From: Geobacter sp. SVR
GTDB lineage: Bacteria; Desulfobacterota; Desulfuromonadia; Geobacterales; Pseudopelobacteraceae
Reading direction: 5' to 3'
Assembly (NCBI RefSeq): GCF_016865365.1
Contig: NZ_AP024469.1
Location: 496,001-560,000 of the forward strand
Length of the DNA: 64,000 bases
Positions 1 to 64,000 of this stretch are shown piece after piece. The notes beneath the pieces were generated by a model. That model worked only from the letters and a program-made list of their open reading frames with translations, made no database searches and had not been told where the DNA came from. Position numbers and translations under genes: made by a program. Every line of letters starts with the position of its first letter. Position 1 is the first letter of the stretch.

Positions 1-773
1 TTCATTGCCACTGCCAGTTCGGCCAACTGGGCGTCGTTCATCAGGGCGAAGTCGTGACTGTGCCGTTTGGGGTAGAGCCGAAGTTCGAACGGCGAACTGG
101 AGGCATAGGGGGTCAGGATCACGTAGTTGGAGAATTCGCGCACCACCCGCTCCCCCTCGCGCAGCTCGAAATTGATCAGGTCGCAGTAGATGCAGCGTTC
201 CTTTTCGGAGAAATACTTGCGGGAAACCCTCAGCGCGGTGGTGGCCACCGGCGGCAGGAGCGGAACGGCGATCAACTGGCTGTGAGAGTGGTGCAGGGTG
301 GCACCGGCCCGGCTGCCGTGGTTCTTGAACAGTACCATGTAGCGGAAACGGGAATCCCGGCGCAGGTCGAGATAGCGGGCACGGTAAGCGGTCAGCACGC
401 CGCTGATCTCGTGGTGCGTCAGGTCGGCCAGGGTGCGGTCGTGATCCGGGGTTTCGATGATCACCTCGTGGGCGCCGATGCCGTTCATCACGTCGTACAG
501 GCCGTAGCCGCGGTTGTTGAGCTCACCTTCGACCCGCAGCGCCGGATACTTGTTGGGTATCACCCGTACGCGCCAGTTGGCCGTATTGGGTGCGCCGCCG
601 GGGCGGATGGCATAGATCTCGGGCGGGGTCTTGTCCTCGTTGCCGTAGCAGAAGGGGCAGGCCAGCATGCCGTCTCCTTCCGGTTCGACCTGAAAATCAC
701 GCGGCCGGCGGCCGCGTTCAGTGGCAATGATTACCCAATGCAGTTTGATCGGGTCCCAGCGTAGTTCGGACAT
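1..773 (-). CDS. galT: Galactose-1-phosphate uridylyltransferase, N-terminal part (cut by window start)
   Basis: The reverse strand reads open from ATG at 773 to the window edge (257 codons, no stop), beginning MSELRWDPIKLHWVIIATER. GalT transfers UMP between UDP-glucose and galactose-1-phosphate (Leloir pathway, cytoplasm). Seen in the sequence: a CPFC metal-site motif near residue 39, a second CIYC near residue 194, and the HIT-type active-site run HHSHSQ near residues 160-165, whose central His would carry the UMP. A GGAG ribosome site precedes the ATG by about 6 bases. The upstream neighbour on the same strand is a GH57 glycosidase, so a glycogen or sugar-nucleotide role is plausible. The C-terminus lies outside the window. 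Confidence 0.88.
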   Translation of the reverse strand, partial: MSELRWDPIKLHWVIIATERGRRPRDFQVEPEGDGMLACPFCYGNEDKTPPEIYAIRPGGAPNTANWRVRVIPNKYPALRVEGELNNRGYGLYDVMNGIGAHEVIIETPDHDRTLADLTHHEISGVLTAYRARYLDLRRDSRFRYMVLFKNHGSRAGATLHHSHSQLIAVPLLPPVATTALRVSRKYFSEKERCIYCDLINFELREGERVVREFSNYVILTPYASSSPFELRLYPKRHSHDFALMNDAQLAELAVAM

Positions 774-785
774 ACAGTCTCCATT

Positions 786-861
786 CAGTGATTGGTGATT
801 GGGGACTGGGGATTGGTAACGGCTTTTACCAGTCCCCGATCACCGGTCCCCAGTCACCGGT
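786..861. repeat. Imperfect inverted repeat between galT and the GH57 gene
   Basis: The spacer contains GGGGACTGGGGATTGGTAA followed by TTACCAGTCCCCGATCACC and a further CCCCAGTCACC. It can fold into a long GC-rich hairpin around 'cggctt'. It has no run of T, so a terminator role is uncertain; it may be a small dispersed palindrome. Confidence 0.45.
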
Positions 862-3054
862 TTAAATCAGCCAGTTATCCAGCTCGATCTCCGGTCCGGC
901 GTAGTACAGCATCAACGGCGCATCCGAAGGCCAGCGGCCGATCTCCTCGTTGTCGCGCACCAGGCTGACGGAGGCGAACAGCTTGCTCCTGGGGGCCAGT
1001 TTGATGCAGTCCAGCGGGATGGCCACCTCGCACACCTTGGAGATGTTCCAGCGGCAGTGACCGCGGGTCGGTATCCAGATGTTGCTGTCCTTGACCTGCA
1101 GCAGGGATTCTTCGCTGCGCATCTGCATCGGGAGGCGGTATTCCCGGTCGCTGATCAGGTGCAGGTTGAGGATGTCGATGTCGCGCAGCAGCCGGGAGAG
1201 GTCCTGAATGCCGTCGATGCGGAAGAAGAGCGTGGTGCGGTTGAAGCCGTAGTAGAAGCTCTGCAGCATGCGGTCGGAGGAATGCATGGCCGAGCCCTGG
1301 CGGGTCAGGTCGTACAGCCCGGCAGCCAGCCATTCGAAGTAGTCGCTGATCCGGCCGTCGATCTCCGGTTCGATGAAGGCGGCCGGTTCGCGCACCAGGC
1401 CGGCCGGACTCTTTTTTTTGATCGGTTCCAGCAATTCGCGGGGCGGGTCCTGCTGCAGCAGTCGATAGACGTTCATCAGGTGCAGGCGGAACAGCCGGTC
1501 GAAGCGGTCGCTGTGGGGTGAAAAATGGTCGTCGCCATACCACCAGAACCAGTCGCTCCCTTCGGCGGCATACAGCGATCGGCAGATCCGCTCGGCAGTT
1601 TCGTCGAAAGGCCCGGAAGGCTCGCCCGCCAGCAGGGCAGCCACTCCCGGGTGGCCGGTAACAGCCGCTTCGCGAGCCTGCGCCAGCAGATCCCAGCCCA
1701 GGTTCTCCTCGGGGTGTCCGATCCAGATGCCGTAGTTGGCGTTGATCCAGGAACCGGGATGGATGCCGTGCAGCCGCCCGTCGAAGCGGGTATGTTCCAG
1801 TACCGCCGAGCAGGTGGTCAGGGTGAGTTCAGGTGACGCGGCGATGTTGGCGTACATCTTCTGGAGGAAGTCGTAGGCGTTGTTTTCATAGTATTCCCAG
1901 GCGTTTTCACCGTCCAGAATGATCGGGATCACCCGCTGGTCGCCGCCGATATGCGACTTGATGGACAGAAGCCGGTTGCAGAAATCCATGGCAGCCCGGT
2001 TGGGGTCCCACTGCGAGTAGGTGAATCCCACCAGGTCGGAGAGCTGGTGGTCGCGGAAAAAGGCCCCCACCTCCCCCTGGGGACCGCTGAAACGCCAGGG
2101 GCGGTACAGGCGCTCCTTATGGTTGCCCAGCCCCCCTTCCATGCTCTTGGACAGAATCTCCTCATCGGTGGCGATCCAGCCGATGCCGCTGTCGGCGATG
2201 ATGGCCAGCGCCTCGTTGCTGACCGAACCTTCCGAAGGCCACATGCCGCGTGGCCTGAAGCCGAAAATTCGCTCGAAGTAGTCAATGCCGCGGCGGATCT
2301 GGGCCCGGGCATCCTCCGGGTGCCGGAAGGGGAGTGTGGGCAGCGTGACGCGCGGCATGGCGGTCTGGGCAATGCGATTGTCACACAACAGCGGCAGGAT
2401 CGGATGGTAGTAGGGAGATACGGCCAGCTCGATCAGCCCCTCCTCGTGGAGCCGCTTATAGAGCGGAACAATGGCCTGCAGCAGCGTGCGCTGGGTGGCG
2501 AACAACAGCGCCTTGTCGGACTCGGAGAAATTCTCCCCCTTGGCCAGCAGTTCGCCGAAAGGGGCAAAGCGGCGCCGGGCCGCCTCTCCGGTCCAGGCCA
2601 GGAAGAACCACACCTGCAGATCGCGCAGGTCCTGGTCGGAAAAATGCCGCACCCGGTCGCGGGCGCTGCCCGGCTTGCCCTCGCCCGCCATGTAGAGCAG
2701 CTCCAGGTAGCGCTGGGCCGGCTCGATCATACGCTGGCGGTTGGCCGAGAAGAAGTTCTCCAGCAGGAAGATGCGATCTTCCTCACCCAGGGTGGCGGGA
2801 TCGGCCATACCTTTCAGCAGGAACGGGTCCACGGCGTCGCCGGCGGCATATTCCAGCAGCTGCTCGATCAGCGACGGCACCAGGTTGAACACCGCCCGGG
2901 CGCCGGGGGTGTCCTCCACGATGGCCGGCATGTCGAAGTAATCCTTGATGCCGTGCAGGTAGGTCCAGGGGAGCGCGTATTCGTTCTTGAGCGGGTCCTT
3001 GTAGTACGGCTGGTGCATGTGCCATATGATGACCACGTCGAGGGGGGCTGACAT
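862..3054 (-). CDS. Glycoside hydrolase family 57 (alpha-amylase/branching-enzyme type)
   Basis: 730 residues, cytoplasmic (no signal peptide). GH57 enzymes cleave or rearrange alpha-glucans by a retaining mechanism. The family's conserved regions are visible: HMHQP at residues 12-16, the nucleophile region MWPSEGSVSNEAL near residue 270, and the acid/base region ILDGENAWEYY near residue 380. The C-terminal 200 residues form an additional domain also found in long GH57 members. It sits between galT and a sugar-nucleotide enzyme on the same strand, which fits glycogen or maltodextrin turnover. Exact specificity (amylase, amylopullulanase or glucanotransferase) cannot be told from sequence alone. 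The ATG at 3054 follows a CGGAGGAG ribosome site. Confidence 0.85.
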   Translation of the reverse strand: MSAPLDVVIIWHMHQPYYKDPLKNEYALPWTYLHGIKDYFDMPAIVEDTPGARAVFNLVPSLIEQLLEYAAGDAVDPFLLKGMADPATLGEEDRIFLLENFFSANRQRMIEPAQRYLELLYMAGEGKPGSARDRVRHFSDQDLRDLQVWFFLAWTGEAARRRFAPFGELLAKGENFSESDKALLFATQRTLLQAIVPLYKRLHEEGLIELAVSPYYHPILPLLCDNRIAQTAMPRVTLPTLPFRHPEDARAQIRRGIDYFERIFGFRPRGMWPSEGSVSNEALAIIADSGIGWIATDEEILSKSMEGGLGNHKERLYRPWRFSGPQGEVGAFFRDHQLSDLVGFTYSQWDPNRAAMDFCNRLLSIKSHIGGDQRVIPIILDGENAWEYYENNAYDFLQKMYANIAASPELTLTTCSAVLEHTRFDGRLHGIHPGSWINANYGIWIGHPEENLGWDLLAQAREAAVTGHPGVAALLAGEPSGPFDETAERICRSLYAAEGSDWFWWYGDDHFSPHSDRFDRLFRLHLMNVYRLLQQDPPRELLEPIKKKSPAGLVREPAAFIEPEIDGRISDYFEWLAAGLYDLTRQGSAMHSSDRMLQSFYYGFNRTTLFFRIDGIQDLSRLLRDIDILNLHLISDREYRLPMQMRSEESLLQVKDSNIWIPTRGHCRWNISKVCEVAIPLDCIKLAPRSKLFASVSLVRDNEEIGRWPSDAPLMLYYAGPEIELDNWLI

Positions 3055-3079
3055 CGGGTATACGACTCCTCCGGAGGCA

Positions 3080-3119
3080 GGTTAAGGTTAAGGCTAAGGT
3101 TAAGGCTAAGGTTAAGGAG
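3080..3119. repeat. Short TTAAGG/CTAAGG hexamer tandem repeat
   Basis: About six to seven units of GGTTAA/GGCTAA run from 3080 to 3119, followed to 3170 by partly complementary CAACCTCAACCTTGACC units. The block lies in the spacer upstream of the GH57 start and downstream of the nucleotidyltransferase fusion. The two halves can pair as an imperfect hairpin. No gene is seen in the 124-base spacer. Confidence 0.7.
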
Positions 3120-3178
3120 GTCAAGGTTTGAGAGTTAAGGATTTTCCTCAACCTCAACCTTGACCTTGACCTGCTCCT

Positions 3179-5686
3179 CTATTCCAGCTCTTTCTTCCAG
3201 TTTTCGACCTTCTTCTGATATTCAGCGAGCAGCCGGTGGGCCGTTTTCTGGTCCTTGGCCTCGGCCACGATGTGCACGCAGGGGAAATACTGGTCCGGCA
3301 GCACCAGCACCCACTCGTCGCCGAAATGGACCTTGATGCCGTCGATGAAGGTGGCTTCCTTGTCCAGGCTGTCCTCGCTCATCTTGCGCATGATGCCCCC
3401 CTTCATCTCCCAGACGCAGGGCAGGCTGGTCTGCAGGTAGGCCGACGCCGGCGCCTCGACCAGGGCCCGTGAGAGCGGGATACCCACCGAGGCGCCCAGC
3501 TCGATCAGCCGGGCAATGGCGAACATGCCGTCAAAGGCGGCCTGGAAGCGGGGCAGGGCGAAGCGTCCGTCGGTGGAGCCGGCCAGGATTACCTCGGTGG
3601 AACTGGCCGCTTCCAGCATGGCGCGGTCGCTGCTCTTGGTGCGGGTAACCTGGCAGCGTTTCTGGACCGCCATCTGCTCGATGTTGGAAGGGGCCTGCAC
3701 CGGCACCGCGATGACCCCTTTCTGGCCGCTTCTGAGCGTCAGGTTGGTCATCAGGGTCAGCAGTTCGATGCCGTCCAGGATGCGGCCGGTCTCGTCCAGG
3801 AGAGTGATCGCCTCGGCCGTGGGATCGAGCCAGAAGCCGGCCTGGGCATTCAGCGAATTGACGATCTTGGAGAGCTGTTCCAGGGCGGGCTGCTTCTCCA
3901 TGGTCCGCTTGACGCCGCGGCCTTCGTCCACATAGGCGTTCAGAGCGATGACATTGCAGCCCAGTTCGTTGAGAATCAGCGGCAGTATCTGGCTGGCAGG
4001 TGAGTAGTTGAAATCGATCACCACCGTCCAGGCCGCCTTCTTGAGCACTTCCCGGTCCAGGGCCCGCAGGAATCCCTCGCGATAGAAGTCGGCCACGTTG
4101 TTGATGTCGGTGATGGCACCCGGTTCGCTGTGGTGGGCTCGGCGGAAGTTCTCCTTGTAGAAGATACGCTCCGCGTTTTTGGCCATGCTGCTGGAGAAGT
4201 CCAGACCGTCGCCGTCCAGAAAGACGATCTCCATGGAGGTCGGATCGTCCTGCCCCTGACGGAAATGAAATCCCCCCACCTCGCCGAAGGTCTTGAGCTT
4301 GTAGCGCAGAAGCGGCAGGGAGGTCATCTTCATGTCGCGCACATTGACCCCGGCCGAAAGGATGCCCCCCACAAAGCTGCGCTTGAGCATGCGCGAAGAA
4401 CGGTTCGAGTCGCGGCCGGCCAGCACGAAGCTCCCCTTGGGAAGGGTGGTGCCATAGGCGCAGCCGAGCTTGGCGCAGAATTCCGGTGTCAGTTCAACAT
4501 TGGAAAGCCCTTTGATGATGGCTCCTTCGAAGAGCGACTTTTTCCACTTTTCTCCCCAGATCATATTGGAGGTGACGATCGAGCCGGCTTCGATCAGCTT
4601 GCGGGGCCAGATCTTGACGTCGGCCTTGATGACCGCCTCGTCCCCGATGGAGGTGTCGTCCGCCACGATGACCCCCTCCTCCAGGTGGGCGCTTTGACCG
4701 ATGCGCACGTTGGTGCAGACCACGCTGTCGACGATGCGCGCACCCTTTTTGACGTAGGCATTGTCCCAGATCACGCAGCGCGACAGCCGCACCCCGCGCT
4801 CGATGGTGCAGTTGCGGCCGATGACCGAATCCTTGATGTGCACCCCTCCCTGAACCTGGGTGTTGTCTCCCACCACCACGGTCCCTTCCAGGCCGGAGGC
4901 ATCCTCCAGAGTGACGTCGGCGCCGATCCGCAGGTCCTTGCCCACGAAATCCTGCTTGGGCTCGTCGATCTTCAGGTTGACCTTGCCCCGGAAGATGTCG
5001 TGATAGGCCTCACGGTAGGAATCGGTATTGCCGATGTCGCGCCAGTAACCCTTGGCCGGGAAGCCGAACAGCGGGTCCTTGTTTTCCAGCATGGACGGGA
5101 ACAGGTCCTGCGAAAAATCGAAATTCTCCCCGTCGGGAATATAGCGGAAGATATCCGGTTCCAGTACGTAGATGCCGGTATTGATAGTGTCCGAGATGAC
5201 CTCGCCCCAGCCCGGCTTCTCCAGGAACTGGGTGATGCGCTTGTCCTTGTCGGTAATGACCACCCCGAACTGGAGCGGGTCTTTGACCGAGGTCAGGGTG
5301 ATGGTGGCCATGGCCTTTTTGTCGTTATGGAAATCGATCACCTTTTTCAGGTTGAAGTCGGTCAAAAGATCGCCGCTGATGACCAGGAAGCGCTCCTTCA
5401 GGTATTTCTCGGCCGCCTTGACTGCGCCGGCAGTGCCCATATCCTGCAGCGGCGTCACGTAGGTGATCTTGACGCCGAAATCCGAGCCGTCCCGGAAGAA
5501 TTTCTTGATCACCTCCGGCTGGTGGTAGAGCAGCATCACCAGGTCGGTGATGTCATGTTTTTTGAGCAGTTCCACGATGTGGAGCATGATCGGGCGGTTG
5601 AACAGTGGAATCATCGGTTTGGGAAGGCTGCTGGTGAGTGGCTGGATCCGCGTTCCGAACCCGCCGGCCATGATGACTGCTTTCAT
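3179..5686 (-). CDS. Sugar-1-phosphate nucleotidyltransferase / phosphohexomutase-like fusion
   Basis: 835 residues in three parts. Residues 1-235 are a nucleotidyltransferase: MAGGFGTRIQPLTSSLPKPM carries the nucleotide-binding loop and the Lys of the PKPM motif, and GDLLTDF the metal Asp. Residues 250-375 are a left-handed beta-helix of hexapeptide repeats. Residues 380-835 are related to phosphomannomutase/phosphoglucomutase. The mutase part looks degenerate: GGFHFRQGQDDP stands where the phosphoserine motif TASHNP would be, and no DGDxDR metal loop is present. The nucleotidyltransferase probably makes GDP-mannose or a similar sugar nucleotide, while the mutase domain is likely inactive or regulatory (inference). 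Cytoplasmic. The ATG at 5686 follows AAGGAG. Confidence 0.82.
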   Translation of the reverse strand: MKAVIMAGGFGTRIQPLTSSLPKPMIPLFNRPIMLHIVELLKKHDITDLVMLLYHQPEVIKKFFRDGSDFGVKITYVTPLQDMGTAGAVKAAEKYLKERFLVISGDLLTDFNLKKVIDFHNDKKAMATITLTSVKDPLQFGVVITDKDKRITQFLEKPGWGEVISDTINTGIYVLEPDIFRYIPDGENFDFSQDLFPSMLENKDPLFGFPAKGYWRDIGNTDSYREAYHDIFRGKVNLKIDEPKQDFVGKDLRIGADVTLEDASGLEGTVVVGDNTQVQGGVHIKDSVIGRNCTIERGVRLSRCVIWDNAYVKKGARIVDSVVCTNVRIGQSAHLEEGVIVADDTSIGDEAVIKADVKIWPRKLIEAGSIVTSNMIWGEKWKKSLFEGAIIKGLSNVELTPEFCAKLGCAYGTTLPKGSFVLAGRDSNRSSRMLKRSFVGGILSAGVNVRDMKMTSLPLLRYKLKTFGEVGGFHFRQGQDDPTSMEIVFLDGDGLDFSSSMAKNAERIFYKENFRRAHHSEPGAITDINNVADFYREGFLRALDREVLKKAAWTVVIDFNYSPASQILPLILNELGCNVIALNAYVDEGRGVKRTMEKQPALEQLSKIVNSLNAQAGFWLDPTAEAITLLDETGRILDGIELLTLMTNLTLRSGQKGVIAVPVQAPSNIEQMAVQKRCQVTRTKSSDRAMLEAASSTEVILAGSTDGRFALPRFQAAFDGMFAIARLIELGASVGIPLSRALVEAPASAYLQTSLPCVWEMKGGIMRKMSEDSLDKEATFIDGIKVHFGDEWVLVLPDQYFPCVHIVAEAKDQKTAHRLLAEYQKKVENWKKELE

Positions 5687-5757
5687 AATGCGCGGCTCCT
5701 TATTGATTGAATTTCAATACAAAACGCCCGATGCAGCCGGAAGGCAAGGCCCTCCCG

Positions 5758-6138
5758 TCACTGCCCGCCCCTGGCCCGCTGGGTCTTTTTGGCCAGCACC
5801 CGCGCGATTTCCTGCTTCAGCTCGCTCAGGTCGCCGGATTTGACAATATACCCGTCCGCCAGCCAGGCCGAAAAATCGTCCTTGTAGCAGGAAAAGGCGG
5901 AGCAGAGCACCACCGGCATGTCGTGCCGTTCCTTCACCAGTTTCTGCAGCAGATCGATGCCGCTCTCGTTTTTAAGTTTTATATCCAGCACTGCCAGATC
6001 GAACTCCATCTGCTGGAGTTTTTCGATCGCCTCGGCAGTGCCGGCGGCGGTCACCACTTCATAGCCCTCCTCGGACAGCTCCTCTGCATAAAGAATGCGG
6101 ATGTTGGCCTCATCGTCGACTACCAGTATCCTGCTCAT
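5758..6138 (-). CDS. Single-domain response regulator (CheY-like)
   Basis: 126 residues, only a receiver domain: acidic pair VVDDE at residues 6-10, phospho-acceptor Asp in LAVLDIKL, Ser/Thr-like switch in VVLCSAF and Lys in YIVKSGDL. It has no output domain, so it acts by protein contact or in a phosphorelay. The start ATG at 6138 overlaps the TGA of the upstream histidine kinase gene (TCATGAG), so the two are co-translated and are almost certainly cognate partners. An earlier in-frame start near 6246 would lie inside the kinase gene and would add a non-homologous tail, so 6138 was chosen. Confidence 0.85.
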   Translation of the reverse strand: MSRILVVDDEANIRILYAEELSEEGYEVVTAAGTAEAIEKLQQMEFDLAVLDIKLKNESGIDLLQKLVKERHDMPVVLCSAFSCYKDDFSAWLADGYIVKSGDLSELKQEIARVLAKKTQRARGGQ

Positions 6139-7757
6139 GACGGCTCCTCCTTGCGTGTGGGAAGTGTGATTGAATAGGTGGTGCCTCCGTCGGGGGATGC
6201 CAGGACAACCAGCGGTATGCCCTGCTTCTCCAGCATGGTCTTGCACAGCGCAAGTCCCAGCCCCGATCCCATGTCATGCGTTATGGCAAAAGGGGTCAGA
6301 AGCGCCTCCAGTTCCTCCTGGGCAATGTTGTGCCCCTTGTTCTCGATCGTGATGCGGATGGCGCCCTCCACCTCATTGGCCTGCACGGTGATGGTCTCTC
6401 CGGCCTGGCCGTCGATGTCGTTGGCGATCAGGGTCCGCACGCAGTAAGAGACCTGCTTGAAATCGATATAGGCCAGCGGCAGGGAGTCACGGCGTTCGAA
6501 GCGGCATTCGCAGCCCTTCTCGACCAGCAGGTCGTGCACATCCCGGATGGATGTTTCGATCAGCTGGTTGGCATCCCAGAAATCCTTGGTCGGATAGAGC
6601 GAGTCGGAATAATTCAGGATCTCGTCCAGTACCCCCTCAAGCTGGCGGGCCTCACCGACGATGGATTCGATGAAGTCGCGCTTGGGGTCGCTTTCTGGTG
6701 TGCTTTTGAGGATCGAGCGGGCGAATCCGCCGATGATCATCAGCGGATTGCGGATGGAATGGGCGATGCTGGAGGTGATACGCCCCACCAGGGCCATTTT
6801 TTCCATCCTGACGATCAGCTCCTGCTGGTCCCGCAGTTTGTTGCTGGCCTCGGTGACGCGGCTGAGTTCGACCTGCAGTCGCTCGTAGAGCGAGGCGCGC
6901 TCGATCGCAAAGGCCACCGGAAAGGTGAAGGTTTCCAGGGAACGCATGTCCCCTTCGGTAATGGGGCGGTGGGTGATGCAGTTGTCGGCGATGATCATGC
7001 CAACCCTGCGGTTGCGGGAAATGAGCGGCATCAGCAGAAAGGTGTCCACGCCTAGCAGATGCGCGATGGCAGGATCGACTTCCGGGTGATTGAAGGCGTT
7101 TTCCACCAGCAGCGGGGCCTTGCTGTCGAGGGTCCTGACCATGATGTGGCCGGTATCGTCCAGGGGAATTGTCAGGCGATCCAGAATATACTGGAATTTG
7201 AGGCGTTCGGAGGTCAGCTTGTTGCGTCGGAAGGTCTGGGCCAGGGTCTGAAGATCCATGTCGTTGCGTGAGATCTCGTCCCAGGTGCTGTTGGCTTCTT
7301 CGGAGTTGAGCGGGCCGATGGCCTGATGCCCTTTGAGGATGCTGCTTTCGCGGTCCACCAGCAGCAGAAAGGCGCGGTTCATGCCGAAACCCTTGCCGGC
7401 GGTGATGGCGGTCAGGGCCACCGACAGAACCTCGTCCAGGTCCACGGAACTCTGCAGGACCGATCCGAGCTCGTGCAGGAAACGGACCTGCAGGGTCTTA
7501 CTGTCGAGAAAGCTGACCAGGGACTGGATCTGGGTTTTCTGGTGCTGGTATTCGCTGTGAACCAGAGAGATTACCGGCGCCAGCGGATGGCCGCTTTCCC
7601 GAAAGCAGGCCAGGTCGTGCTTGAACCGGTCGCAGTCGCAGCATTTTTCCAGGATACGGCGCCGCTGGGAAAACAGCAGATCCTCATCCCCTGCATGGAT
7701 GTTCGGGCATTCGCCCATTGCAACACTGACTCTGTTCCAGCAGCATTCCCAATCCAA
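6135..7757 (-). CDS. GAF-domain sensor histidine kinase with Cys-rich N-terminus
   Basis: 540 residues, no membrane segment, so a cytoplasmic sensor. Residues 1-50 hold a Cys cluster (ECCWN, GECPN, KCCDCDRF, ACF) that could bind metal or an FeS cluster. Residues 95-290 form a GAF-type domain, followed by a short coiled coil, the HisKA box SIAHSIRNPLMII near residue 335, and a HATPase with GSGLGLALCKTML. A TTG start at 7757 is preferred because CAGGGGAAA lies just upstream and it retains the Cys cluster typical of the N-terminus. It overlaps the receiver gene by 4 bases. The signal is unknown; redox or metal sensing is an inference from the cysteines. Confidence 0.82.
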   Translation of the reverse strand: MDWECCWNRVSVAMGECPNIHAGDEDLLFSQRRRILEKCCDCDRFKHDLACFRESGHPLAPVISLVHSEYQHQKTQIQSLVSFLDSKTLQVRFLHELGSVLQSSVDLDEVLSVALTAITAGKGFGMNRAFLLLVDRESSILKGHQAIGPLNSEEANSTWDEISRNDMDLQTLAQTFRRNKLTSERLKFQYILDRLTIPLDDTGHIMVRTLDSKAPLLVENAFNHPEVDPAIAHLLGVDTFLLMPLISRNRRVGMIIADNCITHRPITEGDMRSLETFTFPVAFAIERASLYERLQVELSRVTEASNKLRDQQELIVRMEKMALVGRITSSIAHSIRNPLMIIGGFARSILKSTPESDPKRDFIESIVGEARQLEGVLDEILNYSDSLYPTKDFWDANQLIETSIRDVHDLLVEKGCECRFERRDSLPLAYIDFKQVSYCVRTLIANDIDGQAGETITVQANEVEGAIRITIENKGHNIAQEELEALLTPFAITHDMGSGLGLALCKTMLEKQGIPLVVLASPDGGTTYSITLPTRKEEPS

Positions 7758-7889
7758 GCAGTTTCCCCTGTTTTCAGTAGTAAAGTTTAATTATACCGGA
7801 AAACACAGGTGCTTCAATAGCAGGGGCCGGGGGCTCTAAAAGCTTTGAGTGCTTTTGACTTTCCCGGTCCCTGATTCCTGACGAGTCTC

Positions 7890-8051
7890 TAGCAGATTGT
7901 TGACATTCTCAGGTTGTTCAAAAATGGGCAGATCGTCGCACCCGCAGGAGGCCCCGCGGAGGCGTAGCACCCAAGGGTGTAAACAGCGCTACGCCGCACA
8001 AGGTGGCTGACGAGGACGGCGGCGAGATGCCCGTTTTTCAACAACCTTCTA
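7890..8051 (+). repeat. Dispersed inverted-repeat element, copy 1
   Basis: About 160 bases beginning TAGCAGATTGTTGACATTC and ending TTTTTCAACAACCTTCTA. Its inner ends, GGTTGTTCAAAAATGGGC and the complement of GCCCGTTTTTCAACAACC, form imperfect terminal inverted repeats of about 27 bp. An internal GGCGTAGC/GCTACGCC palindrome is also present. Three more copies occur at 9657, 40688 and 51929. The terminal CTA is the complement of the cysS stop codon. No coding capacity. It fills most of the spacer between 7758 and 8048; the rest is featureless. Confidence 0.85.
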
Positions 8052-9530
8052 CTTCACGTTCCAGGTGGTGCCCTGGGGCGAGTCCAGCAGTTGAATCCCC
8101 TTGGCCAGCAGCAGGTCCCGGATTTCGTCGCTGCGCTTGAAATCCCTGGCCTTGCGCGCCTCGGCCCGCTCCGCGATCAGGCCTTCTATTTCTGCGGGGG
8201 TGATGTCGATTCCGGCGCTCCGGGCACTCCTGATGTTCTCCAGCCAATCCGCCGGACGGCTGCCGAACAGCCCCAGTACGCTGCCGGTCTCGGTGAAGCG
8301 CTGGCGTACATGGCTGATCAGAGAGAGTGCTGCCGGTGCGGGTTCCGGGGTTTCAGCCAGAAAACGGTTGGCGGCGCGGACCGTTTCGAACAGCACCCCC
8401 AGGGCTTGTGCTGAGTTGAAGTCATCGTCCATTGCCTCAACGAAGCGGGGGACCATCTGCACGGACTTCTCCCGCAGTTCTGCCCCTGCTGCGGAAAACG
8501 ATGCGGCCGGCGGCAGCTCCCCGGATGCCGGGCGCTCTCCCAGAACGTCGTCCAGGGCCGCCAAACAGGCATAGATCCGTTCCAGGCCGGCCTGGGCCTC
8601 GCTCAGGTTCTGGTCGGAGAAATCGATCGGCGAGCGGTAGTGGGCCGAAAGGATGAAAAAGCGCAGCGTCTCGGCATCGAACTTGTCCAGCACCTCGCGG
8701 ATGGTGAAGAAGTTGCCCAGGGACTTGCTCATTTTTTCGGAATTGATGTTGACGAAGCCGTTGTGCAGCCAGTAGCGCACGAACTGGCAGCCGTTGGCCG
8801 CCTCGCTCTGCGCGATCTCGTTTTCGTGGTGCGGGAAGATCAGGTCCTTGCCGCCACCGTGAAAGTCGAAGGTTTTGCCGAGGAACTCCATGCTCATGGC
8901 CGAACATTCAATGTGCCAGCCCGGCCGCCCCTCGCCCCAGGGGGACTGCCACCATGGTTCGCCCGGCTTGGAGCCCTTCCACAGGGCAAAGTCCATGGGA
9001 TTGCGTTTCTTCTCCCCCACCTCGACCCGGGCACCGGCCTGCATCTCCTCCAGGTTGCGCTTGGAGAGCTTGAGATAGTCGGTAAAGGTGTCCACCGCGA
9101 AATAGACGTCGCCGTCGGAAGGGTAGGCGTGCCCCCGCGCGATCAGGGCCTCGATGATGGCGATGATGCCGCCGATATGGTCGGTTGCCTTCGGCTCAAC
9201 CGTCGGCTTGGCCAGTCCGAGGCGCCCCATATCCTCGTCAAAGGCCTCGATGTAGCGGTCGGCGATGGTGCGGTAGTCGACACCCTCCTGGTTGGCGCGT
9301 TTGATGATCTTGTCGTCGATGTCGGTGTAGTTGCGGACATAGGTGACATCGTAGCCGGCATACTTCAGGTAGCGGTAGATGATGTCGAAGACGATGTTGG
9401 CGCGGGCGTGGCCGATGTGGCAGTAATCGTAGACCGTGACTCCGCAGACGTACAGGCCGGCTTTGCCCGGCACCAGCGGCACGAAATTTTCCTTCTCACC
9501 GGTGAGGGTATTGTAGATGCGTAATGCCAT
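8049..9530 (-). CDS. cysS: Cysteinyl-tRNA synthetase
   Basis: 493 residues, class I aminoacyl-tRNA synthetase that charges tRNA-Cys with cysteine in the cytoplasm. Visible signatures are the zinc Cys in YVCGVTVYD (residues 27-35), the HIGH box in CHIGHAR (residues 37-43), zinc ligands in IECSAMSME and [10 protein letters not shown], and KMSKSLGN near residue 267. The C-terminal DALR and anticodon-binding region is complete and length is normal for the family. ATG at 9530 follows AGGAG. The stop codon TAG is the complement of the last three bases of a dispersed repeat element, suggesting the native 3' end was trimmed or replaced by the insertion. Confidence 0.95.
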
Positions 9531-9656
9531 GAAGGACTCCTGAGGAAAATTGGGCCATTGTGCCTGTTTTTACGGGGGAAGGCAAGCGGGTACATGAAAG
9601 TCTAGCCCGTCATCGGATGCCGGCAAGACAAAAAGTGGGTTGACCGGCGATTTTTC

Positions 9657-9883
9657 CAGCAGCTGTTGAAATTCTCAGGTTGTTCAAAAATGGGCAGATC
9701 GTCGCACCCGCAGGAAGCCACGCGGAGGCCCTCACCCGGCCTTTGGCCACCCTCTCCCAAAGGGAGAGGGAACAGAATGCCCTCCCCCTCTGGGGGAGGG
9801 ATAGGGAGAGGGCTGCAGCGCTACGCCGCACAAGGTGGCTGACGAGGACGGCGGCGAGATGCCCGTTTTTCAACAACCTTCTA
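9657..9883 (+). repeat. Dispersed inverted-repeat element, copy 2 (long form)
   Basis: Same ends as copy 1 (AGCTGTTGAAATTCTCAGG to TTTTTCAACAACCTTCTA), but with an extra internal block of about 85 bases of C/G-rich CCCTCTCCC and GGGAGAGGG runs between the left arm and the GCTACGCC core. The terminal CTA again gives the stop codon of the neighbouring minus-strand gene. Apart from this element, the 350-base spacer 9531-9880 has nothing recognisable. Confidence 0.85.
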
Positions 9884-11143
9884 GGAGTAGTCCCGGGCCC
9901 GGCGAAACAGCAGGATCGCCGCAGCCAGCCCGGTTACAGGAAACAGGAAGGCGGCATGGAAGGCCTGCGGTGGGGCGGTTGCGCCGATGCGACCGTAGGA
10001 ACCGATGATCAGGCCCATTGCCTGCTGCGTGACCGCGGCGCCCATCAGCACGAAGAAATTGAGCGAGGTCAGGGCGGTGCCGACGATCTCGATCCTGAAC
10101 ATGGCGCGGATGATGGGATACACCATTACCCCGCTGGAAACCGCCATCCCCGTGGCAAAGAAGAGCACCCCCAGGAGCGGCTGCGGCAGTGATTCCGCCG
10201 GTCCCAGGAACGAGGACATCGGGATCAGCAGGAGGAGTTGACCGGCCAGCAGGGTCTTCTTGAGGGAGCGGAAAACGGTGCGGGCGACGGTATCGATCAT
10301 CATGCTGCCCGAGATGAAGCCCAGCGAGGTGAACATCAGCGTCCGGCCGGCTGCGCTGCGCGAAAGACCCAGCACCTCCATCAGGTACGGGCCTCCCCAT
10401 AATCCCTGCAGGGCCAGATAGTTGCCGTACCAGAAAAAGGCCACCCCTCCCAGCAACCAAAAATCCCGGTTGCCCAGGATCTCGCCCCAGGCGGAAAACA
10501 GCCCCTCCTTTACTCCCCCCGGCGGCGAAGGGGCAGGGTGGCTGGGAGCCGCTCCCGGAGAGGAGGGGGGACGGTCGCGTACTATGGTGTACACCAGCAC
10601 GGTCACCAGGACCTGGACCACCCCGATCGCCAGGAAGGAGGAACGCCAGCCGACAGCTGCCACGGCCAGTGCCAGCGGTGCCGTTCCGGCCAGGTTTCCC
10701 AGGTTGCCGACCGCTACCATGAAGCCGGAGATCCGGCCGAATTCCTGTTTGGAGTACCAGTGGCTGAAGATGGTGAAGGTGCCCATCAGCACGGAGGCGG
10801 TGCCGATGCCGATCAGCACCCTTGCCGCCATGGCGGCGGGCAGGGTGTCAGCCTGGGAAAAGAGAATCCCCCCGGTGGCGGTCAGCAAGCCGCTGGCACT
10901 GATTACCAGCCGCCCCCCCAGGCGATCGATCATCGGTCCGAGAGGGATCTGCGCCGCGGCATAGACATAGAAGAGAATGCCGGCCAGTGCGCCGAGCTGC
11001 TGCGGGCTGAGCCGGAGGTCGCGGGAGATGTCGGCCGCCACCACGGCCAGAGATACGCGGTAGAAATAGACCAGGATGTACATCAGCGCCAGCGCGCCGA
11101 AGAGTCTCCAGCGCCGGCGCTGCAGAACGGTGTGATCGACCAT
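9881..11143 (-). CDS. Major facilitator superfamily transporter
   Basis: 420 residues with about 12 hydrophobic segments split 6+6 by a Pro/Gly/Ser-rich central loop near residues 195-220. The MFS loop 2-3 signature appears as GPMIDRLGGRLV near residue 75. It is an inner-membrane carrier, probably proton-linked, related to the organic-anion/glycerol-3-phosphate/hexuronate type, but no substrate can be assigned. The neighbours (cysS and a riboswitch-controlled lipoprotein on the other strand) give no clue. The last codons abut the repeat element copy 2, whose final CTA forms the TAG stop. ATG at 11143 was chosen because it gives a full first membrane helix. Confidence 0.82.
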   Translation of the reverse strand: MVDHTVLQRRRWRLFGALALMYILVYFYRVSLAVVAADISRDLRLSPQQLGALAGILFYVYAAAQIPLGPMIDRLGGRLVISASGLLTATGGILFSQADTLPAAMAARVLIGIGTASVLMGTFTIFSHWYSKQEFGRISGFMVAVGNLGNLAGTAPLALAVAAVGWRSSFLAIGVVQVLVTVLVYTIVRDRPPSSPGAAPSHPAPSPPGGVKEGLFSAWGEILGNRDFWLLGGVAFFWYGNYLALQGLWGGPYLMEVLGLSRSAAGRTLMFTSLGFISGSMMIDTVARTVFRSLKKTLLAGQLLLLIPMSSFLGPAESLPQPLLGVLFFATGMAVSSGVMVYPIIRAMFRIEIVGTALTSLNFFVLMGAAVTQQAMGLIIGSYGRIGATAPPQAFHAAFLFPVTGLAAAILLFRRARDYS

Positions 11144-11356
11144 GCCCTCTCTCTGTCCTGAATGATGTGGATGCAGCCGCCATCCCGCGTCCGCACCCCC
11201 GGAAGATCCGGCGGGTACGAATGCTGGTCAGTGCACAGTCTGATTACCAGAACGTGCGCTCTGAAAGCCACAACTATTTTTTGTGATCTCCGTCACCTCA
11301 TTTCAGGGGCATTCTCGGCTATAAACGACCAACGCTTACATAGCTGCACAAAAGCC

Positions 11357-11440
11357 ACGCATAGACGACAATACTAAACCATTCGCGAGAATGGGACGGA
11401 AAGCCTATTGGGTCTCTTCGAGACAGCCGGGTCGCCGAAA
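11357..11440 (+). ncRNA. GEMM-I class cyclic-dinucleotide riboswitch (GEMM-Ib-like)
   Basis: The leader upstream of the lipoprotein gene carries the GEMM core: CTAAACC (11375), an ATTC-GCGA-GAAT stem with GNRA loop, GGGACGGAAAGCC (11393-11405), a second stem GGGTCTC-TTCG-GAGAC, and the tetraloop-receptor strand GCCGGGTCGCCG (11426-11437). GEMM-I RNAs bind c-di-GMP or 3',3'-cGAMP. The 5' junction reads CAATACTAAACC rather than CAGGGCAAACC, as in the Geobacter cGAMP-selective subclass, so cGAMP is the more likely ligand (inference). The expression platform is the terminator that follows. Confidence 0.88.
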
Positions 11441-11470
11441 TATCAACGATATTCGGCCCCGGCTTTTTTT
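11426..11470 (+). terminator. Riboswitch expression-platform terminator
   Basis: GCCGAAATAT-caacg-ATATTCGGC extended by GCCGGG/CCCGGC and followed by seven T. The 5' arm (GCCGGGTCGCCG) is the same strand that forms the 3' side of the aptamer. Ligand binding and termination therefore exclude each other, predicting an ON switch. Confidence 0.85.
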
Positions 11471-11530
11471 GTGCCGCAAACCCCACGACGTTTGCCGGAA
11501 CGGCAATCATTGTCAGAAAAGGAGAAAGAA

Positions 11531-13114
11531 GTGAGAAAACCATTACAATGCGCATCTATCGTCATCGCCATGCTGTCGCTGATGACTATCGGCCTGATGC
11601 TTGCCGGCTGCAGCGGCTCAGGAGGAGGGGTGTCGTCCCAGGTGGTGAGCGGCAACGCCTCGGTCGGGGCGCCCCTGGCCGGGCAGGTAAGCCTGAAGGA
11701 TTCCTCGGCCCAGCCCCAGGAGAAGACCGCCGTCATCGGCAGTGACGGTTCCTTTGCATTCGATGTCACCGGACTGAAAGCCCCCTTTATCATTCAAGGG
11801 GTCGGCAATTCCGCCGGTACGACCTATAAGCTGCACTCCTTTGCGAACGGAACCGGCACGGCCAACGTCAACCCACTTTCCAATGCTCTGGTGGCAAGCG
11901 CGGCTGGGGTAAGCGACCCGGGGCAGGTGTTTCAGGCGGCCGACCCGGCCGTGCTCCAGAAGATCAAGGAAGATCTGCCTACAGCTACCAGTGATCTGCT
12001 GAACAAGCTGCAGCCCTTGCTCAAGCTTTACGGCGCAGAAGGCAAGGATCCCATTACCGACAGCTACCAGTCCGATCACCAGGGGCTCGACGGTCTGTTC
12101 GACAACGTCAGCGTCGCCATTCCCAACGGAGTTATCACGGTCGCCAATGCGAAGACCGGCGAGGTGATCTTCAGCGCGTCGGTCACGGATATCAAAAGCG
12201 GAACGTTCAACGACAATCCGTCTACTCTGCCACAGACTCCCGCCCAGACCGATCCTCCTGAGGAAGTGACCCCCACCCCCCCGGTCACCACGCCGCCGAC
12301 CGTGACCGTTCCGGCTGCACCGGCCAACGTGGTCGCCTCCGGCGGCACCAGGCAGGTGACCCTTTCCTGGAAAGCGGTCAGCAGCGCCACCTCCTACAAC
12401 GTCTATTACGGGACCGCGTCCGGCATCACCAAGGGCAGCGGCACCAAGCTGACCAATGTTTCCAGCCCGGCCGTGCTGACCGGCCTGAATGACGGTACGA
12501 CCTACTACTGCATCGTGACCGCCGTGAACAGCGCCGGTGAAAGCGCAGCCTCGGTCCAGGTGGCTGCCGCCACAGTGAGTGCCACCCCCAGCCCGGTCAT
12601 CCCGCCCGTGCCGGGCTCGGTCACCGCAACCGGGGGCGCAAACCAGGCCACCCTGACCTGGGCTGCCTCTTCCGGAGCCACCTCCTACAATATCTACTGG
12701 TCCAGCACTTCCGGAGTCACCAAGGCGAACGGAACGCGGGTCAGCGGCGTGACCAGCCCCTATGTCAAAACCGGCCTCTCCGCGGGCAGCACCTACTACT
12801 TCATCGTTACCGCGGTCAACAGCGCCGGAGAAAGCGCCGCCTCGGCCCAGGTTTCGGCATCCACCAACCCGCCCGTGACCAAGCAGCTCAGCCTGGCCTG
12901 GGATGGAGTTACCGGAGCCAGCTCCTATAACCTGTACTGGTCGACCTCACCGGGGGTGACTACCTCCAACGGCAAGAAGATCAGCGGCGTCAGCAGCCCC
13001 TACACCCATACCGGCCTGGCAGCCGGGACCACCTACTACTACGTGGTCACCGCCAGCGACGGCAGCCAGGAAAGCGCCGCCTCGGCCCAGGCTTCGGGAA
13101 CGACCGGTCTCTGA
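11531..13114 (+). CDS. Lipoprotein with three fibronectin type III domains
   Basis: 527 residues from a GTG start at 11531 with AGGAG 7 bases upstream; earlier starts would lie inside the riboswitch terminator. The signal peptide ends in the lipobox LAGC (about residues 23-26), so it is lipid-anchored in the cell envelope, followed by a Ser/Gly linker. Residues 30-230 are a unique domain with a carboxypeptidase-regulatory-like beta start (SGNASVGAPLAGQVSLKD). A Thr/Pro linker leads to three fibronectin III repeats at about 260-347, 358-445 and 448-527, each with the SYNxYY/W core and TYYxxVTA strand. Such proteins usually act in adhesion or matrix. Control by a cyclic-dinucleotide riboswitch fits a surface-attachment or electron-transfer lifestyle (inference). 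Confidence 0.85.
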   Translation: MRKPLQCASIVIAMLSLMTIGLMLAGCSGSGGGVSSQVVSGNASVGAPLAGQVSLKDSSAQPQEKTAVIGSDGSFAFDVTGLKAPFIIQGVGNSAGTTYKLHSFANGTGTANVNPLSNALVASAAGVSDPGQVFQAADPAVLQKIKEDLPTATSDLLNKLQPLLKLYGAEGKDPITDSYQSDHQGLDGLFDNVSVAIPNGVITVANAKTGEVIFSASVTDIKSGTFNDNPSTLPQTPAQTDPPEEVTPTPPVTTPPTVTVPAAPANVVASGGTRQVTLSWKAVSSATSYNVYYGTASGITKGSGTKLTNVSSPAVLTGLNDGTTYYCIVTAVNSAGESAASVQVAAATVSATPSPVIPPVPGSVTATGGANQATLTWAASSGATSYNIYWSSTSGVTKANGTRVSGVTSPYVKTGLSAGSTYYFIVTAVNSAGESAASAQVSASTNPPVTKQLSLAWDGVTGASSYNLYWSTSPGVTTSNGKKISGVSSPYTHTGLAAGTTYYYVVTASDGSQESAASAQASGTTGL

Positions 13115-13143
13115 CGATCCCGTTGCCATAGCATAGCGGTCCC

Positions 13144-13174
13144 TTGCAAAGGGCTCCCCCAGGGGAGCCCTTTG
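13144..13174 (+). terminator. Strong hairpin after the lipoprotein gene
   Basis: GCAAAGGGCTCCCC-cag-GGGGAGCCCTTTGC is a near-perfect 14-bp stem about 30 bases after the stop codon. There is no T run, so it may act as a terminator or as a 3' mRNA stabiliser. Confidence 0.65.
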
Positions 13175-13428
13175 CCTATGTAGTGTCCCCAAAAGCCGGA
13201 TCGCTACGTCCTCCGCGGGCCCGGCCGCCGCCGATCATGATATCCGGGAAACCCCGCTCCCCACCTTCCTGTTCCCGGACCTGCCCTCTTCCTCTGCGAC
13301 AAAAACGATGAAAAGGACCTCTGCGCTTTTACACCGTCGAATCTTTCTTCCGGCAAGGTAAGTGCGTGACTCCGTGAATCTTTTGTGAGATGATCGAGCG
13401 CTAATTTGAGCCGGTCAGAGGGTTGCCG
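13175..13428. other. Intergenic stretch without recognisable gene
   Basis: About 250 bases between the lipoprotein hairpin and the hybrid kinase. Both strands were read: no convincing coding frame, no RNA family and no clear promoter were seen. A CAGAGGG ribosome site for the next gene lies at its end. Confidence 0.5.
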
Positions 13429-15858
13429 ATGAGCAGATCCGCTACACCAGATTCCCCACCTCAAGAAGGAGGCACTCCCGTTCCCCTGCGCAGGACAAGC
13501 GGTGCCGCCTGGTTTGGTCCGGCCGTCATGCTGGCTGCCTTTCTGCTGTTATTCGGCGCCGTACTCTGGCTCACGCACCAGATCAGCGTCCAATCACAGC
13601 GAAAGGAACTTGTCTCCGGTGGGGAATCGTTGGGCGAGACAGTTCGGTTACGGCTGAAAGGAAACGCGGATTATCTGCTGTTGCTGGCCCAGCAGCGCGG
13701 TGACGGCACCCTGGACGCCCGCTCGTTTCAGGAACGGGCCTCTCAGTACGTACGCTTTCACCCGGAAATGATCAACATCACCTGGGTGGATGCGGATTTC
13801 GTCATTCGCGGGGTGGCCCCGCTCGCCGAGAACCGCCAGATCATGGGGCTGAAGCTGACCCTGCCGGAACCGAAACGGGTCTCCGATCTGGCCATGCGTA
13901 CCAGGCAACCGGTTTATACCCGTCCCTTCGAGGCCATTCAGGGCAAGCCATCCTTCGAGGTCTGGGTGCCGGTATACCGCGGGGACACGTTCCTGGGGCT
14001 GTTCGGCGGCGTGTATTCCTGTGAGCGGATCCTGAAGGAACTGGTTTCGCAGGAGCAGGGCAGGCAATACCAGATCAGCCTGATTGGCGCCGGAGCACTC
14101 TTGGCCGAACTTTCCTCGAGGGGGGAGGCTGATGAGGGACTGGTTCACCGTGTGGAGGTGACGCCTGGTGACAGCGGCGTGACGCTGAGGCTCAAAAAGT
14201 ATCGGCAGGGGGGGCAGGATTGGCGCCTGCTGGTGCTGGAGCTGTCGTGCCTGGCGCTGGTGCTGGCCATGTCGCTTGCCATGTGGAATCTGAAAAGGGA
14301 GGTGGCGGCCCGGAAGCGGACCGAGGATGCACTCCGGGCCAGCCAGGCAGGGCTGGTCAGGCAGAAGATGCTGTTGGACAACATCATCGAGGGAACCACC
14401 GATGCGGTCTTTGCCAAGGACACTGCCGGGCGTTACCTGATCGTCAACCATGAAGTGGCGAGGATGTACAACCGGCCGGCAGAAGAGATCATCGGCCGTG
14501 ACGATACCCATTTCCTTCCCGCCGATGAAGTGCAGCTGCAGATGGAGGCCGACCGTGACCTCATCGCACAGCCCGGCACCAGGACGAGGGAGGAATCGTT
14601 GACCACCATCGACGGCAGACGGATCTTCCTTGCCACCAAGGGGCCGATCAACGATGAACAGGGCACGGTGATCGGCCTGTTCGGCATCTCCCGGGACATT
14701 ACCGAACAGCGCCGACTGGAGGAACAGCTGCGCCAGTCCCTCAAGATGGAATCGATCGGGCGTCTGGCAGGCGGGGTCGCCCATGACTTCAACAACAAGC
14801 TGACCATCATTCTCGGCTATGCGGAACTTTCCAGACTCGCGGCTCCCGAAGGGAGCAAACTGTGGCACAACCTGAACGGGATAATCACGGCAGCCGGCCA
14901 CTCCCGTGAAATCACCGCACAATTACTGGCTTTTTCCAGGCAGCAGGCCATATCCCCCAGGCCGTTGAACCTGAACCATGCCCTGGCCGATACCCGGCGG
15001 ATGCTTCCCCGCCTGATCGGAGAGGATATCGTGCTGACCTTCGACTTGGCCGACGACCTGTGGCAGGTCACGCTGGATTCCACCCAACTTGACCAGATCG
15101 TCATGAACCTGGCTGTCAATGCCCGCGATGCCATGCCCGCCGGTGGCCGTCTGACGATATCGACCGCCAACACCGCCGTGGATCGGATCTACTGCAACAA
15201 CCACCTGGATGCCAAGCCGGGTGATTATGTCCGCCTGACCTTCAGCGATACCGGCCATGGCATCGAACGTGAGCAGTTGAAGCATATCTTCGAGCCTTTT
15301 TACACTACCAAGGAGATCGGTAAAGGCACCGGCCTGGGCCTGGCGACCATCTACGGTATCGTCACCCAGAACAACGGATTCATCAATGTGTACAGCGAGC
15401 CGGACTACGGCAGCGTGTTCAGCATATTCCTGCCCCGTCTGGAAATACTTCCCGATCCGGAAGTGCGGGAGCATCCGGCCTCCCTGAGCGGCTCCGGCAC
15501 CGTGCTCCTGGTGGAGGATGACGAGACGGTGCGCGGCATGACGGTCATGATGCTGGAGGAGTTGGGCTATGCGGTGCGGGTGGCGTCCAACCCGGATGAG
15601 GCGATCCGCATCTGCGGTGATCAGGCGGTACCGGTGGATATCGTGCTCAGCGACGTGATCATGCCCGAGATGAACGGCAAGGATATGATCGACCGGATCA
15701 AAATCTTCCGACCGGGCATAAAGGTGCTCTACATGTCGGGCTACTCCTTCGAGGTGTTCTCGAACAAGGGGGTGATGGGGGCGGATATGAGTTTCATCCA
15801 GAAACCCTTTGACATGGCTATGCTGCACCGGATGATCAGCGAGACGATCGATACCTGA
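13429..15858 (+). CDS. Hybrid sensor histidine kinase / response regulator (Cache-like sensor, PAS)
   Basis: 809 residues. Order: short cytoplasmic tail, TM helix (AVMLAAFLLLFGAVLWLTH, about 27-45), periplasmic CHASE/Cache-like sensor (50-255), second TM (LVLELSCLALVLAMSLAMW), PAS domain (about 305-430), HisKA with GVAHDFNNKLTIILGY (His near residue 450), HATPase with GTGLGLATIYGIV, and a C-terminal receiver with Asp in IVLSDVIMPEMNG. FNNKLT is the variant HisKA typical of PAS-hybrid kinases. It is anchored in the inner membrane with no separate output domain, so it probably passes phosphate on or signals by contact. ATG 13429 was chosen over the TTG six bases earlier because of CAGAGGG spacing. 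Confidence 0.85.
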   Translation: MSRSATPDSPPQEGGTPVPLRRTSGAAWFGPAVMLAAFLLLFGAVLWLTHQISVQSQRKELVSGGESLGETVRLRLKGNADYLLLLAQQRGDGTLDARSFQERASQYVRFHPEMINITWVDADFVIRGVAPLAENRQIMGLKLTLPEPKRVSDLAMRTRQPVYTRPFEAIQGKPSFEVWVPVYRGDTFLGLFGGVYSCERILKELVSQEQGRQYQISLIGAGALLAELSSRGEADEGLVHRVEVTPGDSGVTLRLKKYRQGGQDWRLLVLELSCLALVLAMSLAMWNLKREVAARKRTEDALRASQAGLVRQKMLLDNIIEGTTDAVFAKDTAGRYLIVNHEVARMYNRPAEEIIGRDDTHFLPADEVQLQMEADRDLIAQPGTRTREESLTTIDGRRIFLATKGPINDEQGTVIGLFGISRDITEQRRLEEQLRQSLKMESIGRLAGGVAHDFNNKLTIILGYAELSRLAAPEGSKLWHNLNGIITAAGHSREITAQLLAFSRQQAISPRPLNLNHALADTRRMLPRLIGEDIVLTFDLADDLWQVTLDSTQLDQIVMNLAVNARDAMPAGGRLTISTANTAVDRIYCNNHLDAKPGDYVRLTFSDTGHGIEREQLKHIFEPFYTTKEIGKGTGLGLATIYGIVTQNNGFINVYSEPDYGSVFSIFLPRLEILPDPEVREHPASLSGSGTVLLVEDDETVRGMTVMMLEELGYAVRVASNPDEAIRICGDQAVPVDIVLSDVIMPEMNGKDMIDRIKIFRPGIKVLYMSGYSFEVFSNKGVMGADMSFIQKPFDMAMLHRMISETIDT

Positions 15859-15972
15859 AAGGGCCGGGGGCAGCGGCGCTGTGGCGAAACTTTCGGCATC
15901 GCAGAGTTGCGGCGGGTTGACAGCCTGCTCAGGAGCACGGAGCTGGTATTCCATTATTCACAGGAGAACGAA

Positions 15973-16605
15973 GTGCAGCACATTTTTCCACTGCTCGGGA
16001 TCGCAGGGGCCATAGCCATCGGCGCCATGAGCCCCGGGCCAAGCTTCCTGATGGTTGCACGCACGGCCGTGGCTTCGTCGCGCTCTTCCGGCCTGGCAGC
16101 GGCCCTCGGCATGGGGGTGGGTGGCGTTCTGTTCGCCATCGCGGCCCTGGCCGGCCTCCAGGCCGCTTTCACTGCCATTCCGGGACTATACCTGGTCTTG
16201 AGGATCGCCGGCGGGTTCTACTTGGTCTACCTGGGATGCAGAATCTGGAGGGGGGCTGCCACGCCGCTCATGCTTCGGTCGGAAACCGCCGGACCGGGCA
16301 GAACCGCAGCGCGCGCTTTTGTACTGGCGCTTGGAACACAGATCAGCAATCCCAAAGCGGCCGTGGTGTATGCGAGCGTGTTTGCCGCATTTCTGCCCCG
16401 GACGTTTCCTGTGCTGCTCGGTGTGGGCACGGTCGTGATCATCTTCATCATCGAAACCGGCTGGTATGCGCTGGTAGCAGCGGTTCTGTCCGCTGACGGC
16501 CCGCGTGCGGCCTACCTGCGGTACAAGGCATGGGTGGATCGTTCTGCGGGCGGCGTCATGGGCATTCTGGGGATCAGGCTGATCACGTCCGCCCGGGGAG
16601 GTTAA
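15973..16605 (+). CDS. LysE/RhtB family amino-acid exporter
   Basis: 210 residues with about six hydrophobic segments. The family signature is visible near the N-terminus (IGAMSPGPSFLMVARTAV, the PGP loop after the first helix) and again as NPKAAVVYASVFAAFLP in the second half. Members export amino acids or derivatives such as lysine, homoserine, threonine or cysteine across the inner membrane; the substrate here is unknown. GTG at 15973 is preferred: CAGGAG is 6-7 bases upstream and the longer frame would add a charged tail atypical of the family. It follows the hybrid kinase by 114 bases on the same strand. Confidence 0.82.
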   Translation: MQHIFPLLGIAGAIAIGAMSPGPSFLMVARTAVASSRSSGLAAALGMGVGGVLFAIAALAGLQAAFTAIPGLYLVLRIAGGFYLVYLGCRIWRGAATPLMLRSETAGPGRTAARAFVLALGTQISNPKAAVVYASVFAAFLPRTFPVLLGVGTVVIIFIIETGWYALVAAVLSADGPRAAYLRYKAWVDRSAGGVMGILGIRLITSARGG

Positions 16606-16808
16606 TGAACCGCGGAGTTCTTGTTGGACGTATGTGTTTCGGGTGAGACCGTTGCCGGAGGAGGGTGAGCTCCCCGGAAAATTGTCCGTTGTTTTTTTAT
16701 TCCAGAGGAGTATCCTTGAATCAGAAGCAGCAGAAAGACGAGTAATCCCGACGGTATTCCCATGAGAGTATCCGGGAATGAAAGTCCCGATGCGGCTTCT
16801 GAACTCAT
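16602..16808 (-). CDS. Possible small membrane protein, 68 residues
   Basis: ATG at 16808 with GCAGGAGC about 10 bases upstream opens a 68-codon frame containing one strongly hydrophobic stretch (LMGIPSGLLVFLLLLIQGY), followed by a basic patch (KKQR) and a Pro/Thr-rich tail. It overlaps the 3' end of the exporter gene tail to tail by 4 bases. No family was recognised. The frame could be chance. The rest of the spacer (16809-17004) holds only a terminator. Confidence 0.3.
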   Translation of the reverse strand: MSSEAASGLSFPDTLMGIPSGLLVFLLLLIQGYSSGIKKQRTIFRGAHPPPATVSPETHTSNKNSAVH

Positions 16809-16918
16809 AAGAGTTGTGCTCCTGCTCCCGCGATTGGCTATAAAGACTATCGATCGCGCGTAAAACCCGTAGCTGACAAATAGCTGCGGATTCCTCAGGG
16901 GCACAATGATAACGCAAG

Positions 16919-16950
16919 GCCGGTTCACCCGAACCGGCCTTTTCTTTTTC
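16919..16950. terminator. Bidirectional rho-independent terminator
   Basis: AGGCCGGTTC-accc-GAACCGGCCT forms a 10-bp perfect stem followed by TTTTCTTTTTC on the plus strand. It lies between the plus-strand exporter and the minus-strand lipoprotein gene. Confidence 0.85.
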
Positions 16951-17004
16951 TTCCGCCTCCGTGTCTCTGCGTGGTGGCGGAATTCATACCTCAGGCCCGT
17001 ACTG

Positions 17005-17481
17005 CTATTGAAATGTGACGCTCTGAATGGCGACCGTCATGCCGGAAAGCGGCGCCCCTTCCGGGCTGGTGACGCTGTAGCCCCCCGCGATGCCGAAAAC
17101 GTTTGCCGCCGGGACGTTTCCTGGAGCGATGTGGTAGGTCAGGGTAGCGAATTCGCCAGCCGGGATTCCGTTGGCACTGATGAGGCCAAGCACCACGGCC
17201 CCCACGGCGGCGGTATTGGGCGCCAGAAATGCGTCCGGGGCGGCCCCATTACCGGTCGCTGACACATCGGAAGTCCCGATGCTCAGTCCCGAGGCCGGGC
17301 TGGCGGTGACCGTTGCCTGAATGGTGCCGATCGACGTGTTGGCCGGCAGTGTTCCGGCTGTGTGCACCTTGACGATCGCCCTGGCAGGTGCTGGCCCTCC
17401 GTCTCCTCCACCGCCACCGCAGCCTGCAATGGCCAATGCCAGCATTGTCGACGTAATTCCCGGAACGTTCACGAACTTCAT
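17005..17481 (-). CDS. Small cohesin-like lipoprotein
   Basis: 158 residues. An N-terminal hydrophobic stretch ends in IAGC (lipobox, Cys near residue 21), followed by a Gly-rich linker, so export and lipid anchoring are likely. The mature part alternates small and hydrophobic residues (VKVHTAGTLPANTSIGTIQ, IPAGEFATLTYHIAPGN), the pattern of a cohesin-like or immunoglobulin-like beta-sandwich as seen in Geobacter surface lipoproteins. It lies immediately downstream of the kinase/activator pair 17514-20866 in the same direction (32 bases), so it may be read from the same message. No specific function can be given. Confidence 0.6.
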   Translation of the reverse strand: MKFVNVPGITSTMLALAIAGCGGGGGDGGPAPARAIVKVHTAGTLPANTSIGTIQATVTASPASGLSIGTSDVSATGNGAAPDAFLAPNTAAVGAVVLGLISANGIPAGEFATLTYHIAPGNVPAANVFGIAGGYSVTSPEGAPLSGMTVAIQSVTFQ

Positions 17482-17513
17482 GAGCCCTCCTCTTGCCGCG
17501 TGTCGTCATGTCC

Positions 17514-19499
17514 TCATTGCAGGGGCGGTGGGGACGAAAGCGGCAACGTGACGGTGAACAGCGAGCCGCTGCCCGGTGTGCTGGCAACGGATATCGTGCC
17601 GCCGTGATTTTCGACGATCCCGTAGGAGACCGACAGGCCCAGGCCGGTACCGGTCGGCTTGGTGGTGAAAAAGGGGGTGAAGATATCCTTGAGATGCTCG
17701 GCAGGGATGCCCTGGCCGGTATCTGCAACGGTCACGGTGAGATATTCCGTCTCCGTATCGGCCGTTGCATCGATGGTCAGGAGCCCCTGACCGTCCATGG
17801 CCTGCAGGGCATTGACCACCAGATTGGTGAAAACCTGCCGCAGCTGTTCCTCGTCCCCTTCCATGAAGAGCACCCGGTGACGATAATTGCGGGCGATGGT
17901 GCAGCGTCCGAGATCGATCTGGTGTCCCACCTGGTCGAGAATGCCATCCAGCAGCGCCACCACCGAAAAGAGGCGGGACTGCTTGATGCCGCTGCGCGAA
18001 AAGGTCAGCAGGTTCTGGACGATGCGCTCGATGCGTCCGGACTGTCGCAGGATCGTTTCCACCTCTTCGCCCCCGGAGCCCTCTCCGGTGTAGAGTTCCA
18101 GCAACTCCGCATTGCCGCGGATAATCGCCAGGGGGTTGTTGATCTCATGGGCCACGCCCGAGGCCAAAAGTCCGATGCCCGCCAGTCTCTCCGCCTCGGC
18201 CAGTTCCTTTTGCGTGCCCAGCAACTGGCTGTTCCGCTCCTCGAGCTGCGCGGTGCGCTCGATTACCTTCTGCTCCAGGGTGCGGTTGAGCGACAGGTTT
18301 TCTTCCTCGCGCTCCGCCAGCCGGCGTTTCATGACATTGAATTCCCCGGCCAGGGAGGCGATCTCGTCGGAACCTTGCGCCGGAATGTCGGGCAGAGCTT
18401 CGCTGGCCGCAATCCGCCGGACCCCCTCTTCCAGTGCCTTGATGGGCCGGGCAAGGCTGCTGCCGAGCCAGGCGGAAAGCCCGATGCCCACCAGGGTGAC
18501 GAAGAACAGCACCGTGGAGAAGATCAGGTTCATCTGCCAGCGCAGCTCACGGTAGGGGCGTTCGGGCATCCCGGCATAGAGCGCCCCGATGACCGCGCCC
18601 CGGTAATCCCGCAGCGGCTCGTAGGCGGAGAAGTGGCGCTCGTTCAGCACAAAGGCGCTGCCAGTCCAGCGCTCGCCCCGGCTGACGGCGGCATGCACCT
18701 CGGCCGACATCAGGCTGCCCACGGCCGGCTGGCCGCTGTTATCCGGCACGGTGGTGGCGATGCGCACATCGTCCAGGAAAATGGTGGTGTTGCCCGCATC
18801 CTTGGCAACGCTGTCACCCCGCCGGAACACGACCCTGGAGATGCGGTCCACCAGGCGCCTGTCGCTGTTCAGCAGCAGGCCGCCGTAGACCACTCCGGCT
18901 ACCTCGCCGTCCGGCCCCGGCACCGGTGCGGCTGCCACCAGAAACATGCCGCGCTCTTCGATTTGTCTGGTGTAGGGCTGGCTATGGGGGGTGGGCAGAA
19001 TGGAGATGCGCATCTGGCCCGGCAGCAGCGGATTCTCGCGGGCGGCCCGCTCCGGTGCGAGCAGCGCGATACCGCTGACGGCCGCCCCCTTGAGGGCATC
19101 GGCCACCAGCTTGTCGTCCCGGCGGGAATCTCCCGAGCTGCCCGGATTGGCGGCACGGTAGCGTACAAACCCGAAGCGGTCCACCAGGGTCAGAAAGCTG
19201 AGCCGTTCATTCCTGAGCACGACCTGCAGGGCCGGGGCGGCCGGTCCGCTGATCAGTGCAGCCGACAGTTCCGGAGAGCGGCTGGTGAGGCGGATGCTGT
19301 CCCCCAATCGGGCCAGTTCCCCCTGCAGCATTTCGTGGGCCGCGCTCAGGTCGGTCTCTACCCCCTGCTGGGCCTGGCTGAAGAAGCGGGTGGTGATGAT
19401 CGAAGTACCAATCAGCCAGCACAGGACAATGGCGGCCATCAGCGGCACCAGAGTAGCCAGGGTCAGCTTGAGGCGTATGGAGTAGCGCAGCCCCTTCAT
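17514..19499 (-). CDS. Membrane sensor histidine kinase 1 (Cache-HAMP-HisKA-HATPase)
   Basis: 661 residues. TM1 at about 13-35, a large periplasmic Cache-type sensor to about 335 ending in the conserved segment TTIFLDDVRIATTV...FSAYEPL...GALYAGMPERP, TM2 near 345-368, HAMP, coiled coil, HisKA box GVAHEINNPLAIIRG (His near 450), and a HATPase with VADTGQGIP and TGTGLGLSVSYGIV. ATG 19499 overlaps the TGA of the activator gene upstream, so the pair is translationally coupled. It is one of three paralogous kinases here sharing this sensor with the chemoreceptor at 47414. The ligand is unknown; formate, H2-linked metabolites or an acceptor are possible given the regulon. Confidence 0.86.
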   Translation of the reverse strand: MKGLRYSIRLKLTLATLVPLMAAIVLCWLIGTSIITTRFFSQAQQGVETDLSAAHEMLQGELARLGDSIRLTSRSPELSAALISGPAAPALQVVLRNERLSFLTLVDRFGFVRYRAANPGSSGDSRRDDKLVADALKGAAVSGIALLAPERAARENPLLPGQMRISILPTPHSQPYTRQIEERGMFLVAAAPVPGPDGEVAGVVYGGLLLNSDRRLVDRISRVVFRRGDSVAKDAGNTTIFLDDVRIATTVPDNSGQPAVGSLMSAEVHAAVSRGERWTGSAFVLNERHFSAYEPLRDYRGAVIGALYAGMPERPYRELRWQMNLIFSTVLFFVTLVGIGLSAWLGSSLARPIKALEEGVRRIAASEALPDIPAQGSDEIASLAGEFNVMKRRLAEREEENLSLNRTLEQKVIERTAQLEERNSQLLGTQKELAEAERLAGIGLLASGVAHEINNPLAIIRGNAELLELYTGEGSGGEEVETILRQSGRIERIVQNLLTFSRSGIKQSRLFSVVALLDGILDQVGHQIDLGRCTIARNYRHRVLFMEGDEEQLRQVFTNLVVNALQAMDGQGLLTIDATADTETEYLTVTVADTGQGIPAEHLKDIFTPFFTTKPTGTGLGLSVSYGIVENHGGTISVASTPGSGSLFTVTLPLSSPPPLQ

Positions 19500-20866
19500 G
19501 CGCCGCGCTCGTCTCCCATCCCGTATTCAACGATCTTGCGGTCCAGGGTCTTGCGCGAAATTCCCAGGATCTCCGCACTGCGGCTTTTGTGGAAACCGGT
19601 CTGGCGGAGCACCGTCTCGATATGCCGGCGCTCCACCTCCTCCAGGGCCACCAGCGCATCGGGTGCCGGAGGCGGGGCGTGCTCCCGACGCTCCCTTTCC
19701 AGGGGGAGCAGCGAAGCGGAGATGGTGCCGTTCCTGGCCAGTATGACTGCCCGCTCCATGACGTTTTCCAGCTCGCGGACATTACCGGGCCAGTCGTAGC
19801 GCAGTAGTGCGCCCAGGGCGTCATCGTCGATGCCGCGCACATCCTTTTTCATCCTGCGGGTGGCGATATCCAGAAAATGCCGTGCCAGCGGTTCGATGTC
19901 CTCGCGCCGTTCCCGCAGCGGGGGCAGGTTGATGGAAATGACGTTCAGACGGTAGTAGAGATCCTCCCGGAAGCGCCCGGCCTGGACCTCGGTCATCAGG
20001 TCCTTGTTGGTGGCAGCCACGAAGCGGACATCCGCCTTGCGGGGACGGGTGGAGCCTACGGCAATGAAATCCTTTTCCTGGATCACCCGCAGCAGTTTGG
20101 CCTGCACCGCCGGGCTGACGTCACCGATCTCGTCCAGAAAGAGCGTGCCTCCGTCGGCCTCCTCCACCAGCCCCTTCTGGTTGATGACCGCACCGGTGAA
20201 GGCGCCCCGCACATGTCCGAACAGCTGACTTTCCAGCAGGGTGTCCGACAGGGCGGCGCAGTTGAGCGATACGAACGGCTTGCCCCGGCGCGGGCTGTTG
20301 CGGTGCAGGGCATTGGCGATCAGCTCCTTGCCGGTGCCCGATTCCCCCATGATCAGGGTGTTGACGTCGCTCTCCGCCACCTGCAGGGTCAGGTCGTAGA
20401 CCTCCCGGAAAGCGGTGCTTTGGAAAACGATCGAATCAGACCGCCCGGTGCCGCGCTGCAGTTCCTCGCGCAACTGACGATTCTCGCATGCGAGCCGGCG
20501 GTGGTCCAGCAGACGTTTCAGTACACCCAGCAGTTTCTCGCGGGGAAAGGGCTTCATGATGTAGTCGTAGGCCCCCAGCTTGATGGCCTGAACCGCGTCG
20601 TCGATGGTGCCGTGGGCGGTCATGATCACTACCGGCAGGTCGTGAAAGCGCTTGTGTACCTGTTCGAGCACCTGCAGGCCGTCCATGTCGGGCATGCGCA
20701 CATCCAGCAGGATTGTGTCACATTCCCGCCGGTCCGCCGCACCGAGCCGGGCCAGCAGATCGGTCCCTCGGCTGAAGGTTTCCACCCGGTAGCCGGCCAC
20801 GCTCAGCAGCTTGTCCAGGTAGCGCAGGATATCGGTTTCATCGTCACAGACATAGATCGTGGGCAC
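19496..20866 (-). CDS. NtrC-family sigma-54 response regulator 1
   Basis: 456 residues from a GTG at 20866 (AGGAG 7 bases upstream; no receiver sequence is lost). Receiver domain with Asp in ILLDVRMPDMDG, then an AAA+ sigma-54 activation domain with Walker A GESGTGKE, the sigma-54 contact loop GAFTGAVINQ and Walker B GGTLFLDEIGD, then a Fis-type HTH with recognition helix SRKTLDRKIVEYGM. It acts in the cytoplasm as an enhancer-binding activator once phosphorylated by the coupled kinase 1. A pair of candidate operator boxes lies 57-92 bases upstream of its start (20923-20958), suggesting autoregulation. Confidence 0.9.
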   Translation of the reverse strand: MPTIYVCDDETDILRYLDKLLSVAGYRVETFSRGTDLLARLGAADRRECDTILLDVRMPDMDGLQVLEQVHKRFHDLPVVIMTAHGTIDDAVQAIKLGAYDYIMKPFPREKLLGVLKRLLDHRRLACENRQLREELQRGTGRSDSIVFQSTAFREVYDLTLQVAESDVNTLIMGESGTGKELIANALHRNSPRRGKPFVSLNCAALSDTLLESQLFGHVRGAFTGAVINQKGLVEEADGGTLFLDEIGDVSPAVQAKLLRVIQEKDFIAVGSTRPRKADVRFVAATNKDLMTEVQAGRFREDLYYRLNVISINLPPLRERREDIEPLARHFLDIATRRMKKDVRGIDDDALGALLRYDWPGNVRELENVMERAVILARNGTISASLLPLERERREHAPPPAPDALVALEEVERRHIETVLRQTGFHKSRSAEILGISRKTLDRKIVEYGMGDERGA

Positions 20867-20922
20867 GGATTGTCTCCTCTCGACCGGAGCCTGATCGGAA
20901 TAAAGGGTCCGGTGGTGTATAC

Positions 20923-20958
20923 GGGACAAAACGATACAGTGTCGGACAAAAAGTATCA
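20923..20958 (+). promoter_or_regulatory. Paired activator boxes before regulator 1
   Basis: Two 16-base boxes, GGGACAAAACGATACA (20923) and CGGACAAAAAGTATCA (20943), exactly 20 bp apart, i.e. on one face of the helix. The same pattern recurs before the FDH1, hydrogenase and chemoreceptor sigma-54 promoters. No sigma-54 site is seen here, so these may be autoregulatory sites. Confidence 0.62.
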
Positions 20959-21023
20959 AGCACTGTTTGTCATGTGGTCGGCTTCTTCCAAAAAAAATGG
21001 GCCGATACAGTCTTACCGGATAT

Positions 21024-23030
21024 TCAGGCCTGCGCTGCCGTCTGTCTCACGGGCAGGGTAACCGTGAAGCGGGAACCATGGCCCGGCTCGCTCTGCACGC
21101 CGATTTCTCCGCCGTGATTCCTGACGATGCCGTACGAGACGGAGAGGCCCAGGCCGGTGCCGGTCTGCTTGGTGGTGAAGAAGGGGGTGAAGATGTCCCT
21201 GATCCGTTCCTGCGGTATGCCCGTTCCCGTATCCTCGATTTCGAGCCGGCAGAACCCCGGCTGGCGGTCCGGCCCGGTCCGGACGGTCAGGGTGCCACCC
21301 TGTTCCATGGACTGCAGGCCGTTCACGATCAGGTTGGTGAACACCTGCCGCAACTGGTTCTCATCGCCGTCGATCTCCGTGGTGCCATGGGGAGGAAATT
21401 CTCGCCGGAGTTCGATCCCTTCCAGCGGCACCTGGTGCCGCACCTGCCGCAGGATGTCGTCCAGAACCGGCTCGATCTCCACCCGTTTCACGCTCTTGCA
21501 CTTCCGGCGGGCAAAGGAGAGCAGGTTGCCGACGATCTCCTTGACCCGCACCACCTGCCGGGCGATGATCTCCGCCTCTTCGCGGTTAGGGTGCCCCGGT
21601 GGCAGCTCCATCAGCAATACCTCCGAATTGCCCCGGATGATCGCCATGGGGTTGTTGATCTCGTGGGCCACGCCGGCTGCCAGCTCCCCCACGGCGGCAA
21701 GTTTCTCGGCCCTGACCAGCTCTTCCCTGGCCTTTGTCAGGAGCCGGTTCTTCTCCTCCAGTTCCGCGGTCCGTTCCCTGACCTTTCGCTCCAGTTCATT
21801 GCTGAACTCCCTGATCTCCGCCTCCCGCCGGATGAGGGTGGCGGTCATGGCATTGAACTCTGCGGCCAGGTCGCCGATCTCGTCGTTGCTGGTGACGCCG
21901 CCGATATGCAGGTCCCGTTCGCCGGCGGAAAAGCGTTTGACCAAATGCTGCAATTCGCGGATCGGCCGTGCCAGGCGTGAGCCGATGTACCCGGACAGGG
22001 CCAGGCCGAACAGGGAGCCCCCCAGGAGCACGGCGCCGAACAGCAGACCCACGTTCATCTTCAGGGCGGTGTTGGGCCGTTCCCGCATTCCCACGTAGAG
22101 GGAGCCGATCACCTCCCCCCGGAGGTCGAGGATCGGCTCGTAGGCCGAGAAGTACCAGTCATTGACCACAAAGGCCCGGTGTACCCATTTCTGCCGGTTA
22201 AGGATCACCCGGTCGTACACCTCGGCCGAGAGTCGGGTGCCGATGGCCCGGTTTCCGTCCTTGGTCTGGACATTGGTGCTGATGCGGGTGTCGTCCAGGA
22301 AGATGGTGGCGGTACCCACATCCTGCCCCTCGAAGCGGACCCCCTCGTACACGATCCGCTTGATCTTGTCCACCAAGCTGTTGTTCCGGTTGAGGAGAAT
22401 GCCGCCATACAGGGCGCCCGCAATGCGGCCCGTGCTGTCCCTGACCGGTGCCGCGGCCACCAGCAGCATGCCAGAACGCTCGGTCGTTTTTACTCCCGGC
22501 CTGGCCCGCTCGGTGGGAATCACATCAATGGCGGCCATGTCCGCCAGACCGATCCCTTCGAGGGTCAGCCGCTCCGGTGGGAAGAGCGCTGTGCCGGCCG
22601 TTACTTCCCCTTTCAGGGCCCGCTCCGGCAGGGGATCGTTCCTGATCAGGTCGCCGTGGTCATCCGGGTTTCCGGCCCGGAACAGCACGCGCCCGCTCCG
22701 GTCCACTGCGGTCAGGATATCAAGCCGCTCGTTATGGCGCAGTGAGGAGAGCAGATCCGCAATCCTCTCCCGGTCTCCGGCGACCATCCCTTTGGCGATA
22801 AAGGGCATGCCGGCGGAAAAGCGCACCACGTTGCGGAGGTGGGCAATCTCGTTGTTGTACACTTCGCGGGCTGAATTGAGGTCGGTGCGCACCTTTTCCT
22901 GGGCTTGGGCGTCGATGCGCGAGTTGATGAGGGAGATGCCGGCCAGGGAACAGAAGAGGATGGCTACGAACAGCGGCAGCAGGGCGCCGATGGTCAGCTT
23001 CAGCCTGATGGAGACGCGGGGCCTTCCCAT
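21024..23030 (-). CDS. Membrane sensor histidine kinase 2 (Cache-HAMP-HisKA-HATPase)
   Basis: 668 residues with the same architecture as kinases 1 and 3: TM1 (LTIGALLPLFVAILFCSLAG, about 12-31), periplasmic Cache sensor whose last third reads GTATIFLDDTRISTNV...FSAYEPI...GSLYVGMRERP, TM2 near residue 330 with GAVLLGGSLFGLALSGYIG, HAMP, HisKA with GVAHEINNPMAIIRGN and a complete HATPase with TGTGLGLSVSYGIV. It lies 3 bases downstream of its activator gene 2. The proximity to formate dehydrogenase 1, transcribed divergently from the pair, makes formate-related sensing plausible, but the ligand cannot be read from sequence. Confidence 0.86.
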   Translation of the reverse strand: MGRPRVSIRLKLTIGALLPLFVAILFCSLAGISLINSRIDAQAQEKVRTDLNSAREVYNNEIAHLRNVVRFSAGMPFIAKGMVAGDRERIADLLSSLRHNERLDILTAVDRSGRVLFRAGNPDDHGDLIRNDPLPERALKGEVTAGTALFPPERLTLEGIGLADMAAIDVIPTERARPGVKTTERSGMLLVAAAPVRDSTGRIAGALYGGILLNRNNSLVDKIKRIVYEGVRFEGQDVGTATIFLDDTRISTNVQTKDGNRAIGTRLSAEVYDRVILNRQKWVHRAFVVNDWYFSAYEPILDLRGEVIGSLYVGMRERPNTALKMNVGLLFGAVLLGGSLFGLALSGYIGSRLARPIRELQHLVKRFSAGERDLHIGGVTSNDEIGDLAAEFNAMTATLIRREAEIREFSNELERKVRERTAELEEKNRLLTKAREELVRAEKLAAVGELAAGVAHEINNPMAIIRGNSEVLLMELPPGHPNREEAEIIARQVVRVKEIVGNLLSFARRKCKSVKRVEIEPVLDDILRQVRHQVPLEGIELRREFPPHGTTEIDGDENQLRQVFTNLIVNGLQSMEQGGTLTVRTGPDRQPGFCRLEIEDTGTGIPQERIRDIFTPFFTTKQTGTGLGLSVSYGIVRNHGGEIGVQSEPGHGSRFTVTLPVRQTAAQA

Positions 23031-23033
23031 GGC

Positions 23034-24419
23034 CTACCTCTCCGCCCCCCTTTCCCGGGGAATGCTCAGGTCATATTCGGCAATCTTTCGGTCAAGGGTC
23101 TTGCGGGTGATCCCCAGGGCCCGGGCGGTACGGCTCTTTTGCCAGGCGTTTTTCTTCAGCACCCGGAGGATGTGGCCTCGTTCCATGGTTTCCAGGGAGT
23201 CGTTGCCGCTTCCGCCGGCAGGCGGCAGGGGAATGCCGTCACTGCGGCGCAACGGCAGGAGGTCGGCCGTAATCCGGTTTCCCCGGGCCAGAATGACGGC
23301 CCGTTCCATGACGTTCTCCAGCTCTCTGATGTTACCGGGCCAGTGGTATTCCGTGAGCCAGTGCATGGCGTCGTCGGCGATGGTGTCCACCTGTTTCTGC
23401 ATCTTCGCGGAAAAGCGGGCCAGGAAGTGTCGGGCCAGGGGGGGCACATCCTCCTTTCGCTCGCGCAGCGGCGGCGGATTGATGGCGATCACGTTCAGGC
23501 GGTAGTACAGGTCCTCCCGGAAACGGCCTTCCCGTACCTCCCGCTCCAGGTCCCTGTTGGTGGCGGCCACGAAGCGGATGTCGGCCCTTCGGGGAGCAGT
23601 CGCGCCGATCGGAATGAATTCCCGCTCCTGGATGACCCGCAGCAGCTTGGCCTGCAGGGCCAGGGTCATGTCCCCGATCTCGTCCAGGAACAGGGTGCCG
23701 CCGTCGGCAGCTTCCAGGAGGCCCTGCTGTGTCGTGGTGGCTCCGGTGAAGGCGCCGCGCAGGTGGCCGAAGAGCTGGCTCTCCAGCAGGGTATCGGTCA
23801 GGGCCGCGCAGTTGATGGTGAGGTAGCGTCGCTCCCGCCGGGTGCTGTTGAAGTGGATGGCCCGGGCGATCAGCTCCTTGCCGGTGCCCGATTCTCCCTG
23901 GATCAGGATATTGGCGTCACTTGCCGCCACCTGGATGGTCATATCGTAGACCTCCCGGTACCTGGCACTGGTAAAGACGATCTCGTCGGAGGCCGGGTTC
24001 AGGTTCAGCTCTTCCCTGGGCCGCCGGTTTTCCGTCAGCAGCGATTCCCGTTCCAGCGCCTTTTCAAACACCTCCAGGAGCCTTTCCTTGGGGAACGGTT
24101 TGGCGATGTAGTCGTTGGCCCCCTGTTTGATGGCCTCCACGGCGGCATCTATGGAGCCGAAGGCGGTCATGATCACCACCGGCAGTCCGGACCGGAGTTC
24201 CCGCACCTTCCGCATCACCTCAATGCCGCTCATGCCGGCCATCTGCACGTCAAGCAGCAGGAGGTCGGGCCTGAAGGCGGGGTCTGCCTCCAGCCGGTCC
24301 AGCAGGGTCTGCCCCCCGCCGTAAGTCTCCACGGTAAAACCGTGGGCCTGCAGAATCTTCCGCAGGTAGCGCAGTATTTCCTTTTCATCGTCGCAGATGG
24401 CGATCTTTGCCTCCGGCAC
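23034..24419 (-). CDS. NtrC-family sigma-54 response regulator 2
   Basis: 461 residues starting at GTG 24419 (CGGAGGAG 4-5 bases upstream). Receiver with Asp in LLLLDVQMAGMSG, AAA+ domain with GESGTGKE, the sigma-54 loop GAFTGATTTQ, Walker B GGTLFLDEIGD, and a C-terminal Fis-type HTH (SRTARALGITRKTLDRKIAEYDL). It probably activates the divergent formate dehydrogenase 1 operon: the intergenic region 24420-24829 contains two upstream boxes and a perfect sigma-54 promoter. Its recognition helix is nearly the same as those of regulators 1 and 3, so cross-binding is possible. Confidence 0.9.
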   Translation of the reverse strand: MPEAKIAICDDEKEILRYLRKILQAHGFTVETYGGGQTLLDRLEADPAFRPDLLLLDVQMAGMSGIEVMRKVRELRSGLPVVIMTAFGSIDAAVEAIKQGANDYIAKPFPKERLLEVFEKALERESLLTENRRPREELNLNPASDEIVFTSARYREVYDMTIQVAASDANILIQGESGTGKELIARAIHFNSTRRERRYLTINCAALTDTLLESQLFGHLRGAFTGATTTQQGLLEAADGGTLFLDEIGDMTLALQAKLLRVIQEREFIPIGATAPRRADIRFVAATNRDLEREVREGRFREDLYYRLNVIAINPPPLRERKEDVPPLARHFLARFSAKMQKQVDTIADDAMHWLTEYHWPGNIRELENVMERAVILARGNRITADLLPLRRSDGIPLPPAGGSGNDSLETMERGHILRVLKKNAWQKSRTARALGITRKTLDRKIAEYDLSIPRERGAER

Positions 24420-24438
24420 GCTCTCCTCCGTATTGAAA

Positions 24439-24474
24439 TGTGTAAAAAGTATCCATCACAGGAAAAAAGAATAC
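24439..24474 (+). promoter_or_regulatory. Paired activator boxes upstream of formate dehydrogenase 1
   Basis: TGTGTAAAAAGTATCC (24439) and CAGGAAAAAAGAATAC (24459), 20 bp apart, match the right-hand part of the boxes found before regulator 1. The second ends 109 bp before the sigma-54 promoter, a normal enhancer distance. These are the weakest members of the set. Confidence 0.5.
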
Positions 24475-24582
24475 AAAAACGGCCAGGTTACCAGGGGTTG
24501 CCTCACGTAATCCACTGCGGATGCTTCGCAATTTTAGCTGGTTATACATAGCAAAATTTTGTTTTATTACGTGGATAAATAA

Positions 24583-24598
24583 TGGCACGTGCGTTGCT
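24583..24598 (+). promoter_or_regulatory. Sigma-54 promoter of the formate dehydrogenase 1 operon
   Basis: TGGCACGTGCGTTGCT has GG and GC exactly 10 bases apart and matches the -24/-12 consensus fully. Transcription should begin near 24610, leaving a leader of about 220 bases. That leader and the bases around the promoter are strikingly A+T-rich compared with the genome. Confidence 0.9.
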
Positions 24599-24829
24599 GT
24601 AAATGTAGGTTTAATGCGCATCATGCCATCGTTATGATCAAGATTATGTATATAACATACTAATTTAAAAATTTATTTTATTTGAGAAGCATCTGGGTTG
24701 GGTTTACGTAATTACGATACAATGGTTTATTTATAAAATTCCAGTTTTTTGTACATCCATGATCGTTTCCCGACTTCTTGGGGGAGTACATGGGGATGCG
24801 TCACCATCAAATAATCGGGAGGAATATCT

Positions 24830-27800
24830 ATGGGAGTGTCACGCAGGGACTTTCTGAAACTCTCGGGAACGGGGCTGGCGGCAACCACCCTTGGCCTGAA
24901 CCTGTCGCCGCTGGAGGCAAGGGCGGAAGAACTCAGCATCCGCTACGCCAGGGAAACCACCACCATCTGTCCTTATTGCGCGGTCGGGTGCGGCATGATC
25001 GTCCATACCCTGGGGGGCAATGTTATCAACATCGAGGGAGACCCGGACCACCCCATCAATGAAGGTTCCCTCTGCCCCAAGGGCTCGTCCATCTACCAGT
25101 TGCGCGACAACAAGGCCCGCATCACCAAACCGCTCTACCGCGCCCCCGGTGCCACGGAGTGGAAGGAGGTTTCCTGGGACTGGGCCCTGGACGAGATCGC
25201 CAAAAAGGTCAAGAAGACCCGCGATACCTCCTTCGTAGCCACCTCCAGGATCAAGGTCAAGGAGAAGGTGGGCAACGCCGAGGTGGAGAATGAGATCGAA
25301 GCGGTGGTGAACCGCACCATGGGCATGGCCTCGGTGGGGAGCGCCGCCCTGGACAATGAAGAGTGTTACCTGTATCAAAAATTCCTCAGGGGGTTAGGCT
25401 TGGTGTATATCGAACACCAAGCACGCATTTGACACAGCGCTACGGTAGCGGCTCTGGCAGAGTCGTTCGGACGCGGTGCAATGACGAACCACTGGATCGA
25501 TCTGAAAAACTCCGATGTAATTCTCATCATGGGAGCCAACCCGGCCGAAAACCACCCGGTTTCCTTCCGCTGGATCATGAAGGCCAAAGACGCCGGTGCC
25601 AAGGTGATCTGCGTCGATCCCCGCTTTACCCGCAGCGCGGCGAGAGCCGATGTGTATGCTCCGCTCCGATCGGGTACCGACATCGCCTTCCTGGGCGGCA
25701 TGATCAACTACATTATCCAGAACAAGCTCTATTTCGGCGAATACGTCCGCAATTACACCAACGCCTCCTATCTGGTGAACGCCGACTTCAGGATGCCGGG
25801 GGATCTGGACGGCCTGTTCTCCGGCTATGCCCCCAAGAAGCGCAGCTACGACGTTAAGACATGGGGGTTCCAGAAGAACGAGGATGAAAGCGTCAAGAGA
25901 GACGCTACCCTGGAAGACCCGAACTGCGTCTTCCAGTTGATGAAGAAGCATTACTCCCGCTACACGCCGGAGTTGGTCTCGAAGATCACCGGCACACCCA
26001 GGGAGAAGCTTCTGGAAGTCTACAAGCTGTACGCTGCCTCCGGCGCACCGGATAAGGCCGGCACCTCCCTGTACGCCATGGGATGGACCCAGCATACCGT
26101 AGGGACCCAGAACATCCGCACCATGACCATCATCCAGCTCCTTCTGGGCAATATCGGCATTGCCGGCGGCGGGGTCAATGCCCTGCGGGGCGAGTCCAAC
26201 GTACAGGGATCCACCGACCACGGTCTGCTGTTCAACAGCCTGCCGGGCTACATGCCGGTGCCTTCGGCCGATCAGAAGGATACAGCCACCTACATCGAGA
26301 AAAACACTCCCAAGACCAATGATCCACAGAGCGCCAACTGGTGGGGCAACCGCAACAAGTATCTGATCAGCTACCTGAAGGCCATCTACGGTGCCAAGGC
26401 GACCAAGGAAAACGATTTCGGCTATGCCTGGCTCCCCAAGCTGGATCCCGGCATGAATGGCTCATGGATGATGATCTTCGACAACATGATCAAGGGCAAG
26501 TTCAAGGGATTCTTCGCCTGGGGCCAGAACCCGGCCTGTTCCGGCACCAACTCCACCAAGGTACGCAACGCCCTGACCAAGCTGGACTGGATGGTGGCGG
26601 TCAACCTGTTCGACAACGAAACCGCTTCATTCTGGAAAGGGCCGGGCATGGACCCGGCCAAGCTCAAAACCGAGGTGTTTCTGCTGCCGGCGGCAGCCTC
26701 CTTCGAGAAAGAGGGGAGTGTCACCAACTCGGGCCGCTGGGCCCAGTGGCGCTACACCGCAGTCAAACCGCTGGGGCAGAGCAAGCCGGACGCCGAGATC
26801 ATCCACGAGTTGTTCCAGAAGCTGAAGGAACTCTACACCAGGGAAGGGGGCGTTCTGCCGGAGCAGCTCACCCACCTGACTTGGAACTACGGCTTCAAGC
26901 GGGCCGACGGCACCATCAAGTCGGTGGACACCCATCTGGTGGCCAAGGAAATCAACGGCTATTTCCTGGAGGATGTGGAGGACAAGCCCAAGCTCAAGCC
27001 GGGCGAGGCGCCGCCACCCGCCCCGCCCCCCTGGACCCCCAAGAAGCTTCTGGGCAAAAAAGGGGAGCTGACCGGGGGCTTTGCCCAGTTGCAGGCGGAC
27101 GGCAGCACCTCCTGCGGCTGCTGGATCTACAGCCAGAGCTACAACGAGAAGGGGAACCTGATGGCCCGCCGGGTGAAGAAGGACCCCACCGGACTGGGGC
27201 TGTTCCCGGAGTGGTCCTGGGCCTGGCCGGTCAATCGCCGCATCATTTACAACCGCGCCTCCTGCGACCCGAACGGCAAGCCGTACAACCTGAAAAAAGC
27301 GGTAGTCTACTGGAATCCCGCAGTCGTGCTGCCGGACGGCAAGCTGGGCGCCTGGGTGGGGGACGTGCCCGACGGCCCCTGGCCCCCCATGTCCAACGAA
27401 AAAGAGGGAAAGAAGCCCTTCATCATGCGGGCCGACGGCCTGGCGGCCATCTTCGGGCCGGGCATGAAAGACGGCCCCTTCCCCGAGCATTACGAGCCGG
27501 TGGAGTCGCCCCTGGCGCAGAATTTCATGTCCAAACAGATGTCCAATCCAGCTGCCAAAAATTTCAGCGGCACCGACATCAAAGAAGACGCCTTTGCCGC
27601 CAATGACGGCACATTCCCCTACGTGGCCACCACCTACCGGGTGACCGAGCACTGGCAGACCGGGGTCATGACCCGCAATACCCCCTGGCTGCTGGAGTTG
27701 CAGCCGCGCCTGTTCTGCGAGATCAGTCCGGAACTGGCCAAGGAGAGATCCATCGGCAATGGGGACCTTGTGGAGGTATCATCGGCTCGCGGCAAGGTTG

Positions 27801-28006
27801 AGGCCGTGGCCGTGGTGACGCGCCGCATGCAGCCTTTCAAGCTCGGAGACAAGGTCGTGCACCAGATCGGCCTGCCCTACTGTTTCGGCTGGTCCACGCC
27901 AGGGGTGGGGGACAGCGCCAACCTGTTGACCCCTACTGCCGGTGACGCCAACACCATGATTCCCGAAACCAAGGCCTTCATGGCCGCTATCCAGAGAAAG
28001 GGGTGA
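24830..28006 (+). CDS. fdnG: Formate dehydrogenase 1, catalytic subunit, selenoprotein
   Basis: 1058 residues with an in-frame UGA at codon 201 read as selenocysteine (25430-25432), in the family context EHQAR-I-U-HSATVA. It oxidises formate to CO2 at a W/Mo-bis(MGD) centre. The Tat signal SRRDFLKLSGTG (residues 4-15) places it on the periplasmic side. A [4Fe-4S] ligand set CPYC-x3-C and SLCPKG follows near residues 47-82. Downstream of Sec come FGRGAMTNHW, MGANPAENHP and the C-terminal molybdopterin-binding domain. A Pro-rich stretch (EAPPPAPPPWTPKK) near residue 725 is unusual. It heads the operon fdnG-fdnH-fdnI-fdhE-mobA under a sigma-54 promoter. ATG at 24830 follows GGGAGG. Confidence 0.93.
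25430..25470 (+). promoter_or_regulatory. Selenocysteine UGA and SECIS region of FDH1
   Basis: TGA at 25430 is followed in frame by CACAGCGCTACGGTAGCGG, encoding the conserved His-Ser-Ala-Thr-Val. The next 38 bases can fold into a hairpin with a G(G)CTCT apical loop, similar to the E. coli fdhF SelB-binding element but less regular. Confidence 0.8.
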
Positions 28007-28011
28007 GCGCC

Positions 28012-28803
28012 ATGACAGATATGGTAAAGACGGAAAACAGGAAGGGCTTCATGGTGGATACCTCCCGCTGCATCGGGTGCCGCTCGTGCCAGGTGGCCTG
28101 CAAGCAGTGGAACAAGACGGATGCCGACAAGACGGTCAACCAGGGCGCCTTCGAGAACCCGCGCGACCTGACCCCGGCGCTGTACAACCGCATCCGCTTC
28201 GTGGAACTGGGGGAGGAACCGGGCGGAGTGAACTGGCTGTTCCTCAACGAACGCTGCATGCACTGCGGCGAGGCCGGCTGCATGAAGGTCTGCCCCTCGC
28301 CGGGGGCGCTTTACCGCACCAAAGACGGCATCGTGGCCTACGACAAGGAAAAGTGTATCTCCTGCAAGTACTGCGTGTCGGCTTGCCCTTTCAATGTGCC
28401 GCGCTACGACGGCAATGACAAAGTCAGCAAGTGCCATCTTTGCCAAAGCCGAATCGAAGGTGGCATGACACCGGCCTGTGCCAAGGCATGTCCCACCGAG
28501 ACCCTGAAGTTCGGCAACCGCAGCGAACTGATCGCCAAGGCCCAAACCACCAAGAAGACCCTGTACGGAGTGGGAGACCTGGGGGGGCTTGGCGTGGTGT
28601 ACGCCCTTGAAGGGCCGCCGGAAAAATATGGCTTGCCGGCAGCCCCGCACATCCCGGTCTCCATCTTCCTTTGGAAGGACGTGATCAAGCCGCTGGGTAT
28701 TCTCGGATTCTGGGGCAGCATCGGCGCCATGCTGCTGCACTACGTGACCATCGGCCCCAAGAAGATCGATGCGGCAGCCGAAAAGGAGGAACACCATGAG
28801 TAA
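28012..28803 (+). CDS. fdnH: Formate dehydrogenase 1, iron-sulfur subunit
   Basis: 263 residues starting at ATG 28012, which follows AAAGGGG and lies 5 bases after the fdnG stop. Four ferredoxin-type clusters are visible: CIGCRSCQVACKQW, CMHCGEAGCMKVCPSPGA, CISCKYCVSACPFNVP and CHLCQS...CAKACPTETL. It passes electrons from FdnG to the cytochrome b subunit. A hydrophobic C-terminal segment (PLGILGFWGSIGAMLLHYV, about 225-243) anchors it in the membrane, as in FdnH. No signal peptide is present, so it travels to the periplasm with FdnG by the Tat route. Its end overlaps the start of the next gene. Confidence 0.9.
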   Translation: MTDMVKTENRKGFMVDTSRCIGCRSCQVACKQWNKTDADKTVNQGAFENPRDLTPALYNRIRFVELGEEPGGVNWLFLNERCMHCGEAGCMKVCPSPGALYRTKDGIVAYDKEKCISCKYCVSACPFNVPRYDGNDKVSKCHLCQSRIEGGMTPACAKACPTETLKFGNRSELIAKAQTTKKTLYGVGDLGGLGVVYALEGPPEKYGLPAAPHIPVSIFLWKDVIKPLGILGFWGSIGAMLLHYVTIGPKKIDAAAEKEEHHE

Positions 28804-29419
28804 CTACATCGAGCGCTTCAGTACCAGCGAGCGTGTCCTCCACTGGATCGTCACCTGCAGTTTCTTCACTCTGCTTCTCTCCGGGCTGGGACTCTACTCC
28901 CGGCTGTTCAATGGCTATTTCGCCCTGTTCGGCAGCGGCAAGAATGCCATCATGGTCCACAAGATCGCAGGCGTGATTTTTTTCCTCAGCTCTCTGTACA
29001 TGTTCCTCAACCACAAGAAGGATGTCTCCACCTTCGACGAGGATGACAAACAGTGGATCAAGCAGCGTGGCGGCTATCTCTCCCGGGGCGAGTCCCATTT
29101 CAATATCGGCAAATACAATCCGGGCCAGAAACTGTTCGCCATTTTTATCGCCGCCGCCACTCTGCTCCTGGGGCTGACCGGCCTGTTCATCTGGGCGCCA
29201 ACAGCCTTTCCCCGCTGGATTGTGCAACTCTCGCTCATGACTCATGGACTCTTGTTTGTCGGTGCGGTCATGTTCGTGGTGGTGCATGTCTACCTGGCCA
29301 CTGTCGGCAATCCGGGCACCATCGAGGCCATGCTCTACGGCAACGTGCGCAAGCGTTGGGCAAAAACGCATCATCCCAAGTGGTACCGGGAAATGACCGG
29401 AGAGAAGGCTGATGGCTGA
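28796..29419 (+). CDS. fdnI: Formate dehydrogenase 1, cytochrome b subunit
   Basis: 207 residues with four hydrophobic segments and the b-heme histidines expected for FdnI: ERVLHWIVTCSFFTLLLSG near residue 14, MVHKIAGVIFF near residue 60, MTHGLLFVGAVMFVVVHVYL near residue 150. It anchors the complex in the inner membrane and transfers electrons to the quinone pool. ATG at 28796 is preceded by AAGGAGG and overlaps the fdnH stop by 8 bases. The next gene, fdhE, follows after about 40 bases. Confidence 0.9.
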   Translation: MSNYIERFSTSERVLHWIVTCSFFTLLLSGLGLYSRLFNGYFALFGSGKNAIMVHKIAGVIFFLSSLYMFLNHKKDVSTFDEDDKQWIKQRGGYLSRGESHFNIGKYNPGQKLFAIFIAAATLLLGLTGLFIWAPTAFPRWIVQLSLMTHGLLFVGAVMFVVVHVYLATVGNPGTIEAMLYGNVRKRWAKTHHPKWYREMTGEKADG

Positions 29420-29460
29420 TGGACAGAGTAATCCCTTTTCCCTGAATGTGAGGAGGTGCG

Positions 29461-30303
29461 ATGGTTTCGTACAGCAACAAGATCCACTGGCTTCGGCAAG
29501 CGCAGATGGCCTTGCCTGAATACGCCGAACTGGTCCCTCTTTTTGCGGAGCTTTTCCGTTATCTTGAAGAAAAGGGGGGGGAGACGGGGATCGAGCCCCG
29601 TATCAAACGGCAGGGGCTGAAGGAACGGCTGGAGAATGGTTTCCCGCTGCTCTCTTCCGGCGATCTTGAGATTGATGTCTCCGTTTGTACGGAGTTTTTG
29701 AAGGGGGCTATTGGGGTGCTTTCACAGTCCAGCCGCAACGGAGCAGACGGCTTGACGGACATTGGAGCTGCATTGACTGAGGGCAGGCTGGATCCGGCCC
29801 GGCTTATACGGGCTATTCTGGGGCGGGAGCGGATTGTCATTGAGGAAGCCGCTCAGGCAACGGGGACGCCGGCGCCTTTGGTGGAATATCTGTTCGAAAT
29901 CCCGCTCAAGGCTGCGCTGGAGCGATGTGCAACAGGCTTCGCCCCTGAAGAGCTCGACGGCTGGAAAGAAGCGTATTGCCCGGTATGCGGTTCCCGGCCC
30001 GCCATGGCGGAGATTGCAGGCGACGAAGGACGGCGCTTCCTCTCCTGTTCCGCATGCACGTACCGCTGGCCTTTCAAGCGTCTGCAATGCCCCTGCTGCG
30101 GTAACGAAGAGGTGAAAAAACTCGGCTACTTTACGGCAGGCGAAGGCGCGACGCGGGTGGATACCTGCACGGCGTGCAGCCGCTACATCAAAACCAGGGA
30201 TTCGCGAAAGGGGCATGCTGACGTACCGCTGGACGTGGAGGATCTGCTGACGATCCACCTGGACCTGCTGGCGGCGCGGGAGGGATTCGAACGGGGGAGA
30301 TGA
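29461..30303 (+). CDS. fdhE: Formate dehydrogenase accessory protein FdhE
   Basis: 280 residues, cytoplasmic, soluble. FdhE is a rubredoxin-like metalloprotein needed for activity of respiratory formate dehydrogenases. The characteristic zinc/iron ribbons are present: CPVCGSRP near residue 175, CSACTYRW near 198, CPCCGNEE near 213 and CTACSRYIK near 238. The N-terminal 150 residues are helical, as in the family (E. coli protein about 309 residues). AGGAGG precedes ATG 29461. It is operon member 4, one base from the mobA gene, which supports a maturation role for the upstream enzyme. Confidence 0.9.
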   Translation: MVSYSNKIHWLRQAQMALPEYAELVPLFAELFRYLEEKGGETGIEPRIKRQGLKERLENGFPLLSSGDLEIDVSVCTEFLKGAIGVLSQSSRNGADGLTDIGAALTEGRLDPARLIRAILGRERIVIEEAAQATGTPAPLVEYLFEIPLKAALERCATGFAPEELDGWKEAYCPVCGSRPAMAEIAGDEGRRFLSCSACTYRWPFKRLQCPCCGNEEVKKLGYFTAGEGATRVDTCTACSRYIKTRDSRKGHADVPLDVEDLLTIHLDLLAAREGFERGR

Positions 30304-30304
30304 T

Positions 30305-30967
30305 ATGAATTATCACAATACCATACCCGGTGTGACCGGTGTCATTCTGGCCGGAGGCCGCTCATCCCGCATGGGAAGCGACAAGGCTCTGCTCCCCTAC
30401 CGGGGTGGGCGGTTCGTGGAAGCGATTCACCGCCGGTTGTCCGGCATCTTCGACGAGGTGCTGCTGGTCACCAACAATCCTGAACAGTACGACTTCCTGC
30501 CCTGCCGGAAGGTACCCGACATCCATGCGGGCATGGGGGTTCTGGCGGGAATCCACTCCGGCCTGTACCACAGCAACAATCCCGCCATATTCGTCGTTGC
30601 CTGCGACATGCCCTACCTGGTGGAGGAGTTGATCCGCCGCCTGGCGTCCCGCGCCGATGCAGGGGGTGTCCTTATCCCGGAAAGCCCGCAGGGTCTTGAA
30701 CCGCTCCATGCAGTCTACGGAAAGGGGTGTCTTGCCGCCATTGAGGCAGCCCTGCTGTCCGGGCAGCGGCGCATCGTCTCGTTTTTCGACCGGACCAATG
30801 TCAGCAAGATGAATATGGAGCAGGTCGCCCTGTTCGATCCCTCTTTTGTCTCATTCATCAATGTCAATACGCCCAGCGATTACTTCGAGTTGCGCGATGC
30901 CGAGCGGGGCCGTGATGCAGCGTATCAGTCTGCCATGCGGTATGAGGACGCACGCCGGGCGAGATAG
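30305..30967 (+). CDS. mobA: Molybdenum cofactor guanylyltransferase, copy 1
   Basis: 220 residues, cytoplasmic. MobA attaches GMP from GTP to molybdopterin, making the MGD cofactor that formate dehydrogenase needs. Motifs: LAGGRSSRMGSDKALLP (residues 13-29, GTP-binding loop), VVACDMPYL with the metal Asp near residue 100, and EPLHAVYGKGC near residue 138. It follows fdhE directly in the formate dehydrogenase 1 operon. A second mobA (46511-47167) with closely similar sequence closes the formate dehydrogenase 2 operon. The C-terminal tail after SFININTPSDY is short and variable. Confidence 0.9.
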   Translation: MNYHNTIPGVTGVILAGGRSSRMGSDKALLPYRGGRFVEAIHRRLSGIFDEVLLVTNNPEQYDFLPCRKVPDIHAGMGVLAGIHSGLYHSNNPAIFVVACDMPYLVEELIRRLASRADAGGVLIPESPQGLEPLHAVYGKGCLAAIEAALLSGQRRIVSFFDRTNVSKMNMEQVALFDPSFVSFINVNTPSDYFELRDAERGRDAAYQSAMRYEDARRAR

Positions 30968-31039
30968 CCCTGGAGATCAATATCATACACCGGACCTCGA
31001 AAGCCCCTGGTGGAGTAATCTGCCAAGGGCTTCCCTGTA

Positions 31040-31175
31040 TTGCCCCCTCCATCAGTCCGAAGTCTGCAATACGGCGGCCCAGGGCCCGGCGGTCAGGGGC
31101 GGCCCTGTTCGATGAGCTGCAAGGATGTTGGTCGCCACAATGCCGTGGATAAGGTGATCAGCGCTGCGTCATTTC
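31040..31175 (+). pseudogene. fdhD: Decayed remnant of fdhD
   Basis: Three short stretches in different frames match the order of an FdhD C-terminal half: LHQSEVCNT (about 31048-31074), ALFDE (about 31110) and KDVGRHNAVDKVI (about 31130-31168), the last being the FdhD hallmark motif. The frame shifts at least twice, the stretch between ALFDE and KDVGRHN is missing, and no start or N-terminal half remains. FdhD is a sulfurtransferase that activates formate dehydrogenase, so its place right after mobA fits the operon. Functional FdhD must be encoded elsewhere. Confidence 0.62.
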
Positions 31176-31212
31176 TGGACAAAACGACACATATTCGGGA
31201 CACAATGAAACA
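31176..31212 (+). promoter_or_regulatory. Paired activator boxes upstream of the Hyb hydrogenase
   Basis: TGGACAAAACGACACA (31176) and GGGACACAATGAAACA (31197), 21 bp apart, ending 97 bp before the sigma-54 promoter. The first is nearly identical to the box at 20923. They begin right at the end of the fdhD remnant. Confidence 0.65.
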
Positions 31213-31308
31213 GACTATTCCTTTCTGATCAAACGCCCGGAAGCGGGCCCCGCCGAAAATCCTCTTTATTACAAGTCATTAGGTAATGTCTTTCGACCCG
31301 ATAACACT

Positions 31309-31324
31309 TGGCGCGCCACTTGCT
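31309..31324 (+). promoter_or_regulatory. Sigma-54 promoter of the Hyb hydrogenase operon
   Basis: TGGCGCGCCACTTGCT keeps GG-N10-GC spacing and the TTGCT -12 element; only one base differs from TGGCAC. Initiation is expected near 31336, about 45 bases before the first gene. The remainder of the 31213-31380 spacer shows nothing else. Confidence 0.85.
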
Positions 31325-31380
31325 AATACTGGCTTCGTTTACACGTATACATATTACATAGAGGCACGCGGAGGATTGGG

Positions 31381-32493
31381 ATGAAAAAAGACGGTTTGCT
31401 CCCCGACGTTTCAAGACGGGATTTCATCAAAACATGCGTGACGGTTTCCGCCATGCTGGGGCTCCCGTTCGGGATGGTCAGCAAGGTGGCCGCTGCGGCT
31501 CAGAAGGGGGATAACCGACCGGCGGTAATCTGGCTCCATTTCCAGGAATGCACCGGTTGCTCGGAATCGCTGCTCCGTTCCACGCATCCCACGGTTTCGA
31601 GCTTGATCCTGGACATGATCTCCCTGGATTACCATGAGACACTCATGGCCGGTTCAGGGCACCAGGCGGAGAAGGCCCTGCACGATTCCATGCTGGCCAA
31701 CAAGGGCAATTACATCCTGGTGGTGGAAGGAGCCATCCCCACCAAAGACAACGGCATCTACTGCAAGGTGTCGGGCAAGACCGCCCTGGACTCGCTGAAA
31801 AAAGGGGCTGAAGGGGCCCTGGCCATCATCGCCATGGGCACCTGCGCCAGCTACGGCGGCATCCAGTCCGTGGGTCCCAACCCCACCGGCGCCGTGGGAG
31901 TGCGGGACATCGTCAAGGATAAGCCGATCATCAACATTCCTGGCTGTCCCCCCAACCCCTACAACTTCCTCTCCACGGTGCTCTACTACGCCACCTTCAA
32001 GAAACTGCCGGAGCTTGATCAGATGGGCAGGCCCAAGTTCGCCTACGGTCGCAAGATCCACGAACACTGCGAGCGGCGCCCTCACTTCGATGCCGGCCGC
32101 TTTGCCAAGGCCTACGGCGATCCGACCCATGCCGAGGGGTACTGCCTCTACAAGCTGGGGTGCAAGGGACCGGCCACCTTTGCCAACTGTTCGGTACAGC
32201 GCTTCAACGACGTGGGGGTCTGGCCGGTGTCGGTGGGGCATCCCTGCATCGGCTGCACCGAGCCGGACATCCTCTTCAAGACCGCCATTGCCGACAAGGT
32301 CCAGATCCACGAGCCGACCCCCTTCGACAGCTATGCTCCGGTTGACCTGAAGGAAAAGGGCAAGGGTCCCGATCCGTTGACCACCGGCGTGATCGGTCTG
32401 GCTGCCGGTGCCGCCATCGGTGCGGGGGTGATGATGGCCAAGCGGCTCCCCGATGGCCAGGACAAGGGGGACGACCATGGCAAAACCGAGTAG
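31381..32493 (+). CDS. hybO: Hyb-type [NiFe] hydrogenase small subunit
   Basis: 370 residues. Tat signal SRRDFIKTCVTVSA near residue 11 exports the folded heterodimer to the periplasm. FeS-cluster ligands are all present: QECTGCSES (proximal cluster Cys), GTCASYGG, PGCPPNPYNF, the His/Cys set HEHCERRPHF...GYCLYKLGCKGP for the distal cluster, and PCIGCTEP for the medial cluster. A C-terminal hydrophobic helix (VIGLAAGAAIGAGVMMAK) anchors it. The subunit carries electrons from the NiFe site to HybA. It is first in the operon hybO-A-B-C-D behind a sigma-54 promoter; AGAGG lies upstream of ATG 31381. Confidence 0.92.
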   Translation: MKKDGLLPDVSRRDFIKTCVTVSAMLGLPFGMVSKVAAAAQKGDNRPAVIWLHFQECTGCSESLLRSTHPTVSSLILDMISLDYHETLMAGSGHQAEKALHDSMLANKGNYILVVEGAIPTKDNGIYCKVSGKTALDSLKKGAEGALAIIAMGTCASYGGIQSVGPNPTGAVGVRDIVKDKPIINIPGCPPNPYNFLSTVLYYATFKKLPELDQMGRPKFAYGRKIHEHCERRPHFDAGRFAKAYGDPTHAEGYCLYKLGCKGPATFANCSVQRFNDVGVWPVSVGHPCIGCTEPDILFKTAIADKVQIHEPTPFDSYAPVDLKEKGKGPDPLTTGVIGLAAGAAIGAGVMMAKRLPDGQDKGDDHGKTE

Positions 32494-33430
32494 ACGCCAG
32501 TTTCTCAAGATCCTGGGCGCTACCGGCGCGGCGCTCCTGGCGGGGAAATCGGCCAGGGCCAATGAAGCGCACAGGATCAACAACGAAACCCTGGGCATGC
32601 TCTACGACGCCACCCGCTGCGTGGGCTGCAAGGCCTGCATGGCAGCCTGCAAACGGGTGAACGGCGACTACGGCAGCCTCTCCTACGAACGGGCTCCCTT
32701 TGACAACGACGGCCTGTGGGATGCTCCCCAGGACCTGTCCGGCTCTACCCGTACGCTGATCAAGCTTTTCAAGGAGTCGGAGCGGGAGTGGTCCTACGTC
32801 AAGTACTCCTGTATGCACTGCCAGAAGCCTTCCTGCGTGTCGGTCTGTCCGGTCAGCGCCATGACCCGCGATCCGGAAACCGGCATCGTGGACTACAACA
32901 AGAACACCTGCATCGGCTGCCGCTATTGCCAGGTGGCCTGCGCCTTCAACATTCCCAAGTTCCAGTGGGACAAGGCCATACCCCAGATCGTCAAGTGCGA
33001 CCTGTGCAAGAACACCAATCTGCGCCAGAAGGGAATCTCGGCCTGCGCCGAGGTCTGCCCGGTGGGCGCGATCAAGTTCGGCAAGCGTAAGGATCTGCTG
33101 GAAGAGGCGTCCAAGCGTTTGCGGGAACATCCCGGCAAATACGTCAATCACATCTACGGCGAAAAAGAGGTGGGGGGCACCAACCACCTTTACCTGACCA
33201 GCATGCAGTTCAACAAGCTCGGCCTGCCGGTTCTCAAGGACGAAGCGCCGGCCGAGTTCTCGGAAAAGATCCAGCACACCATCTACAAGGGCTTCATCGC
33301 GCCGGTAGCGCTCTACGGCACGCTGTGCTTCATCGCGGTCAAGAACATGAAGGGACACGGTGAGGTGGAAAAAGACAAGACAGAAAAGAGCGATAGCGAT
33401 GCAACGGGAGGGAGCGATGGGGCACGATGA
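32477..33430 (+). CDS. hybA: Hydrogenase iron-sulfur electron-transfer subunit
   Basis: 317 residues with its own Tat signal (SRRQFLKILGATGAALLAGK, residues 5-24). Four [4Fe-4S] motifs: CVGCKACMAACKR, CMHCQKPSCVSVCPVSA, CIGCRYCQVACAFNIP and CDLCKN...CAEVCPVGAI. It lies between the small subunit and the quinone-reactive membrane subunit. A hydrophobic stretch near the C-terminus (KGFIAPVALYGTLCFIAV) is a probable membrane anchor. ATG 32477 overlaps the end of the small-subunit gene by 17 bases, and the gene end overlaps the next start, indicating tight coupling. Confidence 0.92.
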   Translation: MAKPSRRQFLKILGATGAALLAGKSARANEAHRINNETLGMLYDATRCVGCKACMAACKRVNGDYGSLSYERAPFDNDGLWDAPQDLSGSTRTLIKLFKESEREWSYVKYSCMHCQKPSCVSVCPVSAMTRDPETGIVDYNKNTCIGCRYCQVACAFNIPKFQWDKAIPQIVKCDLCKNTNLRQKGISACAEVCPVGAIKFGKRKDLLEEASKRLREHPGKYVNHIYGEKEVGGTNHLYLTSMQFNKLGLPVLKDEAPAEFSEKIQHTIYKGFIAPVALYGTLCFIAVKNMKGHGEVEKDKTEKSDSDATGGSDGAR

Positions 33431-34733
33431 ATTTCAAACACACGACGCGAAGATCTTTACTCCTTCGTTCGTCGTCCTGCTGGTCCTGACCCTGATCGGA
33501 TTCGGCCTGGTGATCCTGCGCTTCGTGAAGGGGATCGGGGCGGTCTCCAACATGAGCGACGGCTACCCGTGGGGGATCTGGATCACCTACGACGTGGCCA
33601 CCGGCACGGCCATCGCGTGCGGCGGCTACGCCATGGCCATCCTGGTCTACATCCGCAACCGCATGAGTTACCACCCCATGATCCGCTCCGCCATCCTGAC
33701 CAGCATGTTCGGCTACGGCCTGGCCGGTTTTTCGGTCATGGTGGACGTGGGGCGCCCCTGGAACGCCTACAACTTCTTCATCCCGTCCAAGTGGCAGGCC
33801 AACTCGGCCATGTTCGAGGTGGCCCTGTGCGTCATGGCCTACACCACCGTGTTGGTCATGGAGTTTCTGCCGGCCATTCTGACCACCCTGGAAAAGACCG
33901 AGTGGAAGACGCTGCAATTCCTGTTGGACAAGTTGTACTCCCGCCTGAAGCTGAAAGGGCGGCCGGAAGAGATCACCGACCGGCTGGAACGGGTCAGGGA
34001 GCTGGCGGTCTGGCTCAAGCCGCGCCTGGACAAGGTACTGATCTTCATCATCGTACTCGGCATCACCCTGCCGACCATGCACCAGTCCTCCCTGGGCTCG
34101 CTGCTGCTGATCGCCTCCACCAAGCTGCATCCGCTCTGGCACACCGGCTTCCTGCCGCTGTTGTTCCTGATCAACTGCATGTACATCGGCTACTCCATCG
34201 CCATCCTGGAATCGGTCATCTCCTGCTACGCCTTCAAGCGTCCTTTCGAAACCAAGGAACTGGCGGGCATGGCGCGCATCGTTCCCTGGCTGACGGTGAT
34301 CTGGCTGACGGTCGTCATCGGCGACCTTGCCTGGCGTGGTCAGTTGGGCGCCGTACTGTCCCTGGATTTCTATTCGCGCTTCTTCCTGCTGGAGTTCTGT
34401 CTGATAGCCGGAGGATCGCTGCTGCTGTTCAGCGGCCGCAAGCGCGAATCCATCCGCTGGCTGTTCGTATCGGCGGCCCTGATCGTGCTGGGAGGCGCCC
34501 TGTACCGCTTCAACGTCTATCTGATCGGCTTCAATCCGGGCAAGGGATGGCGCTACTTCCCGGCCCTGGCCGAGTTGATGATCACCGTGGGCATCGTGGC
34601 TTTCGAGATCCTGGGCTACCAGGTGCTGGTCAAGATCCTGCCGGTCCTGCCGCGCCTGCACACCCGCGAGCAGCACGCCGCGGCCCAGGCGGGGGAGCAT
34701 GAGGTCCCGCTCGGCGGGGCGGAAAAAGCGTAA
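33417..34733 (+). CDS. hybB: Hydrogenase membrane subunit (HybB, NrfD/PsrC family)
   Basis: 438 residues with about ten membrane helices. NrfD-family proteins have no heme and connect periplasmic FeS subunits to the quinone pool; HybB-type complexes can move protons. Recognisable family segments are DGYPWGIWITYDVATGTAIACGG near residue 45, MFEVALCVMAYTTVLVMEF near residue 130, THHQS-like TMHQSSLGSLLLI near residue 222, and YRFNVYLIGF near residue 365. ATG 33417 (GGGAGGGAGCG upstream) overlaps the end of hybA by 14 bases; longer in-frame starts would lie inside hybA and add a charged tail. Confidence 0.9.
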   Translation: MGHDEFQTHDAKIFTPSFVVLLVLTLIGFGLVILRFVKGIGAVSNMSDGYPWGIWITYDVATGTAIACGGYAMAILVYIRNRMSYHPMIRSAILTSMFGYGLAGFSVMVDVGRPWNAYNFFIPSKWQANSAMFEVALCVMAYTTVLVMEFLPAILTTLEKTEWKTLQFLLDKLYSRLKLKGRPEEITDRLERVRELAVWLKPRLDKVLIFIIVLGITLPTMHQSSLGSLLLIASTKLHPLWHTGFLPLLFLINCMYIGYSIAILESVISCYAFKRPFETKELAGMARIVPWLTVIWLTVVIGDLAWRGQLGAVLSLDFYSRFFLLEFCLIAGGSLLLFSGRKRESIRWLFVSAALIVLGGALYRFNVYLIGFNPGKGWRYFPALAELMITVGIVAFEILGYQVLVKILPVLPRLHTREQHAAAQAGEHEVPLGGAEKA

Positions 34734-34742
34734 TCCCTGATG

Positions 34743-34893
34743 GAACACGGAAAATGCGGAAAAAACGGATAACAACAGATTTTAAAGCATCTTTTACGAG
34801 AACATTGCCAACCACAGATGAAAGCACATCGACATAGTAAAGGTATCTGCGTTTTATCTGCAGTGATCCGCTTTTTCTGCCTTTTCCGTGTTC
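34743..34893. repeat. Foldback repeat inside the hydrogenase operon (hybB-hybC)
   Basis: A 151-base element bounded by 28-bp inverted repeats, GAACACGGAAAATGCGG... and its complement at 34866-34893, matching at 25 of 28 positions. The middle is A+T-rich. It fills almost the whole 204-base gap between hybB and hybC. It is not coding. It may be a miniature element or an mRNA structure that tunes large-subunit expression. Confidence 0.75.
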
Positions 34894-34937
34894 TATCGCA
34901 GTCAGATTTTTAAGAATTCCATTCGGAGGTAACATAC

Positions 34938-36617
34938 ATGGCCCGCATTACCCTTGACCCCATCACCCGCATCGAAGGTCATCTCAGGATCGACGTGGAA
35001 GTCAACGGCGGCAGCGTCAGCAACGCCTGGTCCTCGGCCCAGATGTGGCGCGGCATCGAAACCATCCTCAAGGACCGCCCCCCCCAGGATGCCTGGATCT
35101 ATGCCCAGCGTTTCTGCGGCGTCTGCACCACCGTGCACGCCATTTCCTCGATCCGCTCGGTGGAGAACGCGCTGAAAGTGGACGTGCCGCTCAATGCCCA
35201 GTACATCCGCAACATCATCATGGCCCAGCACTCGGTGCAGGACCACATCGTCCACTTCTACCACCTGTCGGCCCTGGACTGGGTGGATGTGGTTTCGGCC
35301 CTCAAGGCCGACCCCAAGAAGACCGCCCAGTTGGCACAAAGCATCTCCGACTGGCCCGGCAACAGCGAGACCGAGTTCAAGGCCGTGCAGAAGAAGCTCA
35401 AGTCGTTCGTGGACACGGGCCGCCTGGGCATCTTCTCCTCCGGCTACTGGGGGCATCCCGCCATGAAATTGCCGCCCGAGGCCAACCTGATGGCTGTGGC
35501 CCATTACCTCAAGGCCCTGGACTACCAGCGCAAGGCTGCCCAGGCGGTCGCCATCCTGGGGGGCAAGAACCCCCATATCCAGAATCTCTGCGTCGGCGGG
35601 GTGGCCACGGCACTCAACATGGAAAACCTGGCCACCATCAACATGGAGCGGATTGCGGCCCTGCGCGCCCTGATGGAAGAGACCCGCGACTTTGTCCAGA
35701 AGGTCTACTATCCCGACATGGTGGCCATCGCCTCGATCTACAAGGAGTGGTTCAAGTACGGACGCGGCGTGGTCAATTACCTGGCCGTGCCGGAAATGGC
35801 CGAAGATACCAAAAACACCAAATTCGCCCTGCCGGGGGCCATCATCACCGGAGGGGATCTCAAGCGGGCCCGCATCGTCACCAACCACCAGGACCTGGAC
35901 CTGATCGCCAACATCAAGGAAAACGTGGCCCATGCCTGGTACGAGGGGAACGGTACTCTGCACCCCTGGGAGGGGGAGACCAAGCCCAACTACACCGATT
36001 TCCAGGACAACGGCAAATACACTTGGTGCAAGGCACCCCGCCTGCACGACAAACCAGTCCAGGTCGGCCCGCCGGCCCAGTTGTTCGCAGCGTATGCCGG
36101 GGGTAACGAAAAAGTCAGGAAGCTAGTGGACGCCAGCTGCGCCAAGATCGGCGTCGGTGTGAACGACCTGCACTCCACCATGGGCCGCCTGGGCGCCCGC
36201 GCCATCCGGGCCCATCTGATGGCCGACTACTCGCTGGAATACCTGGACAAGCTGGTCGAGAACGTGGGCAAAGGGGACAAGGTCTACGCCAATCCGACCG
36301 AGATCCCCAAGGGAGAATACAAAGGGGTCGGCTTCCATGAAGCGCCCCGCGGCACCCTGTCCCACTGGATCGTGATCGAGAACAAGAAGATCAAGAACTA
36401 CCAGGCCGTGGTACCCTCCACCTGGAACGCCTCGCCCCGCGACGAAAAAGGAGCCTTGGGGCCCTACGAGGCATCGCTGGTGGGCAACCCGGTGGCCGAG
36501 CCGGAAAAACCGCTGGAGGTGCTGCGCACAATCCACTCCTTCGACCCTTGCATCGCTTGCGCCGTGCATACCATCGATCCGGAGGGGAAAGAAATTACTA
36601 AAGTTAAGGTGATGTAA
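34938..36617 (+). CDS. hybC: Hyb-type [NiFe] hydrogenase large subunit
   Basis: 559 residues. The NiFe active-site cysteines are visible in RFCGVCTTVHA near residue 59 and DPCIACAVH near the C-terminus. The 15 residues after the final His (TIDPEGKEITKVKVM) are the extension removed by the HybD protease after nickel insertion. No signal peptide: it is exported with the Tat-carrying small subunit. It catalyses H2 oxidation or proton reduction in the periplasm. GGAGGT lies 8 bases before ATG 34938. It is separated from hybB by a foldback repeat and from hybD by a second one, which is unusual for a compact operon. Confidence 0.93.
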   Translation: MARITLDPITRIEGHLRIDVEVNGGSVSNAWSSAQMWRGIETILKDRPPQDAWIYAQRFCGVCTTVHAISSIRSVENALKVDVPLNAQYIRNIIMAQHSVQDHIVHFYHLSALDWVDVVSALKADPKKTAQLAQSISDWPGNSETEFKAVQKKLKSFVDTGRLGIFSSGYWGHPAMKLPPEANLMAVAHYLKALDYQRKAAQAVAILGGKNPHIQNLCVGGVATALNMENLATINMERIAALRALMEETRDFVQKVYYPDMVAIASIYKEWFKYGRGVVNYLAVPEMAEDTKNTKFALPGAIITGGDLKRARIVTNHQDLDLIANIKENVAHAWYEGNGTLHPWEGETKPNYTDFQDNGKYTWCKAPRLHDKPVQVGPPAQLFAAYAGGNEKVRKLVDASCAKIGVGVNDLHSTMGRLGARAIRAHLMADYSLEYLDKLVENVGKGDKVYANPTEIPKGEYKGVGFHEAPRGTLSHWIVIENKKIKNYQAVVPSTWNASPRDEKGALGPYEASLVGNPVAEPEKPLEVLRTIHSFDPCIACAVHTIDPEGKEITKVKVM

Positions 36618-36625
36618 AAAACAAG

Positions 36626-36724
36626 TTTACCGCGGAGGACACGGAGGAAGGCGGGGGAAGACTTTTGTTTTCCCCCTCTGTAGATTTCGGTTTTCTCTGT
36701 GCCCTCCGTGCCCTCTGCGGTGAA
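36626..36724. repeat. Foldback repeat between hybC and hybD
   Basis: TTTACCGCGGAGGACACGGA at the left pairs with CTCCGTGCCCTCTGCGGTGAA at the right, forming an imperfect hairpin of about 22 bp enclosing 50 bases. Fragments of similar sequence (CTCCGTGTCTCTGCGTGG) also appear at 16959. Non-coding; the internal CCCCC/GGGGG runs can also pair. Confidence 0.68.
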
Positions 36725-36739
36725 AAAAGGTTCTAACTA

Positions 36740-37228
36740 ATGAAAACACTGATATTCGGCGCCGGTAACCTGCTCCTCTCGGACGAGGGCTTCGGCGTTC
36801 ATTTCGTCAAATATCTGCAGGATAATTACCAATTTCCGGAAGACGTGGAATTGTACGACGGCGGGACCCTGGGGATCATGGTGACCCACTGGCTGGAGGA
36901 GGCCGACCAGGTCTACCTGGTGGACGTGGTCGAGGCCAAAGGGGAACCGGGGGATATTTACCGCTACGAGAAGGATGATTTCATGCTGGGCAGGTTGCCG
37001 GTCAAGCTGTCCCCGCATCAGATCGGCATCCAGGAAGTGTTGGCCCTGTCCGAGATCCGCGGGCGCTGTCCGGAGCAGGTGACCCTGCTGGGAGCGATTC
37101 CCGCTTCCTACGAGGCCGGCGTGGAGCTGTCCCCCGTTCTCGCGGAGAAACTGCCGGGACTGGCGGAACTGGTGGTAGGTGAGCTGCGTGAAAGCGGCCA
37201 CACCATAGCAGCGCTGCCTTCCCCCTGA
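36740..37228 (+). CDS. hybD: Hydrogenase maturation protease
   Basis: 162 residues, cytoplasmic nickel-dependent endopeptidase that clips the C-terminal tail of the large subunit after the active site is built. Family marks: FGAGNLLLSDEGFGVH (residues 5-20, with the nickel-binding Glu/Asp in LSDEGFG), YDGGTLG near residue 52 (second nickel ligand Asp), and VDVVEAKGEPGDIYR near residue 75, then SPHQIG with the conserved His near 92. It is last in the hyb operon. As the Hya cluster at 52631 lacks a protease gene, this enzyme or one outside the window must serve it. Confidence 0.9.
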   Translation: MKTLIFGAGNLLLSDEGFGVHFVKYLQDNYQFPEDVELYDGGTLGIMVTHWLEEADQVYLVDVVEAKGEPGDIYRYEKDDFMLGRLPVKLSPHQIGIQEVLALSEIRGRCPEQVTLLGAIPASYEAGVELSPVLAEKLPGLAELVVGELRESGHTIAALPSP

Positions 37229-37242
37229 CGATTCCCCCGCTG

Positions 37243-37272
37243 TGCCTGCCGTCCGTCAATGGGCGGCAGGCA
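37243..37272. terminator. Hairpin between convergent hybD and kinase 3 genes
   Basis: TGCCTGCCG-N12-CGGCAGGCA is a perfect 9-bp stem lying over the last codons of the minus-strand kinase and 15 bases after the hybD stop. Without a T run it is only a possible bidirectional terminator. Confidence 0.5.
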
Positions 37273-39226
37273 GCCCTTTCTCTTGCCGGAGCGGCAGCAC
37301 GACTGTAAAGATCGCTCCTTCTCCCACCCTGCTCTCTACCCGGATTTCCCCCCTGTGGTCGCTGACAATGCCGTAGGAAACCGCCAATCCCAGGCCGGTG
37401 CCATGCGGTTTGGTCGAAAAGAAGGGGGTGAAGAGCCGGTTCATGTCTTCCTCGCCGATGCCGCGGCCATGGTCCTGCACCATCACCCGCACCCGGTCGC
37501 CGTCTTCCTGCTCCAGCCCAACCCGCAGCTCTCCCCCCTCGGGCATGGCCTGCAACCCGTTGACCACCAGATTGGTGAAAACCTGACGCAACTGGTCCCG
37601 GTCCCCCTCCATCTCAAGGTCGCTGCCCCAGTAGGCCCGCACAACCCGGTAGTGTTCCAGGGGAATCTGGTGTCCGATGCTGTCCAGAATGCTGTCCAGC
37701 AGCTCACCCAGGGAAAAGCGTGAGAGGTGCTGCAGGCCGTTGCGGGAGAAGGCCCGCAGGTTGTTGACGATGCGGCCGATGCGCACCGCCTCGCCCACGA
37801 TGGCATCAACCTCTTCCCGGTCCTCGTGCTCCGGCGGAATGGCGGCCTGCAGCAGCTCGGCATTGCCGCGGATAATGGCCAGGGGATTGTTGATTTCATG
37901 GGCCACGCCCGCTGCCAGCAGTCCCAACCCCGCCAGTCGCTCCGACTTGGCCAGTTCCTTCTGGGCAGCCAGCAACTGCCGGCTCTTCTCCTCCAGTTGG
38001 CAGGTGCGCTCAGCCACTTTTTGTTCCAGGGTCTGCTTCAGTATGCTGACCTCGCGGGCCATGGTGTTGAACTCTTCGGACAGGAGCGCGATTTCGTCGT
38101 CCCCCCTGACCGCGATCGGTTCGATGGGGGCGCCGGTGGCCATGCGGCGGGCCGCCTCGGCCAGGGCTCGCACCGGCCGGGCCAGACGGCTGCCGATCCA
38201 GGTGGAGAGCGTGATGCCGATCAGGGCCACCACCAGCAGCACCCCGCCGGTCAGCAGGTTGAGGTTCTTTCTGAGATCGAGCAGCGGCTGTTCCGGCATG
38301 CCGACGTACAATGCCCCGATCACCGTGCCGGCCGGGTCGCTGATCGGCTCGTAGGCGGAGATGAACCAGTCGTTCAGCACAAAGGCCCGGTCACTCCATT
38401 GTCTGCCCTGGGTGAGGACCACCCGCGCTACTTCCTGGGACATGAGGGTGCCGATGGCCCGGTCCCCGGCCGCGTCGCGCACGTTGGTGGCGATGCGCAT
38501 ATCGCCCAGGAACACCGTGGCCGCACCCCCTCCCTCCCGCTCGAAGACGATGCGGGTGATGGTATCCACCACCCGGCTGTCGCCGTTGAGCATGAAGCCG
38601 GCCTGCAGGGCCCCGGCCACTTGTCCGTCCGGCGTCAGGAGCGGCGCCACCGCCACCAGCACCAGTCCCCGCTCTTCGGTGTGATGGGTGACCGGGCGGG
38701 CATGGGGAGTGGGCCTGACCAGCATGCTCGCCGCACGGGCCAGGGCAGGATTTTCCAGGGACAGGCGTTCCCGGTCATAGACCTGGGCCCCGCCGGCCGG
38801 CTCCCCTTTCAGGGCGCTGGCCACCAGCGGGTCATCTCCGATCCGGTCCCCGCTGCGCTGGGGGTTGGCAACCCGGTAACGCACCACTCCGGTGCTGTCG
38901 ATGATGTTGAGAAAGCTGAGCCGCTCCTCGTGCAGCAGGTGCCGCAGGGCCGTTTCCGGCATCGGCAGCCGGCCTGAGGCCAGGTAGCCGGCCATGGCGG
39001 GATCCAGGCCGGCCACCTTGACGATGCCGGCCAGATGGTTGACCTCGTCCTGATAGACCTTGCGGGCCAGGTTCAGGTCGCTGATCACATTCTGCTGGGC
39101 CTGGCGGAAGATGCGGTCGGTGATCAGCAGCGAACCGATCAGCCAGCAGAGCAGGATCGCCGCACAGAGCGGAGTCAGGGTGGCGAAGATCAGTTTGCGG
39201 CGGATGGGGGTGCGGACGCGCTGCAT
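37256..39226 (-). CDS. Membrane sensor histidine kinase 3 (Cache-HAMP-HisKA-HATPase)
   Basis: 656 residues, paralogue of kinases 1 and 2. TM1 near 12-32 (LIFATLTPLCAAILLCWLIGS), periplasmic Cache sensor to about 325 with GAATVFLGDMRIATNV...ISAYEPI...GALYVGMPEQP, TM2 (LLTGGVLLVVALIGITLSTW), HAMP, coiled coil, HisKA with GVAHEINNPLAIIRGN, HATPase with GTGLGLAVSYGIV. It follows its activator gene with a 78-base gap. Placed between the Hyb hydrogenase operon (convergent) and formate dehydrogenase 2 (divergent from the pair). The sensor shares the same C-terminal Cache segment with the chemoreceptor at 47414, so a common ligand type is likely. Confidence 0.86.
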   Translation of the reverse strand: MQRVRTPIRRKLIFATLTPLCAAILLCWLIGSLLITDRIFRQAQQNVISDLNLARKVYQDEVNHLAGIVKVAGLDPAMAGYLASGRLPMPETALRHLLHEERLSFLNIIDSTGVVRYRVANPQRSGDRIGDDPLVASALKGEPAGGAQVYDRERLSLENPALARAASMLVRPTPHARPVTHHTEERGLVLVAVAPLLTPDGQVAGALQAGFMLNGDSRVVDTITRIVFEREGGGAATVFLGDMRIATNVRDAAGDRAIGTLMSQEVARVVLTQGRQWSDRAFVLNDWFISAYEPISDPAGTVIGALYVGMPEQPLLDLRKNLNLLTGGVLLVVALIGITLSTWIGSRLARPVRALAEAARRMATGAPIEPIAVRGDDEIALLSEEFNTMAREVSILKQTLEQKVAERTCQLEEKSRQLLAAQKELAKSERLAGLGLLAAGVAHEINNPLAIIRGNAELLQAAIPPEHEDREEVDAIVGEAVRIGRIVNNLRAFSRNGLQHLSRFSLGELLDSILDSIGHQIPLEHYRVVRAYWGSDLEMEGDRDQLRQVFTNLVVNGLQAMPEGGELRVGLEQEDGDRVRVMVQDHGRGIGEEDMNRLFTPFFSTKPHGTGLGLAVSYGIVSDHRGEIRVESRVGEGAIFTVVLPLRQEKGLPAAH

Positions 39227-39304
39227 GGATTTAGTCTCCCGTCCAGGTATCGAGCAGGTTGCATGCAGATGTGAAGTGGCGATTCGTACAGGGCATGAGT
39301 GCGG

Positions 39305-40672
39305 TTATTCCCCCATCAGCCCGAAATCGGCGATCCTGCGGTCCAGGGTCCGGCGCGAGATGCCCAGGATCTCGGCGGTGCGGCTCTTGTTGTAGTTGTT
39401 CCCCTTGAGCACCGCCTCGATGTGCTGACGCTCCATCTCCTCCAGGGGGACCATGGCGGAAGGCTGCACAGGCATGGGCAGGGCAGGCGCAGCCGTCTGC
39501 GCGCTCTGCACGCCCCGCAGGGGGATGACGGCGGTGGTGATGGCGCTGCCGGCGGTGAGAATCACTGCCCGCTCCATGACGTTTTCCAGCTCCCGCACGT
39601 TGCCGGGCCAGCCATAGTTCTGCAGGGCCGCCAGTGCGTCAGGGGCGATGGCACTGATATCCTTGGCCATGCGGGCGGCAAAGCGCCGCAGGAAGTGCCG
39701 CACCAGCGGCTCGATGTCCTCGGGGCGCTCCCTGAGCGGCGGCAGGTTGAGGGTGATCACGTTCAGCCGGTAATAGAGGTCCTCGCGGAAGCGCCCCTCG
39801 GCTACCTCCCGCTGCAGGTCCTTGTTGGTGGCGGCCACGAAGCGCACATCAACCTTTTTGGGGCGGGTGGAGCCCACCGGGATGAAGTCCCGTTCCTGGA
39901 TGACCCGCAGCAGCTTGGCCTGCACTGCCGGACTCACGTCGCCGATCTCGTCCAGGAAGAGGGTGCCGCCGTCCGATTCCTCCAGCATGCCCTTCTGGTT
40001 GGTCACCGCGCCGGTGAAGGCGCCCCGCAGGTGGCCGAACAACTGGCTTTCCAGCAGGGTGTCGGTCAGGGCGGCGCAGTTGAGGGAGACGAAGGGGTGG
40101 TTGCGGCGCGGGCTGTTGTGGTGCAGGGCGCTGGCGATCAACTCCTTGCCGGTGCCCGATTCCCCCAGGATGAGGATGTTGGCGTCGCTGGAGGCCACCT
40201 TGAGGGTCAGGTCGTAGACTTCGCGGAAACGGGGGCTGGCAAAGACGATCGGTTCCGGTGCTCCACCGGACAGCTCTTCCCGCAGGCGCCGGTTCTCGGC
40301 TGCCAGGCGGCGCAGGTGCAGTACGTTCTCCACCATGCCGAGCAGTTTCTCGTTGGGGCAGGGCTTGGTGACGTAATCGTAGGCCCCCAGCTTGATGGCC
40401 CGCACCGCGTCGTCCACCGTGGCAAAGGCGGTCATGATGATCACCGGCAGCTCCGGGCGTTTCTCTTTGAGGCGCTGCAGGATCTGGATGCCGTCCATGT
40501 CCGGCATGCGCAGGTCCTGCAGCAGCAGTCCCACCCGCTCCCCGGCCGGCGATTCCAGGTGCGCCAGCAGGTCCACCCCCCGGCTGAAGGTGGTGACCTG
40601 ATGTCCTTTGAGCAGTTTTTTGAGGTATTTGAGGATGCCTTCCTCGTCGTCGCAGATACAGATCTGTGCCAT
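39305..40672 (-). CDS. NtrC-family sigma-54 response regulator 3
   Basis: 455 residues from ATG 40672 (AAAGGA upstream); a longer open frame continues through the repeat element but has no receiver homology there. Receiver with acidic CDDEEG and phospho-Asp in LLLQDLRMPDMDG, AAA+ domain with GESGTGKE, GAFTGAVTNQKG and GGTLFLDEIGD, Fis-type HTH SRTAEILGISRRTLDRRIADFGL. Note that the residue before the phospho-Asp is Gln (LLQDLRM), a mild variation. It likely activates the divergent formate dehydrogenase 2 operon through the boxes at 41147-41182. Confidence 0.9.
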   Translation of the reverse strand: MAQICICDDEEGILKYLKKLLKGHQVTTFSRGVDLLAHLESPAGERVGLLLQDLRMPDMDGIQILQRLKEKRPELPVIIMTAFATVDDAVRAIKLGAYDYVTKPCPNEKLLGMVENVLHLRRLAAENRRLREELSGGAPEPIVFASPRFREVYDLTLKVASSDANILILGESGTGKELIASALHHNSPRRNHPFVSLNCAALTDTLLESQLFGHLRGAFTGAVTNQKGMLEESDGGTLFLDEIGDVSPAVQAKLLRVIQERDFIPVGSTRPKKVDVRFVAATNKDLQREVAEGRFREDLYYRLNVITLNLPPLRERPEDIEPLVRHFLRRFAARMAKDISAIAPDALAALQNYGWPGNVRELENVMERAVILTAGSAITTAVIPLRGVQSAQTAAPALPMPVQPSAMVPLEEMERQHIEAVLKGNNYNKSRTAEILGISRRTLDRRIADFGLMGE

Positions 40673-40687
40673 CGTGTATTCCTTTTG

Positions 40688-40980
40688 TAAAAGGTTGTTG
40701 AAAAACGGGCATTTCGCCGACGTCCTCGTCAGCCCTCTTGTGACTTCGGCCTGCGGCCTCACCCTCCGGGAGTCTCCGCGGTCCAATCTCACACGTGAAA
40801 TTGTGCGGCGTAGCGCTGCAGCCCTCTCTCTATCCCTCCCCCAGAGGGGGAGGGCATTCTGTTCCCTCTCCCTCTGGGGAGAGGGTGGCCAAAGGCCGGG
40901 TGAGGGCCTCCGCGGGGCTTCCTGCGGGTGCGACGATCTCCCCATTTTTGAACAACCTGGGAATTTCAGCAGCCTGCTAA
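40688..40980 (-). repeat. Dispersed inverted-repeat element, copy 3 (long form, inverted)
   Basis: Same family as copies 1, 2 and 4 but in reverse orientation: AAGGTTGTTGAAAAACGGGC at 40691 to the complement of TAGCAGGCTGCTGAAATTC at 40980. It has the GGCGTAGC core and a long GC-rich insert with CCCTCTCCC/GGGAGAGGG runs as in copy 2, plus an extra block (GACTTCGGCCTGCGGCCTC). It lies in the 5' leader of regulator 3, where it could affect expression. Confidence 0.85.
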
Positions 40981-40992
40981 AAGTCAACATCA

Positions 40993-41130
40993 AAAGCAAA
41001 GGAACGCGGACCCACAGAACGGGCCTAAAGAAAAGGCCGGATTTGAGCACATTTTCACGGATAAGCCGAAAACTGATTGAAAATCCGCATTGATCCGCCG
41101 CATCCGCGTAAATCCGCGTTCCATTGCTTT
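40993..41130. repeat. Foldback repeat upstream of formate dehydrogenase 2
   Basis: AAGCAAAGGAACGCGGA at the left end pairs with TCCGCGTTCCATTGCTT at the right (17 bp, one mismatch). The interior holds CGGATAAGCCG and several CCGCATCCGCG units. It is a third element of the foldback type seen in the hyb operon, though the sequence differs. Non-coding. Confidence 0.72.
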
Positions 41131-41146
41131 TCAGTTTTTGTAATCA

Positions 41147-41182
41147 AGACAGTTTTGCACAGTATTGGACAATTTTGCGCAG
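41147..41182 (+). promoter_or_regulatory. Paired activator boxes upstream of formate dehydrogenase 2
   Basis: AGACAGTTTTGCACAG (41147) and GGACAATTTTGCGCAG (41167), 20 bp apart and ending 112 bp before the sigma-54 promoter. They keep the GACA-N7-RCA outline of the other boxes but have a TTTTG centre, probably specific for regulator 3. Confidence 0.6.
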
Positions 41183-41293
41183 TTGGCAATCGAAAAAAGT
41201 GCCTGGCAGACCCTCGTCCCCTTTCCTTTGTTTACGCCGGAATCGCGCAGCCGGCCGCACGGCGCCGTCTCATCCCGATCATGTAAACAATAT

Positions 41294-41309
41294 TGGCACA
41301 CCACTTGCC
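41294..41309 (+). promoter_or_regulatory. Sigma-54 promoter of the formate dehydrogenase 2 operon
   Basis: TGGCACACCACTTGCC has GG-N10-GC and a full TGGCAC -24 element. Initiation is expected near 41321, about 87 bases before the gene. Confidence 0.88.
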
Positions 41310-41336
41310 GTATACACCGTGGCTTGAAGTGATCGA

Positions 41337-41352
41337 GACAGTTTTGCGCACT
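41337..41352 (+). promoter_or_regulatory. Third activator-type box, downstream of the FDH2 promoter
   Basis: AGACAGTTTTGCGCAC is nearly identical to the box at 41147 but lies about 16 bases after the expected transcription start, in the leader. It may allow repression or loop formation by the same regulator. Confidence 0.5.
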
Positions 41353-41407
41353 TTTGCTCATATACGGACACGGTTCTCAGTGTCATCAATGAAAGGAGAT
41401 GTGTTGT

Positions 41408-44400
41408 ATGGGAATGTCACGTAGGCAGTTCCTGCAGGGGGGGGCGCTGGCAGCGGCCGGCATGGCCCTGCCCAAGCAGGGCGAGGCCAATGCCGATGCA
41501 CCGGCATTGCGCACCAAGGGGCTGAAAAGCTCCACCACCATCTGCCCCTTCTGTGCGGTCGGCTGCGGCCTGATCGTGCACACCAAGGACGGCAAGGTCG
41601 CCAATATCGAAGGTGACCCGCAGCATCCGATCAACCGCGGTTCGCTCTGCTCCAAAGGGAGCTCGCTCTTCCAGGTGGCGGTCAACGAGCGCCGGCTGCA
41701 GAAGGTCATGTACCGGGCCCCCGGCTCCGACACATGGGAAGAGAAGTCGTGGGACTGGGCCTTGGATCGCATTGCCCTTCGCATGAAGGAAACCCGCGAC
41801 AGGACCTTCAAGGCCACGGAAGTCAACAAGAAGGATAACAAGGAATACGTCGTCAATCGCACCGAAGGCATGGCCTATCTGGGTGGCGCCGGCCTCGACA
41901 ACGAGGAATGCTACCTCTGGTCGAAGTTCGCACGCTCCATGGGAGTGGCCCAGCTCGAACACCAGGCCCGATTATGACACTCCGCCACAGTCGCCGGTCT
42001 GGCGGCTTCGTTCGGTCGTGGTGCCATGACCAACCATTGGAATGACCTGAAGAACAGTGATGCAATCCTCGCCATCGGCTGCAACCCGGCCGAAAATCAT
42101 CCGATCTCCTTCAAGTGGATCGAAGAGGCGCTGGACAACGGCGGTACGCTGATTTCCGTCGACCCGCGCTATACCCGTACCTCTTCCAAAGCCGACATCT
42201 ACGCCCAGATCCGTCCGGGCACCGACATCGCCTTTCTGGGCGGCATGATCAACTACGCCCTGCAGCACAACCTGATCCACGAGGAATACGTGCGCGAATA
42301 TACCAACGCCGCCTTCATCGTGAACGAGAAGTTCGACTTCAAGGAGGGGATGTTCTGCTCCTTCGACGATCAGGAAAAGACCTATGATCCCAAGGCCTGG
42401 GCCTATGCCCTTGACGGCGCCGGCAACCCCCGTCGCGACATGAGCATGAAGGACCCGCGCTGCGTCTACCAACTGCTTAAAGTCCATTACTCCCGCTATG
42501 ACGTGGACACGGTCTGCAGCATCACCGGCACTCCCAAGGAAAGCTACCTCAAGGTCGCCAAAGCCTTCTGTGGCACCGGGCGTCCCGACAAGGCAGGCAC
42601 GATCCTTTATGCCATGGGCATCACCCAGTCGACCCACGGCACCCAGAACGTGCGTGCCGTGGCCCTGCTGCAGATGCTGCTGGGCAACATCGGCATCGCC
42701 GGCGGCGGCGTCAACGCGCTGCGCGGCGAGTCCAACGTGCAGGGTTCCACCGACTACGGTCTGCTGTTCCACACCTGGCCCGCCTACCTGAAATCGCCGG
42801 AATTCGACAACGTCGACCTGAAGGCCTACCTGGAGAAGTGGACCCCCAAGACCAAGGACCCCAAGAGCGCCAACTGGTGGGGCAATACCCCCAAGTACAC
42901 GGTCAGCATGCTGAAAGCCTGGTACGGGGATAACGCCACCAAGGAAAACGACTTCTGCTTCGGCCTGCTGCCCAAACGCAGCGGAAACTACGCCTATGAC
43001 AAGATCATCGAAAAGATGGGCAAAGGGGGCATCGAGGGCCTTGTCTGCATGGGCATGAACCCGGCCGTGGGCGGTCCCGACTCCCAGGCGGCCCGCCAGG
43101 CGCTCAGCAAGCTGAAATGGCTGGTGACGGTCGACCTGTGGGAAACCGAGACCTCCATTTTCTGGAAACGCCCCGGCGTCAATCCCAAGGATATTCAGAC
43201 CGAGGTCTTCATGCTGCCGGCCGCCTCGTCGGTGGAAAAGGAGGGTTCCATCTCCAACTCCGGCCGCTGGGCCCAGTGGCGCTACAAGGCCGTGGAGCCG
43301 GTGGGGCAGTCCATGAGCGACCTGTGGATCATCGACCAGTTCCACAAACGGGTCAAGGCGCTCTATGCCAAAGGGGGCACCTTCCCGGAGCCGATCACCA
43401 AGCTCGCCTGGAACTACGGCAATGGCCACGAGCCTGACGTGCACCTGGTGGCCAAGGAGATCAACGGCTATTTCACCAAGGACACGACCATTGTGGACAA
43501 GGACAAGACCCTGGAGTTCAAGGCCGGGGACCAGGTCCCGATGTTCAAATACCTGCAGGACGACGGTTCCACCGTGTCCGGCTGCTGGATCTACTGCGGC
43601 TCCTACACCAAGGAGGGCAACCAGATGGCCCGCCGCGACGCCGGCGACCCTACCGGCCTGGGAATGTATCCCAAGTGGTCGTGGTGCTGGCCGGTCAACC
43701 GCCGCATCATCTACAACCGCGCCTCGGTCAATCCGGACGGCGTGCCCTTCAACCCCAAGCGGGCCGTCATCGCCTGGGACGCGTTGGAGAAGAAGTGGAA
43801 AGGGGATGTGCCCGACGGTCCCTGGCCCCCCATGAACGATGCCAAGGAGGGCAAATATCCCTTCATCATGGTGGCCGAAGGCCATGGCCGGCTCTACGGC
43901 CTGGACCTCAAGGACGGCCCCTTCCCCGAGCACTACGAGCCGGTGGAGAGCCCGACCCGCAACCTGCTCTCCAAGGTGCAGAACAACCCGGTGGTCAAAC
44001 TGCCCAAGAACGTCTCCAGCGACCTGGGCAAGTTCCCCTTCATCGGCACCACCTACCGCATGACCGAGCACTGGCAGACCGGCGGCATGACCCGCAGCCT
44101 GCCCTGGCTGGTGGAACTGGTACCGGACATGTTCGTCGAGATCAGCGAAACCCTGGCACGCCAGAAAGGGATCAAGAAAGGGGACAAGGTGCGGGTGACC
44201 ACCGAGCGTGGCACCATCGAAGGGATCGCGCTGGTGACGGCACGTCTCAAGCCGTTCACCGTGGGGGACAAACAGGTCGAGCAGGTCGGTATGCCGTGGC
44301 ATTTCGGCTATTCCGGCCTGACGAAAGGCGACAGCGCCAATGTGCTGACCGCCTCGGTCGGCTGCGCCAACACCAACATTCCGGAGTTCAAAGCCTTCCT

Positions 44401-44434
44401 CTGCAACATAGAGAAAGGGGGTAACAAAGCATGA
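41408..44434 (+). CDS. fdnG: Formate dehydrogenase 2, catalytic subunit, selenoprotein
   Basis: 1008 residues with Sec encoded by UGA at codon 190 (41975-41977) in EHQARL-U-HSATVAG. W/Mo-bis(MGD) enzyme oxidising formate in the periplasm. Tat signal SRRQFLQGGALAAAG (residues 4-18), FeS motif CPFCAVGCG...SLCSKGSS, then SFGRGAMTNHW and CNPAENHP after the Sec. It is a paralogue of FDH1 (conserved along the whole length) but lacks the Pro-rich insertion. ATG at 41408 is preferred because AGGAG is 9 bases upstream; ATG codons at 41399 and 41414 are also in frame. First gene of the operon alpha-beta-NrfD-mobA. Confidence 0.93.
41975..42015 (+). promoter_or_regulatory. Selenocysteine UGA and SECIS hairpin of FDH2
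   Basis: TGA at 41975 is followed by CACTCCGCCACAGTCGCCGG. The apical stem CGCC-GGTCT-GGCG has the GGUCU loop typical of bacterial SECIS elements bound by SelB, at the usual distance from the UGA. Confidence 0.87.
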
Positions 44435-45294
44435 GCAGCACACCCATCAATTATGACAAGACCAAATCATTTCTGATCGATACCACCAAATGCACCGGCT
44501 GCCGCGGCTGCCAGGTGGCCTGCAAGCAGTGGAACCAGCTCAAGGCGGAAAAGACGCACTTCTTTTCCGGCGAAGGCTACCAGAACCCGCCGCAGATGTC
44601 GGAGTACACCTTCACGCGGGTCAAGTTCAAGGACTACCAGAAGAACGGCCAGAACGAGTTCGCCTTTTACAAGGAAATGTGCATGCACTGCAACGAGCCG
44701 GCCTGCGCCTCGGTCTGCCCGGTGGGTGCCTTCAAGAAGACCGCCGAAGGCCCGGTGGTCTACGACAGCGCGCGCTGCATCGGCTGCCGCTTCTGCATGA
44801 TGGCCTGTCCCTTCGGCGTGCCCAAATACGAATGGAGTAAGGCCTTCCCGCTGGTCAGAAAATGCACCGGCTGCTACAGCCGCATCAAGGAAGGGCTGGA
44901 GCCGGCCTGCGCCACGGCCTGCCCGACTGCCATCACCTACGGTACCCGTGCCGACATGCTCAAAGAGGCGGAGAAACGGATCAAAAACCGTCCGGAGCGC
45001 TATTTCAAGACCATCTACGGCAAGGAGGAGGCCGGCGGTACCAGCATCCTCTACCTGACCCATCAGCCGCTGGACGAGCTCGGCTTCAAGCCGGTCACCA
45101 AGCGTCCGCTCCCCTCCTACACCTGGCAGGCGCTGCGCCTGGTGCCGGGGATCTTCCTGACCGTGGGGGGCACCCTTTCCCTGGTCTCCTGGTTCCAGCA
45201 CCGCAAGGAGCGCATCAGGATGGAGGAGAGCTTCAAGAACAGCAAGGTCAAGCCGGAAGCGCATGACGCAGAGCACAAGGAGGCCCAGCAATGA
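44431..45294 (+). CDS. fdnH: Formate dehydrogenase 2, iron-sulfur subunit
   Basis: 287 residues. Four [4Fe-4S] motifs: CTGCRGCQVACKQW, CMHCNEPACASVCPVGAF, CIGCRFCMMACPFGVP and CTGCYS...CATACPTAITY. A C-terminal hydrophobic stretch (LRLVPGIFLTVGGTLSLVSWF, near residue 233) anchors it. No signal peptide, so export is with the Tat-bearing alpha subunit. ATG 44431 overlaps the alpha stop (GCATGA), and the end overlaps the NrfD gene start (CAATGA). Related to the FDH1 beta subunit but paired with a different membrane partner. Confidence 0.9.
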   Translation: MSSTPINYDKTKSFLIDTTKCTGCRGCQVACKQWNQLKAEKTHFFSGEGYQNPPQMSEYTFTRVKFKDYQKNGQNEFAFYKEMCMHCNEPACASVCPVGAFKKTAEGPVVYDSARCIGCRFCMMACPFGVPKYEWSKAFPLVRKCTGCYSRIKEGLEPACATACPTAITYGTRADMLKEAEKRIKNRPERYFKTIYGKEEAGGTSILYLTHQPLDELGFKPVTKRPLPSYTWQALRLVPGIFLTVGGTLSLVSWFQHRKERIRMEESFKNSKVKPEAHDAEHKEAQQ

Positions 45295-46511
45295 CCGCCG
45301 CAGCCAGAATCATTATCAATGAAATCAAGGGCTTTCACTTGTTTTTGAAGTTCATGCTCTTCCTGGTGGCCGTCGGAGCCCTGGCCTCGCTGGTCCGTTT
45401 CGTGTTCGGCCTGGGGGTCACCACCAACCTGAACGACACCTATCCCTGGGGGCTGTGGATCTCCTTCGACGTCGTTACGGCCGTGCCGCTGGCGGCCGGG
45501 GCCTTTACCATCGGCATCGTGGCCCACGTCTTCCATATCAAAAAACTGGAACCGCTGGTCAGGCCGGCTATCGTGACCGGCTTCCTGGGCTACTCCCTGG
45601 TCTGCGTCGGGCTGATGCTGGACCTGGGACAGCCCCAGCGGGGCATCAACGTGCTGCGCTACTGGAACATCCACTCCCCCATGTTCGAAGTGTCCATGTG
45701 CGTCATGGCCTATACCACGGTCCTGGCCCTGGAGTTCCTCCATCCGGTGGCGGAGAAATTCGGCTGGCACGTGCCGCTGCGGCTGCTGCGCACCCTGGAG
45801 CTGCCCTTCGCCATCCTGGCAGCCATGATTTCCACACTGCACCAGTCCACCCTGGGGACCTTCTTCCTGATCGCGGTGGACAAGCTGCACAACCTCTGGT
45901 ACAACCCGCTGCTGCCGCTGCAGTTTTGGCTTTCAGCCATTTTCACCGGCCTCTCGATCGTGATCTTCGAAGCCAGCCTGGTGCACAAGTACATGGGACA
46001 GCCGGACGAGTCTGAGCTGCTGGCCACCCTGACAAAAATCATCCCCTGGGTCATGGCGGTCTATATGGGGGTCAAGGCCTATGCCCTGGCTTTCCTGACC
46101 CATGGCCCGCTCTTCGACCGTCCGGTCCTGCTGGCCCTGTTCCTGGTCGAGGTGGTGCTGGGGGTCATCGTACCGTTCTGCATGTTCCTGACCAAAAAGA
46201 TCCGCAGCGACAAACAGCTGCAGCTGCGGGCCGCCAGCCTGGTCATGTTCGGCCTGATCCTGAACCGCTTCAACGTCTCCATGTTCGGCATGGAACAGGC
46301 CGGCCAGCAGATCTACGTGCCGTCGCTGATCGAATCCCTGGTGACCCTGGGCATCATCGCGGCCCACGTCCTGTTTTTCGTGCTGATCGCCAAGTATTTC
46401 CCGATCTTCGAGCATCATCCCGAGGTTACCGACTACCGGATCCCGGATGGTTTCCGCCGCATCGAGGGGCATGGCCATGATGGCAAGGCTGCTGGAGAGG
46501 CGGCCCACTGA
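45291..46511 (+). CDS. Formate dehydrogenase 2 membrane subunit, NrfD/HybB type
   Basis: 406 residues with about ten hydrophobic helices, a member of the NrfD/PsrC/HybB family. It is clearly related to the HybB protein at 33417: shared TYPWGLWISFDV near residue 45, MFEVSMCVMAYTTVLALEF near 127, STLHQSTLGTFFLIAVDKLH near 185 and LNRFNVSMFG near 322. This heme-free quinone-reactive subunit replaces the cytochrome b of FDH1. The pair may therefore differ in direction of electron flow or in quinone used (inference). ATG 45291 overlaps the beta-subunit stop. Confidence 0.88.
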   Translation: MTAAARIIINEIKGFHLFLKFMLFLVAVGALASLVRFVFGLGVTTNLNDTYPWGLWISFDVVTAVPLAAGAFTIGIVAHVFHIKKLEPLVRPAIVTGFLGYSLVCVGLMLDLGQPQRGINVLRYWNIHSPMFEVSMCVMAYTTVLALEFLHPVAEKFGWHVPLRLLRTLELPFAILAAMISTLHQSTLGTFFLIAVDKLHNLWYNPLLPLQFWLSAIFTGLSIVIFEASLVHKYMGQPDESELLATLTKIIPWVMAVYMGVKAYALAFLTHGPLFDRPVLLALFLVEVVLGVIVPFCMFLTKKIRSDKQLQLRAASLVMFGLILNRFNVSMFGMEQAGQQIYVPSLIESLVTLGIIAAHVLFFVLIAKYFPIFEHHPEVTDYRIPDGFRRIEGHGHDGKAAGEAAH

Positions 46512-47167
46512 TGGTCCGACACCACAAACGTCCGGCCGGAGTGACGGGAGTCATTCTGGCCGGCGGTCAGTCCAGCCGCATGGGGAGCAACAAGGCGTTG
46601 CTCCCCTTTCGCGGCGGCCGGTTCATCGAGGCGATTCACCGCCAGTTCACCGAGTTGTTCGACGAGGTGCTGCTGGTCACCAACACCCCGGAACAGTACC
46701 ACTTCCTTTCCTGCCCCAAGGTACCCGACCTTCACCCCGGCATGGGGGCCCTGGCCGGCCTGCACTCCGGACTGCATCACGCTTCCCACCCGCACATCTT
46801 TGCCGTTGCCTGCGACATGCCATACCTCGACAACGGCCTGATCCACCTGCTGACCAAGCGGCGGCACGACTTCGACGTGGTCATCCCGCACGGTGAACAT
46901 GGACCGGAACCGCTGCACGCCGTCTATGCCAAGCGCTGTCTGCCGGCCATGGAGGCCGCCCTGCTGGCGGGAAAACGCCGCATCGTTTCGTTTTTTCCGC
47001 AGGTTCGGGTGCATCATTTCGACCAGGCCGAGATCGCTATGCTGGACCCCGAATTCATGTCGTTCCGAAACATCAATACGCCCGAAGAATATTACGACCT
47101 GCGCCGCGGCGAAACCAGCCCCGCCGCACTATCCGAGCAGGGCGAACGCACCGTGTCGCCGGCATGA
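46511..47167 (+). CDS. mobA: Molybdenum cofactor guanylyltransferase, copy 2
   Basis: 218 residues. GTP loop LAGGQSSRMGSNKALLPFRGG (about 15-35), AVACDMPYLDNG near residue 100, EPLHAVYAKRC near 138. It makes molybdopterin guanine dinucleotide for formate dehydrogenase 2, whose operon it closes; its ATG shares the A of the upstream TGA stop. The sequence is closely similar to the other mobA at 30305 along its whole length, so the operons probably arose by duplication of a block including mobA. The longer plus-strand frame in this area is a shadow. Confidence 0.9.
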   Translation: MVRHHKRPAGVTGVILAGGQSSRMGSNKALLPFRGGRFIEAIHRQFTELFDEVLLVTNTPEQYHFLSCPKVPDLHPGMGALAGLHSGLHHASHPHIFAVACDMPYLDNGLIHLLTKRRHDFDVVIPHGEHGPEPLHAVYAKRCLPAMEAALLAGKRRIVSFFPQVRVHHFDQAEIAMLDPEFMSFRNINTPEEYYDLRRGETSPAALSEQGERTVSPA

Positions 47168-47207
47168 CGATACGTTCGCGGAATAAAGACGCAACCACGC
47201 ATACAGC

Positions 47208-47243
47208 AGGACAAAATGATACATACCCGGTCACATTGACGTG
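47208..47243 (+). promoter_or_regulatory. Paired activator boxes upstream of the chemoreceptor
   Basis: AGGACAAAATGATACA (47208) and CGGTCACATTGACGTG (47228), 20 bp apart and ending 73 bp before the sigma-54 promoter. The first is close to the boxes at 20923 and 31176. Confidence 0.62.
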
Positions 47244-47315
47244 TCCGAACAGGCATCCCCTTCGCTGGCACCCTTCTCATCCAATAAATTCAGTTAATTG
47301 CAGATCTTTACTTCT

Positions 47316-47331
47316 TGGCATATGAGTTGCT
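47316..47331 (+). promoter_or_regulatory. Sigma-54 promoter of the chemoreceptor gene
   Basis: TGGCATATGAGTTGCT has GG-N10-GC spacing and a perfect TTGCT -12 element. Initiation is expected near 47343, 70 bases before the start codon. Confidence 0.85.
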
Positions 47332-47413
47332 TTTAAGGGGGATTTGCGCCTTTCGGTGCGGGCACGGGTGCGTCCGCCCAGCAGGCAATACCAACCATCC
47401 GGAGAACAAACCG

Positions 47414-49018
47414 ATGAAGGTCAGAACCAAATTTATCGTTGGAAATACGTTTATTGTTACCGTGGCGCTGATTGCCGCCATCATCGCCTGTCTCGTATCA
47501 TTCCAGCACGAGCTGCAACGGCAGGCCGCAGTGTCCCAGGAGGCCCGGATCAAGACCTTGTGGGAACTGCTGCACGGCAAAGGCAGCGAGTTCCGGGTGG
47601 CTGAGGGCAAGCTGTATGTCGGAGACTATCTTCTGAACGGCAATTTCGAACTGCCCGACAAGCTGAAGGAAATCTGCGGCGGCACGGCCACCATTTTCAT
47701 GGGGGACGAACGGGTCTCCACCAACGTCGTCAAGCCCGACGGCAGCCGGGCCATCGGCACCAGGCTGAGCGGCCCGGCCCGGGAGACCGTTATTGTAGAG
47801 GGCAAACCCTACCGCGGCGAGGCGGAGATTCTCGGCACTCCCTATTTCACCGCTTACGATCCGATCCGCAATGTTCGGGGTGAAACCATCGGCGTGCTGT
47901 ACGTGGGGGTCAAGAAGAGCGAGTTCTACGCTGCCTATCACCGGCTGGAGATCGTCATCAGCATTATCGTCGGCGTAATCCTGCTGGGCGGTGTGGTGAC
48001 CAGCTATCTCATGATCCGCTGGATGTTCGAGCCGTTCAATCGCATGCACGACCTGCTGGTGGAGGTGGCCCAGGGGAACGGCGACCTGACCCGCCGCCTC
48101 GACTATTGCAAGCAGGACGAGATCGGCGAAATGAGCTCATCCTTCAACACCTTCATGGACAAGCTGCAGGCCATCATCGGCCGGGTTGCCGTCACGACCG
48201 ATCATCTGGCTGCGGCAGCGCTCCAGGTGCAGGGATCTTCGGGGCAGATTGCCGAGGGAACCGACAAGGTGGCGCAACAATCGGCTGCCGTTGCCACGGC
48301 CGGCGAGGAAATGGCCTCGACCTCCTCGGAAATCGCCCGCAACTGCCTGCAGGCCGCCGAAGAAGCGCGGCAAGCCACCGATTCCGCCCAGAGCGGCAGC
48401 GCCATTGTCGAGCAGACCATCACCACCATGAACAAGGTGTCCGAGCAGGTCATGGCGGCTGCGAAAACCGTGGAAAGCCTGGGAAAACGTTCCGACGAGA
48501 TCGGCGAGATCATCGGGGCTATCGAAGACATTGCCGATCAGACCAACCTGCTGGCCCTGAACGCTGCCATCGAGGCGGCCCGGGCCGGAGAGCAGGGGCG
48601 CGGCTTTGCCGTGGTGGCCGACGAGGTCAGGGCTTTGGCCGAACGTACCACCAAGGCCACACGGAGGATTGCCGAGATGATCACCATGATCCAACAGGAA
48701 ACGAACGCGGCGGTCGTCTCGATCAAGCAAGGGGTGGACCAGGTCGAGGCCGGCGCCGGCGAGGCGTTGCGCTCCGGCGCGGCCCTGGAGGATATCCTGG
48801 GCAGGATCGATGCACTTACCCGGCAGTTCAACCAGATCGCAACGGCCGCGGAGGAGCAGACCAGCACCACCTGCGAAATCAGCAGAAGCATGCACGAGAT
48901 CACCGGCATCGTCCACGGTACGGCCAGGGGAACCCAGGATTCTGCCGCCGCGGCTGCCCAGTTGAACCTGCTGGCCCAGGAGCTCCATTCCCTGGTGGGG
49001 CAGTTCCGCCTGGCGTAG
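47414..49018 (+). CDS. Methyl-accepting chemotaxis protein with Cache sensor
   Basis: 534 residues from ATG 47414 (GGAG 9 bases upstream). TM1 about 9-28, periplasmic single Cache domain about 35-180 ending in [15 protein letters not shown]...FTAYDPI...[13 protein letters not shown]2 about 185-207, HAMP, then the signalling coiled coil with the tip [20 protein letters not shown]...[16 protein letters not shown]. It controls CheA and thereby motility. The Cache end is strikingly like those of kinases 1-3. Unlike most chemoreceptors it has a sigma-54 promoter and activator boxes of the same type as formate dehydrogenase and hydrogenase operons, so taxis is probably switched on with that metabolism. 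Confidence 0.9.
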
Positions 49019-49038
49019 GGCCTGTTCCCGTCATTCGA

Positions 49039-49076
49039 TGAAAAAAAGCGCTCGCAGATTGCGGCGCTTTTTTTCG
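49039..49076 (+). terminator. Rho-independent terminator after the chemoreceptor
   Basis: GAAAAAAAGCGC-tcgcagattgcg-GCGCTTTTTTTC: stem of AAAAAGCGC with GCGCTTTTT ending in seven T, 20 bases after the stop. A downstream stretch to 49240 shows no gene or recognisable site. Confidence 0.8.
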
Positions 49077-49280
49077 GTGTGCAGTATGGCTGCACACGCC
49101 GCATTCGTGCTTGTCAACCACCCGCAATGTCCGTATAGTTTTCCGGTCAGCACATCTCCGAGTCGCACCCGCCTACCAGGGAAAAATCCTCAGGGCGTCC
49201 GACCAGCAGGTGTCGCCGGAAACGGCGCCGCCTTCCTTTAGTGAGTTAGAAGTGATTTTCTGTGTTTTTTGCAGAAAATA

Positions 49281-49388
49281 ACTTCGTGAACGAACTATCC
49301 CGTGGTTAGGGACCGAAAAGGGGTACAGGCACTACGAGCATTGCACAGCGTTCGTCAAGGCCCCTTTCCGTCCGGAAGGGGCCTTTTT
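49281..49388 (+). ncRNA. Structured leader with terminator before tupABC (candidate riboswitch/attenuator)
   Basis: A long-range stem ACGAAC (49290-49295)/GTTCGT (49350-49355) encloses a TCCC-N7-GGGA hairpin and a conserved-looking AGGGACCGAAAAGGGG stretch. It is followed at once by a perfect terminator AAGGCCCCTTTCC-gt-CCGGAAGGGGCCTTTTTT (49357-49388), 50 bases before the tupA start. A terminator inside the leader of a tungstate transporter suggests ligand-dependent attenuation. I could not assign it to the Moco/Tuco RNA family or to GEMM from the sequence alone. Confidence 0.5.
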
Positions 49389-49438
49389 TATTTCTGCTTC
49401 AACAGGCAGGTACCAATACACACGAGGAGGTAACAGCA

Positions 49439-50290
49439 ATGAAACGGGGAAAACATCTTATCTGGCTGATGACTGTCTGGACGTTGGTTCTGGCCCTGGC
49501 GCTTCCGGCCGTTGCGGCCAACAAGTCCGTCATCCTTGCCACCACCACCAGCACGCAGGATTCGGGACTTCTGGACCTGCTGGTGCCGGTGTTCGAGAAG
49601 GATAGCGGCTACAGCGTCAAGACCATTGCAGTCGGCTCCGGCCAGGCCATGGCCATGGGCAAAAAAGGGGAGGCCGATGTGCTGCTGGTGCATTCACCCG
49701 ATGCGGAAAAGGCCTTCATGGCGGAAGGGTCCGGCAGCAGCCGCCGGCTGGTGATGCACAACGACTTCGTGCTGGTGGGCCCGGCTGCGGACCCGGCCAG
49801 GATCAAGACCGCCAAGACGAGCGCAGAAGCGCTGCAACGTATCGCCCAGAGCGGTGCCCTGTTCGTTTCGCGCGGCGACAATTCCGGCACCCATGCCAAG
49901 GAAAATTCGCTCTGGAAAAGCGCCGGGATCAAGCCCGACGGCCAGAAATGGTACCAGCAGACCGGACTGGGCATGGGGCAGACCCTCAATGTTGCCGCTG
50001 AGAAGAAATGCTACACCCTGACCGACCGGGCCACCTACCTGGCGCTCAAGAAGGGGCTCAACCTGGAGATCCTGCTGGAGGGTGACACCAAGCTGCTGAA
50101 CATCTATCACGTGATCGAGCTGAACACTGCCCGCTGGCCCAAGGTCAACGCCGCCGGTGGCAAGGCCTTTGCCGACTTCATGGTCTCCCGCAAGGCCCAG
50201 GACCTGATCGGCCGCTTCGGCGTGGAGAAGTTCGGCGCGCCTCTGTTCTTCCCGGATGCCGGTAAAAAGCCGGAGTCGCTGGGGCTCTGA
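49439..50290 (+). CDS. tupA: Tungstate ABC transporter, substrate-binding protein
   Basis: 283 residues with a Sec signal peptide (LIWLMTVWTLVLALALPAVAA, cleaved near residue 27). The mature start VILATTTSTQDSGLLDLLVP holds the TTTS oxyanion loop that distinguishes TupA from molybdate-binding ModA. Further marks: GSGQAMAMGKKGEADVLLVH and SRGDNSGTHAKE. It captures tungstate in the periplasm and delivers it to TupB/TupC. Tungsten supply matches the two formate dehydrogenases of the window. AGGAGGT precedes ATG 49439; the stop touches the tupB start. Confidence 0.9.
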   Translation: MKRGKHLIWLMTVWTLVLALALPAVAANKSVILATTTSTQDSGLLDLLVPVFEKDSGYSVKTIAVGSGQAMAMGKKGEADVLLVHSPDAEKAFMAEGSGSSRRLVMHNDFVLVGPAADPARIKTAKTSAEALQRIAQSGALFVSRGDNSGTHAKENSLWKSAGIKPDGQKWYQQTGLGMGQTLNVAAEKKCYTLTDRATYLALKKGLNLEILLEGDTKLLNIYHVIELNTARWPKVNAAGGKAFADFMVSRKAQDLIGRFGVEKFGAPLFFPDAGKKPESLGL

Positions 50291-50988
50291 TGGACCTGAT
50301 CCTGGATGGCATCCGGACGGCGCTCAGGCTGCTGGCCTCGCTCGACAGCGAAGTGCTGGCGGTCACGCTGCTGTCGCTCAAGATCTCGTGCTGTGCCACC
50401 CTGGTGAGCCTCGTGCTCGGCATTCCCTCCGGCACACTGCTGGCGCTGGCCGATTTTCCCGGCCGGCGCCTGATCGTAAGCCTGGTGAATACCGGCATGG
50501 GGCTGCCGCCGGTGGTGGTGGGCCTGTTCGTGACGATCCTGCTCTGGCGCAACGGCCCCCTGGGCTTCCTGGAAATCCTATACACCCCCTGGGCCATGAT
50601 TTTCGCCCAGGCCGTGATCGCCACCCCGATCGTGGCAGGCATCACCATTGCCTCGATTCAGAAACTGCCCCCCAACCTCAAGCTGCAGGTGCTGGCCCTG
50701 GGGGCGACCCGCACCCAGATGGTCCGGATTCTGGTCAGGGAGGCGCGGCTGCCGCTTCTGGCAGCGGTCATGGCCGGATTTGGCGGGGTGATATCCGAGG
50801 TGGGCGCTTCCATCATGGTGGGGGGCAACATCAAGGGCTCCACCCGCGTGCTGACCACCGCCACGGTGATGGAGACGGGCAAGGGCAACTTCGATGTGGC
50901 CATTGCCCTCTCGATCATCCTGCTGCTGCTGGCCTTTGGCGTCAACTACGTGCTGACCGTGATCCAGCAGAGGGAGCGTCCGCGATGA
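50290..50988 (+). CDS. tupB: Tungstate ABC transporter, permease
   Basis: 232 residues with about five or six membrane helices. The permease EAA loop is visible as LALGATRTQMVRILVREARLPLL near residue 135, the contact site for the ATPase. It follows tupA without a gap and overlaps tupC by four bases (ATGA), consistent with one transcript. It forms the inner-membrane channel for tungstate. The alternative of a molybdate or phosphate permease is disfavoured by the tupA type of binding protein. Confidence 0.88.
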   Translation: MDLILDGIRTALRLLASLDSEVLAVTLLSLKISCCATLVSLVLGIPSGTLLALADFPGRRLIVSLVNTGMGLPPVVVGLFVTILLWRNGPLGFLEILYTPWAMIFAQAVIATPIVAGITIASIQKLPPNLKLQVLALGATRTQMVRILVREARLPLLAAVMAGFGGVISEVGASIMVGGNIKGSTRVLTTATVMETGKGNFDVAIALSIILLLLAFGVNYVLTVIQQRERPR

Positions 50989-51722
50989 GTGCCGACCATT
51001 CCCTGCTGCACGTCGAGCACCTGCGCATCAGGCGCGGAGGAGTGCAGGTGCTGGAACTGCCCCACTTTTCGATCCGTGCCGAGGAGAAGGTGGCGGTGAT
51101 CGGCCCCAACGGTGCCGGCAAGTCCAGCCTGCTCCTGGGGCTGGCCTGCCTGATCCCCCGGGATGGCGGCAGGATCGCCTTTGAGGGGCACGAGGTGGCG
51201 GCTCACGACGAGATGGCCTACCGGCGCCGGATCGCGATGGTCTTCCAAGAACCGCTGCTGTTCGATACCACCGTGCTGGACAATGTGGCCGAAGGGCTGC
51301 GCATACGCGGCACCGGGCGCACAGAGGCCCGCCGGCTCGCCCTGGAGAGCCTCGAACTTCTGAAGGTGGGGCACCTGGCAGCACGTTCTGCTCACAAGCT
51401 CTCGGGTGGTGAGGCCCAGCGGGTCAGCCTGGCGCGGGCCTTTGCAGTCAGGCCCCGGCTGATCCTGATGGACGAGCCCTTTTCCAGCCTCGATCTGCCG
51501 ACCCGGATCGCCCTGGCCGAGGACCTGGGGAACATCCTTCACAAATCCGGCACCGCGGCGATCATAGCCACCCACGACCGCATCGAGGCGTTGCGGGTGG
51601 TGGATCGCCTGGTTGTCATGGATCGGGGCGTTGTCGTTCAGGAAGGCACGCCCAAGGAGGTCATGGCGCAGCCGGCCAACGACTTCGTGGCGGCATTCCG
51701 CCGCACGACCGCCCCCCGCTGA
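50985..51722 (+). CDS. tupC: Tungstate ABC transporter, ATP-binding protein
   Basis: 245 residues, a single ABC ATPase. Walker A GPNGAGKSSLLLG near residue 38, Q-loop in MVFQEPLLF, signature LSGGEAQRVSLARA near residue 140, Walker B RLILMDEPFSSLD and the switch His in IIATHDRIEA. It energises tungstate uptake at the cytoplasmic face. ATG 50985 overlaps the tupB stop. No C-terminal regulatory (TOBE) domain follows, unlike ModC. Terminator at 51817. Confidence 0.9.
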   Translation: MSADHSLLHVEHLRIRRGGVQVLELPHFSIRAEEKVAVIGPNGAGKSSLLLGLACLIPRDGGRIAFEGHEVAAHDEMAYRRRIAMVFQEPLLFDTTVLDNVAEGLRIRGTGRTEARRLALESLELLKVGHLAARSAHKLSGGEAQRVSLARAFAVRPRLILMDEPFSSLDLPTRIALAEDLGNILHKSGTAAIIATHDRIEALRVVDRLVVMDRGVVVQEGTPKEVMAQPANDFVAAFRRTTAPR

Positions 51723-51816
51723 CAAGGGGTACATCGCGGGAAAAAAGAAACCTGATAGTGTCAACCTTCCGCTCCTGGGAGAAGGGTTCAGCGGAAGATG
51801 GGCGCTAATCAGAAAA

Positions 51817-51853
51817 AAAGACCTCCGGGGCACCAGCCTGCGGAGGTCTTTCT
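51817..51853 (+). terminator. Rho-independent terminator after tupC
   Basis: AAAGACCTCCGggg-cacc-agcctgCGGAGGTCTTTCT: AAAGACCTCCG pairs with CGGAGGTCTTT (11 bp), with A and T runs on either side, so it may stop transcription in both directions. Confidence 0.85.
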
Positions 51854-51928
51854 GCATCGGCTCCCACCGATAACCGCCCCTGCCGTGCTTGCAGCCACTT
51901 CAATCCTCGCCCATCCACGATCGCTTGA

Positions 51929-52075
51929 CTAACAGATTGTTGAAATTCCAAGGTTGTTCAAAAATGGGCAGATCGTCGCACCCGCAGGAAGCCCCACGGA
52001 GGCGTAGCAGCGCTACGCCGCACAAGGTGGCTGACGAGGACGGCGGCGAGATGGTCGTTTTTCAACAACCGCTTA
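51929..52075 (+). repeat. Dispersed inverted-repeat element, copy 4 (short form)
   Basis: CTAACAGATTGTTGAAATTC to TTTTTCAACAACCGCTTAA, about 147 bases, with the shared GGTTGTTCAAAAATGGGC/ACCACCGTTTTTCAACAACC ends and the GGCGTAGCAGCGCTACGCC palindrome. As with copies 1 and 2 it lies directly after the 3' end of a minus-strand gene (stop at 52082). Spacer 51723-52081 otherwise holds only the terminator. Confidence 0.85.
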
Positions 52076-52081
52076 ATTCTG

Positions 52082-52450
52082 TCATTCCCGTGCCCGCGAC
52101 CGCTCGATCGCCCGCTGCATGTCCGCAAGCACCCCCTCCAGTTCCTGCCACGCCTTTTGTCCTGATTCGCGCAAACGACCGAGGTCCTGCCGCAATTGCC
52201 GTTCTCGCGACTGCAGCTCCGGCAGTTTTTTCTTCAATTCGCCCTGCGCCTCCTTGCGGGCTCCCCTCAGCGATTTCTCCAGCCGGTCAAGCTGCCGGTC
52301 GATCTCATCGATCTGCTGTTCCAGCGTGCCGTTTCGCTGTTCCTGGTCCGTAGCATCCGAAGGTGCGCCGGTCTGTTCCGCCGCCGCCCCGGGTGCAGCG
52401 GGAAGCGCCAGACAGGCGATCAGCAGGAGCGGTGAAAGTATGCCTTTCAT
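52082..52450 (-). CDS. Small exported coiled-coil protein
   Basis: 122 residues from ATG 52450 (CGGAGG upstream). Signal peptide MKGILSPLLLIACLALPAAPGAAA, probably cleaved near residue 24, then a polar spacer and a continuous heptad-rich coiled coil from about residue 45 to the end (QQIDEIDRQLDRLEKSLRG, KKKLPELQSRERQLRQDLG). It is a periplasmic or envelope protein with no recognised family. It is transcribed towards the repeat copy 4 and away from the Hya hydrogenase. Function unknown. Confidence 0.65.
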   Translation of the reverse strand: MKGILSPLLLIACLALPAAPGAAAEQTGAPSDATDQEQRNGTLEQQIDEIDRQLDRLEKSLRGARKEAQGELKKKLPELQSRERQLRQDLGRLRESGQKAWQELEGVLADMQRAIERSRARE

Positions 52451-52541
52451 GGTTCCTCCGTTTTTACTCAAAGCTTACCAGACGGATGCACCTGGTCGAG
52501 CGGATGCGGAGTCCTGCGTGCCCTGTTTACGGCGGTCCCGG

Positions 52542-52569
52542 TTGACAGTGCGGCAAGTTGCCGTACTGT
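52542..52569 (+). promoter_or_regulatory. Possible sigma-70 promoter of the Hya hydrogenase
   Basis: TTGACA (52542) and TACTGT (52564) with a 16-base spacer, about 60 bases upstream of the small-subunit start. Between them lies a CGGCAAGTTGCCG palindrome. No sigma-54 site is present, so this hydrogenase seems to be outside the sigma-54 set. Confidence 0.42.
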
Positions 52570-52630
52570 TTATGTCATCAGAGTATCATGGCTTTTGAGG
52601 ACATTTCGTCGGGTACTGCGGGAGGCGCTC

Positions 52631-53800
52631 ATGCCCATACCGGTCCGGAAGCGAGATGATGATACGTCCACCACCATCGCCGAGGCGCTGAGCGAGCATG
52701 GTGTCACCCGCCGCCAGTTTCTTCAGTTCTGCACCGCCATGTCGGCCACGCTGGCGCTTCCCGGACTGTTCGTTCCCCGGATAGCCAGTGCCCTGGAGCA
52801 GGCCAAGCGGCCGACCCTGGTCTGGATGGAATTCCAGGAATGCTGCGGCAATATCGAAGCCTTCCTGCGGGCTGCCAATCCCACGGTGTCCGATATCATC
52901 CTCGACATTATCTCCCTCGATTACAACGAAACCATCATGGCGGCCTCGGGCCAGCAGGCGCACGAGGCACTCGCCAAGGTGGTCAAGGAGCAGAAAGGCT
53001 CCTACATCGCAGCGGTGGAGGGATCGATCCCCCTCAAGCAGGGGGGCATCCACTGCTGTATCGGCGGCCGGACCGCCCTGGAGCTCGCCCGTGAGGTGTG
53101 CGGCAACGCCCTGACCACCATTGCGGTAGGAAGCTGCGCCGCCTTTGGCGGCGTGCCGGCGGCCTCGCCCAATCCCACCGGAGCGGTGGGGGTCAAGGAC
53201 GCCGTGTCCGGCATCAAGCTCATCAACCTGCCCGGCTGTCCCGCCAATACCGACAACATCACCGCAACGCTGGTCCATTATCTGGTCTTCAACAAGCTGC
53301 CCGAGACCGACCGCTTCGGTCGCCCCCTGTTCGCCTACGGCAAGCGCATTCACGACAATTGCGAGCGGCGCTCCCACTTCGATTCGGGCCAGTATGTGGA
53401 GCAATGGGGCGACATGGCCCATCGCCAGGGGCACTGCCTCTACAAGATGGGATGCAAGGGACCGGAAACCTTCCACAACTGCCCCAGCCAGCGCTACAAC
53501 CAGCGCGTCAGCTGGCCGGTGGCTGCCGGGCACGGCTGTGTGGGCTGTTCCGAGCCGCAGTTCTGGGACACCATGGCCCCCTATTACCACAGGTTGCCGC
53601 ACGTGCCCGGCTTCGGCATCGAACATACGGCGGACAAGATCGGCGCAGGCCTGGCCATAGGCACGGCAGCGGCCTTTGCCGCCCACGGCGTCATCAGTGC
53701 GCTGCGCAAGGATGACAAATCGGAAGGAACCAGGGGAGAAAAGCATGGCGAGGATCGTGATAGACCCGATAACGCGGATCGAAGGCCACCTGAGGATTGA
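52631..53800 (+). CDS. hyaS: Hya-type [NiFe] hydrogenase small subunit, altered proximal-cluster motif
   Basis: 389 residues from ATG 52631 (GGGAGG 6 bases upstream). Tat signal TRRQFLQFCTAMSATLALPG near residue 27. Cluster ligands: GSCAAFGG, LPGCPANTDN, the distal/medial region HDNCERRSHF...HCLYKMGCKGP and HGCVGCSEP. The first motif is EC-C-G-N-I-E, where the family usually has EC-T-G/C-C-S/T-E: the residue in the second proximal-cluster position is Asn and a Cys sits two positions earlier. A C-terminal helix (IGAGLAIGTAAAFAAHGVI) anchors it. The gene overlaps the next one by 56 bases. By layout it resembles Geobacter hyaS. Confidence 0.85.
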   Translation: MPIPVRKRDDDTSTTIAEALSEHGVTRRQFLQFCTAMSATLALPGLFVPRIASALEQAKRPTLVWMEFQECCGNIEAFLRAANPTVSDIILDIISLDYNETIMAASGQQAHEALAKVVKEQKGSYIAAVEGSIPLKQGGIHCCIGGRTALELAREVCGNALTTIAVGSCAAFGGVPAASPNPTGAVGVKDAVSGIKLINLPGCPANTDNITATLVHYLVFNKLPETDRFGRPLFAYGKRIHDNCERRSHFDSGQYVEQWGDMAHRQGHCLYKMGCKGPETFHNCPSQRYNQRVSWPVAAGHGCVGCSEPQFWDTMAPYYHRLPHVPGFGIEHTADKIGAGLAIGTAAAFAAHGVISALRKDDKSEGTRGEKHGEDRDRPDNADRRPPED

Positions 53801-55442
53801 GGCGGAGCTGGCCGGCAACAGGATCGTCGATGCCTGGAGCAGCAGCACCATGTTCCGCGGCATCGAAAAGATCCTGCAGGGACGTGACCCGCGCGACGCC
53901 TGGTACATCACCCAGCGCATCTGCGGCGTGTGCACCACGGTGCATGCCATTGCCTCCATACGGGCCGTTGAATCGGCCCTTGGCATCAGGATACCCCCCA
54001 ATGCCGAGCTGATCCGCAATATCATCATCGGCATCCAGAACGTGCAGGATCACGTCATCCATTTCTACCACCTGCATGCGCTGGATTGGGTGGACATCAC
54101 CTCGGCCCTGCAGGCCGACCCCGCTAAAACGGCGACCCTGGCCGGCTCCATCTCCGCCTGGCCCGGCAATTCGGTGCAGCGTTTCGCGGCGGTGCGCGAC
54201 AGGCTCAAGAAGTTCGTGTCATCGGGCCGTCTGGGCCCTTTTGCCAACGCCTATTGGGGGCATCCCGCCTATCGTCTGCCACCGGAGGCCAACCTGATGG
54301 CGGCCTCCCACTACCTCGAAGCACTGGACTGGCAGCGGGAGGTGATCAGGATCCATGCGATACTGGGCAGCAAAAATCCCCATCCGCAGACCTTCCTGGT
54401 GGGGGGCATGGCCATCCCCATCGATCCCGACTCCCAGAACGCCCTGAATGCCGACCGGCTGGCCACCATCCGCAGGCTTCTGGTCCAGGCGCAGGAATTC
54501 GTCGAGCAGGTCTATATCCCCGACCTGATCGCCGTGGGCTCCTTTTACAAGGAATGGGCCGGCATCGGGGCAGGGGTCGGCAATTACCTCTGCTACGGCG
54601 ATTTTCCCGACCCGGCCACCGGTGCGCAGTGGATAAAGCCGGGCATCGTGATGAACAAGGACCTGTCAAAGGTCCTGCCGGTCGATCATGTCAAGATCAG
54701 CGAATATGTCGATCACTCCTGGTACAAGTACGCGGCCGGCGAGGGCAAGGGGCTGCACCCCTGGGAAGGGGAGTCGGAGGAGAACTACACCGGTCCAAAG
54801 CCCCCGTATGCGCAGCTGGATACGAATGCCCGGTATTCGTGGGTCAAGGCGCCCCGCTATCAGGAGCAGCCGATGGAAGTGGGGCCGCTGGCGCGGATGC
54901 TGGTGGCCTATGCCGCCGGGCACAAGCAGGTTCAGGCCGCGGTGAACGATCTGCTCGGGAAACTGTCGGTCGGCCCGGAGGCGCTCTTCTCCACGCTCGG
55001 CCGTACCGCGGCGCGCGGAATCGATGCCCTGCTGATGGCGCGCCAGAGCCTGGTCTGGGCCGATGCCCTGGCCGATTCCATGGCAAAAGGGGACTACCGC
55101 ATCCATGCCGGCCGGATGTGGGAACCTTCCTCCTGGCCCGCCACCGCCGCCGGCTACGGCTGGCACGAAGCCCCGCGGGGAGCCCTGGGGCACTGGATCA
55201 AGATCAAGGACCAGAAGATCGTCAATTACCAGGCAGTGGTGCCCACGACCTGGAATGCCTCGCCACGCGATGGAAAAGGCTTGCGGGGGCCGTACGAAGC
55301 TGCCCTGATCGATACGCCGGTGGCTGATGCGCAGAAACCGCTGGAGATATTGCGCACGATCCACTCCTTTGATCCCTGCCTGGCATGTGCCGTTCACGTG
55401 GTTGCCCCGGGTGAGGAAACATTTGCGGTCAGGACTTCCTGA
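53745..55442 (+). CDS. hyaL: Hya-type [NiFe] hydrogenase large subunit
   Basis: 565 residues. NiFe ligands in RICGVCTTVHA near residue 58 and DPCLACAVH near the C-terminus, followed by the cleaved tail VVAPGEETFAVRTS. Periplasmic with the small subunit. It is a paralogue of HybC at 34938 (similar throughout, e.g. SWPGNSVQRFAAV and YWGHPAYRLPPEANLM). ATG 53745 was chosen because GGGGAGAAAAGC precedes it and MARIVIDPITRIEGHLRIE is the family start; the frame overlap of 56 bases with the small subunit is unusual. There is no dedicated protease gene in this cluster. Confidence 0.92.
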   Translation: MARIVIDPITRIEGHLRIEAELAGNRIVDAWSSSTMFRGIEKILQGRDPRDAWYITQRICGVCTTVHAIASIRAVESALGIRIPPNAELIRNIIIGIQNVQDHVIHFYHLHALDWVDITSALQADPAKTATLAGSISAWPGNSVQRFAAVRDRLKKFVSSGRLGPFANAYWGHPAYRLPPEANLMAASHYLEALDWQREVIRIHAILGSKNPHPQTFLVGGMAIPIDPDSQNALNADRLATIRRLLVQAQEFVEQVYIPDLIAVGSFYKEWAGIGAGVGNYLCYGDFPDPATGAQWIKPGIVMNKDLSKVLPVDHVKISEYVDHSWYKYAAGEGKGLHPWEGESEENYTGPKPPYAQLDTNARYSWVKAPRYQEQPMEVGPLARMLVAYAAGHKQVQAAVNDLLGKLSVGPEALFSTLGRTAARGIDALLMARQSLVWADALADSMAKGDYRIHAGRMWEPSSWPATAAGYGWHEAPRGALGHWIKIKDQKIVNYQAVVPTTWNASPRDGKGLRGPYEAALIDTPVADAQKPLEILRTIHSFDPCLACAVHVVAPGEETFAVRTS

Positions 55443-55453
55443 AGGGGGAAACG

Positions 55454-56107
55454 ATGGCCAATGATCTGCGGCAAGAGTATGTCTGGGAGGTTCCGGTACG
55501 GGTGACACACTGGGTGAATTTCCTGGCGATCATCGTCCTGTCGGTCACCGGCCTGTACATCGGCTCACCACTGACCCTGACCGTGGATCCCACCCGTTTC
55601 TACATGGGCACCATCCGCTTCATTCATACGACTACGGCCTACATCTTCACCATCAGCGTCTTTGCCCGCATTTACTGGGCCTTTGTCGGCAACCGCTATG
55701 CCGGCTGGCGGGAGTTCGTGCCGTGGTACAGCCCGGAAGGGCGCCGCAACATGGCGCTGACCCTGCGCTACTACATGTTTGTCGACAGGCAGGTGCCGAA
55801 CGTGGTCGGCCACAATGCGCTGGCCGGTGCCACCTATCTGCTCGTGTTCCTGCTGTACCTGGTCATGATCGTCACCGGCTTTGCCCTGTATTCCCAGTCC
55901 GCTCCGGACGGCGTGTTCCAGCATCTGCTGGGATGGCTGTTCAGGCTATTCACGAACCAGGGGATGCGCCTGGTTCATCATATGGGCATGTGGTTCCTGA
56001 TCGCCTTTGCGATACACCATGTCTACAGTGCCTGGCTGATGGATGTAAAAGAGCGGGGAGGGACCATGTCGAGTATTTTCGGCGGCTACAAACCGGTGCG
56101 CAGGTAA
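55454..56107 (+). CDS. hyaB: Hydrogenase cytochrome b subunit
   Basis: 217 residues with four membrane helices. b-heme histidines appear in RVTHWVNFLAIIVLSVTG near residue 16, FIHTTTAYIFTISV near 55, VGHNALAGATYLLVFLLYLV near residue 115 and MRLVHHMGMWFLIAFAIHHVY near residue 175. It hands electrons from the FeS chain of the hydrogenase to quinone. It is the third gene of the Hya-type cluster, following the large subunit by 11 bases with GGGGGAAACG as ribosome site. Named by Geobacter practice; it corresponds to E. coli HyaC. Confidence 0.88.
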   Translation: MANDLRQEYVWEVPVRVTHWVNFLAIIVLSVTGLYIGSPLTLTVDPTRFYMGTIRFIHTTTAYIFTISVFARIYWAFVGNRYAGWREFVPWYSPEGRRNMALTLRYYMFVDRQVPNVVGHNALAGATYLLVFLLYLVMIVTGFALYSQSAPDGVFQHLLGWLFRLFTNQGMRLVHHMGMWFLIAFAIHHVYSAWLMDVKERGGTMSSIFGGYKPVRR

Positions 56108-56210
56108 GTTCCCATGTGGCGCACTACCCGCTGAATCCCGCAAGAACAGATCCCGTGCAACCCCTCCCGGACGCGATCGCTTCCCCCATCTTCGGGCGCC
56201 CGCCTGACCC

Positions 56211-58085
56211 ATGCCCTCAGACGTCAATCGAGCACCTATGAGACACCTGGCGATACGAACAAAGCTGATATGCCTGGTCGTGTTCATGTCGGTCGTGCTG
56301 ATCGGGGTCGGTGTCCTCGGCCTGAACGGCATGAAGGACGCCAGGACCAGCCTGGAAATGATCTACAGCGATCGGCTGCTGTGCGTGATACAGCTGGCCC
56401 TGATCGGAGAGCAGTTCTCCGATGCCGTGCGGGAAATGCTGCAGTCGGTCGAGCATGACCGGACCGGTGACGACGGCACGGGTATGTACAAAAACCACGA
56501 ACAGCATGCCGCGAAAGTTGAGGCCGATCTTGCCGAAGTAGACAAAACCTGGCGCAGGTATATGGCCAGTTATCTCACACCGGAAGAGAAGGTGCAGGCG
56601 GACAGCACCCGGTCGCGCTTCACCGACCTGGTGGAGCAGGGGATCAAGCCGGGCATCGCTTTGATGAAAAGCAAGGATATGGCCGGGCTGGACGCGCACA
56701 TCAGGAATGTGGTGCTGCCGCTCGCCAGCAAAACCCATGCTGCACTCGATATCCTCATCAGGCTTCAGGGCCAGATGACCGAATCGGAGCTGGCGCAGGA
56801 TGCCACGAAGTACCGTGTCAGGCTCACGGTATATGTCATCGGCATCATACTGGCGGTAGTGGCCGGTCTGGTGATCGGTGCCGTGACCACCAGGTCGGTG
56901 ACGGGTTCAGCCAATCTCCTCAGAAAGAGAGAGACCCATTACCGCACCCTGTTCGAGAGCGCCAACGACACGCTGCTGATCATGAGCGGAACCACTGTCG
57001 TCGATTGCAACAGAAAGGCTCTGGAAATGTTCCGCGGCACACGGGAGCAGGTGATCGGCTCTTCGCCGGCGAGCCTTTCGCCCGATTTCCAGCCCGACGG
57101 GAAACGGAGCGACGAGGAGGTTCGCAGGCGCATAAGCGCCTGCCTGGAGGGGCATTCGCAGCTGTTCGAGTGGCAGCACAGGCGCCTGGACGGCATGCTC
57201 TTCGACGCGGAGGTGGCGCTGAACCTTGTCGAAGCGGATGGTGAAGGAATCTCCCTGGGCATACTCCGCGATATTACCGATCGCAAGCACCATGAACAGG
57301 AACTGCTGAGGGCCCGCCAGGGCGCAGAAGCGGCCAACCGTACCAAGAGCCAGTTTCTGGCGAATATGAGCCATGAGCTGCGAACCCCCATGGCCGGTGT
57401 GCTCGGCATGCTCGAGCTCGTCCTTGGAGGGCCCCTTGAGGAGGAACAGCGGGAATTCATCGCCACAGCCCATAAATCGGCCGGTTCCATTGTCGGCATA
57501 CTCAACGACATCCTCGAAATGACCAGGATCGAGGCGGGCATGTTCTTCCTGGTGGAAAAACCGTTCGACCTGCGGGAGTGCGTGGAAAGCGCCATCGACA
57601 TCTTCGAGTCCGAGGCTCGGCGCAAGCGGCTCGACATGATCCTGACGATGACGGGGGATCTTCCGGAACGCGTGGTCGGAGACTGTCTGCGGCTGCGCCA
57701 GGTGCTCACGAACCTGGTGGGAAACGCGGTCAAGTTCACCGAGCAGGGACGGGTGGAAATAAGGATCGCGGCAGGAGGCATCAGCCACGGCACCCGGCGG
57801 ACATTCATCTTTGCCGTGACCGATACCGGCATCGGTATTCCCGAAGACAAGAGACACCTGGTATTTCGCTCCTTCAGCCAGGTTAACGGCACCCACACCC
57901 GCAGATACGGTGGTGCCGGGCTCGGGCTGACGATCAGCAAGGAAATTGCGGAGCGGATGGGGGGAACGATAATGTTCGATTGCGCAGAGGGGGCGGGATG
58001 TACCTTCACGCTTTCCGTCCCCTTTGGAGAGACCGGGACGGAACCGCATTCCTCGATGGTGGACCGGAGCGGAGGGGCAGCGTGA
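56211..58085 (+). CDS. Sensor histidine kinase with 4-helix-bundle sensor and PAS
   Basis: 624 residues. TM1 (LICLVVFMSVVLIGVGVLGL, about 20-39), periplasmic four-helix-bundle domain of the chemoreceptor (4HB_MCP) type to about 205, TM2 (VYVIGIILAVVAGLVIGAVT), PAS domain (about 245-360), HisKA with FLANMSHELRTPMAGVLGM (His near 390), HATPase with DTGIGIPEDKRHLVF and GGAGLGLTISKEIA. The 4HB sensor suggests small-molecule or redox sensing. Its GTGA overlap with the receiver gene 58082 shows that the two form a pair. Start could also be ATG at 56238. Confidence 0.85.
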   Translation: MPSDVNRAPMRHLAIRTKLICLVVFMSVVLIGVGVLGLNGMKDARTSLEMIYSDRLLCVIQLALIGEQFSDAVREMLQSVEHDRTGDDGTGMYKNHEQHAAKVEADLAEVDKTWRRYMASYLTPEEKVQADSTRSRFTDLVEQGIKPGIALMKSKDMAGLDAHIRNVVLPLASKTHAALDILIRLQGQMTESELAQDATKYRVRLTVYVIGIILAVVAGLVIGAVTTRSVTGSANLLRKRETHYRTLFESANDTLLIMSGTTVVDCNRKALEMFRGTREQVIGSSPASLSPDFQPDGKRSDEEVRRRISACLEGHSQLFEWQHRRLDGMLFDAEVALNLVEADGEGISLGILRDITDRKHHEQELLRARQGAEAANRTKSQFLANMSHELRTPMAGVLGMLELVLGGPLEEEQREFIATAHKSAGSIVGILNDILEMTRIEAGMFFLVEKPFDLRECVESAIDIFESEARRKRLDMILTMTGDLPERVVGDCLRLRQVLTNLVGNAVKFTEQGRVEIRIAAGGISHGTRRTFIFAVTDTGIGIPEDKRHLVFRSFSQVNGTHTRRYGGAGLGLTISKEIAERMGGTIMFDCAEGAGCTFTLSVPFGETGTEPHSSMVDRSGGAA

Positions 58086-58483
58086 AGCGGATTCTTGTCG
58101 TTGACGACGATGCCGTTATCAGCCGGATCTTTTCGGTGATGCTTCAGCGGGTCGGTTACCAGGTCGATCTGGCCGAAAACGGTCTCAAAGGGGTCGAGAT
58201 GTGGGGAAAAGAAAATTACGACCTGGTGCTGATGGATATACAGATGCCCTACATGAACGGATTCGAGGCAACCCGCGTCATCCGGGAGAAAGAGGCAACG
58301 CGCGGCGGGCATACCCCCATCATCGCCGTTACGGCCCATGCGCTCAGCGAAGACCGGGAACAATGTCTGGCCAAGGGTATGGACGCCTATATCTCCAAGC
58401 CGGTCGATTTCAAGAAATGCTTCGAAACCATCGGCAGGCTCCTCGACATTCAGGACCGGGTTACCGGTGACGGAAAGCAATGA
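58082..58483 (+). CDS. Single-domain response regulator
   Basis: 133 residues starting with GTG at 58082, overlapping the kinase stop as GTGA. Receiver only: VVDDDAV near residue 6, phospho-Asp in LVLMDIQMPYMNG, Thr in IAVTAHAL and Lys in ISKPVDF; no output domain. It is the direct phospho-target of the preceding kinase and probably acts in a relay or by protein contact. The longer frame beginning at 57980 lies within the kinase gene and was rejected. Confidence 0.85.
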   Translation: MKRILVVDDDAVISRIFSVMLQRVGYQVDLAENGLKGVEMWGKENYDLVLMDIQMPYMNGFEATRVIREKEATRGGHTPIIAVTAHALSEDREQCLAKGMDAYISKPVDFKKCFETIGRLLDIQDRVTGDGKQ

Positions 58484-58560
58484 TACAGGGCTGACCTTGC
58501 TGTGAGCCCGTATGTTCCGGAGCGGCCACTGCAGAGTGAAAGACAACGTCAGGCGGAACC

Positions 58561-60453
58561 ATGCTGGTTAAAACGAGGCTGCACATAAATGCCGTGGTAT
58601 GGGTGGCAACGGCGGTCGTCATCATCGTCCTGTTTCTTGTTGCGCAGTATCGGGTGACGGATGCGGTCGATAAAGCCAAGACCGCCGGCGAGATAGTCAA
58701 CGGCTCCTTCGAAAGGGTCGTGTTCAGAGACGATTACATACGGACAAACAGTGAAAGTGCGAAAGTGCAGTGGCTGGCCAAGCATGAGCAGATCGGCAGG
58801 CTGCTCGGTGAGGCTTCCGGCAAATTCACCGACCCCGAAAGCAGGCGCATTCTCGCGCATATGATCGACGATCATCAATCCACGGGCCGGCTCATAGCGG
58901 CCGTGATACGGAACAGGGAGAGCAAGTACGAATCCGGCACCCGTGGAGCCGGTTTTTCCCGCGAGATCGAGAACCGGCTGCTCAGCCAGCTGGACCTGAG
59001 GTTGTACGACAAGCTTCTGCAGGCGCGCAGGCTGCGCGAGTCGGCCAATGGCAGACTGCTCTCCAGCCTGGAGCTGGCGGGGGGCAGCATATTCTGCATA
59101 CTCGCCACGGTAACCGCGGTGGCATTGATCAATTCCTGGACAACGGGCCGGACCATTGCCGACCGTATCGGAAGGTTGCGTCAGGGCGCACTGGTAATTG
59201 GCGGAGGAAATACCGATCACAGGATCGACATCACCGGGAACGATGAGTTTGCAGAGCTGTCACGGGCATTCAACGTCATGGCGGCACAGGTGGGCAGGTC
59301 GCGCCTGGATCTCCAGAACGAGATCGCAGAACGACTGCAGGTGGAAGAGGTGCTGCGGGAGTCGGAAGATCATTACCGTACGCTGTTCAGTTCGATCGAC
59401 GAAGCCTTCTGCGTTATCGAGATGATCTTCGACGAGCAGGGCATGCCGGTGGATTACCGCTTTCTGGAAGTCAATCCCGCATTCTACAAGCAGACGGGGC
59501 TCGCTGATGCGCAGGGCAAGAGGGTGCGGGAGCTCGTGCCGAATCTCGAAGGACAGTGGTTCGAGATATTCGGAGCTATCGCCATGACGGGGGTGCCGGA
59601 CCGTTTCGAGAGGCTGGCTGAACAGCCTCAGCGCTGGTGGGACGTGTATGCCTTCCGCTTCGGAAAGGCGGAGGAGCGACGCGTGGCCATCATATTCAAT
59701 GACATCTCCCAACGAAAGCATACGGAAGAGGAGATCGAGCGGTTGAACGCCGATCTGGAGGCGCGGGCGGCCGAGCTGGAGGCAGCCAACCGCGAACTGG
59801 AGGCCTTCACCTATACGGTCGCCCATGACCTGCGCAAGCCGCTGACCGCTGTCAGCGGTTATTGTCAGGTTCTCCGGGAGGTCTGCGGCGACAGGCTCGG
59901 CGAGGAATGCACGGAGTACCTGCACGGAGCGTATGACGGCACGGTACGCCTGAGTCAGCTTATCGATACCCTGCTCAATTTCTCCCGCCTGATTCATATC
60001 GAACTCTGCCGGGAACCGGTGGACCTGAGTGAAATGGCACAGGCGCTGGCCGCGGAGCTGGTACGGGCCGAGCCCTCCCGCCAGGTCGAATTCCGTATCG
60101 CGGAAGGGGTTGCGGTGGTCGGCGATGCCGACCTGCTGCGGGTGGTCATGACCAACCTGTTCGGCAATGCCTGGAAATACACTGGCAAGCGCTCGGAAGC
60201 GTTCATCGAATTCGGCGTGACCACGGTGGGAGAGGAACGGGTATTTTTTGTCGGCGACAACGGCCAGGGCTTCGACATGGCCAATGCGGATAAGCTGTTC
60301 GTCCCCTTCCAGCGCATAGCCGATCAGGAGGTGGCGGGGCACGGAGTCGGCCTGGCCACCGTCGAACGGATCGTCAAGCGCCACGGCGGCCGGGTGTGGG
60401 CCGAGGGGGAGCCGGGCAAGGGGGCGATCTTCTACTTTACGCTGCGGACATAG
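58561..60453 (+). CDS. Membrane sensor histidine kinase (HAMP-PAS-HisKA)
   Basis: 630 residues. TM1 about 10-30 (AVVWVATAVVIIVLFLVAQY), a periplasmic helical domain of about 145 residues, TM2 (ELAGGSIFCILATVTAVALI), HAMP, PAS (about 275-395), coiled coil, HisKA with YTVAHDLRKPLTAVSGYCQ (His near 423), and a HATPase with NGQGFDMANADKLFVPF and GHGVGLATVERIVKRHGG. The HisKA/HATPase half is closely similar to that of the kinase at 60713, pointing to a recent duplication. ATG 58561 is preceded by GGCGGAACC. Input signal unknown. Confidence 0.83.
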   Translation: MLVKTRLHINAVVWVATAVVIIVLFLVAQYRVTDAVDKAKTAGEIVNGSFERVVFRDDYIRTNSESAKVQWLAKHEQIGRLLGEASGKFTDPESRRILAHMIDDHQSTGRLIAAVIRNRESKYESGTRGAGFSREIENRLLSQLDLRLYDKLLQARRLRESANGRLLSSLELAGGSIFCILATVTAVALINSWTTGRTIADRIGRLRQGALVIGGGNTDHRIDITGNDEFAELSRAFNVMAAQVGRSRLDLQNEIAERLQVEEVLRESEDHYRTLFSSIDEAFCVIEMIFDEQGMPVDYRFLEVNPAFYKQTGLADAQGKRVRELVPNLEGQWFEIFGAIAMTGVPDRFERLAEQPQRWWDVYAFRFGKAEERRVAIIFNDISQRKHTEEEIERLNADLEARAAELEAANRELEAFTYTVAHDLRKPLTAVSGYCQVLREVCGDRLGEECTEYLHGAYDGTVRLSQLIDTLLNFSRLIHIELCREPVDLSEMAQALAAELVRAEPSRQVEFRIAEGVAVVGDADLLRVVMTNLFGNAWKYTGKRSEAFIEFGVTTVGEERVFFVGDNGQGFDMANADKLFVPFQRIADQEVAGHGVGLATVERIVKRHGGRVWAEGEPGKGAIFYFTLRT

Positions 60454-60712
60454 GTCCCCAGTTCCGTGGAAGATCTGCTGCGGGAGAGCGACCGCCGTCG
60501 TTGCCCGGAAGCTGGCGCAGCACTGCCGCGCCTCGCACCTCCACCCCCAGCCGCTGCCGATCCGGATTCCGATACAGGAGAACCGGATGACCGGGGCCTT
60601 CTGCCGCACCGCTGCCTGTGCCTGTGAGGACATGCGGAAAGGGAACGCAGGCCCCGAAAGGTACACAGCCGCATGAGCACGTCCCGGAACAGGAAGCCTT
60701 GAGGTGAAGTAT
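60454..60712. other. Intergenic stretch between two kinase genes
   Basis: 259 bases. A 28-codon frame starts at about 60588 (MTGAFCRTAACACEDMRKG) with AGGAG upstream, but it is too short to call. No terminator or sigma-54 promoter was seen. A GAGGTG ribosome site precedes the next start. Confidence 0.4.
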
Positions 60713-62956
60713 ATGGAAAACAGGCCGCTTGAAATCCTGCTGATCGAAGACGATCCCGCACAAGCAGCGATGATCGGGAAGATGCTGGCGGAGTCTCTGC
60801 GGCAGGGGGTCTCGGTGCGGCATGCCAAGAACCTGGCGGATGGCCTCGGACAGCTTGCGAGGGGGGATTTCGACATCATCCTGGTCGCTCTCGGCCTCCC
60901 GGACAGCCAGGGGCTCCAGACGGCGCTGTCCGTGCGCAACCGGGCACAAGCGACACCGGTCATCGTGCTGACCATGCACGAGGATGAAGACATAGCCCTG
61001 AAAGCGTTGCAGATGGATATCCAGGACTATCTCGTCAAAGGTGAAATCAACGGCACTACCCTGAAGCGCTCGATCCGCTACGCCATTCAGCGCAAGCAGG
61101 ATACCGAAGCGCTGCGGCAGAGCGAACAGCGTTTCGCCTCGTTCATGCTTCACCTGCCGGCAGCCGCCTGGATGAAGGACCTGCAGGGGCGCTACGTGTA
61201 TGCCAACACGGAGACGGAGCGGATCTTCTCCATGCCGTTGTCCGAGTTCACGGGCAAAGGGGACGCGGAATTCCTGTCGTCGGAAACAGCCGGGCCGCTT
61301 CGCGAGAACGACCAGCGGGTACTGGCCGAAGGCGGTAGCCTGCGGACTACCGAGACCATGCGCCAGATCGACGGCGTCGAAGGACACTACATCGTCAGCA
61401 AGTTCTCCGTTCCGGGCCCCGATGGCAGGCCGGGATACGTCGGCGGTGTTGCTTTCGACATCACCGAACTCGTGCGGGCGGAGGAAGCCTTGCACCTCAG
61501 CGAGGAGCGTTTCCGCGCCCTGATTACGGCCAGCTCGCAGGTGCTGTACCGGATGAGCCCTGACTGGAGCGAAATGCGCGAGTTCCACAGTCGTGGATTC
61601 CTGGCCAGTACCGAGACTCCGAGCAGTAACTGGCTTCAGGAATACATCAGTCCCGATGATCAACCGCAGGTGGTAGCCGCCATCCGGGAAGCCATACGCA
61701 CCAGGAGCATGTTCGAACTGGAGCATCGGGTCCGGCGGGCCGACGGCAGTCTGGGGTGGACGTGGTCGCGTGCGGTGCCGCTGATGGATGCCGCCGGCAG
61801 GATCACCGAATGGTTCGGAACCGCCAATGACATCACCACACGCAAGGAAGCCGAGGAGGCGCTCCGGAAATCGGAAAAGAAGTTCGCCAAGGTTTTTCAC
61901 GCCGTACCGGCTCTGATTGCGATTTCCACACTGGAAGAGAACAAGTACCTCGACGTCAACGAAACCGCATTGCAGTTGCTGGGCTACCGGCGCGAGGAGG
62001 TAGTCGGCAGGACGGCGACGGAGCTTGACCTGTGGGAGGATCCGTCGCTCCAGGCCAGAGTCCAGCAAACGCTGAAAGAGCATGGTCATATTTCGAACCT
62101 GGAGGTCAGATTCAGAGGGAAGAACGGGCAGATTTTCACCGGCCTCCTTTCCGCCGAATACGTGAGTTTCAATGGCGATCACTACCGGCTCGGCCTGGTG
62201 AAGGACATAAGCGACCGTAAGGCGGCCGAGGAGGAGATCGCGCGGCTGAACATCGAACTGACGGAACGGGCCGCCGAACTGGAGGCTGCCAATCGGGAGC
62301 TGGATGCCTTCACCTACACGGTTGCCCATGACCTGCGCAAGCCGCTGGCCGTTGTCAGCGGCTATTGCCAGGCACTCAGGGAACTGTGCGAGGATACGCT
62401 CGACGAGGAGTGCAGGGGATTTCTCGCAGCAGCTTACGACGGCACCTGGCGCATGAACCAGCTTATCGACACCCTGCTCGATTTCTCGCGCCTGACCCAT
62501 AGCGAACCGCGCCGGGAAGCGGTCGACCTGAGCGGGATGGCGCAAGCGATTGCGGCGGAGCTGGCATTGTCGGAACCGAAACGCCGGGCCGAGTTCCTCA
62601 TCGCGGAAGGGGTATCGGTCATGGGGGATGCGGACCTGTTGCGGGTGGTCATGGTGAACCTGCTCGGCAATGCCTGGAAGTACACCGGCAGCCGGGAACA
62701 GGCAGTCATCGAGTTCGGAGTGAAACAGGGCGGAGAGGAAAAGACGTATTTTGTCAGGGACAATGGCCCCGGCTTTGACATGGCCGATGCAGACAAGTTG
62801 TTTGTCCCCTTTCGGAGAATAGCCGAACAGAGATTCGACGGACACGGCGTCGGCCTGGCAACGGTAGAGAGGATCGTCAGGCGTCACGGCGGTCAGGTGT
62901 GGGCCGAAGGGGAGCCGGGCACGGGGGCGGTCTTTTACTTCACCCTGCCCGGATAA
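60713..62956 (+). CDS. Receiver-PAS sensor histidine kinase with altered receiver
   Basis: 747 residues, no membrane helix, so cytoplasmic. Order: receiver domain (1-125), three PAS domains (about 135-250, 260-380 and 385-505), coiled coil, HisKA with YTVAHDLRKPLAVVSGYCQ, and HATPase with NGPGFDMADADKLFVPF and GHGVGLATVERIVRRHGG. In the receiver the acidic pair IEDDP and the Lys of YLVKG are present, but the phospho-acceptor Asp is replaced by Ala (ILVALGLPDSQG). The domain therefore cannot be phosphorylated at the normal site. ATG at 60713 is preferred over GTG at 60704; GAGGTG lies upstream. Its second half is closely similar to the kinase at 58561. Confidence 0.85.
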   Translation: MENRPLEILLIEDDPAQAAMIGKMLAESLRQGVSVRHAKNLADGLGQLARGDFDIILVALGLPDSQGLQTALSVRNRAQATPVIVLTMHEDEDIALKALQMDIQDYLVKGEINGTTLKRSIRYAIQRKQDTEALRQSEQRFASFMLHLPAAAWMKDLQGRYVYANTETERIFSMPLSEFTGKGDAEFLSSETAGPLRENDQRVLAEGGSLRTTETMRQIDGVEGHYIVSKFSVPGPDGRPGYVGGVAFDITELVRAEEALHLSEERFRALITASSQVLYRMSPDWSEMREFHSRGFLASTETPSSNWLQEYISPDDQPQVVAAIREAIRTRSMFELEHRVRRADGSLGWTWSRAVPLMDAAGRITEWFGTANDITTRKEAEEALRKSEKKFAKVFHAVPALIAISTLEENKYLDVNETALQLLGYRREEVVGRTATELDLWEDPSLQARVQQTLKEHGHISNLEVRFRGKNGQIFTGLLSAEYVSFNGDHYRLGLVKDISDRKAAEEEIARLNIELTERAAELEAANRELDAFTYTVAHDLRKPLAVVSGYCQALRELCEDTLDEECRGFLAAAYDGTWRMNQLIDTLLDFSRLTHSEPRREAVDLSGMAQAIAAELALSEPKRRAEFLIAEGVSVMGDADLLRVVMVNLLGNAWKYTGSREQAVIEFGVKQGGEEKTYFVRDNGPGFDMADADKLFVPFRRIAEQRFDGHGVGLATVERIVRRHGGQVWAEGEPGTGAVFYFTLPG

Positions 62957-63061
62957 GGCCCGGGGCCTGCACCCGTCCTCTCCGGAAACAGCATGGACTG
63001 CGAATGCGTGCGGTTACGCTGCCGTCAGACGACGTACGGCACTATCAGGAGCTACCGTGAT

Positions 63062-64000
63062 ATGGAGCGTGCAAAGAGTGGCTTGAACAACAGGAAACCG
63101 TCAGGCCCGATGATCCGCGAAATCTCATATCCAGGGCCTGTCCCGGAATCCGATTTTCGTACCCTGTTCGAGGCGGTACCGGACCCCTGCCTCGTGCTCG
63201 ATCCGACGTTGCGAATCGTGGCGGCGAACGAGGCATACCTGCAGCTCACCAGGACAAGGCGGGAAGACATTATCGGTCACGGCATCTTCGAGCTCTTTTC
63301 CGATGATCCCGCCGAAACCTCCGCCACCGGCGGCCATGGCCTGAGCGCTTCCCTCGACCGCATACTCCGTGACGGGGAGGCGGATACGATGCCGGCGCAA
63401 AAATACGGCATCCGCAACCCCGGAGACAAGGGGGACACATTCGAAGAGCACTATTGGAGCTCGTTCAACACACCTGTCTTCGGAGGTGACGGTGAACTGG
63501 CCTACATCATTCTCCGCGTCCGGGACGTCACGGAGTTCGAATCTGCCCCGCAAGCGGCTGCCGGCCGGCACACCGGAGCGACCGAACAGGGGAAGAAGAG
63601 GTCCGGACTGTCCGCCCAGGATAAACGGAGGAGCCTGGCGGTCGGCATGGCATTTCTGGTGGCCGTGGCACTTCTGGTGCTCATGGGATGGCTTGGCTAC
63701 CGGATGTTTGCGGAATTGCAGGGGGCCACCGGCAATGTGACCCATACCTACCAGGAGATCGAAAAACTACAGGAAATCTTCACTGATCTGTCGGATGCCG
63801 AGACGGCCCAGCGGGATTTCATCATCACCGGAGATCAGCAGCACCTCGAACTGTACCGGGCTGCCATTGACGAGACCGATCGGGACATGGCCACCCTGAA
63901 GAGCCTGATGGAGGGCGATCCGGCGCAGCAACAGCGGCTGGCAACCGTCGAGGCTGCCGTCAGAGACCGGCTGGCGGCACTGTGGAACGGCATCGAAATC
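63062..64000 (+). CDS. PAS-CHASE3 sensor protein, N-terminal part (cut by window end)
   Basis: Open frame from ATG 63062 to the window edge (313 codons, no stop), start preceded by AGGAGC. Residues 30-165 form a PAS domain (FRTLFEAVPDPCLVLDPTLR, VRDVTEFE). After a polar linker one TM helix follows (GMAFLVAVALLVLMGWLGY, about 202-220), then a helical periplasmic CHASE3-type domain with LSDAETAQRDFIITGDQQH (about 250-268). The cytoplasmic PAS standing before the membrane sensor is an uncommon order. The kinase domains presumably lie beyond the window. It continues the run of sensor kinases that begins at 56211. Confidence 0.78.
   Translation, partial: MERAKSGLNNRKPSGPMIREISYPGPVPESDFRTLFEAVPDPCLVLDPTLRIVAANEAYLQLTRTRREDIIGHGIFELFSDDPAETSATGGHGLSASLDRILRDGEADTMPAQKYGIRNPGDKGDTFEEHYWSSFNTPVFGGDGELAYIILRVRDVTEFESAPQAAAGRHTGATEQGKKRSGLSAQDKRRSLAVGMAFLVAVALLVLMGWLGYRMFAELQGATGNVTHTYQEIEKLQEIFTDLSDAETAQRDFIITGDQQHLELYRAAIDETDRDMATLKSLMEGDPAQQQRLATVEAAVRDRLAALWNGIEI

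Follow-up and report, generated by a model that had tools for sequence, protein, structure and literature searches.

Which residues hold the proximal cluster of a Hya-type hydrogenase when Asn stands where the second proximal Cys is expected and an additional Cys directly follows the first? The question is raised by a small-subunit gene in the window (the whole 64,000-nt stretch of the Geobacter sp. SVR genome that was analysed). It matters because the proximal cluster of [NiFe] hydrogenases sets their O2 handling and preferred direction, as established for other groups. The gene is the first of three subunit genes, all with open frames:

52631–53800, + strand: hyaS, [NiFe] hydrogenase small subunit with Tat signal RRQFLQF (TIGR00391, TIGR01409, PF01058, PF14720)
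53745–55442, + strand: hyaL, hydrogenase large subunit (PF00374, 783.1 bits; RICGVC and DPCLAC motifs)
55454–56107, + strand: hyaB, b-type cytochrome subunit (TIGR02125, 162.2 bits, cut-off 121.5)

The hyaS ORF was listed from a TTG at 52595, but by eye the ATG at 52631 looks the likelier start; that of hyaL was listed from 53676, and the ATG at 53745 gives MARIVIDPITRIEGH. The hyaS product is a group 1 [NiFe] hydrogenase small subunit, matching TIGR00391 at 432.7 bits (cut-off 179.5), with a Tat signal (TIGR01409, 21.3 against a cut-off of 16.7) and the Pfam domains PF01058 and PF14720. Behind hyaB there is a sensor histidine kinase gene (56211–58085) and no maturation protease gene.

The residues of interest are as follows, with counts from an alignment of 148 small subunits described below:

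52832–52858, + strand: proximal-cluster motif F-Q-E-C-C-G-N-I-E
52841–52843, + strand: Cys83, first proximal ligand (Cys in 148/148)
52844–52846, + strand: Cys84, extra cysteine adjoining the first ligand (Cys in 4/148)
52850–52852, + strand: Asn86 (AAT), where the second proximal Cys would be expected (128 Asp, 20 Asn, and no Cys among 148)
53135–53137, + strand: Cys181, proximal ligand in G-S-C (148/148)
53237–53239, + strand: Cys215, proximal ligand in P-G-C (148/148)

Read codon by codon, the region runs W (52823–52825), M, E, F (52832–52834), Q, E, then C83-C84-G85-N86, with G85 at 52847–52849, and on through I to E (52856–52858). The initial annotation had thus read the residues correctly, including Asn in the expected Cys column and Cys directly after the first Cys, but misplaced the motif at 52826–52849, and its overall range of 52823–52849 ends one codon short of the Asn. 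Its comparison with the Hyb small subunit of the same window, F-Q-E-C-T-G-C-S-E, agrees with the frame at 31381–32493. Its statement that all other ligands are intact was also right: C83, C181, C215, H253, C256, C281, C287, C296, C315, and C318 are all kept, and each of these ten positions (column 86 being left out) is invariant, at 148/148. Going by solved relatives, C83, C181, and C215 presumably serve the proximal cluster, H253, C256, C281, and C287 the distal, and C296, C315, and C318 the medial one.

The genome (one contig, 4,717,360 bases, 99.98% completeness) has five loci with a relative of this small subunit, and the Cys, Asp, and Asn versions of the second proximal position all occur within it. 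A second Hya (L002) is 65% identical to that of the window, has the motif C-T-G-D, and shares its operon with hyaL, hyaB, and a gene for a maturation protease (L196:4065-4628; TIGR00140, 159.6 bits, above the cut-off of 151.8). Two loci, L003 (in the window) and L004, are Hyb types, both with C-T-G-C. The last, L005, is of group-1h type, with C-D-G-D, a best solved match to 5aa5 (559.9 bits), and 28.7% identity to the window protein. Unlike that of the second copy, the window operon has no protease gene behind hyaB; maturation may take place in trans, by the protease of the second hya operon or that of the Hyb operon (36740–37228, TIGR00072).

To place the Asn among its relatives, 148 distinct small subunits were aligned, the window protein and 147 others at about 60–74% identity (59.9% and above), with L003, L004, and L005 set aside and duplicates dropped; a first pass had 138 rows. 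They came from named genome contigs (the best 80 of 254 relatives), 57 genomes near that of the window (loci of the best 30), 277 genomes of the class, 216 of them with a match (loci of the best 30), and 60 further hand-chosen regions, and so represent a sample of near relatives, drawn from part of the matches found, rather than hydrogenases at large. Among the best 80 of 254, record titles are mostly Geobacter, Geobacteraceae, Desulfuromonadaceae, or Deltaproteobacteria, many of them Geobacter, Geomonas, or Geotalea; there are also several Nitrospirae/Nitrospirota, two of Thermodesulfovibrio type, and one Chloroflexi. On one contig (G010:C11:29344-34208), two genes for Hya small subunits (L171 and L172) are separated by some 3 kb; they show 60% and 63% identity to the window protein.

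In the second proximal-ligand column of these 148 sequences there are 128 Asp, 20 Asn, and no Cys. The motif is CTGD in 78, CAGD in 32, CAGN in 19, CSGD in 13, CCGD in three, CAAD in two, and CCGN in the window protein only; position 84 is variable, with Thr, Ala, Ser, or Cys. The Cys described as usual in the initial annotation is therefore missing by comparison with Hyb-type enzymes, but it is found in none of the near relatives sampled. Asp or Asn in place of the second proximal Cys is a trait of the subgroup, not of a single gene, and is already in print. Two points keep their interest: the additional Cys next to the first ligand (4/148, and only once as CCGN) and repeated switching between Asp and Asn.

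The switching was followed on a quick maximum-likelihood tree, which was built from 140 rows with the motif columns left out. Support is weak for 50 of its 137 inner branches, and gains and losses are not distinguished in the counts of changes. A branch with SH-aLRT 100 separates 138 rows from L003 and L004, and the window protein falls with Geobacter-type Hya, apart from Hyb. (The label "group 1f" for this clade is taken from the excerpts of PMC5364354, not from a HydDB classification.) Asp and Asn change places at least 10 times, and with the Asn rows taken as one group, starred branches force at least six of these changes. Since they interchange so often on this tree, the two residues probably do similar work, and given such frequent switching the exact donor may be of little weight. 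Ala or Cys occupies position 84 in 20/20 Asn rows against 34/118 Asp rows; corrected for kinship, this leaves only six supported pairs, with the same direction in 0.8 on average. The window protein sits on a long end branch (0.51), the row closest to it in identity being at 73%, and may have changed in function.

Published work on the replaced cysteine covers several groups, among which Huc is presumably a member of group 2a. Table 1 of PMC4070099, in the excerpts of that paper, gives Cys to Asp at proximal position 2 for G. metalloreducens and Cys to Asn for N. punctiforme (Nostoc); in the same excerpts, C81D and C81N variants of an engineered A. macleodii enzyme evolved H2; activities were lowered among the substituted enzymes, and the screen covered H2 evolution alone. 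The excerpted text of PMC5364354 lists Asn or Asp for group 1f ("Roseoflexis", Geobacter, Frankia) and Asn for group 2a, where the Asn is said to coordinate a 4Fe4S cluster. For group 1h, the part of PMC6813726 consulted gives Asp for Cys in proximal cluster coordination and names this as the likely cause of O2 insensitivity. Density, EPR, and the fourth coordinating residue are the grounds on which all three clusters of Huc are assigned as [3Fe-4S] (PMC10017518, in part). On these partial texts the sources are at odds on Asn, a 4Fe4S cluster with Asn in group 2a (PMC5364354) standing against [3Fe-4S] in Huc (PMC10017518). In the open-licence literature searched, group 1f enzymes were represented by neither a structure nor EPR data, and no mention of the variant with consecutive cysteines turned up in searches framed more broadly than that motif.

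The reading that best fits these data, with a probability of about 0.66, is that the window encodes a periplasmic, membrane-linked Geobacter-type Hya (group 1f) with its proximal cluster on three cysteines and Asn at the fourth corner as a weak ligand or none. The estimate was lowered from 0.68 because the sources disagree both on the cluster type accompanying Asn and on what Hya does. Cys83, Cys181, and Cys215 would hold the cluster; the fourth iron would be weakly bound by Asn86 or water, or else absent, leaving a [3Fe-4S] cluster. A weak or missing fourth ligand would be expected to shift the cluster potential or make one iron labile. Either could suit the role in oxidative-stress defence reported for Geobacter Hya (PMC10582990, citing Tremblay and Lovley 2012, in the portion available) and might help when O2 is about. 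A role other than defence against O2 has also been put forward, the excerpts of PMC7894505 suggesting that Geobacter Hya produces H2 rather than taking it up. The suggestion of an unusual cluster in the initial annotation thus stands insofar as the fourth proximal position is not Cys, but not as a peculiarity of one protein, the column being Asp or Asn in 148/148 and already published as such. Its alternative of a fixed, already described subgroup motif holds for the loss of the Cys, while no support was found for the normal cluster chemistry that was to go with it.

With Geobacter Hya and group 1f, the window protein shares the replacement of the second proximal Cys by Asp or Asn with the other ligands kept (PMC4070099 and PMC5364354, both in excerpt), as well as a Tat signal and an operon with a large subunit and a b-type cytochrome; it differs in having a Cys directly behind the first ligand (CCGN). 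Among solved relatives, HoxK-type entries, of the O2-tolerant group 1d, match it best (334.9–321.8 bits), followed by Desulfovibrio 1h2a (316.7 bits) and then E. coli Hyd-1 (313.5 bits and below). Group 1d, however, has extra cysteines for its [4Fe-3S] cluster, and the window protein has Gly at those two columns; with C-C-G-N and G-S-C-A-A-F-G-G, against the TCC of u148842 and the GC of u148841, it is not a six-Cys enzyme of that group. The C-x-G-D column of group 1h (HofK, 5aa5, which reads C-D-G-D) is similar, but the window protein has Asn instead of Asp and is distant, its 90.4 bits to 5aa5 being the lowest of 43 matches listed; lacking C-D-G-D and with 5aa5 not its closest match, it falls outside group 1h. 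Group 2a enzymes are not known to undergo Tat export. Group 2a (cyanobacterial HupS, mycobacterial Huc) is reported to have Asn at the second proximal position (PMC5364354, in excerpt), but is far from the window protein in sequence (102.2 bits for 7utd, against 327.1 for HoxK 3rgw).

The other explanations differ mainly in what they make of the neighboring cysteines. Cluster N2 of complex I, whose NuoB subunit is a homologue, is ligated by tandem cysteines. By analogy, Cys84 could replace the lost Cys in a shifted, tandem-Cys ligation. Cys84 does co-occur with Asn86 in the window protein, and Cys at this position needs at least three changes on the quick tree, always where the canonical Cys is absent. 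But the three other sequences with consecutive cysteines keep Asp (CCGD) and so need no replacement, 19 of the 20 Asn sequences have Ala at 84, so Asn needs no rescuing Cys, and the position varies among T, A, S, and C in any case. Shifted ligation is therefore unlikely, and it is quite improbable that, with the second canonical Cys gone, Cys84 was recruited to make the consecutive cysteines a convergent copy of N2 in a hydrogenase. On the preferred reading, Cys84 is most likely a tolerated, and probably neutral, change at a variable position.

That the Asn marks a degenerating extra copy of hya has little probability. The long end branch would fit decay, as would the sensor kinase gene behind hyaB where the other copy has its protease gene, and the best matches in two genus mates (G001 and G002, putative orthologues) are just 64% and 66% identical. 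Against this, the three frames are open, the ten other ligands are intact, the Asn is common to 19 other distinct sequences, and residues 70–329 include only two odd residues at columns more than 90% conserved.

A pair of cysteines at 154–155 (H-C-C, 53054–53059) was considered as another possible source of a rescue ligand. At least one Cys is present at these positions in each of the 20 Asn rows, and Cys155 is found in 101/138 rows, the residue being Lys in the two paralogues of Hyb type. Nevertheless, 12 rows that form one clade, to which the second hya copy belongs, have neither cysteine (Y-G-S, Y-G-T, or Y-A-S) and keep Asp, and the CTGC enzymes L003 and L004, whose four ligands are normal, carry Cys154 as well. 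With both cysteines absent from 12 rows, rescue from this pair is very improbable.

Sequencing or assembly error, which the initial annotation had allowed for, can practically be dismissed together with a frameshift: CCGN is seen only once in 148, but the genome is a single contig 99.98% complete, the frame is open, and Asn or Asp is found in all 147 aligned relatives.

In Geobacter-type Hya enzymes, Asp and Asn appear to be interchangeable at one proximal ligand. The repeated switches provide a natural series (CTGD, CAGD, CAGN, CCGD, CCGN) for measuring the effect of that ligand, within which the Asn flagged here is ordinary and C-C-G-N a small variant.

Elsewhere in the window, the region upstream of hya (49439–51722) holds ABC transporter genes. 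The binding protein matches TupA at 239.2 bits, its sole match, and the permease has TupB as its best equivalog match, at 162.7 bits, both below the equivalog cut-offs (400 for TupA, 320 for TupB). This is likely a tungstate-type importer, which would suit the formate dehydrogenases nearby. There are two formate dehydrogenase-like large subunits in the window, at 24830–28006 and 41399–44434. In both genes, (I/L)-E-H-Q-A-R-(I/L) leads up to an in-frame TGA that splits the ORF and has a His codon behind it; this is the pattern expected for selenocysteine, for which the TGA is a putative codon.
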